From a virus: DNA of 31,653 nucleotides. Position 1 is the first letter of the stretch; each line of letters opens with the position of its first letter. Where the stretch lies: the IMG/VR virus record IMGVR_UViG_3300035703_000310, positions 1 through 31,653 of that record; one strand, given 5' to 3'. Below are positions 1 through 31,653 of this stretch, one piece after another. The notes under the pieces are model-generated. The model saw only the letters and a list, made by a program, of their open reading frames with translations. It did not search any database and had not been told where the DNA came from. The translations under genes and the position numbers were made by a program.

Positions 1-125
1 TCGGGGAACAGGCTATTGCTCTGCCCGTCCACAACGGGTACACCCGTCATGCGACCGCCGCCATCGGTGGAATCGTTCATCACCGCCGATTTAAGGATTT
101 TTATGTCTTGTGTCAGGATTGCCAT
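1..125 (-). CDS. Phage tail-region protein, N-terminal fragment
   Basis: Forty-one codons are visible before the window edge cuts the gene. The start ATG at 125 follows an AGAGG ribosome-binding site 14 bp beyond the stop of the neighbouring tail gene. The N-terminus begins MAILTQDIKIL and contains a DGGGRMTG stretch. Proteins opening this way sit next to tail genes in siphophages, so a structural role in the distal tail is likely, but the fragment is too short to assign a family. Role is inferred from position at the downstream end of the late operon. Confidence 0.6.
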   Translation of the reverse strand, partial: MAILTQDIKILKSAVMNDSTDGGGRMTGVPVVDGQSNSLFP

Positions 126-139
126 TCTTGTTTACCTCT

Positions 140-538
140 TTAAATCTCAATGAGCCGCAAAGTTGGCGCGTAGTAGTCGCTGCTCTCGATAGAGCCATCA
201 GCGTAAAACACTACGGGTAAGCCCTGCAAAGCGCCGCCCTCATGGTTGAATGTCACGCTTCTACTCACGCCCCGCAGCACCAGCGTTAGCCGTATGTTTG
301 GTGTTGCCGCCCATGCGCGTAGCTGGTCAACCACGCTACGGGTACACCATGCCTTATCAATATCGCCCTCTAGCGTTATGGGTCTGCCCGCCTGCTTAAT
401 ACTTTCCTCAATGAGCAATGCCCCTGTGGTGGTGTAGTTTTTGGTTTGCTCCACTGGCGACCATGAGTATTCATCCGACCAGCGCAGTGCATCCGGTAAT
501 GTCAGGGTTGTGGATTGGTGGGTTAGCGTGATTGCCAT
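140..538 (-). CDS. Small phage tail protein, unassigned
   Basis: A 132-residue protein without signal peptide or membrane segment, directly after the tape measure gene (one base between them). The composition is mixed beta-like with several Thr/Ser runs. Genes immediately downstream of the tape measure usually encode distal tail or tail-tip parts, which is the basis for the call. I do not recognise a named domain. Expression should be coupled to the tape measure gene because the genes almost touch. Confidence 0.65.
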   Translation of the reverse strand: MAITLTHQSTTLTLPDALRWSDEYSWSPVEQTKNYTTTGALLIEESIKQAGRPITLEGDIDKAWCTRSVVDQLRAWAATPNIRLTLVLRGVSRSVTFNHEGGALQGLPVVFYADGSIESSDYYAPTLRLIEI

Positions 539-3500
539 TTACAGCCCCGATGAGAGTTTTGAGCTTTTCAGCATTTCGATGAGCCGTTGCGCGTCAGCAT
601 CACTGGCTGTATTAACCGAGGTGGTTTTGCCGCCGATGTTGATATTGACCGTATATGTTTTTGAAGCTGCACTACTGGCACTTATAGAGGGGTTTGATGC
701 GGGTGCATCATCTTCGTACATCGTGTGCGTAATGCCTTGCGCGTCTGTGCGATAGCCTTTGATTTTTCTTACTGGTGCAGGTGTAGGCGTAGGTTTTGGT
801 GCGGGTGCGGGTTCAGGCGTGTAGTCCTTTACATGGGCCTTTTTATCGTTGTCATACACAATCCGATAAGGTCGCTCTTTACTCCGCACTGGTTCTGGTG
901 CAGGTGCCTTGTACGCATTTAAGGCTTCCATCGCCATAGCTACTTCTGAGCTATCCAACGAAGCATTTTTTTCTTTTTTGTAATAATTCTGAATGTCATC
1001 AATAGAAACCGACTTACCGCTTCCATTCGGAGCAAGTTTGTCATGGATGACCCTAATTTCATGGGCAAAGGATTTAGATTTATAACCTCGCAATGCTTCT
1101 GCAACAGTACCAAAGTCTAAACCTTCACGTTTAGCTGCATCCGAGTTCAACACACTGGCAATAGTAGCCCTATAACCCCGCGATTCGATTTCTTCGGCAA
1201 TGGCTAACGCCTTCTGCTGCATGGCTTTTTTACGCTCAATTTCAGCAGCCTCTTTTTCCTTTTTCTTCAACTCCTCTTGCGCCTTTAGCTTACTCAACTC
1301 CAGCATAAATTGAAGCCTACCGCCACCGTAGCCACGCGATTGAAAGAAGGAATCGCCGCCTTGAGTTGCCAACTTCTTCATCTCGGCAATCTGGCTAGAC
1401 CCCGTAATCTCCAATTCAGGGCCTTTTTCTCCGACCAGTCTTATCCCCCCTTTGTGGTAGCCACCCGATGCGAAGTTAGGAATGGGTTTGTTTGTGGCAA
1501 TGTCGCGTTTTCTTAGTATTGCTTTTGTATCATCAGCATTGATAATCCGGCTCGGCCCCGTCACTTCCAACTCGGGGCCGTTCTCACCAACCAGCCTCAC
1601 CCCGCCTTTGTGGTAACCACCGGATGCGAACTTGGGGACTTTCTTGAGCAACTGCTCACGCTCGGCTGCAGACAAACTAAATCTGTTGCTGTAAAGCAGG
1701 GCTGCGGCATCTTTTTTCTTTTTTTCATCGTCACCGCTGGATATACCTAGTGCCTGCTTTGCCTCCCTAAGCTCCTTTTCCCTCCTTAGCCCTATTGCTT
1801 TGTCTTCTAAATTCTTAACAACAGACATCCATTCGTGGTCATCCTGCATACCTGCCAAACTGCGTGCGCCCGGCCCTGCTGATTTGAAACTTGCGATATT
1901 TGTCTTCATAACATTTATCACAGTTTCCATATTCTTTAAGTCGTCCTCAACGAGCGTTCCTTTGAACAACTTATCACGTATCATGAATGGCAAACTATTA
2001 TCCTGTGCCACTACCGGGGTTCCTCCCATTAGTGGTGATTTAGTATCTGATGTTTTATTTTTGTCGTACTGTGCCTTCACCGCCTTGTTTGCCGCATCAA
2101 TTTGCTCTCTGCTTGCAACTGCCTGCCCGTTCATTGCCGCTGTCTGCCGTATAATTTCTTCTGCTGACCTACGCGCTGCGGTAGCCTGCTGGCTAAATGC
2201 TTGGGTTGAGCCTTGAACGCTACCCGTTAAACCATCAACCGAGGAAGCGCCAGCCTGCATATTGGTTATGATGGCTTGCCCTGCATTATCGGCTTCAATA
2301 CGCAGTCCTCGTACAGCAGCTTCACCAATCAGCACCCCATCAGCCACGCCGTTATTAGCTGCTATTGCAGCCTGCGCATAAGCCATAAAGCCCTCGCGTA
2401 ACTCACGCGCCGAGGATGTGCCACTTTCTTTCATGGCTTGGTAGGCTTGCCGCGCCCTGTTCGCGGTTTCATTTAGCGATTCATCGCTAGTAACGCCTAG
2501 CATTCGCATGGCTTCCTTGGCGCTTTGCACACTTGGCGTAATATCTTCTATCGCCGCCTTTAAATCCCGCGCCTTTTTCTCAGCTTGGTCTAGCAACCCA
2601 TCTGCCACCTTATTGCCAAGCGCATTACGCACCTGTTCTACTTGCTGGCGCACCTCTGCAAGCGCCTTTTCAGTTTGCGCTTCCTTTATCCCTTTAACTA
2701 GGCTTGCCGTTAGTGCCTGTCCCACATCAACGCCTGCACTTTTGAGCCTATCCAGCCCATCAATAATCGCCTGCGTGTCGTTGATAGCCATGCGGGATGC
2801 CTTGCCCATGCCACCGCTAATGAGTTCAAAGTCTAGCCCTGTGCGCTTTATTGCCTCCCGCGCCGTTACGTCCAGCACTTGCGCCATACGCTCAGTTTCC
2901 CGCGCCGTACCTGCAAATGCCGCCCTTGCCTGCGCCTCAAATGCGCCTAAATCAACGCCCTTGAGTGCATCCGACCATGCAGCCCTAAACTCATCAGCGG
3001 TTAGCTTACCCTTTTCCTTTAGCGTATCCAGCACAGCGCCAGCATTATTTATACCCGCCACGTTGGATAGGTCAAAATCCTTCCCAATGCTATTGATAGC
3101 ATCTGCCGCACTGTCGCCCTTGCCGCGCAGGTCATCAAACTTTAAAATCAGTGCCGAGGATTCCTTGGTAAGCCCGAAGGTACGCTCCCGCGCTTCCTCC
3201 AGTGCTACGTTTTGCCGCTTGCGTATTGCCGCCGCTTCCTCCGCTTGGGCGCTTGCCCGTTTCTCCGCATCGGCAAGCTCCTGTGTGCGGTCTTTAGCGC
3301 CCATCAATTTAGCCGCAAACTCGCCTATCGCTGTACCATATTGTTTGTAGTTAAGCGCAATATCCAGTACCAGCAATGGCTTAAGCATACTTAGTGCGTT
3401 GCCAAGCATCCCCGTTGACTTAACGCCTGCATCTGCCGCTGCTGCCGCCGCCTTTGTACCCGCTGCATTAGCTATCTGCGCCTCGGTGTTTGCCAATACA

Positions 3501-4597
3501 GCGGTTGTGTTTTGTGCCTTGGCAATAGTGTTTTTGGCTGTACTTACCGTGTGCTGCTCGGTTACCAGTGCGGTTGACTTGATAGCCGCGCCTGCGGTTA
3601 GCCAATCTTGCGCCATGCTTAGTAGCTTCATTGCTACCACCGACTGCCCGACCTTAATCATTACCGTTGCCACGGTGCTTAGGTTGCCTGCGAGTGAATC
3701 AATAATACCCGCCAGCTTTTCACTGTAGCCACCCGCCTTATCAGCCTCGCCAATGTAGCGGGTAAACTCGGTACTAAGGCTGGTCATCGCCCTGCCAACG
3801 GTAGCAGGCAATTTGTTGAACTCACCTTGTATTACTTCGCTCTGGCTTTGCAGAGCCTTGATTACGGTGGCACTAGATAACTGCCCCGCCTCTGCCATCT
3901 TCCGCAGTTCACCGCCTGTTACGCCCAACGCGCTAGATAGCGCAGTTTGCAAGCGTGGCGCTTGCTCCATCACGCTATTAAATTCATCACCGCGCAATAC
4001 GCCAGACTGCAAGGATTGGATTAACTGTTGGATTGCCGCTGCGCTCGCCTCTGCGCTTTGGCTTCCTAGCTGTGTTGCTTGGTTAATTGTTTCCGTTAGC
4101 TTTAGCGCCTCGGCTTGGCTAATGCCTAACTCCTTGCCTGCCTGCGCTATCTTGGCAAATAGCGTTCCCGTATCCTCTAGCGAGGTATAGGTACGCTTGG
4201 CAACATCAAATACACCCTCAAAAGCATCATCAAATGCCTTGCCCTCACCCGTTACCAGCTTAATACGGGCTTCAAGGTTCTTGTAACTATCTGCTAAGGC
4301 GCTTATATCCTTTACGCCCTGTACGCCAGCGCCAACGCCCACAAGCGCCAGCAATTCAGTCTTGGCATTGGCAAGCTGTGTAGATACAGACTCCAAACCA
4401 TCGCGCAATTTGCCCGTAGTAGCAGTAAAGCCACGGCTTGCGCTATTCGCTTGTTCTAATCCATCTGCTGAAGCAGTGCTCGCATTGCCTAGCTTTGTTG
4501 CCGATGTTGCGGTAGTATTGAGCGATGCACCAAGGTTCTGCACTCCAGCAGCACCTTGGACATCTACATCTACCTTTATCTCGACATTATTTGCCAT
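539..4597 (-). CDS. Tape measure protein
   Basis: At 1352 residues this is by far the longest gene. It sets siphophage tail length and is packed inside the tail tube. The N-terminal 80-300 region matches the tape measure domain, including the LGISQAEALKLTETINQ and GDEFNSVMEQAP signatures. Long Ala/Gln/Lys-rich helical and coiled-coil stretches follow. Near the C-terminal third, two copies of a roughly 30-residue motif starting FASGGYHKGG and containing GENGPELE or GEKGPELE occur, a common tape-measure tail motif. It follows the tail tube gene, leaving only about 190 bp, where other siphophages often carry tail assembly chaperones. From the usual relation of about 1.5 angstrom per residue, a tail near 200 nm would be expected. 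Confidence 0.95.
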   Translation of the reverse strand: MANNVEIKVDVDVQGAAGVQNLGASLNTTATSATKLGNASTASADGLEQANSASRGFTATTGKLRDGLESVSTQLANAKTELLALVGVGAGVQGVKDISALADSYKNLEARIKLVTGEGKAFDDAFEGVFDVAKRTYTSLEDTGTLFAKIAQAGKELGISQAEALKLTETINQATQLGSQSAEASAAAIQQLIQSLQSGVLRGDEFNSVMEQAPRLQTALSSALGVTGGELRKMAEAGQLSSATVIKALQSQSEVIQGEFNKLPATVGRAMTSLSTEFTRYIGEADKAGGYSEKLAGIIDSLAGNLSTVATVMIKVGQSVVAMKLLSMAQDWLTAGAAIKSTALVTEQHTVSTAKNTIAKAQNTTAVLANTEAQIANAAGTKAAAAAADAGVKSTGMLGNALSMLKPLLVLDIALNYKQYGTAIGEFAAKLMGAKDRTQELADAEKRASAQAEEAAAIRKRQNVALEEARERTFGLTKESSALILKFDDLRGKGDSAADAINSIGKDFDLSNVAGINNAGAVLDTLKEKGKLTADEFRAAWSDALKGVDLGAFEAQARAAFAGTARETERMAQVLDVTAREAIKRTGLDFELISGGMGKASRMAINDTQAIIDGLDRLKSAGVDVGQALTASLVKGIKEAQTEKALAEVRQQVEQVRNALGNKVADGLLDQAEKKARDLKAAIEDITPSVQSAKEAMRMLGVTSDESLNETANRARQAYQAMKESGTSSARELREGFMAYAQAAIAANNGVADGVLIGEAAVRGLRIEADNAGQAIITNMQAGASSVDGLTGSVQGSTQAFSQQATAARRSAEEIIRQTAAMNGQAVASREQIDAANKAVKAQYDKNKTSDTKSPLMGGTPVVAQDNSLPFMIRDKLFKGTLVEDDLKNMETVINVMKTNIASFKSAGPGARSLAGMQDDHEWMSVVKNLEDKAIGLRREKELREAKQALGISSGDDEKKKKDAAALLYSNRFSLSAAEREQLLKKVPKFASGGYHKGGVRLVGENGPELEVTGPSRIINADDTKAILRKRDIATNKPIPNFASGGYHKGGIRLVGEKGPELEITGSSQIAEMKKLATQGGDSFFQSRGYGGGRLQFMLELSKLKAQEELKKKEKEAAEIERKKAMQQKALAIAEEIESRGYRATIASVLNSDAAKREGLDFGTVAEALRGYKSKSFAHEIRVIHDKLAPNGSGKSVSIDDIQNYYKKEKNASLDSSEVAMAMEALNAYKAPAPEPVRSKERPYRIVYDNDKKAHVKDYTPEPAPAPKPTPTPAPVRKIKGYRTDAQGITHTMYEDDAPASNPSISASSAASKTYTVNINIGGKTTSVNTASDADAQRLIEMLKSSKLSSGL
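1391..1633 (-). repeat. Duplicated FASGGYHKGG motif inside tape measure gene
   Basis: Two diverged copies, roughly 1391-1477 and 1541-1633, encode FASGGYHKGG followed by VGE(N/K)GPELE. The copies differ at many wobble positions, so this is an old internal duplication maintained at protein level rather than a recent DNA repeat. Confidence 0.8.
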
Positions 4598-4799
4598 GCG
4601 TAAACCTATTAACTGGATTGACTTACTGAGCTGGATTGCCTACGGAATACTGTTTTCCATGCTTGGAGTGGTTGTAATCAGCTACGCAATGGAGCACGGC
4701 TGGGGAATAACCCTTGCCGCGCCCTTTATTGCCTTGCTTTTTGCTTGGCTGCTGCGTAAACCTCTGCTACTTTTAGCAATTTATCTCGGCTTACGCTAA
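4596..4799 (+). CDS. Candidate antisense small membrane protein
   Basis: This 67-codon frame on the opposite strand exactly fills the gap between the tape measure start (4597) and the tail tube stop (4791). No minus-strand frame of useful length exists there. The product would have a short basic/polar N-terminus, two strongly hydrophobic stretches (about residues 9-30 and 37-64) separated by a short EHGWG turn, and a basic end. That suggests a two-pass inner membrane protein, perhaps a moron or superinfection-exclusion type product. Against it: no Shine-Dalgarno sequence precedes the ATG and no promoter is evident. Function unknown. Confidence 0.4.
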   Translation: MRKPINWIDLLSWIAYGILFSMLGVVVISYAMEHGWGITLAAPFIALLFAWLLRKPLLLLAIYLGLR

Positions 4800-5531
4800 C
4801 TTGACACGGAAATACTGGCTAATGCCGATGCCCGATTTAGTGCCATCTTTCAGTACCTCGGCTTCAACTTCCAAATCAGCAAACTTGTCACCAAGCAGGC
4901 TCAGTGCCTTAGTGGGGCTAAGTTGTGCGCGGTAAATATCCAAAATAACGGGCTTGCCGCTATTGGCTTCATTCAAGCCCTCAAAGTGCAACTCCAACAC
5001 CAATGCGCCTTGCGTCATCGCCTCAACCTTGTTATAGGCTGCGTAGCTGTAACTTACCTTCAATGCCTGTGCATCGGTAATAGCGCCAGTGTCGATAATG
5101 TAAATGCCGCCAGCGCGTACCTCATAGTCCGTACCCACGACATAGGTAGTGCTGCCTGCGCTATTTTTAACAACCACAGCGGTAGGGTTAGGGTGTGCGA
5201 TTGGGCAGATAGCGCCCTTATAGGCTGTTACCGCCTCATCAGCTACGTTGCCAGAGGCGATAGCGGATTCCGTACCGAATACGGCGCGGGATACGTTGGT
5301 TTTGTTCAGGTCGCTAAGGGTCATCTGAACAGTAACCTCATCAATACGGGATACGCTGGAGTATGTGCCGCCGCCTGCCTTGCTAAAGTCTTTGAGCTTT
5401 TGCTTGTCCTCTTTTACGGAAAGCTCCAGCTTGCTTGCATTGCCAAGCTCCACCAAGCCAGCCGCAGCGCCAGCAACACGCGCATAAATTTTGCCGCTGC
5501 CGAGATATGGATAATAAATTGTGTCTGCCAT
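4791..5531 (-). CDS. Major tail tube protein
   Basis: A 246-residue protein upstream of the tape measure and downstream of the connector genes, the usual place for the tail tube subunit. The start at 5531 is preceded by an AGAAGGAAG ribosome-binding site. The sequence is beta-rich with the pattern of a tail tube fold: an N-terminal YYPYLGSGKIYARV strand, a mid-region with VTVQMTLSDLN, and a C-terminal LHFEGLNEANSGKPVILDIYR segment typical of phage tail tube proteins. It would polymerise into the hollow tube through which DNA is ejected. Confidence 0.82.
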   Translation of the reverse strand: MADTIYYPYLGSGKIYARVAGAAAGLVELGNASKLELSVKEDKQKLKDFSKAGGGTYSSVSRIDEVTVQMTLSDLNKTNVSRAVFGTESAIASGNVADEAVTAYKGAICPIAHPNPTAVVVKNSAGSTTYVVGTDYEVRAGGIYIIDTGAITDAQALKVSYSYAAYNKVEAMTQGALVLELHFEGLNEANSGKPVILDIYRAQLSPTKALSLLGDKFADLEVEAEVLKDGTKSGIGISQYFRVKLA

Positions 5532-5557
5532 GATATGACTTCCTTCTGGTTAATAAA

Positions 5558-5992
5558 CTAGGTTGCAGAGAAAAACGCCTCTACCTCAAAGGACAGGGGC
5601 AGGTAAATGAAACCCGCGCTATAAACGGGGTTAGGTGCTTGGACAAGCTGCAATGCGTTACTACGGGCGCTGGCAAGGCTTCGCCCCAACAGGTTTTTAG
5701 CCACCAACTCGCATAACTCACCCGCCTTAATAGCCGCCTCGGTGGTCTGCCCCGCGCCCCGCGCACTGCGGGTACAGGCAACCACATCAAAGGTGTAGAT
5801 AATCTGTAGGTTCTTGCCGTTGTTGCTGCTGGCTTTAATGCGGTAGCCGCCATAAACGACATGGACGCTAGGGGTGTATTGGCTACGTTCCTCGACCATT
5901 GCCAAGTCCTCGGAAACCAGCACCTTTACGGTTTCAGGCACTATGCCGCTAATCGCTGCTACAAGCTCGGTTTGTATCGCTGTGAAGTTCAT
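5558..5992 (-). CDS. Mu gp37-like tail completion protein
   Basis: A 144-residue protein beginning MNFTAIQTELVAAISG. It contains the VHVVYGGYRIKASS and IIYTFDVVACTRS strands that are typical of Mu-like gp37/DUF1834 and tail-terminator families. It starts with an ATGA overlap on the gpG-like gene and precedes the tail tube gene, which fits a head-tail joining or tail terminator role. Assignment is by resemblance and gene order and is not certain at family level. Confidence 0.65.
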   Translation of the reverse strand: MNFTAIQTELVAAISGIVPETVKVLVSEDLAMVEERSQYTPSVHVVYGGYRIKASSNNGKNLQIIYTFDVVACTRSARGAGQTTEAAIKAGELCELVAKNLLGRSLASARSNALQLVQAPNPVYSAGFIYLPLSFEVEAFFSAT

Positions 5993-6501
5993 GCCGCGCC
6001 CTTAATGTGGTCAGCTACAATCTCATTGGCTGCATTACTCCACGCCAAGGGCAGCACTACGCGCCCACTCTGTATAGGCATATAGGGTCTAGCGGGGACA
6101 TTACCCCAAGGGATAGGGCTATTTCGCTTGGTGCGCCCGTATTGCCCCTGCCTAGCCCCGTATTGGTGTAGCCCTGCATAGCGTAGGTTCGTGCCTACGG
6201 ATACGCTGGATGCGCTGGTAACGCTGCTCTCAATAGAGGCGCGTAAACGCCCCGTGTCCATCAATGGTTGTCCACCACTGCGCTTGCCGTTGTTCCTTGC
6301 TTGGGTGGTCTTGGATAGCGCCGCCCACTTTTCACCATAGGGGCTTTGCCCTTGGCTAAACTGCTGCCGGATGCGTTCGGCAAACTCAACGCCTATCTCG
6401 CCCAATGCGGGGCGTATATCGTTCGCCCTTTGCTGCATAGCGCGTAGGCGCTCCAGCACTACATCAAGCCCCGATGTTTGTATTCTTAGTGGCGCGTTCA
6501 T
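5989..6501 (-). CDS. Virion morphogenesis protein (Mu gpG / tail completion family)
   Basis: A 170-residue protein with features of the phage virion morphogenesis family: LRAMQQRANDIRPALGEIGVEFAE-like N-terminal helix, FSQGQSPYGEKWAALS, LMDTGRLRASI, and the RYAGLHQYGA segment before a PARPYM motif. Members act at the head-tail connector or in tail assembly. The gene overlaps both neighbours by four bases (ATGA), so it is translationally coupled within the connector cluster. Confidence 0.85.
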   Translation of the reverse strand: MNAPLRIQTSGLDVVLERLRAMQQRANDIRPALGEIGVEFAERIRQQFSQGQSPYGEKWAALSKTTQARNNGKRSGGQPLMDTGRLRASIESSVTSASSVSVGTNLRYAGLHQYGARQGQYGRTKRNSPIPWGNVPARPYMPIQSGRVVLPLAWSNAANEIVADHIKGAA

Positions 6502-6917
6502 TGCCCCACCCCATACATCACTTCAAAACAAACGCCATACGCCATCGGTCTAGTGGATGCTGCAATAACGCAGGTTGCCGCCGTACTAACGGGCACAGGC
6601 AAACCCACGGCATCTAATAACTGCGCCTTACCGCTGGCAACATCGCGCAGCCAACGTAAAGCGTCTTGTTGGCGGTTACGCACTTCTTCGGGGCTTCTGC
6701 TATCCCAAAGGCGGAACCGCGCTAAATCTAGCGTAGCCTGCTGTAATGCAAGCCCCGCAAATGCAATAGGTGTCGCATAACGCGCAGCGAGGAAGCTATC
6801 CGCTTGGGCGCTGGCTTCGGCAATCGCCTTGTCCACACGACCAAAGGCGCTACCCTCTAGGTCTGCTGCCTCGGCTGCGCCAAAGGCAAGCTCAAATGCT
6901 GCGCGGTCTGCGTACAT
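6498..6917 (-). CDS. DUF1320 / Mu gp36-like head-tail connector protein
   Basis: A 139-residue, mostly helical protein opening MYADRAAFELAFG. It has the ADSFLAARYATPIA segment and the LARFRLWDSRSPEEVRNRQQDALRWL helix that typify the Mu gp36/DUF1320 adaptor family. These small proteins bind below the portal in Mu-like virions. It lies just after the major capsid gene and overlaps the gpG-like gene by an ATGA. Confidence 0.88.
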   Translation of the reverse strand: MYADRAAFELAFGAAEAADLEGSAFGRVDKAIAEASAQADSFLAARYATPIAFAGLALQQATLDLARFRLWDSRSPEEVRNRQQDALRWLRDVASGKAQLLDAVGLPVPVSTAATCVIAASTRPMAYGVCFEVMYGVGQ

Positions 6918-6920
6918 GGC

Positions 6921-7922
6921 TTAGTTGCTTGTATGCACTTTGACCAAAACGGCGGGACGCATACACATGGGCAATACGTTTGCCTGTGTGTGAATGTCAT
7001 AGCCGCGACCCATCTTTGCCTCTTGTACCTTGGCGTAGTACACCTGACCCAACGTACCCACGGTATCGTTGAAGTCTGCGGGTGCCGCCAATGTTGCAAA
7101 GGTGCTGGAAGTACCAACGGGGAAGGCGTGACCCTCATTGGCTGCGATAAAGCGGATAGTGCCGCCTGTGCCGTTTGCCTTGCCACGGTACTCCTCAAAA
7201 GTCACGCCGCCAAAGGTAAACCCGCTGCGCATATCGCCGCCAATACGCTGAGATGCCTCTTGGTAGTTGGCATAGGCTTCCTTGACCTTGGCATGGCTAA
7301 CCAGCTTGTCAAAGAACTCCTCGGATACCAATACACGAACGCCATTGCTGGTGTCGCCAAGCAAGTTATCCTCAACATAGCGCACCAACTCCATACACTT
7401 AGCGCGTACATCCGTGGTGGCTGTACCCAATACAAAATCAATGCTCTTTTGGGTAATGCCAAACTCGTTGTACAGGTTGTAAACAACGCTGGAGCCATCG
7501 GCATCCAGAATGATGCCCTTCAAAGCGCCCATACGCAGGTACTCCAGCGTAATGTCGTGCTTGGCGCGTACTGTAGCGAGCTTCTGGTTGAGCAATGCAG
7601 CGAGTGATTCGCGGGTATCGCCACCAAAGGCGCGGATACCATCCACCTCAGCGGGGTTTACGTGCTCCTCTTGAATCAGGCGGGGCACACGGAAGGTGCG
7701 AACACGGCGCTTGCCGCCTTGCCCTACTGTACCTGCGCCACCGAATGCTTCGGTAGGTATCAGGGCGAGTGAGCCGTTTTGCTCCTCAATGGCAATGTCG
7801 CGGGTCATTACGCCGCGCACTGGCATCAAGCCAAGCTGGTTGATGCGTCCGTAGGTGTTAGGGACGATATTTATAGCCGCCGCAATCTCGGTTTGGCTAA
7901 AGGCGTTTGCAATAGTCAACAT
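6921..7922 (-). CDS. Major capsid protein (lambda gpE family)
   Basis: A 333-residue protein of the gpE-type major capsid family: N-terminal INQLGLMPVRGVMTRDIAIEE, then RVRTFRVPRLIQEEHVNPAEV, a glycine-rich middle, and the C-terminal GRGYDIHTQANVLPMCMRPAVLVKV, which is a hallmark of the family. Length is typical (lambda E is 341). It forms the icosahedral shell and is preceded by its decoration protein. Other Mu-like genes here are paired with this lambda-type shell, a mosaic seen in several prophages. Confidence 0.95.
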   Translation of the reverse strand: MLTIANAFSQTEIAAAINIVPNTYGRINQLGLMPVRGVMTRDIAIEEQNGSLALIPTEAFGGAGTVGQGGKRRVRTFRVPRLIQEEHVNPAEVDGIRAFGGDTRESLAALLNQKLATVRAKHDITLEYLRMGALKGIILDADGSSVVYNLYNEFGITQKSIDFVLGTATTDVRAKCMELVRYVEDNLLGDTSNGVRVLVSEEFFDKLVSHAKVKEAYANYQEASQRIGGDMRSGFTFGGVTFEEYRGKANGTGGTIRFIAANEGHAFPVGTSSTFATLAAPADFNDTVGTLGQVYYAKVQEAKMGRGYDIHTQANVLPMCMRPAVLVKVHTSN

Positions 7923-7943
7923 GGTATTGGTTCCTTTAATCGG

Positions 7944-8321
7944 TTAAACGGTCTGACGGGTAATCAAACCCAATGCCTTTAACTGCGCCAACGCAGCCGC
8001 CTTTTGCGGGGCAGTAATGCCAGCGGGGAAGGTAAGGTAGGTGTCGCTCAGTACGCATGGGCCACGCGCCACAATCACGCCCTTAGCGTCTGCGCTGGTA
8101 GCATCCACATCAACCGCCAACACGCCCACAGCGGTTTGCGAGCCATCGGTAGCAGCAGGCGTTAACAATTTGGCTTTGCCTGTAGCGGTTACGATGCCGA
8201 CTACGGAGCCAACAACGAGGTTTTGCCCTGCGGAAAAGGTAAGGGTTTCGCGTGTGTAAAGCGGGTCAAACTCGCGCTTTACAACATCGCCAAAGTAGGT
8301 TTTTTCTGTCTGAACTGGCAT
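7944..8321 (-). CDS. Head decoration protein (lambda gpD family)
   Basis: A 125-residue protein with the gpD-like signature: SAGQNLVVGSVVGIVTATGK, an AVGVLAVDVDAT strand and VIVARGPCVLSD, ending in a helical LKALGLITR segment. It would bind as trimers at capsid three-fold axes and stabilise the expanded, DNA-filled head. A GGAGT ribosome-binding site precedes the start at 8321. It sits directly upstream of the capsid gene as D precedes E in lambda. Confidence 0.92.
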   Translation of the reverse strand: MPVQTEKTYFGDVVKREFDPLYTRETLTFSAGQNLVVGSVVGIVTATGKAKLLTPAATDGSQTAVGVLAVDVDATSADAKGVIVARGPCVLSDTYLTFPAGITAPQKAAALAQLKALGLITRQTV

Positions 8322-8336
8322 GATTTACTCCAATAC

Positions 8337-8690
8337 TTATTTAATGTTGTGCATGGCTTTAGCCGCTGCAAGCAATACGGACTGCGTGCCGCCAGCGGGT
8401 GCGCCGCTAGCCGCAAAGGTGCTTTGCGTCAGGCTTGGTGGCAAGCTGGCAGGCTTATGGTTTGCGCGTAGGTCAGCCGCCAGTGCGGTAAACGATTCGG
8501 CGCTCAAGCCCATATAAACCTTGGCAGATTCGGCGCTAAACTCGCGCCCAATATCGGAGAACAAGGCTTTAACCTCGCCCTCGCGCTTGGCTTGCATCGC
8601 CTCTGCCAGTTGCGTAGCCTGCTCAGATAGCTTGGCTTCTGCCTGTTCCAGTTTTGCTTTGAGTTCGTCAAACTCGGCTTGTGTGGGCAT
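8337..8690 (-). CDS. Nested scaffold protein from internal start
   Basis: An in-frame internal ATG (codon 186 of the protease gene) is preceded eight bases upstream by AGGAGG, the strongest ribosome-binding site in the head cluster and better than that of the parent gene. Initiation here gives a 117-residue product starting MPTQAEFDELKAKLEQ that contains only the coiled coil and the C-terminal tail. This copies the lambda C/Nu3 and Mu I/Z arrangement, in which scaffold is made separately in excess of protease. Confidence 0.75.
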   Translation of the reverse strand: MPTQAEFDELKAKLEQAEAKLSEQATQLAEAMQAKREGEVKALFSDIGREFSAESAKVYMGLSAESFTALAADLRANHKPASLPPSLTQSTFAASGAPAGGTQSVLLAAAKAMHNIK

Positions 8691-9245
8691 AGGTGCGCCC
8701 TCCTTTTGAGAAATGGGCGCACACGCCCTGTTAGAGAAAAATGATGCGCTGGTGTGCTTATCCGCGCCTAGCGCGACAATCGAACCCTCACGCAATACAG
8801 CACCGCGCAACACAATCGCGGGGCCACTCACCTCGCGGGTATTCACGGTCAACGTCTTACCCGCTGGTATGTCCTCGATGCTGTAATCAAATACGCCCAT
8901 GCTCATCTGCCACTGCATACCCGCTTGGGCTTTTTTAACAATGGCTTGCGCATCAGCGTCAAAGTCGGTAAACAAAACACCCTCAACGCCTAGCGCCGCA
9001 GGGCTTTTATCCAGCTTGGAAAATGTGCCAACGACCTTGGCTTGGTCATGTTGGAATAAAACGGGGATTGCTGCCTCAAGCTCCATGCTGTCTAGGTCAA
9101 CGTACACATTACCCATCACCGCCGCGCCGCTGTATAGCTGCCCCGTAAATTGCTTAGGCAACGCATCGCCATTAGCGGTAAAGCTAGCCGCGCTGGTCAG
9201 AAATACGGGTGGGTTATGGCTTGGGTTTTCTTGCATACCCACCAT
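8337..9245 (-). CDS. Prohead protease with C-terminal scaffold
   Basis: A 302-residue protein. Residues about 25-170 look like a phage maturation protease domain (Mu gpI type), with LYSGAAVMGNVYVDLDSMEL, AIPVLFQHDQAKVVGTF and GPAIVLRGAVLREGSIVALG. Residues about 186-260 form a charged coiled coil (AEFDELKAKLEQAEAKLSEQ), the scaffold part, and the last 40 are low complexity. It would chaperone capsid assembly and then clear the scaffold. The start at 9245 has no good ribosome-binding site; an in-frame ATG at 9236 is possible. I cannot name the catalytic residues with certainty. Confidence 0.78.
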   Translation of the reverse strand: MVGMQENPSHNPPVFLTSAASFTANGDALPKQFTGQLYSGAAVMGNVYVDLDSMELEAAIPVLFQHDQAKVVGTFSKLDKSPAALGVEGVLFTDFDADAQAIVKKAQAGMQWQMSMGVFDYSIEDIPAGKTLTVNTREVSGPAIVLRGAVLREGSIVALGADKHTSASFFSNRACAPISQKEGAPMPTQAEFDELKAKLEQAEAKLSEQATQLAEAMQAKREGEVKALFSDIGREFSAESAKVYMGLSAESFTALAADLRANHKPASLPPSLTQSTFAASGAPAGGTQSVLLAAAKAMHNIK

Positions 9246-9636
9246 GATGCGGGTATCGGTGAATTGGCGTAAGAGTGGCGTTTGTCACGCCAGCGAAATA
9301 GCGACAACACTATTTAAATGTAAGCCGCCATGCTACTGCATAGGCGAAAAAAAGCGCCTCATGGAGCGCTCTTTACTTGACATTACCTACATTAGTCATT
9401 AGTGTTACTAGCGTAACGTATTTGCTTTAAGTGAGGCTATTCACCTTCGAGTGCATTTATGGGGTCAAAGCTGCATAGCCGCGCTTTGGTCACATTTTTA
9501 ACATTCACAAATTACCGAAAATAAATACCAAATAGGAATTTTTTAGTATACTGGTCATGTAACACTGCACTTTTAAGCGGCTGGATTGACGTCATTCGAG
9601 TAGTGTAGTGGGGTGAGAGGTTACCAGCAACCCTCA
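9246..9636. other. Intergenic gap in late operon
   Basis: About 390 bp without a convincing gene on either strand. It contains a minus-strand terminator (9347-9374), a GTTAC-TAGC-GTAAC palindrome at 9408-9421, and an AT-rich stretch around 9517-9550 with an AGTATACT palindrome. This may be where transcription of the head genes is re-initiated after the packaging genes, but I see no clear -35/-10 pair. The longer plus-strand frame crossing 8899-9402 is a shadow of the protease gene. Confidence 0.5.
9347..9374 (-). terminator. Intrinsic terminator after the MuF gene
   Basis: Read on the minus strand, AAAGAGCGC and GCGCTTTTT form a stem (one G-T pair) with an eight-base loop, followed by a seven-T run. 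It would stop transcripts from the packaging/portal/MuF genes before the protease gene, implying a separate promoter or antitermination for the head and tail genes. Confidence 0.75.
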
Positions 9637-10881
9637 TCACATCCCTAGCCATCTTAGTTCTGCTTTTTTGCTCATTATTTCCTCTCTTTTGTCGAGTAAG
9701 TAATCTTTGTAGTCAGAAACAAAAGCGGTTTTCCCCACCCAAGTATCAGTTTCATCTTTACGGGTAAATACTACCAAGGCATCTAACCTGTCACGACCAC
9801 GCTGAAACCGCCCGAATAAGTAAAGTTCTTCTGATTTTGCTAATGGCAACTGCCATATTTCTTGGGGTTGCTTAATCAATTCGGCTAAATAGAGCAGCCA
9901 AGCATCACGCCCACGCTTTGCTATCTTCCAATCGCCTTTCAAATCCTTAAACAAACTATCATCTATCAGCAATCTTTCGCCGTTAGGTAAGTCAAATTCA
10001 GTTGACAGTTCTCCACTACGGTCAAACTCCCGCATAAACTGAGAAAACGCATCCTCGGCAGAGGTATAGCGTAACGGGTGTATAACCAAAGGCTTAGGCT
10101 CTGGTAAGTTGCCCTCGCGCTCAGTCCACTGCTGTAAAAGCAGTGCCTTGTTCCGCACATCGCCAACCTTGCACCACAATGGCAGTCCGTTATCTTTCTT
10201 TGCTAGCAATGCAGGATGGAGATTGCAGCGGTCTAAACGCTCGGCATAGGCTTGTTTTAGCCCGTCCCATCCATCACCCTCTAACGGATGATGCGCCCAC
10301 CCCGCATCTGGCTCACTAGGCACAGGCTTTGTGCTACCGTTCCAGCCCCGCGCCCTCGCCTCCGCAGCACTAAGCGCAATGCGTATGCAGCGGCAACGGT
10401 AGCCATTGGGCGCTGTCCACATCTTCCAAACCCCATCATCAGCAGGCGCAATAAAGTTATCCATCGCCATGTGCGCGGGTCGCGTCCTGCTGTCATTGAT
10501 TGCGTCATACTGAAAAAACGGTCGGCGCTTAAGGCTGGCAGGGTCTTCCTGTTGCCGCGCTATGCCGCGCATATAGCTTGTTTGCAGGTTAGTCCTAAAT
10601 ATATTGTCCAGCCTATGCGGGGGCATAGCCAGCATTTGCGCCGCTGTAGGGTCTGCCAGCAGCGCCTTTGCCCACTCCCGCTGTGTTTTCCCGCTTGCCA
10701 GCGCATCTATAAGGCTTTTATGTACCGACTGCAATGCGTCCAACTGCGCCAGACCCGCCACGCTAAAGCTACGGTTACGGGTAGCCGCGCTGATAGCGCC
10801 GTAGTATTCATCGGGTAGGGTTATCTTCTGTGCCTTTGCCCATGCCAGCGCATCGGCATACAGGTTTTGCGCCTCGCTCAT
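9637..10881 (-). CDS. MuF minor head protein with C-terminal PBECR-like nuclease domain
   Basis: A 414-residue protein. The N-terminal half is the SPP1 gp7/Mu gpF head morphogenesis domain: FRTNLQTSYMRGIARQ, FQYDAINDSRTRPAHMAMD, and APNGYRCRCIRIALS near residue 170. From about residue 255 a second domain follows with LNG/NGERLLIDDSLF, RGRDAWLLYLAELIKQPQEIW and the YLFGRFQRGRD and DALVVFTRKDE strands. That pattern matches the phage Barnase-EndoU-ColicinE5/D-RelE-like (PBECR) families. MuF proteins enter the virion and can carry toxin domains, so this may be an injected RNase or effector. The start overlaps the portal stop (ATGA). No obvious immunity gene follows. Confidence 0.85.
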   Translation of the reverse strand: MSEAQNLYADALAWAKAQKITLPDEYYGAISAATRNRSFSVAGLAQLDALQSVHKSLIDALASGKTQREWAKALLADPTAAQMLAMPPHRLDNIFRTNLQTSYMRGIARQQEDPASLKRRPFFQYDAINDSRTRPAHMAMDNFIAPADDGVWKMWTAPNGYRCRCIRIALSAAEARARGWNGSTKPVPSEPDAGWAHHPLEGDGWDGLKQAYAERLDRCNLHPALLAKKDNGLPLWCKVGDVRNKALLLQQWTEREGNLPEPKPLVIHPLRYTSAEDAFSQFMREFDRSGELSTEFDLPNGERLLIDDSLFKDLKGDWKIAKRGRDAWLLYLAELIKQPQEIWQLPLAKSEELYLFGRFQRGRDRLDALVVFTRKDETDTWVGKTAFVSDYKDYLLDKREEIMSKKAELRWLGM

Positions 10882-12341
10882 CAGAACCTACGCTTTTCAG
10901 CGTTATTCCACCCAAGCACCTCAGCCGCATAGGTCGCCTTGTCAATCACCGCCGCAAATGCGCTGGCAGACTGCGAGGATAGGATAGCGCCCAAGCGTTC
11001 CGCGAGGTCATCGGGGCTTTCTGCCTTGGCAATAGCCGCCCTTAGCGCCTTGGTGTCAATCAATGGGGGTGCATCGGCAAGCGCCAAGTCCACCAAGTCC
11101 TCAACGACCTGCTGCCCCTCGGTAAACTTCCGCGCCCTGCCTGCCGCAAGCTGTAGGGCAGTACCGGATAGCGCCTTATTCGCCGCTGGTTCCGCTGGAG
11201 CTACTGTCGCTGCCTCCGGTACGGTAAAGTCCCCCGCCTCAAAGTCGTAGTGGGTAAGCAGGTACGCATCGGTGAGCTTCACAATGCCGTTTTTCACTAG
11301 CTCGGCATCGCGGGTTGCCCGTTCCATCTCCAGCCCCTTGCCATCCTCCATGATGAAGGTGGGTGGCTCACCCGCATAACGGTTTAGCCGCCAGAAAGCA
11401 TTAACGATGCGCTGGATGGTATTGGTAACCAGCCGCAGGTCTGCCATTTTCCTATCCATACGCACTTGGTCATGCACCCGCGCCGCCGCAAAGCTGCCGC
11501 TACTACCCATGTCGCTAGTAAGCGTCTGGCCAAGGATTAGCTTCTGTATGCGCTTGTTTAACGCCAACTCCAGCCGTTCAAACTCCCCGCTTGCCGTTTG
11601 GCTAACTACGCTCACCGTGTCCTGTGTACCCACGCCGATAGCGGTATTGATACCTAGCCGCCCCATCGCGTCCACGAAGTCGGCAGGGTTCGTAACCTGC
11701 CCCGCCACAATAGGCATCCCGAAGCGTTCCATGAACTGCATCCAGTAGCGCCATCCATGCTGCCTAAAGTGCCACGCCCAATAGAGCCGCGCCAGCACCG
11801 CATTACCGTGTGGGCTTTCAAACGACTGCTCACGTACCGTATGGAAGAACTTGTACTCCGTATCCACTGGCATCTCATAGCCTACATCGGGCAGGGTAGC
11901 CAGCAGTGTGCCATCGCTGCGGGGGTTGAAATACTGCATGGGCACTAATGCCACGCGCTGTATATCCACCATTGCCCCCGTCTGCGCCCACACCACCTCA
12001 GCCACGCTAAAGCCCATCGGTACGGCATCCCATAGAGCCATAACCATGCTTGGCAGGTGTTTGGTAAGGGTAGCGTTTAAGTGCTGCATCGGTGGCGTAT
12101 CGTTGTAGCCCTCAATGCGCCAAGGGGTAGCATCCACCACCGCCCTGCGTGTTTCCAGTGCCGCGCTAATCTCATCATCCCCCATTAGCCGCCGTAGCTG
12201 GTGTCGCCTGATGCCCGCTAACCGCAGCGTAGTATCAATCTCTGGCGCTTGCACCAATGCGCCCAATAGCGCATCGCTAAAGTTATCACGGCTTAACTGC
12301 GCCGCATCGGGTTTTGGTGGTGGTGTGGTAGGCTTTTTCAT
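10881..12341 (-). CDS. Portal protein (DUF935, Mu gp29-like)
   Basis: A 486-residue portal of the Mu gp29/DUF935 family. Recognisable parts are LRLAGIRRHQLRRLMGDDEISAA near the N-terminus, RRAVVDATPWRIEG, the LWDAVPMGFSVAEVVW segment near residue 110, WHFRQHGWRYWMQFMERFG, and the RLVTNTIQRIVNAFWRLNRY helix. It forms the dodecameric ring at one capsid vertex through which the terminase packages DNA. It overlaps MuF by an ATGA. It is separated from the terminase gene by the BrnTA genes on the other strand. Confidence 0.93.
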   Translation of the reverse strand: MKKPTTPPPKPDAAQLSRDNFSDALLGALVQAPEIDTTLRLAGIRRHQLRRLMGDDEISAALETRRAVVDATPWRIEGYNDTPPMQHLNATLTKHLPSMVMALWDAVPMGFSVAEVVWAQTGAMVDIQRVALVPMQYFNPRSDGTLLATLPDVGYEMPVDTEYKFFHTVREQSFESPHGNAVLARLYWAWHFRQHGWRYWMQFMERFGMPIVAGQVTNPADFVDAMGRLGINTAIGVGTQDTVSVVSQTASGEFERLELALNKRIQKLILGQTLTSDMGSSGSFAAARVHDQVRMDRKMADLRLVTNTIQRIVNAFWRLNRYAGEPPTFIMEDGKGLEMERATRDAELVKNGIVKLTDAYLLTHYDFEAGDFTVPEAATVAPAEPAANKALSGTALQLAAGRARKFTEGQQVVEDLVDLALADAPPLIDTKALRAAIAKAESPDDLAERLGAILSSQSASAFAAVIDKATYAAEVLGWNNAEKRRF

Positions 12342-12429
12342 GGGCTAAATGGTGCATACCAATAGCCTGCTATGTAAGCGTGACACAAGCCACGCCTTAT
12401 CTACCGCACTGGCATCTTTTTTTTCATGT

Positions 12430-12476
12430 AATACATTAATAAATGTATTGACAAGAATAATTATTATCAATACAAT
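12430..12476 (+). promoter_or_regulatory. brnTA promoter with palindromic operators
   Basis: A near-consensus sigma70 promoter: TTGACA at 12448-12453, a 17-bp spacer, TACAAT at 12471-12476, with an expected start near 12483. A perfect inverted repeat (AATACAT, six bases, ATGTATT; 12430-12449) abuts the -35. A second one (GTATTGA at 12445-12451, TCAATAC at 12467-12473) spans the promoter. These fit autoregulation by BrnA, which is known to repress its own operon. Confidence 0.82.
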
Positions 12477-12483
12477 AATTGCT

Positions 12484-12762
12484 ATACAAATTGAATTCGA
12501 CCCTGTTAAAGATGCGCTCAATATAAAAAATCATGGGTTGTCATTGGCTGCTGCAACGGGTATTGAGTGGGATTTGTTAGTTAGCCATACAGATAACACC
12601 CGCCACGACTACTATGAGCAGCGCATGATTGGTTTTGCTCCCATTGGGAGTGAAGTGTATTGCGTAGTGTTTGTAGAGCGTAGCGAGGATGTTATGCGCG
12701 TTATCAGTCTGCGTAAAGCTACCAAGCAGGAGGTAAAAAACTATGTCAACCATCTCAACTAA
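12484..12762 (+). CDS. brnT: BrnT family toxin (RelE-like RNase), no standard start codon
   Basis: The frame encodes QIEFDPVKDALNIKNHG, then GIEWDLLV, DYYEQRMIGF, YCVVFVERSEDVMRVISLRKAT, the full length and motifs of BrnT ribonuclease toxins (about 92 residues). Homologues start two residues before IEFDP, but here that codon is ATA (12484). No in-frame ATG, GTG or TTG lies between the predicted transcription start and the conserved body; the frame reaches back to an ATG at 12349 only by reading through the promoter. Either an ATA/ATT codon is used, or the start has been lost and the toxin is silenced. Last codons overlap brnA. Confidence 0.85.
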   Translation: MQIEFDPVKDALNIKNHGLSLAAATGIEWDLLVSHTDNTRHDYYEQRMIGFAPIGSEVYCVVFVERSEDVMRVISLRKATKQEVKNYVNHLN

Positions 12763-13039
12763 ATCAGGTCGCGTCTTTCATCTGCCAACCGATGCAGAAG
12801 ATGCCGCGATTCGTGCGGGAATTGCTAATGACCCTGATACGCACGAAGTCAACAATGCGGAGTTTGCCACCATGCGTAGGCGTGTTGGCAGACCGCCATC
12901 CACTACTGTGCGCCCTATGTTATCCCTGCGCGTAGATGCAGATGTTGCCGCTGCGTTACGTGCCAGCGGTAAAGGTTGGCAAACGCGGGTCAATGCGCTG
13001 CTGCGTCAAGCGATTGAGCAGGGGGCGTTAAATAGCTAA
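12743..13039 (+). CDS. brnA: BrnA family antitoxin
   Basis: A 98-residue protein whose C-terminal half, RPMLSLRVDADVAAALRASGKGWQ then RVNALLRQAIEQG, is the ribbon-helix-helix-like DNA-binding part of BrnA antitoxins. The acidic N-terminal part would bind and neutralise BrnT. A strong AGGAGG site lies about nine bases before the ATG, inside the end of brnT, so it is translated efficiently even if brnT is not. The gene ends four bases into the terminase gene on the other strand. It likely represses the upstream palindromic promoter. Confidence 0.9.
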   Translation: MSTISTKSGRVFHLPTDAEDAAIRAGIANDPDTHEVNNAEFATMRRRVGRPPSTTVRPMLSLRVDADVAAALRASGKGWQTRVNALLRQAIEQGALNS

Positions 13040-14238
13040 CGCCACGCACTACCCTTGCCCGTAGCGTAGCCAGCGTTTAACCCCTGTGCCGCCCATGCGT
13101 ATGAGAGCGCATCCACACCGTCATCGTGTGGCGATTCGGGGAAGGCTAGTAGCTCATCCCTGAACCATGCTGGTACGCCGCTAGGGTCATGCCGTACCTG
13201 CTTCTGCTCGTAGCGTGTCAGCAACGGTGCAAAGCGCGTTACCTTGTCGCGGTCAGGTCTTATGCCGTGTACGGGTAGCATGGTGGTACGGGTTAGCTCC
13301 TGCACGACTGCCGCTTGGTACTGCGTCTGCTCAATGGCTATCATCTTGGGGTTATGCCGCGCCGCTGCCGCCTTGATGCGGTTTAGTACCTCGCTAAACG
13401 CGCCACGGAAACGCTCCACCTCCTTGACATACACCAGCCCACTCTCAGGCTCGCGGCATAGCGCCACAATCGCCGTGTAGTCTGCCCCCTCGCGCTCACT
13501 AATCGCCAAGTCAACGCCCAAGGTAACAGGTAGCCCTACGGGGCATGGCGCTGTAACAAGGTACTCAGGCTTCACCAGCCCCGCGCCAAAGGTAATAAAC
13601 TCGGCAAGGTACTCCTGCCTGAATACCAGTTCGGGGTTTTCCCGCCTGAACCGTTCGATTTCCTCGGCGTTAATGTGCGGGTTAGTAATGGTCGGCATAT
13701 GGAAACTTTCCCAATCGGGGTGTTCCGCGCTCTGCCCACGCAGGAAAAGCTCATGGAAAAAATTTACTCCCTTCGGGGTGCTGATAAACCACGCCTCGCC
13801 CCGCAGGTCGGTAAGCGTTGGCGCGATAGCCCTCTCCCATGCGTCCTTGAGCAGCCTAGCGTGTGCCGCCTCATCCACCACAATGCGCTTGTACTTACGC
13901 CCCCGCCCCGCATCGGCATCCTCTAGCGTCCAGAAGTCAATCTTGCCGCCAGTTATCAACTCAATCCTCATCTCGCTTTTGTTCATCTTCTTGATAATGG
14001 GCGAAAGGGTGCGCTCCATATCGCTCCACACCTCCAGCAGCAGCTTGTAGGTAGGCGCAAAGAACGCTACAGGATACCCATCTAACGCCCCGCCCTTCAT
14101 TAGCGCCAGCCATTCAATACTCAGCAGCGTTTTACCAAAGCGCCGCCCCGCAGACACTACCCTAAACCGCGCCTTGCTGCCCAATACCCTGCGCTGACCC
14201 TCATGCAGGTTAAGGGTTGGTATTCTGATGCGCGTCAT
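13036..14238 (-). CDS. terL: Terminase large subunit
   Basis: A 400-residue packaging ATPase/nuclease. Walker A is AGRRFGKT (residues 30-37), Walker B KRIVVDEAA with Asp122-Glu123, and the coupling motif STPKG is at 153-157. The C-terminal RNase H-like nuclease domain begins TLGVDLAISEREGADYTA (Asp243), with IAIEQTQYQ and the HDDGVDALSYAW acidic motif near the end. Length is typical to slightly short. Its start overlaps the preceding gene by ATGA. It moves DNA into proheads via the portal and cuts concatemers. Confidence 0.96.
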   Translation of the reverse strand: MTRIRIPTLNLHEGQRRVLGSKARFRVVSAGRRFGKTLLSIEWLALMKGGALDGYPVAFFAPTYKLLLEVWSDMERTLSPIIKKMNKSEMRIELITGGKIDFWTLEDADAGRGRKYKRIVVDEAAHARLLKDAWERAIAPTLTDLRGEAWFISTPKGVNFFHELFLRGQSAEHPDWESFHMPTITNPHINAEEIERFRRENPELVFRQEYLAEFITFGAGLVKPEYLVTAPCPVGLPVTLGVDLAISEREGADYTAIVALCREPESGLVYVKEVERFRGAFSEVLNRIKAAAARHNPKMIAIEQTQYQAAVVQELTRTTMLPVHGIRPDRDKVTRFAPLLTRYEQKQVRHDPSGVPAWFRDELLAFPESPHDDGVDALSYAWAAQGLNAGYATGKGSAWR

Positions 14239-14621
14239 ACAGAAAACAACTCAAGTTGCATACCGCTATCGCGTACCTCTGCCAGCATACGCTTCACGGT
14301 GCGGCTCGTAATGCGCCGCTGCTCGGTATATATCGCGGAAATCTGGTTCGGTGTCTTGCCCTCGGCACGTAGCTTGGCAATGTGCTGTAGCCGCCGCGCC
14401 CTTGTAATGTGCGCCCCCATCGGCACTGCCACCCTATCACCACCGTAATACTCCAACAGCTTATCCGCAGCCGCCACGCCTATGCAGCCCGTTAGGTCGC
14501 GCCATACCCCGCTGTTACGGGTCTTAGGCACACGCAACTCGCGCCCACCGTACTGCGCCTGTAGCTGTGCCCATGCAGCATTGCCAATAACTTGTGCGAC
14601 ATGGTGGGTTTCATTGTTCAT
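14235..14621 (-). CDS. Mor-like helix-turn-helix protein
   Basis: A 128-residue protein resembling the Mor/C late activator family of Mu: a helical region ending LLEYYGGDRVAVPMG (the GG-x-VP turn of Mor), then RARRLQHIAKLRAEGKTPNQIS and SRTVKRMLAEV, a helix-turn-helix. It lies between probable small and large terminase genes and overlaps both by four bases. It may activate late transcription as Mor and C do, or be a DNA-recognition partner of the terminase. The family is supported; the role here is inference. Confidence 0.65.
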   Translation of the reverse strand: MNNETHHVAQVIGNAAWAQLQAQYGGRELRVPKTRNSGVWRDLTGCIGVAAADKLLEYYGGDRVAVPMGAHITRARRLQHIAKLRAEGKTPNQISAIYTEQRRITSRTVKRMLAEVRDSGMQLELFSV

Positions 14622-15169
14622 AGGTGCTCCGATTTATCTGCATCAGGTTTCGCCCCGTAGCTTCTGACTATCTCAATAGTCTCACTGCTTGTTGATTCAT
14701 CTAGACCGTATGCAGCACGCTCCGCTTTCTGGCGTAGCGCCAGCATTTCTGCACTAATCTTGGCACTCTTACCCATATTGAAGTCGGCTGCAATATCAGA
14801 CAATCTGAACAGTTCTCTATGGCTTGCCCAATCTGCCCTGTGACGTTCAATAACATCTGCCCGAATATCTTCAGCCAACTCACGCGCAGCAAAACTTTCT
14901 ATCCCCGTCTTTTTGAAACTTTCGGCGAAACTTTCGCCTAAACTTTCGGGCGAAAGTTTTGCCAATTCGCGTGAATCAGCCTTCATTTGCGCCCTGCTAG
15001 CTATCCCTCGCATGTCAGGGTCACGCTGCCAGTTTTGTTTTTTAGCCATTTGCCCGACTGCTGCATGGCTGCAACCGAGCTGCTTTGACAAGGCATCAAA
15101 CGTAATCATGGGGTCTGATTCCCACTGAATACGCGCCTGCGCCCATTGTTCTTTTGTTAATCTTGCCAT
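14618..15169 (-). CDS. Probable terminase small subunit
   Basis: A 183-residue protein. The N-terminus, LTKEQWAQARIQWESDPMITFDALSKQLGCSHAAVGQMAKKQNWQ in outline, is the helix-turn-helix DNA-binding part common to small terminase subunits. The rest is helical with a C-terminal acidic tail. It is the first gene of the packaging cluster, two genes ahead of terL. The central region carries a four-residue repeat (ESLG, ESFA, ESFK) encoded by tandem DNA repeats that may be the packaging site. Other phage regulators share this helix-turn-helix, hence the caution. Confidence 0.65.
   Translation of the reverse strand: MARLTKEQWAQARIQWESDPMITFDALSKQLGCSHAAVGQMAKKQNWQRDPDMRGIASRAQMKADSRELAKLSPESLGESFAESFKKTGIESFAARELAEDIRADVIERHRADWASHRELFRLSDIAADFNMGKSAKISAEMLALRQKAERAAYGLDESTSSETIEIVRSYGAKPDADKSEHL
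14892..14959. repeat. 12-bp tandem repeats and palindromes in the small terminase gene
   Basis: AAACTTTCG occurs at 14916, 14928 and 14940, exactly 12 bp apart, with AAACTTTC at 14892, in the same 12-bp phase. The last copy forms a perfect 9-bp inverted repeat with CGAAAGTTT (14940-14948 and 14951-14959). A second palindrome, GGCGAAA-C-TTTCGCC, overlaps copies one to two. Iterated palindromic sites within a small terminase gene are where pac sites lie in P22 and SPP1. Confidence 0.6.
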
Positions 15170-15181
15170 TTACTGCCCCTT

Positions 15182-15466
15182 TTATGAATTAAGCTGCTCT
15201 AGCGTCCACGCCAGTGCGTCTATCTCGCCAACTTGCGCTCTTTTCCATGCTTTCCTGCCGCCATGTATTCCATCGGGGCTACTATTTGCATGGTGTCTAT
15301 CGCACAATGGAACAACCACGAAATCACTATTGCGCTGCGCCATGCCCATGCCTTCACGCAAATGGTGTACCTGTGCAGGCGTGTGTCCGTATCCGAGGTG
15401 GTGGCACAAATAACACCCAAGGCTTGCAACTCTGTCCTTGTATCGTTTTTCTGCTTTAGTCGTCAT
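15182..15466 (-). CDS. Ref family RecA-dependent HNH nuclease
   Basis: A 94-residue protein matching the core of P1 Ref: SLGCYLCHHLGYGHTPAQVHHL gives Cys18, Cys21 and His34-His35. PLCDRHH (Cys55, His58-59) and the IHGGRKAW motif (His68) complete the zinc and HNH-type metal site. Ref cuts DNA at RecA-made displacement loops. The start codon overlaps the ninB stop. With NinB and the PD-(D/E)XK gene it forms a recombination cluster next to the packaging genes. Confidence 0.85.
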   Translation of the reverse strand: MTTKAEKRYKDRVASLGCYLCHHLGYGHTPAQVHHLREGMGMAQRNSDFVVVPLCDRHHANSSPDGIHGGRKAWKRAQVGEIDALAWTLEQLNS

Positions 15467-15876
15467 TAGTGCGCCTGTAGGTCGTAAAACACCACGCCAA
15501 GCTCGGTAGCGGCATACGCCTCCACCTGGTCACAGAACTCGCAAAACTCTGCTGTGGTCAAGTTGGCACTGCTCTTGGCTATCACATCGCCATTTGGTAG
15601 TTCATCCACGCCGATAAACATTCTTTTAAACATCTCGTGCCAGTTTTCCGCGCTGTATAGCCGCCCATTGACCGCCGCCTGTGCCGCCACCTGCGCCAGC
15701 ACCCCGTTCCCCCAATACCGCCTGTTTTGCTTCTTTGTGCGGGTGCGTAGCTTTGCAGTCAGTTCCAGCTTTTTGCCAGCCTGTAACCACTGCCCCAAGA
15801 ACGGGTAAAGCTGCGCCTTGATAATCGCGTATGCCTGCTCGCGGTTGTGCAATTCAAGGGTCAATACGCTACTCAT
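15466..15876 (-). CDS. ninB: NinB recombination mediator
   Basis: From the ATG at 15876 (MSSVLTLELHNREQAYAIIK) the product is 136 residues, matching NinB. Key parts are KLELTAKLRTRTKKQNRRYWG, the WHEMFKRMFIG segment and NLTTAEFCEFCDQVEAYAA. The longer upstream frame to 15942 is rejected because the GGGAGG ribosome-binding site lies just before 15876 and the extra residues are antisense-like. NinB (Orf of lambda) binds single-stranded DNA and SSB and replaces RecFOR. It overlaps the upstream nuclease gene. Confidence 0.9.
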   Translation of the reverse strand: MSSVLTLELHNREQAYAIIKAQLYPFLGQWLQAGKKLELTAKLRTRTKKQNRRYWGNGVLAQVAAQAAVNGRLYSAENWHEMFKRMFIGVDELPNGDVIAKSSANLTTAEFCEFCDQVEAYAATELGVVFYDLQAH

Positions 15877-16192
15877 CGCCTGCCTCCCACACGGTAGGCT
15901 TGCGCCCCTGCCGCTGCACCAGCCATGCGCTTGTTCCTGCAATCTTGCTAATTAGCATCCAAGGCAATTTCCGCGCCTTTGCTTGGCGCTGTGCCTGCTC
16001 CCTATGTGCTGTTGTTATGCTTTTTGTGTTCTTAACCTCTACCGAGTAACTAACGCCATCGGGGGATACGGCAATGAAATCCTCTGCGCTCGTTCCTGCG
16101 TTCAATTCCGCAACGCTCCAGTCACGACTGCGTAGGACTTCACCCGCCATTTGCTGCCCTCTGCGCCCTTTAGCTCTTGCTGCGTTACTCAT
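15869..16192 (-). CDS. PD-(D/E)XK nuclease, Holliday-junction-resolvase-like
   Basis: A 107-residue protein with the resolvase-like nuclease core: KGRRGQQMAGEVLRSRDW (N-terminal helix with the conserved Glu), then AEDFIAVSPDGVSYSVEVKNTK, in which Asp and the EVK triad are visible, followed by a Gln-rich helix. Small single-domain enzymes like this resolve recombination or replication junctions, and archaeal Hjc-like members are common in phages. It overlaps ninB by eight bases. Exact substrate is not shown by sequence. Confidence 0.72.
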   Translation of the reverse strand: MSNAARAKGRRGQQMAGEVLRSRDWSVAELNAGTSAEDFIAVSPDGVSYSVEVKNTKSITTAHREQAQRQAKARKLPWMLISKIAGTSAWLVQRQGRKPTVWEAGDE

Positions 16193-16381
16193 TTATGCCC
16201 CTGTCTGCTGCGCGTTTAATGCTTGGAGTGCCTTCATCCGCGCGGTTAGAAGTGCTGGCATTTCTGATAGTTGGTAGGGGTCTATTTCTTTGTATTGATG
16301 CGCCGCCCACCACGCATAGCGTTTGTCTCTCTGCGCCATCATGACCAAGTGGTCGAGAATTCGCTGCTGATAGTCGTTCAT
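16193..16381 (-). CDS. Small phage protein, unknown
   Basis: A 62-residue protein (MNDYQQRILDHLVMMAQRDK start) with Trp/Tyr-rich middle YAWWAAHQYKEIDPY. The ATG at 16381 overlaps the stop of the 37-codon gene upstream (ATGA), which decides this start over a longer frame to 16456. No known domain recognised. It belongs to the replication-recombination operon. Confidence 0.65.
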   Translation of the reverse strand: MNDYQQRILDHLVMMAQRDKRYAWWAAHQYKEIDPYQLSEMPALLTARMKALQALNAQQTGA

Positions 16382-16491
16382 CCACAAATATCCCCTGTCA
16401 TGTAGAGCGCCATCGTGATGGTGGCTAGTGGGTAATGCGCCGCACCCGCTTTCCACAGGTCGAGGATTTCATTCGCTTGGTGGCGTGTCAT
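16378..16491 (-). CDS. 37-residue phage protein
   Basis: A tiny gene starting MTRHQANEILDLWKAG and ending YMTGDICG. It overlaps the P-like gene upstream and the 62-residue gene downstream by four bases each (ATGA at both ends). That double coupling and the amphipathic helix make it a likely real gene rather than chance. Function unknown. Confidence 0.65.
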   Translation of the reverse strand: MTRHQANEILDLWKAGAAHYPLATITMALYMTGDICG

Positions 16492-16946
16492 GCTGCCTCC
16501 AACTCAATATGCAAGGCATTACGCGCCATCGCTAGGGTGGTTTGGTTCAGCTTCTCGCCGCCATTGAATCGCTGGATGATTAGCCGCGCCCATTCCCGCC
16601 CATCGGTGCGGGGTGCTGTTTTGGCGTTTGCAGCCAATGGTGCTAACTTCGCCAGTTCAGCCTTCACGCGCTCAGGGTCAGCCTTTGGCTCTGGCAATGC
16701 AGGCTTAGGCGCTGCTGGCGCTTGCTGGCACAATGCCTTGAACTGGATAAGGTTAGGGCAACGCTCCGGCAGGTTTTCCAATGCCCAAGCCACCGAATGC
16801 AGGTTGTTAGCGTAGCCACCAAGCTCACTCGCCCAGAACGATTTAACGGTGTTTGCATCCAAACCCTCCCACTGGCGCACCCATGCAGCGCCGTAGGTCA
16901 TAGCAAGCCGCCCAAATAAGCGGTCAATGGCAGGCAATGGCAACAT
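16488..16946 (-). CDS. Replication protein P-like
   Basis: A 152-residue protein: PAIDRLFGRLAMTYGAAWVRQW, then SVAWALENLPERCPNLIQFKALCQQAP, the segment shared by phage replication proteins of the lambda P type. A proline-rich linker and a C-terminal helix follow. It overlaps the end of the DUF1376 gene, as P follows O in lambda, which suggests a helicase-loading role. There is no ATPase motif, so it would recruit the host DnaB rather than act as a helicase. Confidence 0.65.
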   Translation of the reverse strand: MLPLPAIDRLFGRLAMTYGAAWVRQWEGLDANTVKSFWASELGGYANNLHSVAWALENLPERCPNLIQFKALCQQAPAAPKPALPEPKADPERVKAELAKLAPLAANAKTAPRTDGREWARLIIQRFNGGEKLNQTTLAMARNALHIELEAA

Positions 16947-17769
16947 GGTTTACCTCCAAGTCGAAGATTTCATACACATTCGAGCTTCGCGCCGCTACGG
17001 TTGGCGCAAACTCAGCCATTCGGTTTGCCTTCACCCGCGCATCACGCTCTGCGAAACTCTCGGCAATCGGCTGGCGCTTTAGCTGCTTGTTTGCCAGCCA
17101 CTCGGATTTAAAGCCTGCCCAACCAAGCTCACAGCACATACGCAGCCCTGCGTCCAGCGATAAGCCTGCCTGCTGCATTTCGCGCTCAAGCCCCGCCATC
17201 GCGGTTTCTGTCAGCGGCAGTCGTTTGGTTTTCCGCAGAATCAAAAAATCATCCCAAACCTTCAAATCAACATCGGCGGGTTTGGATACACACGCTGCGC
17301 TTTTGCGCTGCGCTGTATTCTTTGTATTTATTGGTTCTTGGTTCTTGGTTAATGGTTCTTGGTTCTTGGTTAGGGTTATTTCTGGAAACCCACAATTAAC
17401 CGTCTGGGTTTTTTCTGGGTTTTCTGCTGTAACCGTTTGGGTTTCTTTTCTTGGTCTGCCACCCTTGCTACCAACAATTCTGTTGTTTTCCGCTTTTTGA
17501 TGGTAGGCTGCAATCTCAGCATCGCAGCGTGTGTGTACCCAACCGCTTGCACCCAAAACAAAGAACTCTTGCAGCACTACCTCAACCGCCTGCACTTCTT
17601 CGGGTGTACGTGCGCCAGCCTTACGTGCCGCCGCCTTAATGTCTGCTGGCAATGGCTGCTCACTGGTGTAGTAAAGGTCAAGCAACAGGCGATATGCCCC
17701 ATGCTCAATGATGTTTAAATGGCGCGTTGCTGCTGCATAGTCGCCAATGTTGAACTTGTAATAATTCAC
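16924..17769 (-). CDS. DUF1376 replication initiator-like protein
   Basis: A 281-residue protein. Residues 1-105 match DUF1376: YYKFNIGDYAAATRHLNIIEHGAYRLLLDLYY, ADIKAAARKAGA, WVHTRCDAEIAAYHQKAENNR. A basic linker (SKGGRPRK) and a repeat-encoded stretch (LTKNQEP twice) follow, then a C-terminal domain with LKVWDDFLILRKTKR. The start codon is GTG at 17769, with AAGGA seven bases upstream. The gene occupies the position of lambda O, and the repeats within it may be the origin. The role as initiator is inferred from position and family context. Confidence 0.75.
   Translation of the reverse strand: MNYYKFNIGDYAAATRHLNIIEHGAYRLLLDLYYTSEQPLPADIKAAARKAGARTPEEVQAVEVVLQEFFVLGASGWVHTRCDAEIAAYHQKAENNRIVGSKGGRPRKETQTVTAENPEKTQTVNCGFPEITLTKNQEPLTKNQEPINTKNTAQRKSAACVSKPADVDLKVWDDFLILRKTKRLPLTETAMAGLEREMQQAGLSLDAGLRMCCELGWAGFKSEWLANKQLKRQPIAESFAERDARVKANRMAEFAPTVAARSSNVYEIFDLEVNHVAIACH
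17332..17372. repeat. 20-bp direct repeats, candidate origin iterons
   Basis: A 20-bp unit (TGGTTCTTGGTTCTTGGTTA) occurs twice, at 17332-17351 and 17353-17372, each itself built of GGTTCTT steps. It lies in the linker of the DUF1376 gene. Downstream, 17403-17455 has three CTGGGTTT or TTGGGTTT blocks in T-rich DNA. Iterons next to an easily melted tract inside the initiator gene resemble lambda ori within O. Confidence 0.5.
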
Positions 17770-17863
17770 TTATCCATCCTTAAAAGTTACATCCAATAAA
17801 GCAGACTGGCAGGCGCGGGATGGACGCGCTTTTCGGGAGCTACCCTAGCCATCTGGTTAAAAA
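17770..17863. other. Short intergenic segment before the DUF1376 gene
   Basis: It holds the GTG start's ribosome-binding site and a GCGCG-GGATGGA-CGCGC hairpin (about 17813-17829) without a long T-run in the operon direction. A 21-codon frame is present but unsupported. Confidence 0.4.
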
Positions 17864-18109
17864 TCAATTTGCCACCCACCCAAAGGTGAGCGTCCCGTTT
17901 CCCATCGAGCGCCTAAATGCCACCTGTGCGCGTCTGATGTAGCCATCTCTGGCGGCTTGGCTAAATACCTTTCCCCAATGCCGCAGGTCGGGTGGTGCAA
18001 TACCGTCCGTAATTGCCATTAGGGTTACTTCCTCTGCGCTGAATGGCTTGCCGCCAGACTTGCGAGAAAAGTTAATGAGGTAGCCCAATGCGTCCTTGTT
18101 AAAGTCCAT
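17864..18109 (-). CDS. Small early phage protein, unknown
   Basis: An 81-residue protein: MDFNKDALGYLINFSRKSGGKPFSAEEV, HWGKVFSQAARDGYIRRAQVAFR, ending TFGWVAN. The layout suggests a small winged-helix-like fold and similar proteins occur beside phage replication genes, but I cannot name a family. It is the last gene before the DUF1376 initiator in the rightward-type early operon. Confidence 0.7.
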   Translation of the reverse strand: MDFNKDALGYLINFSRKSGGKPFSAEEVTLMAITDGIAPPDLRHWGKVFSQAARDGYIRRAQVAFRRSMGNGTLTFGWVAN

Positions 18110-18156
18110 AATCCCCCCTGAGAAGAATGTTTGACTTAATGAAAAAGGGAAGAGCT

Positions 18157-18408
18157 ATGACGCTGGACGAAATCAACGCAACCCGAATATTTGTTTTACA
18201 AAATGCAATTGGTGCGCTCATAGTTACTCACCCCGACCCTTCACAATTCGCCCAAGCCTTCGGGCTTTTAGTTGGGATGCAGCAAATGGGTCATATCGCA
18301 AACCCGCAATCGAGATATGACGTTCGCGCCGTCTCTCTAGAGTTTTCGCAAGAGTTGTTAAAGCTGGCAGACGACGAGGTAAAACGCCGCGCTGAAAAGC
18401 ATCCCTGA
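18157..18408 (+). CDS. Possible plus-strand small phage protein
   Basis: An 83-residue frame (from 18127 it would be 93) with AGGGA six bases before the ATG at 18157. The sequence reads like a real helical protein: VLQNAIGALIVTHPDPSQFAQAF, then a C-terminal helix SLEFSQELLKLADDEVKRRAE. However, it lies against the direction of the operon and overlaps a minus-strand frame at 18224-18451 that fits the operon better by spacing. Only one is likely real; protein texture favours this one. Confidence 0.5.
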   Translation: MTLDEINATRIFVLQNAIGALIVTHPDPSQFAQAFGLLVGMQQMGHIANPQSRYDVRAVSLEFSQELLKLADDEVKRRAEKHP

Positions 18409-18451
18409 TAGAGATTCGTCCGAACTTGTTATCAATTTCTGATGTATCCAT
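18224..18451 (-). CDS. Alternative minus-strand frame, Arg-rich
   Basis: A 75-residue frame starting two bases after the previous stop, with AGAGG five bases before its ATG, so spacing and ribosome-binding site fit the operon. The product is Arg/Leu-rich and lacks a recognisable domain, and the opposite strand encodes a more protein-like sequence. Listed as the competing interpretation. Confidence 0.25.
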   Translation of the reverse strand: MDTSEIDNKFGRISIRDAFQRGVLPRRLPALTTLAKTLERRRERHISIAGLRYDPFAASQLKARRLGRIVKGRGE

Positions 18452-18452
18452 G

Positions 18453-18608
18453 TCAACCTCTTAGTGGCCTGCCCTGAATACGTGCGGTCTTGTCAGCGTC
18501 TGCCCTGGTGCCCAATGGCAGGCAGAACGGACTATTATGGTTATCCCGCAGAATCTTGGCTGTGCGTTCGGCTGCGGTCATGGGCTTTTTGGGTTGCTTA
18601 GTGGTCAT
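18453..18608 (-). CDS. 51-residue early phage protein
   Basis: A short gene starting MTTKQPKKPMTAAERTAKIL, ending RIQGRPLRG. The ATG overlaps the preceding stop by four bases (ATGA). The basic, lysine-rich N-terminus suggests nucleic-acid contact, but no family is recognised. Confidence 0.6.
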   Translation of the reverse strand: MTTKQPKKPMTAAERTAKILRDNHNSPFCLPLGTRADADKTARIQGRPLRG

Positions 18609-18847
18609 TCACTCGCCCCCATCTCGCCCAGTAGTCGCCCTTGCGTTTCAATCAGGCGAAGCCGATCATTTGCAACATGAGCCGAATAAACCTTCCCCGT
18701 TGCTGCTTTGAACAACAACTCACGAACGATGTCGCTTGGGTGACATTTGGCTGCAATAGCCAATTCGCGGATGTAATCAACAAACGCTTCGGGGACGGTT
18801 GTTTTGCATTCTTCAGTGAGCTTGCCGATGTGGAGTTGGAGTTCCAT
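18605..18847 (-). CDS. Small early protein, possibly ribbon-helix-helix-like
   Basis: An 80-residue protein. The segment TTVPEAFVDYIRELAIAAKCHPSDIVRELLFKA has the strand-helix-helix pattern of ribbon-helix-helix DNA-binding proteins. It is the first gene after the Cro-like gene, a position often held by CII-like or other early regulators. Identity is uncertain. Confidence 0.6.
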   Translation of the reverse strand: MELQLHIGKLTEECKTTVPEAFVDYIRELAIAAKCHPSDIVRELLFKAATGKVYSAHVANDRLRLIETQGRLLGEMGASE

Positions 18848-19027
18848 TTATGCAACTCCCTTGAGCTTCTTCTTGGTTGCTGTGTACTTGAGCGTCAAGG
18901 CAACATCCCACGGCTTTGGCAATCCACGTTTGCGCCAGTTGCTAACCACGTTTTGTTTGATTCCGAGCGTTTTCGCAAGGGCATTTACGCCCCCTTCGGT
19001 TTTGATTGCGATTTCCAAAATATTCAT
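18848..19027 (-). CDS. Cro-like helix-turn-helix repressor
   Basis: From the ATG at 19027 the product is 59 residues: MNILEIAIKTEGGVNALAKTLGIKQNVVSNWRKRG in outline, a helix-turn-helix of the YdaS/Cro type at residues 13-33, with a basic tail. The longer frame starting at 19066 would begin upstream of the promoter and is rejected. The predicted transcript starts at about 19028, making the mRNA nearly leaderless. It would oppose the S24 repressor and commit to lytic growth. Confidence 0.82.
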   Translation of the reverse strand: MNILEIAIKTEGGVNALAKTLGIKQNVVSNWRKRGLPKPWDVALTLKYTATKKKLKGVA

Positions 19028-19034
19028 GCCGCGA

Positions 19035-19062
19035 ATTTTATCACGTTCGTGAGTAATGTCAA
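19035..19062 (-). promoter_or_regulatory. pR-like early promoter
   Basis: On the minus strand TTGACA (19062-19057), a 16-bp spacer and TAAAAT (19040-19035) form a strong sigma70 promoter driving the Cro-like gene and, presumably, the replication and late genes. Operator copies cover both the -10 and the -35. Confidence 0.88.
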
Positions 19063-19075
19063 TCACGTTTGTTAT
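19039..19075. promoter_or_regulatory. Operator pair between cro-like and repressor genes (OR-like)
   Basis: Two 15-bp sites: TATCACGTTCGTGAG (19039-19053), nearly a perfect palindrome around TCACG-TT-CGTGA, and AATCACGTTTGTTAT (19061-19075), centres 22 bp apart. The same motif recurs at 22188-22227. They would be bound by the S24 repressor and the Cro-like protein. Confidence 0.75.
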
Positions 19076-19092
19076 GTCATCATCAAAAAATT

Positions 19093-19758
19093 ATGAAAAC
19101 AATTGCAGAACGCTTAAAAATTAGCCGCGAAGCTAAAGGCTGGTCACAAGCTCAGTTGGCTATTGCCGCCGGTGTAAGCACGGGAACAATTGGCAATATT
19201 GAATCTGGCGCACGACAATCAAAAGGTAGCCTTCCGCAAATTGCCGAGGCTTTAGGCTGTTCAGGAAAATGGCTTGCTACAGGCATTGGTGAAATGCATC
19301 CACCGGCACTACCTCAAGAAATAAATCTTGAAAACAATCCTGATTACCCTGCTATCCGTCGTGTGCGATTCAAAATATCGGCGGGCGCATCCGGCTTTGG
19401 TGTTGATTATTCAGACGATGACGCTGCACCGATAGTTTTTCAGCGGGTTTGGTATGAACGTAGATCGTTGAAACCAGAGAAACTTTTTGCCATCAAAGTC
19501 AGAAATAGCAGTATGGAGCCGGGTCTATACGATAGTGATACGGTTGTGGTTAATACCGCAAGCACTACACCAAGGGACGGGATTGTGTTTGCTGTGAACT
19601 ATGAGGGTGAGCTTGTTATTAAGCGCCTGTTGCGTGATGCAGGCGCATGGTGGCTATGTAGCGATAACCCTGACCAGCACAAATACCCTCGCAAGCGCAT
19701 GTCTGATGAGTGCTTCATCATTGGTGAAATCGTACACAAACAGTCCGAGCGCATTTAG
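19093..19758 (+). CDS. CI-type repressor with S24 self-cleavage domain
   Basis: From MKTIAERLKISREAKGW the protein has 221 residues. Residues 5-60 are a helix-turn-helix (WSQAQLAIAAGVSTGTIGNIE). The C-terminal LexA-like domain shows the Ala97-Gly98 cleavage site (KISAGASG), catalytic Ser140 (NSSMEPG) and Lys177 (GELVIKRL), with the same 37-residue spacing as LexA. DNA damage should therefore trigger RecA-aided self-cleavage and induction. The start at 19093 is chosen for homology, since the frame from 19069 adds unrelated residues. No ribosome-binding site is visible before the ATG. The two genes after it probably share its transcript. Confidence 0.94.
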   Translation: MKTIAERLKISREAKGWSQAQLAIAAGVSTGTIGNIESGARQSKGSLPQIAEALGCSGKWLATGIGEMHPPALPQEINLENNPDYPAIRRVRFKISAGASGFGVDYSDDDAAPIVFQRVWYERRSLKPEKLFAIKVRNSSMEPGLYDSDTVVVNTASTTPRDGIVFAVNYEGELVIKRLLRDAGAWWLCSDNPDQHKYPRKRMSDECFIIGEIVHKQSERI

Positions 19759-19779
19759 GCAAAAGATTTTGTAAAACAC

Positions 19780-20511
19780 ATGATTCAAACCAGTTTTCTT
19801 AAAGTTATTGTAACAAGTGAGATTGCCAGTCCTTTCGAAGAAACCAAAGCTCTTAAAATAATTAGCAAATGTGATGATAACTACGAATACGCCACCAAGC
19901 GATTAATTGACGGCGCAAAAATTCCAATCAGTGAATGGGTTGGTTATCATTTGTGGAGGGCATGTGGCTTACCCACTCCAGAGTTTGCCATCTTACATTA
20001 CACAGATCAGCGTCCACCAGCATTTGGTTCACGTATTGAGGTTGCCTACAGCGAGTCCCCTAAAGAAGACAACGTAAGGATTGCAAATTTCTTTCGACCT
20101 CACCTACCAGCAATAGCAAAGATTTATCCAGTAGACGCGTTTTTGCCCAATATTGACCGTCATGGGCGAAATTTTCTTGTGCGGCACGCTATCACTACAC
20201 CTACCCTACTTAGCATAGACTATTCCCATGCTTGGGTTCAGACTGGTCTCCCATTCGGCAACACGACAAGACTCGAAAAAAGTAACACCCAGAAATGGTG
20301 GAAACACTTTCAAGGTAGAATGAACGCAAAAGTAGACTTTAGTGCTCTCGAAAAAATTGAGAATTTATCGGATGATTGGTTAAGTATAGTCATAACCTCT
20401 GCACCCGAGGAATGGATCAAAAGTCTTAATATTGATTTAATTGACGAATTCTGGAGAAACAACAGAGTTTCCAGAATACAGTTTGCAAAAGACTGGATTA
20501 CGAGATCATGA
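19780..20511 (+). CDS. HipA-like kinase (HipA_2 type)
   Basis: A 243-residue protein of the short HipA-like kinase family. VGYHLWRACGLPTPEFAIL (53-72) is the usual N-lobe helix and turn. YPVDAFLPNIDRHGRNFLV carries the catalytic loop (Asp126, Asn131), and LLSIDYSHAW the metal-binding Asp147. No HipB-type antitoxin is adjacent; instead the gene overlaps a DUF3037-like gene by ATGA. It lies 21 bp after the repressor gene with no promoter between, so it should be expressed in the lysogen. Possible roles are kinase toxin, defence against other phages, or lysogenic conversion; target unknown. Base composition is more AT-rich than the flanking phage genes. Confidence 0.82.
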   Translation: MIQTSFLKVIVTSEIASPFEETKALKIISKCDDNYEYATKRLIDGAKIPISEWVGYHLWRACGLPTPEFAILHYTDQRPPAFGSRIEVAYSESPKEDNVRIANFFRPHLPAIAKIYPVDAFLPNIDRHGRNFLVRHAITTPTLLSIDYSHAWVQTGLPFGNTTRLEKSNTQKWWKHFQGRMNAKVDFSALEKIENLSDDWLSIVITSAPEEWIKSLNIDLIDEFWRNNRVSRIQFAKDWITRS

Positions 20512-21338
20512 AAAATGTAGCTAAAACGTATGTGATTGAGTACGTACCATACGCCCACCGCAACGAAAGATGTGCAGTTGGTCTATTGTGTGTTACCGCA
20601 AATCACTCGTGCACCATTCATGTAGCAAATCAACTAAGGAAAGCAAAAACTATCAACCCAAGTTGTGATGTGGAGTCATTACGCGCAGCGCTTGCCTCCA
20701 TTGCAGTTGAATTATCCCAAGATATTGATCTATTAGAACTTTATCAATCAGGCTTCTCTGGCATCAAGATTGCGTCCGATGCTGGATCAATTAGTTACGC
20801 CAATCAGGATGAATTGGATGAAGGTGTCAAATGGTCTATGGCAGTTGCAGTTGAACCAATTAAGGCAAAACCAACTAGGGAGCGCCCTAGCATTTCTCGC
20901 TTATTCATAGATATCAAAAACTCTTTTGATGCTTACGGCTGGATGGGACACACTGGACATAGTCTATCGGATCATCGGATTATTCCAAGATATCCGCTAT
21001 TAGCCGACGAAGGTCTAACAGTTGATTTTGCACTGAAAAACGGATCATTTCACTGCCTGCAAACGGTCGATTACCGGCACAATCCCGCCCAAAAACGCAC
21101 AGAAGCAAATGCAAAACTTTTGACGCTTGGCATGGCTCAACATCTGACCGGTCATACGACTCAAAAATACACACTCATTGCTGGCACCGACTCCCCCGAA
21201 TCAAAAACAGGTTTGAAACTAGCCGAACGTGTAAGTAACGATGTTTTTGTTCACGAAAGTGCTGAGGATATGAATCGGTTACTTGACATCATTGCCAAAG
21301 CTATGGGTCAAGACGGCTTTGAAAAGTTAACCACATAG
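20508..21338 (+). CDS. DUF3037-like partner of HipA-like kinase
   Basis: A 276-residue protein. The N-terminus KTYVIEYVPYAHRNERCAVGLLCV resembles DUF3037, a domain found next to or fused to HipA_2 kinases. The C-terminal half has an alpha/beta pattern ending in an amphipathic helix. Four-base overlap with the kinase gene argues for a two-protein module. There is no helix-turn-helix, so it does not look like a HipB-like repressor. Function is unknown; the pairing is recognised from known gene neighbourhoods. Confidence 0.72.
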   Translation: MKNVAKTYVIEYVPYAHRNERCAVGLLCVTANHSCTIHVANQLRKAKTINPSCDVESLRAALASIAVELSQDIDLLELYQSGFSGIKIASDAGSISYANQDELDEGVKWSMAVAVEPIKAKPTRERPSISRLFIDIKNSFDAYGWMGHTGHSLSDHRIIPRYPLLADEGLTVDFALKNGSFHCLQTVDYRHNPAQKRTEANAKLLTLGMAQHLTGHTTQKYTLIAGTDSPESKTGLKLAERVSNDVFVHESAEDMNRLLDIIAKAMGQDGFEKLTT

Positions 21339-21339
21339 A

Positions 21340-21375
21340 ATTCGTTTCGCATCTTAATTATGATACGAAACGAAT
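21340..21375. terminator. Hairpin between convergent genes, probable bidirectional terminator
   Basis: A 14-bp inverted repeat with one mismatch (ATTCGTTTCGCATC, eight-base loop, GATACGAAACGAAT) sits between the convergent DUF3037-like and higA genes. It could end both transcripts, though neither side has the usual long T-run, so a factor-binding or recombination role is possible. Confidence 0.5.
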
Positions 21376-21384
21376 GCAGCGCGG

Positions 21385-21795
21385 CTAAACCGTCAAAGCT
21401 TCCATAGGCACCCCAAACCGCTGTGCCAATGCTTTGACCTGACGCAAATTAAGGTTGCGTCTGCCGTGTAGCACGTCAGATACCACGCTTTGCGCGCCTA
21501 TTTCGGGCAAATCAGACTGGCGCAAGCCGTGTTGCTCCATTAAAAAAGCCAACCGTGTAGCGGGGGTGCTGTTGTCTGGCCAAGGGTAGGCAGCAGCCTC
21601 GTATTCTCTAATGCGGTCGGCCACCAAATTGACCAGTGTAAAAATGGGGTGGTGCTGGTCTGCGCTAAATCGCTCAAAGCACTCATCCACAAAGGCCAGC
21701 AGCTCGGCATGGTGGGCATCGTCACGCACGGGTGCAGCCAAGCCCAAGGCGGAATGCACCACATTCCAAGTATCGAGTATGTTGCTTATATTCAT
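21385..21795 (-). CDS. higA: HigA family antitoxin
   Basis: A 136-residue antitoxin. The C-terminal helix-turn-helix is RLAFLMEQHGLRQSDLPEIGAQSVVSDVLHGRRNLNLRQVKAL in outline, and the N-terminal region ADRIREYEAAAYPWPDNSTP is the HigB-binding part typical of this subgroup. The start at 21795 is preferred over 21801 because AAGGAG lies seven bases before it and because it makes an ATGA overlap with higB. It should neutralise HigB and repress the operon through the palindrome at 22091-22111. Confidence 0.93.
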   Translation of the reverse strand: MNISNILDTWNVVHSALGLAAPVRDDAHHAELLAFVDECFERFSADQHHPIFTLVNLVADRIREYEAAAYPWPDNSTPATRLAFLMEQHGLRQSDLPEIGAQSVVSDVLHGRRNLNLRQVKALAQRFGVPMEALTV

Positions 21796-22082
21796 TTCCA
21801 TGCTCCTTTGTCGTATTCGCCATGCGTTAACACGGCTTTAACCCATACCAGTCCCGGGTGAAAGGCAATACCCGCAATCAGCCGGTACTTGTTGCCGCCA
21901 ATATTAAAAACATAACGCTCGCCCACCTTGTCCACCGATGCAAACGTGGCCTTGAGTTGCGCAAAGTTTGCAAAGCTGCCCGCCTCTATTAACCGCCTGA
22001 AGTCCTGCAACGGCTGATCGGCATCGGGATACTTTGCACCAAACTCGCGCAGTGTCTTGTTGGATATGAGCTTCATAGACAT
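21792..22082 (-). CDS. higB: HigB family toxin (mRNA interferase)
   Basis: A 96-residue RelE-superfamily toxin: MKLISNKTLREFGAKYP start, FANFAQLKATFASVDKVG, then the RYVFNIGGNKYRLIAGIAF core and VWVKAVLTHGEYDKG end, all typical of the HigB family that cuts ribosome-bound mRNA. The predicted transcript starts at 22082, exactly the A of the ATG used here; ATG at 22076 is an alternative. The frame from 22100 would need translation of the promoter. In this operon the toxin gene precedes the antitoxin gene, as usual for HigBA. Confidence 0.93.
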   Translation of the reverse strand: MSMKLISNKTLREFGAKYPDADQPLQDFRRLIEAGSFANFAQLKATFASVDKVGERYVFNIGGNKYRLIAGIAFHPGLVWVKAVLTHGEYDKGAWK

Positions 22083-22088
22083 GAATGG

Positions 22089-22111
22089 ATTATATAGCAA
22101 ACTGCTATATA
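22089..22111 (-). promoter_or_regulatory. higBA promoter and operator
   Basis: A consensus TATAAT -10 (22094-22089, minus strand) overlaps a perfect 9-bp inverted repeat, TATATAGCA-AAC-TGCTATATA (22091-22111). The -35 is weak. The palindrome is the natural site for HigA autorepression. Confidence 0.82.
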
Positions 22112-22187
22112 CATCACCTACCTTTCCCGTTATTCCCCGCTATTGCCCGCTATTACCCAAAAAATTAGAGTAATCAGTCTAATTTAT

Positions 22188-22231
22188 TATCACATTTGTG
22201 TGTGAATTATTACTCACGTATGTGATAATAC
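22188..22231 (+). promoter_or_regulatory. pL-like early promoter with operator pair (OL-like)
   Basis: Operators TATCACATTTGTGTG (22188-22202) and CTCACGTATGTGATA (22213-22227) match the pair at 19039-19075. The -10 is GATAAT (22224-22229) or TAATAC (22226-22231) with a poor -35. The block ATTACTCACGNNNGTGATAA is shared almost exactly with the pR-like promoter read on its own strand. It would drive the plus-strand recombination operon and be shut off by the S24 repressor. Confidence 0.75.
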
Positions 22232-22446
22232 ACCCATGCCGCAAACAAGCTAAGACGGTATGACCGCTAGGACTACATCAACCCCAACGATGTACGAGTG
22301 CGAGGGGGTGAGGACGATCTTGAGCCGAGTGCCATCGAGCATAAACGATTATCAGTGCAAGCAGCCACGCGATGCTGCAAGCCACTAGCAATAGTGGCAT
22401 CAATTAAGCGCATTCGATGAGTGCTTTTAATTGGTGATGTTGCTGC

Positions 22447-22477
22447 CAACGGGTTAGCGCCGTTGTTTTTTTGTTTT
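22447..22477 (+). terminator. Leader terminator 1
   Basis: CAACGG and CCGTTG form a 6-bp stem with a seven-base loop, followed by TTTTTTTGTTTT. It is a good intrinsic terminator located before any gene of the operon. Confidence 0.82.
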
Positions 22478-22544
22478 CATTTAATGCTCCATTTAGAAAC
22501 ACTGCTTTATGTGAACAGCAGCATCACCTAACTACATCAACCCG

Positions 22545-22568
22545 AACCCGCCTTGTGCGGGTTTTTTT
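22545..22568 (+). terminator. Leader terminator 2
   Basis: AACCCGC, loop cttgt, GCGGGTT, then a T-run gives a strong intrinsic terminator ending 14 bases before the first start codon. Nearly the same element follows rha at 27860-27883. Confidence 0.88.
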
Positions 22569-22581
22569 ATTGGAGAACACT

Positions 22582-22890
22582 ATGTATTGCAGTGTTGAAG
22601 CCGACCTAAGCAACTATGAACGCCAGCAAGACCGGCGAGAAGCTGAGTACCGCATCGAGCGCCAACAGCGCATCCTAAACCTAGAGGCTGCGCTATTTAA
22701 TGGCGATGCGACCGCCCTAATAGAGTGCTTTGGCGATGCTATTCAGCTTGTCCTAAGTGCAGCATCAAACAATGATTCTGTAGGGCAGGCTTTATACAAA
22801 GCCCTGCTTGAAGCCGCAGAGCGCGGCGAGGAATATGCAGTCAAAGCACTTAACGAGGTGCGCGATCATTTCGTCGAGGTGGTGCTATGA
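22582..22890 (+). CDS. Small early phage protein, unknown
   Basis: A 102-residue protein from the ATG at 22582, chosen because GGAGA lies seven bases upstream and the frame farther upstream crosses two terminators. N-terminal 35 residues are a charged coiled coil (ERQQDRREAEYRIERQQRIL); the rest is helical with many alanines. First gene of the plus-strand early operon. No family recognised. Confidence 0.7.
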   Translation: MYCSVEADLSNYERQQDRREAEYRIERQQRILNLEAALFNGDATALIECFGDAIQLVLSAASNNDSVGQALYKALLEAAERGEEYAVKALNEVRDHFVEVVL

Positions 22891-23021
22891 GCCACGAGCA
22901 AGCGCAAGCCATTATGGCGCTAGTGGAGCAACACCGCCAGCACGAGCGCCGAGTCGCTAACCGCTACATGGTGTTATCGGCCATTCTGGTCATTGCAACT
23001 ATATGGATTTTGTTGCTATGA
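22887..23021 (+). CDS. 44-residue single-pass membrane protein
   Basis: Starts MSHEQAQAIMALVEQHRQHE and ends with a hydrophobic segment (about residues 28-44, VLSAILVIATIWILLL). ATGA overlaps join it to both neighbours, which supports it as a real gene. Topology would be a cytoplasmic helix with a C-terminal membrane anchor. Function unknown. Confidence 0.62.
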   Translation: MSHEQAQAIMALVEQHRQHERRVANRYMVLSAILVIATIWILLL

Positions 23022-23131
23022 CCAAGTTATCAGACTTCATTTACTGCTACCGACTCTACCGGCGCAACGGCTGGACGGTGTTGGCAGCTATTCAGCAAGC
23101 AAAGAAAAGAACTTTTTGGAGAACGACATGA
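23018..23131 (+). CDS. 37-residue early phage protein
   Basis: Short gene beginning MTKLSDFIYCYRLYRRNGW, with ATGA overlap upstream and overlap with the HNH gene start downstream. The aromatic, basic sequence resembles tiny proteins in early phage operons. Its last codons carry the ribosome-binding site (TTTGGAGAAC) of the next gene. Confidence 0.6.
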   Translation: MTKLSDFIYCYRLYRRNGWTVLAAIQQAKKRTFWRTT

Positions 23132-23610
23132 GCACAGCACTAGCCACACTTGCGGCCAAGCGTGGGCCAAAACCAAAATACGCCAGCCTAACAGATCAGA
23201 TTGAAGCTTTGTCTGTCCGAGTCCCATTTTCAGGATGTTGGATATGGATTGGTTCATTAGCAAAAGGCTATGGTCAATTGACGCATCACGGGAAACACAT
23301 GACCGCTCATCGCGCAAGCTTCATTGCGCATAACCCACAAGCAAAGTCACCCAAGTTAGTCTGCCATCACTGCGATGTACGGGAGTGCGTTAATCCAGAA
23401 CACCTGTATTCAGGTGACTATCTGACAAACCGCGCTGACATGCTGAACAGAAATAGATGGTCGCATCCTTGGGCTGAACGCGAAACATGCGAGCGTGGAC
23501 ATAACTATGAACAAGGTGGATACCGGATTGCATCAGATGGAAGCAGGGCTTGCCGCGTCTGTCAACGTGAATACAAACGCGCATATCGCGCAGAAAAAAA
23601 AGGAGTTTGA
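23128..23610 (+). CDS. HNH endonuclease
   Basis: A 160-residue protein starting MSTALATLAAKRGPKPKY. The HNH core is CWIWIGSLAKGYGQL, AHRASFIAHN, CHHCDVRECVNPEHLYSGDYLTNRADM. A C-terminal zinc-like motif, CERGHNYE with CRVCQREYKRAYR, follows. It is likely a free-standing homing-type nuclease inserted in the early operon. No intron or split gene is visible nearby. The start follows GGAGAACGAC with four-base overlap on the previous gene. Confidence 0.88.
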   Translation: MSTALATLAAKRGPKPKYASLTDQIEALSVRVPFSGCWIWIGSLAKGYGQLTHHGKHMTAHRASFIAHNPQAKSPKLVCHHCDVRECVNPEHLYSGDYLTNRADMLNRNRWSHPWAERETCERGHNYEQGGYRIASDGSRACRVCQREYKRAYRAEKKGV

Positions 23611-23611
23611 C

Positions 23612-24373
23612 ATGAGTAACATCGTTTTAGTACAAGCATCAAAGCTCGCAAAAACACTAGGCATGGACGGCGAAGGGCAGGAACTTATTGCAACGCTCAA
23701 AGCCACTGCATTTAAAGGGCAAGTTTCTGATGCGCAAATGGCGGCGCTCTTGCTAGTTGCAAACCAATACGGACTTTCGCCTTGGAGCAAAGAGATTTAT
23801 GCGTTTCCAGACCGGCAAAACGGCATTGTGCCTGTTGTTGGTGTGGACGGATGGGCACGCATCATAAATTCAAACCCGCAGTTTGATGGAATGGATTTTC
23901 AGCAGGACGACGAATCTTGCACCTGCATCATCTACCGCAAAGACCGCAGCCACCCCGTCAAGGTGACAGAGTTTATGAGCGAGTGCAAACGCGGAAATAT
24001 GGGGCCTTGGCAGAGTCACCCCAAACGAATGCTAAGGCACAAGGCCATGATTCAATGCGCCCGCCTTGCCTTCGGGTACGGCGGCATCTTCGACCAAGAC
24101 GAAGCCGAGCGCATTGTTGAAAGCAATATCAACCCTGATACCGGTGAAATCACGCGCAAAGAACCGCCCCCGGCACGCCCTGCCCTGCCCGCCTACTCAG
24201 ATGCTGATATGCAAAAGAACATACCAGCATGGCGCAACGTAATCGAATCAGGCCGCAAAACAGCAGAGGAAATTATTGCAATGGTAAGCACCAAGGGTGT
24301 GCTGTCTGATGAGCAAAAAACAACTATCCGCAACCTTGAGCCTATCGAGGCCGAAGCCACAACAATGGAGTAA
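23612..24373 (+). CDS. bet: Bet/RecT family single-strand annealing protein
   Basis: From the ATG at 23612 (AAGGAG upstream) the protein has 253 residues, close to lambda Bet (261). Typical segments are AALLLVANQYGLSPWSKEIYAFPD, GIVPVVGVDGWARIINSNPQFDG, and the GPWQSHPKRMLRHKAMIQCARLAFG region. It anneals single strands produced by the exonuclease encoded next. The frame upstream to 23495 is the other frame of the HNH gene and is excluded. Confidence 0.95.
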   Translation: MSNIVLVQASKLAKTLGMDGEGQELIATLKATAFKGQVSDAQMAALLLVANQYGLSPWSKEIYAFPDRQNGIVPVVGVDGWARIINSNPQFDGMDFQQDDESCTCIIYRKDRSHPVKVTEFMSECKRGNMGPWQSHPKRMLRHKAMIQCARLAFGYGGIFDQDEAERIVESNINPDTGEITRKEPPPARPALPAYSDADMQKNIPAWRNVIESGRKTAEEIIAMVSTKGVLSDEQKTTIRNLEPIEAEATTME

Positions 24374-24376
24374 AGC

Positions 24377-26011
24377 ATGAGAACGATAAACCTAATTCAA
24401 GGCAGCAACGAATGGAAAGCCCACCGCGCTAATCACTTTAACGCCAGCGACAGCCCGGCCATGATGGGCTGCAGCCCATACACCAGCCGTAGCGAGCTGC
24501 TACGCAAACTGCACAGCGGCATCGACAATGAGGTGAGTCCCGCAACGCAGCGCATTTTCGATGATGGGCACCGCTTTGAAGCCCTTGCCAGACCGCTGGC
24601 CGAGGCCATTATTGAGGACGATCTGTACCCGGTAACGGGTGTGAACGGCAAATACAGCGCCTCCTTTGATGGTTTGAACTTGACAGAGGATGTTGCCTTC
24701 GAGCACAAGACCCTGAATGACGACATTCGAGCCGCCTTTCAGAACATGGACGACCAAGGCCGCAACCTGCCATTGGTGTACCGGGTGCAAATGGAGCATC
24801 AATGCCTAGTGTCGGGTTGCAGCAAGGTGTTATTCATGGCTACCCGCTGGAATGGCGAGGAATTGCTTGAAGAAGAACATTGCTGGTATGTGCCCGACCC
24901 CGATTTACGCGCCAAGATTGTGGCGGGTTGGGCACAGTTTGAGTCTGATCTTAAAGACTATACGCCCACCGCAATTGCAGAGCCAGCAGCCACCGGCAAG
25001 GCACCCGAAACCCTGCCAGCACTACGCATTGAAGTGACCGGCATGGTCACTGCGTCTAATCTGGCCGAGTTCAAGGAAACAGCGCTAACCGCGATTCGTA
25101 GCGTGAACCGTAGCCTAGCATCCGATCAGGATTTTGCCGACGCTGAGGTAAGCGTTAAATGGTGTAGCGAAGTGGAGAGCCGCCTAGCGGCAGCCAAAGA
25201 ACACGCACTAAGCCAGACGGCCAGCATTGACCAGCTATTCAAGGCCATCGACGACATTAGCGCCGAAGCCCGCAAGGTACGCCTTGAACTGGACAAGCTA
25301 GTTAAAACACGCAAAGAGCAGATACGGCTGGACATGGTAAGCGAGGCCAAGCGCAAATTCGACGGGCACATGGAAGCATTGAACAACCGCATCGGCAAAC
25401 CGTTAATGCCCAAGGTGCAGGAGGATTTTGCTGGAGTCATCAAAGGCAAGCGAACCATTACCAGCCTGCGTGATGCCGTGGACACTGAATTGGCACGTAT
25501 CAAGATACTGGCCAATGAAATTGCCGATGGCATTGCCGTGAATCTGCGCACCATCGAAGCATCGGAGCACAAGCACCTATTCCCCGATTTATCGGCCTTG
25601 GTGCAAAAAAGCCCTGATGACCTTGGTGCAGTGATGGAGCAGCGTATTGCCAAATTCAAGCAAGACCAAGAAGCAGCGCGACAAAACGCCCTGCGACTGG
25701 AGCAAGAAAAGCAAGCACGCGAAGCCGAAGCAGCAGCCAAGACCGCAGAAGTATTGCAGCAGGTAGCACAAACGCCACCAGTAGTTGCAGCGGCACCCGT
25801 TGCACAGCCGGACAGCTTGGAAATGATGAGACTTGGTGAAATCAATGCACGGCTATCGCCTATCAACCTGACCGCTGAGGGGCTTGCATGGCTTGGGTTT
25901 GCGCACATTGCTACGGACAGATCAGCCAAGCTCTACCGGGCTTCTGACTTCCCGCGTATCTGCCAAAAGCTAATCAAGCACATCGAGAACAATGTTTTGT
26001 TGCCAGCGTAA
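24377..26011 (+). CDS. YqaJ/lambda Exo-like exonuclease with long C-terminal extension
   Basis: A 544-residue protein. Residues 1-200 are the YqaJ nuclease domain: GSNEWKAHRANHFNASDSPAMMG, FDDGHRFEALARPL (Glu69), YSASFDG (Asp98) and AFEHKT (Glu109, Lys111). From about 220 to 450 comes a long helical/coiled-coil region (ARKVRLELDKLVKTRKEQ), then an Ala-rich linker. A final domain (480-544) contains LSPINLTAEGLAWLGF and SAKLYRASDFPRICQ. Lambda Exo has only 226 residues, so the extension may recruit Bet or SSB or add DNA binding. Three bases separate it from bet. Confidence 0.9.
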   Translation: MRTINLIQGSNEWKAHRANHFNASDSPAMMGCSPYTSRSELLRKLHSGIDNEVSPATQRIFDDGHRFEALARPLAEAIIEDDLYPVTGVNGKYSASFDGLNLTEDVAFEHKTLNDDIRAAFQNMDDQGRNLPLVYRVQMEHQCLVSGCSKVLFMATRWNGEELLEEEHCWYVPDPDLRAKIVAGWAQFESDLKDYTPTAIAEPAATGKAPETLPALRIEVTGMVTASNLAEFKETALTAIRSVNRSLASDQDFADAEVSVKWCSEVESRLAAAKEHALSQTASIDQLFKAIDDISAEARKVRLELDKLVKTRKEQIRLDMVSEAKRKFDGHMEALNNRIGKPLMPKVQEDFAGVIKGKRTITSLRDAVDTELARIKILANEIADGIAVNLRTIEASEHKHLFPDLSALVQKSPDDLGAVMEQRIAKFKQDQEAARQNALRLEQEKQAREAEAAAKTAEVLQQVAQTPPVVAAAPVAQPDSLEMMRLGEINARLSPINLTAEGLAWLGFAHIATDRSAKLYRASDFPRICQKLIKHIENNVLLPA

Positions 26012-26409
26012 ATGGGAATTGATGGGTTGTGGCGGCACATCCCTTAACTGGTGGCCTAGTAATTAGGGAACTGCACGGCTGCAACAGTGCCGTGAGAAAT
26101 ACAGGTGAAACAGTTGTGCCGATGACACCCCGGAAAGACGGGGCTATCACGCATGGGGATTGGCATAAATGGCACGCTGTAAGGCATGAACCGACAAAGC
26201 CGCAGTTCTCGCCAAGTCGGGCTAACAGTCTCCAGTCGTGATAGTGAATGCGCAGGCTGATGCGCGCCGCGTTTAATCCGGGTTGCATTCCTTGGCCCGT
26301 GAGGAGTGGTGGAATTCAAGCGATGTAGTGCCCCGAGCCGGAGATCAGCACCGGCCACTACCATGACACCTCGGAAAGACGGGGATTTTAAGAATACCAA
26401 GGAATTCAG
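26012..26409 (+). ncRNA. Gene-free, hairpin-rich segment upstream of ssb
   Basis: About 400 nt without a credible gene. Structures: CACGGC/GCCGTG (26074-26094), CCCCG-GAAAGA-CGGGG (26128-26143), an 8-bp long-range pair CTATCACG (26144-26151) with CGTGATAG (26237-26244), CCGAC/GTCGG inside it, GCGCA/TGCGC near 26250, and an 11-bp hairpin with a six-base bulge (GTAGTG-CCCCGA-GCCGG paired to CCGGC-CACTAC, 26325-26361). A 22-bp element, 21/22 identical, recurs at 26122-26143 and 26363-26384. It may be a regulatory leader of ssb or a stand-alone RNA. Confidence 0.5.
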
Positions 26410-26850
26410 ATGTTAAACAAATTGCAAATTATTGGCCGGGTCGGTAAAGACCCCGAAATTCGATACCTACCCTCTGGCGAGGCAGTAGTAAATTTCTCAG
26501 TAGCCACCACTGAAAAGTGGAAAGACAAGAGCGGGGAACAACGTGAGGAAACAGAGTGGCATAAGGTTAGCGCCTTCGGTCGGCTTGCTGAAATCGTTGG
26601 GGAATACGTGAAAAAGGGTGGACTAATCTATGTCGAGGGCAAGATTAAAACGCGAAAGTACACGGACAAAGACGGGGTGGAAAAGTACAGCACAGAGGTA
26701 AAGGCTACTGAAATGAAATTGCTAGGCGGCAAGTCAGAGGGCGCACAACAAAAGCCCGCACAGCGAGAGGAACCACAGCGCCAACCAGCCAGACAACAAA
26801 GCGCATATGACGAAGGCTTTGATGACATGGACGGGGACATACCCTTTTAG
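26410..26850 (+). CDS. ssb: Single-stranded DNA-binding protein
   Basis: A 146-residue SSB. The OB fold spans residues 1-105 ([64 protein letters not shown]). A Gln/Arg-rich linker and the acidic tip DDMDGDIPF (138-146), which binds partner proteins, follow. It would coat single strands during replication and work with Bet and NinB. No clear ribosome-binding site besides AAGGAATTC is seen. Confidence 0.97.
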
Positions 26851-26954
26851 CCGTTTTAAGAGGCAATTTCTTTAGTTTAAAGGACAAAAACAGAGGGGCT
26901 TATTGCAATTTTGCATGATAAATGTGCTAATGAGCCGCAAATCTGGTACTATTC

Positions 26955-27090
26955 GCCTGTCCCGAAAGGGATGGAGCGTAAGAACTCCAGAAACAGCGGT
27001 TGACCGCACCCGATAGGCTGGTTCCTCTGCTTGCAGAGGGTTGGTAATCCTCTGCGTGCAGAGGTAAAATTTCCGCCGCGATGGCGGCTC
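26955..27090 (+). ncRNA. Array of six consecutive hairpins
   Basis: Within 26851-27255, which has no gene, six hairpins follow each other: TCCC-GAAA-GGGA (26960), GGAG/CTCC (26973-26988), GCGG-TTGA-CCGC (26996-27007), CCTCTGC-TT-GCAGAGG (27024-27039), CCTCTGC-GT-GCAGAGG (27049-27064) and CCGCC-GCGAT-GGCGG (27073-27087). The fourth and fifth are near-identical. This precedes the C4-like fold and may be part of the same transcript. Confidence 0.5.
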
Positions 27091-27112
27091 TATTTGGTGT
27101 TCCCGAGTTTAT

Positions 27113-27220
27113 GGTCAGGAGGGCGACGGATACAACACCCGCAAGGGGAAGAAGTCCGCCTAGCTGTTTCTAGGTTCTTAACCTCCTGACCGCCCTTTGG
27201 GTGCGCGTAAGAACGCTCCC
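27113..27220 (+). ncRNA. C4 antisense RNA-like element upstream of rha
   Basis: A closing 10-bp perfect stem, GGTCAGGAGG (27113-27122) with CCTCCTGACC (27182-27191), encloses CCC-GCAA-GGG and CCTAG-CTGTTT-CTAGG hairpins and the GGAAGAAGTCCGCC stretch. A CCC-TTT-GGG hairpin follows, and GCTCC at 27215-27219 can pair with the rha ribosome-binding site GGAGC (27245-27249). The layout recalls the C4 RNA of phages P1 and P7, which controls antirepressor synthesis from the same transcript. A covariance search would settle it. Confidence 0.55.
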
Positions 27221-27255
27221 ATTAGGGTCTTGATGACTCAAACAGGAGCATTTAC

Positions 27256-27834
27256 ATGCAAACGAACGCTTTGGCACTTGTGCCTACCCTCACCGTCATC
27301 GACGGCAAGCCCACTACCACCAGCATTGATGTTGCACGTCACTTCGGAAAATCCGCATCCGTGGTGAATCGCGCAATTCGGAATTTATTGATAGAAATGC
27401 CGGAAGGGTATGCGTGCAATTTTGCACCGATACAAATTGCAGTTGATTTAGGCATGGGTCGCACCCGCCAAGACCCCGCCTACCGCCTAACCCGCGATGG
27501 CTTTACCCTCTTGGCTATGGGTTTCACTGGCAAAGAAGCACTGCAATGGAAAATCGCCTACATCAACGCATTCAACCAGATGGAGGCGCAGCTCAACCAA
27601 ACCCTAAGCGATGGCCGGTGGTTTGTCAGCATCCAAAACGGTCATAAAAGAGTGCAGAAAATTGCACACGACATGGGAATTTTCCGGTACGAGGAACTGC
27701 CGGAACTCATAAAAGACCCTGACCAGATGATAGGGGCTGATCTGCTTGCAGCCATTGGACAGGCTTGCATCCAGCGGCTGCACCAGAAATTCAGTGGCCT
27801 AAAACACAACTCGCGCCAGTTGGCACTCATGTAG
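27256..27834 (+). CDS. Rha family phage regulatory protein
   Basis: A 192-residue protein. The Rha domain (residues 10-110) shows TVIDGKPTTTSIDVARHFGKSASVVNRAIRNL, YRLTRDGFTLLAMGFTGKEALQWKIAYINAFNQME. The C-terminal part (GRWFVSIQNGHKRVQKIAHD onward) is a separate helical domain not common to all Rha proteins. Rha-like and antirepressor proteins act in induction and host interference. The ATG has GGAGC seven bases upstream, which the preceding RNA could mask. A terminator follows. Confidence 0.9.
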   Translation: MQTNALALVPTLTVIDGKPTTTSIDVARHFGKSASVVNRAIRNLLIEMPEGYACNFAPIQIAVDLGMGRTRQDPAYRLTRDGFTLLAMGFTGKEALQWKIAYINAFNQMEAQLNQTLSDGRWFVSIQNGHKRVQKIAHDMGIFRYEELPELIKDPDQMIGADLLAAIGQACIQRLHQKFSGLKHNSRQLALM

Positions 27835-27859
27835 CCAATTAGTACAACTACACAAACCA

Positions 27860-27883
27860 AACCCGCCTAGTGCGGGTTTTTTT
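27860..27883 (+). terminator. Intrinsic terminator after rha
   Basis: AACCCGC, loop ctagt, GCGGGTT and a seven-T run. It is almost identical to the leader terminator at 22545-22568 and again lies just before a gene of the same operon. Confidence 0.88.
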
Positions 27884-27897
27884 ATGGAAAAAAACAA

Positions 27898-28092
27898 ATG
27901 CACTGCCCGAATTGCAGCCACCCTAATTTGAGAACAGTGGGCACTTTTCAAAGCACTGAAAAGACGTACCGCACCAAAAGATGTGACACCTGTCAATGGA
28001 AATTTACATCCATTGAAGAAATACCAGATTTCTACGTGGTTATCCCTGAGTCAATTCGTAAGCCCAATAAGGTACGGGGGGGCAAGAAATGA
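27898..28092 (+). CDS. Small zinc-ribbon protein
   Basis: A 64-residue protein with CPNC at residues 3-6 and CDTC 24 residues later, the zinc ribbon spacing seen in NrdR-like N-terminal domains and in phage Ogr-type proteins (HCPNCSHPNLRTVGTF then TKRCDTCQWKFTS). It probably binds nucleic acid, possibly as a transcription factor. The weak ribosome-binding site and the terminator just upstream suggest low expression unless antiterminated. Confidence 0.75.
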   Translation: MHCPNCSHPNLRTVGTFQSTEKTYRTKRCDTCQWKFTSIEEIPDFYVVIPESIRKPNKVRGGKK

Positions 28093-28580
28093 CGCGCCGT
28101 ACACGCAACCGCCGCCTATCGGCAACGTACAGCTTCATGGATGAATTGATTGCCTCACCCACCGAGCCTATGCCAGCGAAGTCATCCACCTACATATTGA
28201 CAAAGGTGTACCAAGGGCTAGCCGCGATTGAAAAAGCGCCAGAGCCAACGCTGGAGGATTGGCAGGCTTGCAGCGATGCCATCAACATGACTGAAACGCT
28301 AGTGTTGGAGATGCGGGTTTGTGAGGATAGAAGCGGGTTACTGCAAGACTGCATAACCGCGATGGCACTCGCAGGCAAGCGTTACCTTGCTGGCGCAAGC
28401 ATAAGGCTAGATGGCGCAGGCATACAAGCAGTAAGGGCAGTAGTTGAGGACTTTGCCTACCTGATAACCACCCTACCGCACCGCACGATGGTTACGTGCC
28501 ACCGCCTAACCGAGAAACGTATCCATCGAATATTAAACGGGCAAAGCCAGCCCCATGACAAAACAGTAATTGCATTATGA
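28089..28580 (+). CDS. Phage protein of unknown function
   Basis: A 163-residue helical protein with a basic N-terminus (MTRRTRNRRLS) and mid-region LEDWQACSDAINMTETLVLEM. Similar small helical proteins occur in phage early operons, but I cannot name the family. Overlaps both neighbours by four bases. Confidence 0.65.
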   Translation: MTRRTRNRRLSATYSFMDELIASPTEPMPAKSSTYILTKVYQGLAAIEKAPEPTLEDWQACSDAINMTETLVLEMRVCEDRSGLLQDCITAMALAGKRYLAGASIRLDGAGIQAVRAVVEDFAYLITTLPHRTMVTCHRLTEKRIHRILNGQSQPHDKTVIAL

Positions 28581-28774
28581 ACACCAAAACACCGGAATTG
28601 ATTAACCCTTTGAGCGTCACGGAGCGCGACAAATTGGCAGCAGAGGCAGTGGTTGAGCTATTGCCTAAGTATTGCAAGCGGTTCAACTTTGACATTGTGG
28701 AGCGAGCCTACGCCATAGCGGATAGGACTCTAAAGGAAATCGAAAGGTCAAAAAATGAAACCTGCAAACGATGA
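28577..28774 (+). CDS. Small phage protein, unknown
   Basis: A 65-residue soluble protein (LSVTERDKLAAEAVVELLPKY, then FDIVERAYAIADRTLKEIER), probably all helical. ATGA-coupled to the previous gene, and its last codons overlap the next gene. No family recognised. Confidence 0.62.
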   Translation: MNTKTPELINPLSVTERDKLAAEAVVELLPKYCKRFNFDIVERAYAIADRTLKEIERSKNETCKR

Positions 28775-28877
28775 GATTTATGAGTTGGCCGAAACCGCAA
28801 AAGAGTGGTTTTTTGGGTTGTGCGTGACGGTCGGGGCTTTAACGATGTTTGCCATTGCATTAGGGGTGACGTTATGA
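28755..28877 (+). CDS. 40-residue membrane protein
   Basis: Starts MKPANDEIYELAETAKEW, followed by one hydrophobic segment (about residues 18-40, WFFGLCVTVGALTMFAIALG). An AAGGTC site lies before the ATG, and the stop overlaps the next gene's start. A second tiny single-pass membrane protein in this operon, like the one at 22887. Confidence 0.6.
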   Translation: MKPANDEIYELAETAKEWFFGLCVTVGALTMFAIALGVTL

Positions 28878-29224
28878 GCGACTTAGAAAAAGCAGCGCGG
28901 CAGGCGCTGGAAGCCTTGGAAGGAGTTTTAAACGATTCTCCAAAAGTGAGGGAAGCGTCTATTACAGGAGGGTTGTATGAGGTGGTGCAGTGCAGGGAGG
29001 CTATCACCGCCCTTCGCCAAGTACTTGAGCAGACTATGAACTGGCAAGAAATTGAGTGTCCTTGCTGTGGTGAATTGGCAAGGGCATTCCCTCCAACACA
29101 ACCCCGCGAGTGGGTTGGTTTGACGGATGAAGATATTGATACATGGAACATTGTTGGGCATGAAAGTTTGCGTGAATTTGTCCGAGCCATCGAAGCCAAA
29201 CTCAGGAGTAAAAATGGATATTGA
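28874..29224 (+). CDS. Phage protein with CPCC motif, unknown
   Basis: A 116-residue protein from the ATG at 28874 (ATGA overlap). An N-terminal helical part (MSDLEKAARQALEALEGVL) is followed by IECPCCGELARAFPP, a half zinc-binding motif, and LTDEDIDTWNIVGHESLREFVRAIEAKLR, a pattern common at the C-terminus of many unrelated small phage proteins. Function unknown. Confidence 0.65.
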   Translation: MSDLEKAARQALEALEGVLNDSPKVREASITGGLYEVVQCREAITALRQVLEQTMNWQEIECPCCGELARAFPPTQPREWVGLTDEDIDTWNIVGHESLREFVRAIEAKLRSKNGY

Positions 29225-29672
29225 ATCTCAACTTGCACAAGTTTTGCGTTATGAGCCAAAAACCGGCTTGCTGTTTTGGACAGACAAGGCGCATAAATCT
29301 GTCAAAAACAAACAAGCTGGCACGCCAAACCATCTGGGCTACATCGTTGTGTTTTTTAAAGGCAAGCCTTACAAAGCGCACCGACTCGCTTGGCTTTTGA
29401 CTTATGGGTCATGGCCTAGCCTGATGATTGACCACATCGATGGCAACACATCAAACAACGCGCTGTCAAACTTGCGAGACGTGGATAACAAAACAAACCA
29501 ATGCAACCGCCATAAAGCGAGAGTTGACAGTAAATCTGGGTTGATGGGTGCTTCTCCATTCCGCAACAAATGGAGGGCGCAAATCAAGCGCAACGGGGTT
29601 ATCAAATACCTTGGAATTTATGACACGGCACTTGAGGCGCATCAGGCGTACAAATTGGAGAAAAACAAATGA
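29214..29672 (+). CDS. HNH endonuclease with AP2-like domain
   Basis: A 152-residue homing-type nuclease. The HNH part is LRYEPKTGLLFW, AHRLAWLLTYGSWP, IDHIDGNTSNNALSNLRDVDNKTNQCNR. The C-terminal RNKWRAQIKRNGVIKYLGIYDTALEAHQAY is an AP2-type DNA-binding domain. The ATG at 29214 follows CAGGAG and overlaps the end of the preceding gene. Different subtype from the HNH protein at 23128, so it is an independent acquisition. Confidence 0.9.
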   Translation: MDIESQLAQVLRYEPKTGLLFWTDKAHKSVKNKQAGTPNHLGYIVVFFKGKPYKAHRLAWLLTYGSWPSLMIDHIDGNTSNNALSNLRDVDNKTNQCNRHKARVDSKSGLMGASPFRNKWRAQIKRNGVIKYLGIYDTALEAHQAYKLEKNK

Positions 29673-29887
29673 ACCAAGAATTTAACGACTGGTGGAATGG
29701 TGACGTACTTTCAGGACACAACCCATTTGGAAAAGACACCCCTGCTTTCTGGGCTTGGGAGGGATGGGTTGCTGGTGTTAAGGCAGAGCGTGATGCTTGC
29801 GCTAAGTTGGCAGAAGAACCTTACGAGTTCACTAGCAACGAGGCAAACAGAATTGCATCAGCAATAAGAGCAAGGAATGAAAAATGA
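29669..29887 (+). CDS. Small phage protein, unknown
   Basis: A 72-residue protein with a Trp-rich N-terminus (FNDWWNGDVLSGHNPF, FWAWEGWVAGVKAERDACAKLAEE in outline). The WEGW..G...ER pattern occurs in many small phage proteins of unknown role. Coupled to both neighbours by ATGA. Confidence 0.65.
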   Translation: MNQEFNDWWNGDVLSGHNPFGKDTPAFWAWEGWVAGVKAERDACAKLAEEPYEFTSNEANRIASAIRARNEK

Positions 29888-30093
29888 ACGATGGCAGACC
29901 CACCACTCTAATAGGGCTTCAGTACGAAAACGATGTTGCAGTTTTGGGCTTGATTAACAGGCTCAGATTCCACCACCTAGTACTCACATCACGGCTACAC
30001 CAAGACGAATCACTCCGCGATATTGCAGACGATGTGAACATGGCTGTAAGTGTGCTGGATTTTATGCTCCGCAACAGGGACGATATGAAATGA
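29884..30093 (+). CDS. Small phage protein, unknown
   Basis: A 69-residue helical protein (MNDGRPTTLIGLQYENDVAV). ATGA overlap with the gene before; the next gene starts 10 bases after its stop. No domain recognised. Confidence 0.58.
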   Translation: MNDGRPTTLIGLQYENDVAVLGLINRLRFHHLVLTSRLHQDESLRDIADDVNMAVSVLDFMLRNRDDMK

Positions 30094-30103
30094 AGGGGAC
30101 GCT

Positions 30104-30370
30104 ATGCCATACGCAAAACCCAACAAAAACCAAGCGAATCTTTTTGGCGATGGCGAGGCATGGCGCGAGGAATGGGCAGGAATGCCAGCGTTTGAGCAGC
30201 AAAACCTTCTGCCCGAATACTCGGTGCGGGTCAACTTCGCCAGCTTCGAGGATATGCAGAAGTTTGCCCACTACATCGGGCAAAAGCTAACACCCACCAC
30301 CGCCTCCATCTGGTATCCGCAACAGCAAAAGCTAAACCAAGCAGGGATGAAGTATGCCGATGAAACCTAA
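30104..30370 (+). CDS. Small protein associated with the TAGT glycosyltransferase
   Basis: An 88-residue protein: NQANLFGDGEAWREEWAGMP, then YSVRVNFASFEDMQKFAHYIGQKLTPTTASIWYP. I recall similar small proteins next to phage DNA-modification genes, and it overlaps the glycosyltransferase gene here by 17 bases. GGGGA precedes the ATG. It probably works with the next gene, but no activity can be read from the sequence. Confidence 0.7.
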   Translation: MPYAKPNKNQANLFGDGEAWREEWAGMPAFEQQNLLPEYSVRVNFASFEDMQKFAHYIGQKLTPTTASIWYPQQQKLNQAGMKYADET

Positions 30371-31223
30371 GTACCCCATCTACATAGTATCCAAGGGCAG
30401 GCATGAAAAGCGCCTAACCGCCGATGCACTAGATGAAATGCAAACGCCCTACCACTTTATTGTTGAGCAGGACGAGGTAGATAAGTATGCAAGCAAGGTA
30501 GGCGCAAAAAAGGTGCTGGCGCTGCCAACCGAATACCTAAAGGAATACAACCCCTGCGATAACTTGGGCGACACCAAAAGCAAGGGGCCGGGCGCAGCGC
30601 GTAACTTCGCTTGGCAACACGCGCAAGATGCAGGCTATAAACGCCATTGGGTACTTGATGACAACATAGACGGGTTTTACAGGCTAAACCTGAACATGAA
30701 AATCAAGTGCGTAAGCCCTGCAATATTCCGCGCAGCAGAGGACTTTATAGACCGCTACACCAACGTACCGCTGGCAGGCTTTAACTATGCCATGTTTGCG
30801 AAGCGCAAAGATACGCCACCGCCGTTTGTACTAAACACCCGTATCTATTCCTGCCTTCTAATTGAAAACGCCCTGCCCTACCGATGGGAGGGGCGCTACA
30901 ACGAGGATACGCACCTAAGCCTACGGGTACTAAAAGACGGGCTTTGCACAGTGCAATTTAACGCATTTTTAGCTAACAAGGTACGGACGCAAACGATGGC
31001 AGGTGGCAATACAGATGCCTTCTACGCCAAGGAGGGGACGCTAAACAAATCGGAAATGCTAACCGAGCTACACCCTGACTGCTCAACTGTGGTCTGGAAG
31101 TTTGGCAGGTGGCATCACTACGTTAATTACAACCTATTTAAACGCAACACATTAAAACGGGTTGCAGGGCTACACATACACGAAGCCGCGAATGAATACG
31201 GCATGAAATTATTAGCAGCATAA
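30354..31223 (+). CDS. TET-associated-type glycosyltransferase (TAGT-like)
   Basis: A 289-residue GT-A-like enzyme. N-terminal YPIYIVSKGRHEKRLTADAL and PYHFIVEQDEVDKY match the nucleotide-sugar-binding start. LGDTKSKGPGAARNFAWQHA is the family signature. HWVLDDNIDGFYRLNLN contains the metal-binding DDN (102-104), and RWEGRYNEDTHLSLRVLKDG the acceptor-side acidic residues. Enzymes of this family add sugars to hydroxymethylated bases in phage DNA. No TET/JBP dioxygenase or base methylase lies in the window. Starts at 30354 or 30360. Confidence 0.82.
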   Translation: MPMKPKYPIYIVSKGRHEKRLTADALDEMQTPYHFIVEQDEVDKYASKVGAKKVLALPTEYLKEYNPCDNLGDTKSKGPGAARNFAWQHAQDAGYKRHWVLDDNIDGFYRLNLNMKIKCVSPAIFRAAEDFIDRYTNVPLAGFNYAMFAKRKDTPPPFVLNTRIYSCLLIENALPYRWEGRYNEDTHLSLRVLKDGLCTVQFNAFLANKVRTQTMAGGNTDAFYAKEGTLNKSEMLTELHPDCSTVVWKFGRWHHYVNYNLFKRNTLKRVAGLHIHEAANEYGMKLLAA

Positions 31224-31233
31224 AAGGAACAGC

Positions 31234-31425
31234 ATGAGCCATTGCCAAAACTACGAAGCAAGCAACCAAATTGATGAACTAGAGCATGAAAACCGACTAC
31301 TGCGCGCCCGTAATGAACGGTTGCAGCGGTGCTTAGACGGGGTGGTAGCGAGGCTTGAAGCCGCCTGCGGAGCAAGCGCAATGCCGCCATTAGTAGCCAA
31401 AGAATTTATTGAACAAAACGCATAA
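31234..31425 (+). CDS. Small coiled-coil protein
   Basis: A 63-residue protein with AAAGGAACAGC before the ATG. Residues 10-45 form a coiled coil (NQIDELEHENRLLRARNERL). No known family; possibly a small regulatory adaptor of the early operon. Confidence 0.6.
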   Translation: MSHCQNYEASNQIDELEHENRLLRARNERLQRCLDGVVARLEAACGASAMPPLVAKEFIEQNA

Positions 31426-31434
31426 AGGAGCAAT

Positions 31435-31653
31435 ATGCGGGAAATTTACATCAACACGGAAGCTCCCTGCGCCAAGATGGGCGAGTGCTGCGCCGCAAAT
31501 GATGAGGCGTTGCGTAGATGGCTAGGAGATGACGAACTGTACACAGCCGATGGGCGCTACTTTGTAAAGGTGCGGATAGCCAAGCCGCAGGACAGCGAAA
31601 CGCAGCGCCAATACAGGTTGAGCATTGATATGAAGCAGACGTATTACATGGAC
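31435..31653 (+). CDS. Phage protein, C-terminally cut by window edge
   Basis: Seventy-three codons open to the end of the window, starting MREIYINTEAPCAKMGECC after a clear AAAGGAG site. It has a CAK..ECC cysteine cluster and YFVKVRIAKPQ. Gene family not recognised. Confidence 0.7.
   Translation, partial: MREIYINTEAPCAKMGECCAANDEALRRWLGDDELYTADGRYFVKVRIAKPQDSETQRQYRLSIDMKQTYYMD

Follow-up and report, generated by a model that had tools for sequence, protein, structure and literature searches.

The window analysed here, a virus record of 31,653 bases, carries two genes directly behind a phage repressor gene, the first encoding a HipA-like kinase and the second a protein resembling DUF3037, and the question it raises is what a temperate phage gains from a pair of this kind in this position. 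We consider it likely that the module is HipAD toxin–antitoxin-like defence cargo of a lambda-like temperate phage, which would be expressed in the lysogen with the DUF3037 protein (here HipD) restraining the kinase until infection. By analogy with characterised relatives, the host bacterium probably owes to the module some protection against other phages.

To the left, on the minus strand, lie the genes for the tape measure, major head, head protease, portal and large terminase proteins, and the right side encodes Bet/RecT-like and RecE-like recombination proteins, an SSB, a Rha-like regulator and HNH endonucleases; no similarity of the window to phages was found at the DNA level. The features of the region in between are collected in Table 1. 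On re-check the gene coordinates of the initial annotation proved exact, as did the 21-bp gap between repressor and kinase and the 4-bp overlap (ATGA) between the kinase and DUF3037 genes. The AT-richness that it had remarked upon is equally real, the GC content being 0.41 and 0.43 in the two genes of the pair compared with about 0.52 in the flanking DNA, and a comparable deficit is seen in most of the homologous loci. The kinase start codon, as read from the sequence, lacks a clear ribosome-binding site.

Table 1 Features of the repressor region (positions in the window)
Feature	Position	Strand	Remarks
Replication/primosomal gene	16924-17769		Left of the repressor
Cro-like HTH protein	18848-19027	-	phrog_8008 (4.9e-11), phrog_409 (7.8e-6)
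Right operator (OR-like), predicted	19038-19074		TCACGTTCGTGA at 19041-19052, TCACGTTTGTTA at 19063-19074
CI-like prophage repressor	19093-19758	+	221 aa; N-terminal HTH, C-terminal S24 self-cleaving domain
Short HipA-like kinase (HipA_2)	19780-20511	+	243 aa; proposed toxin/effector
DUF3037 protein, proposed antitoxin/regulator HipD	20508-21338	+	276 aa, two domains
Hairpin	21340-21375		Separates the pair from the convergent HigBA genes; 18-nt arms, 89% complementary
HigBA-type toxin–antitoxin pair	21385-21801, 21792-22079	-	HigB_toxin PF09907 (2.3e-25)
Left operator (OL-like), predicted	22190-22228		TCACATTTGTGT at 22190-22201, TCACGTATGTGA at 22214-22225

The first gene of the cluster had been called an S24 repressor, and this identification is borne out by the Pfam matches to Peptidase_S24 (E = 4.7e-19) and HTH_31 (9.3e-11) and by the assignment to phrog_4, transcriptional repressor (2.2e-48); Ser140 is almost invariant across the aligned regulators that precede the kinase. 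The divergently oriented Cro-like gene marks the immunity region. A leftward promoter (TTGACA-16-TAAAAT, 19062-19035) that agrees with the consensus at 11 of 12 bases overlaps both sites of the predicted right operator. The right and left operators have in common the 20-mer TTATCACRTWCGTGAGTAAT, which is absent elsewhere in the window and did not arise in 100 shuffles even when three mismatches were allowed, and the operator 12-mer with at most one mismatch is likewise confined to the two operator regions. These stricter searches are the informative ones; with two mismatches the motif is no commoner in the window than expected by chance, and a search at that level is uninformative. The combination of HTH and S24 domains with operators predicted at divergent early promoters is that of an S24 phage repressor. 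As read from the sequence, the repressor, the kinase–DUF3037 pair and the reversed HigBA genes all lie between the two predicted operator regions.

This arrangement has a well-known counterpart in phage lambda, where cI is followed by rexAB, two accessory genes located between the operator regions and expressed together with the repressor, whose products constitute a sensor and a membrane channel. The window pair likewise consists of two accessory genes directly behind the repressor, and because matching predicted operators flank both sides it appears to occupy the lambda rexAB slot, even though the RexAB proteins are unrelated to the kinase–DUF3037 pair. A hairpin does follow the third gene, as the initial annotation had stated (folding energy -16.4 kcal/mol, z = -3.0); its interpretation as a canonical intrinsic terminator was ruled out because no T-run follows, and it is missing from the list returned by the terminator scan of the window. 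The reversed HigBA genes occupy the stretch from there to the left operator, so that the slot houses two toxin–antitoxin-like modules. Just 5′ of higB a perfect 9-nt inverted repeat (TATATAGCA/TGCTATATA, 22091-22111) is possibly the operator of HigA.

The kinase passes the HipA_2 profile search that had been proposed as a check (PF20613, cut-off 27 bits, score 30.2 bits; E = 3.5e-7) and also matches phrog_3162 (2e-22) and PADLOC PDC-M66A (2.4e-4). The catalytic residues noted at the outset, Asp126, Asn131 and Asp147, are correctly placed, and together with Lys40 and Glu52 they are invariant in all 16 aligned sequences. The predicted structure (pLDDT 87.1, pTM 0.86) confirms the kinase fold at the level of the model, its fold matches in the PDB comprising CtkA, PI4K, HipA and the HipA_C-domain kinase complex 7vkb; the sequence profile gives weak matches to HipT and HipA_C chains. 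The protein thereby shares the HipA-type kinase fold with the HipBA and HipBST systems. Unlike these it is short, has a DUF3037 protein as its partner and is accompanied neither by HipS nor by a small HTH antitoxin of the HipB type: the gene upstream encodes the 221-aa S24 repressor, which scores 18.3 bits against the NCBIfam HipB model with its cut-off of 79. The earlier statement that no HipB-type antitoxin is encoded with the kinase thus holds.

The partner had been described as DUF3037-like, a claim that stands for the family and falls short for the window protein on its own. Compared with PF11236 the latter reaches 19.7 bits (E = 0.001), under the cut-off of 22.6; the assignment is nevertheless supported because 18/18 aligned family members match DUF3037, the best at 1.2e-10. 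PDC-M66B matches 15 of the 18 aligned partners, and the window protein is not among the 15. The model of HipD (pLDDT 86.9, pTM 0.52) has two well-predicted halves whose mutual placement is uncertain. Its matches in the PDB are weak, none falling below E = 0.001, and include several nuclease folds; the low-scoring nuclease matches are Cdn1 (E = 1.2e-3), the small subunit of R.BspD6I, PaqCI, XisH and MUS81-EME1. Positions Asp/Glu173, Asp188, Arg190 and Lys203 are conserved. It is conceivable, if rather doubtful, that the C-terminal half of the model represents a degenerate PD-(D/E)XK-like DNA-binding infection sensor that would free the kinase upon detecting phage DNA or its processing. A phosphodiesterase was also considered for the C-terminal domain and rejected, the matches (E 0.2-0.9) being taken as chance.

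Single-sequence scans of the viral and genome collections with either the kinase or the DUF3037 protein as query returned no matches, nor did tblastn against annotated phages, and relatives were therefore gathered with alignment queries. These yielded 18 viral loci and nine loci in bacterial genomes, and plasmid searches added three on plasmids. The viral loci were picked by kinase motifs alone, DUF3037 and the repressor playing no part in the selection, and include three near-duplicates (L015, L016 and L022). In all 18 a DUF3037 gene lies directly 3′ of the kinase gene, mostly with a 4-bp overlap. The initial annotation had suggested surveying genomes for the pair next to S24 repressors, and such a repressor is indeed found directly 5′ of the kinase in 13/18 viral loci, with an HTH-like protein without S24 in three further ones; a few loci have no repressor adjoining the pair. 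The slot behind the repressor is hence preferred, not obligatory, and the arrangement of the cluster is far beyond chance and recurs in independent phages. PDC-M66A matches 13 of the 18 aligned kinases. The annotation of a phage-like plasmid from Klebsiella lists CII, Cro, S24, kinase and DUF3037 in this order, a layout that is also present in prophages of E. coli OW1E2 and ES2. The nearest relatives of the window copy are only 41-47% identical, and its branch appears to be rare in E. coli since no more than 2 of 5,426 genomes match by DNA. On the Komagataeibacter plasmid pKOB3 (L004:5950-7539) the pair adjoins a type I restriction–modification system; here the gap measures 126 bp, the kinase is shortened to 215 aa, and the pair is possibly decaying.

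Which protein, then, would hold the kinase in check? An HTH protein lies directly 5′ of the kinase in most loci, in some with gaps of only 3-21 bp, and it might be supposed that the repressor has a second role as an antitoxin of the HipB kind and that this protein, not DUF3037, restrains the kinase. The comparison of the loci speaks strongly to the contrary. Across 19 loci the distances between kinases correlate with those between DUF3037 proteins at r = 0.97 and with those between repressors at 0.43 only, and pairs that are 96-99% identical are found behind repressors sharing merely 27-46% identity. Thus, the kinases of L018, L019 and L020 are 97-99% identical while the L019 repressor is 27% identical to the other two, and L014 and L016 have kinases with 99% identity and repressors with 46%. 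Certain loci, moreover, have no adjacent repressor, and in a relative it is the loss of DUF3037 that is toxic (PMC12548924). The repressors exchange freely and the kinase diverges together with DUF3037, so that we reject the repressor as antitoxin and leave it next to no probability. Because kinase and DUF3037 co-diverge and near-identical pairs sit behind unrelated repressors, the pair is best understood as the functional unit and the repressor as its expression slot; judged by these sequence comparisons, the pair moves as a cassette.

The kind of system to which the pair belongs has already been described, under the names PDC-M66, DS-6 and HipAD. A HipA/DUF3037 pair (PADLOC PDC-M66) adjoining a retron confers defence against phage Bas51 that is abolished by deletion of the kinase and for which the retron is dispensable (PMC12548924). 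DS-6, renamed HipAD, requires a catalytic residue of its kinase, and a complex of its two proteins has been predicted (PMC13092281). PMC13092281 credits Brenes and Laub 2025 with the earlier discovery of HipAD in E. coli prophages, a location shared with the window pair. HipAD/PDC-M66 and the window have in common two genes in the same order, a HipA-like kinase with conserved catalytic residues and then DUF3037; the window differs in that its DUF3037 protein scores below the Pfam cut-off and has no PDC-M66B match of its own. DS-6B is said to carry DUF1829 (PMC13092281), whereas no match to this domain was obtained in any aligned partner, not even when the C-terminal half was searched by itself at E ≤ 10; a single weak fold match, to a viral protein, bears the name DUF1828. 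The Retron-Sda1 operon likewise combines the kinase with a DUF3037 protein, defending via the kinase, which DUF3037 neutralises (PMC12548924); its companions are a reverse transcriptase and an ncRNA, unneeded for defence, where the window has an S24 repressor. The initial suggestion that the kinase serves as a defence or toxin and is restrained by a DUF3037-like partner agrees, by analogy, with what is reported for these relatives (PMC12548924, PMC13092281).

Two further readings of the pair have to be weighed against defence. The toxicity that follows deletion of DUF3037 in a relative (PMC12548924) and the presence of HigBA as a second, adjoining toxin–antitoxin pair would suit plain stabilisation, in which the prophage is kept by post-segregational killing and effects on other phages are incidental. 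We regard this as unlikely, given that relatives show kinase-dependent phage defence, that the preferred slot behind the repressor is better explained by exclusion, and that an integrated prophage would presumably profit little from post-segregational killing. The location within the immunity region, between two predicted operators, could also indicate that the pair has nothing to do with defence and tunes lysogeny or induction of the phage itself, the kinase phosphorylating a factor of the phage or the host. This appears very improbable: the pair also occurs outside immunity regions, for instance on a Komagataeibacter plasmid, where a type I restriction system is its neighbour, and in E. coli a relative suffices by itself for defence (PMC12548924).

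Defence by HipAD would proceed as follows. In the lysogen the repressor would be made from its own promoter, and to judge from the spacing of the genes the kinase and DUF3037 genes would be read from the same transcript, the repressor providing the expression slot and not the antitoxin. To judge from the relatives, HipD would bind and restrain the HipA-like kinase until infection by a second phage releases or activates it. The activated kinase could then phosphorylate a host or phage target, whereupon growth or phage production would stop and the lysogen population be protected, kinase-dependent defence having been demonstrated for relatives. For the window copy we infer the joint expression in the lysogen, the defence itself and the activation on infection.

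The locus reveals no new kind of system; it adds to HipAD a diverged branch, carried by a lambda-like phage, and presents the pair, across independent phages, as a cassette that is exchanged in the rexAB position and follows repressors unrelated to one another. This favours regarding the slot behind cI as a regular home of exclusion systems and provides a simple rule by which further ones may be found.

Elsewhere in the window, the major capsid protein (6921-7922, minus strand) finds its best match among annotated phages in the Wolbachia phage WO protein, with 57% identity. The product of 30354-31223 (plus strand) matches phrog_842, named beta-glucosyl-HMC-alpha-glucosyltransferase (1.6e-51); in a lambda-like phage the target that this protein modifies may be DNA or a surface structure.
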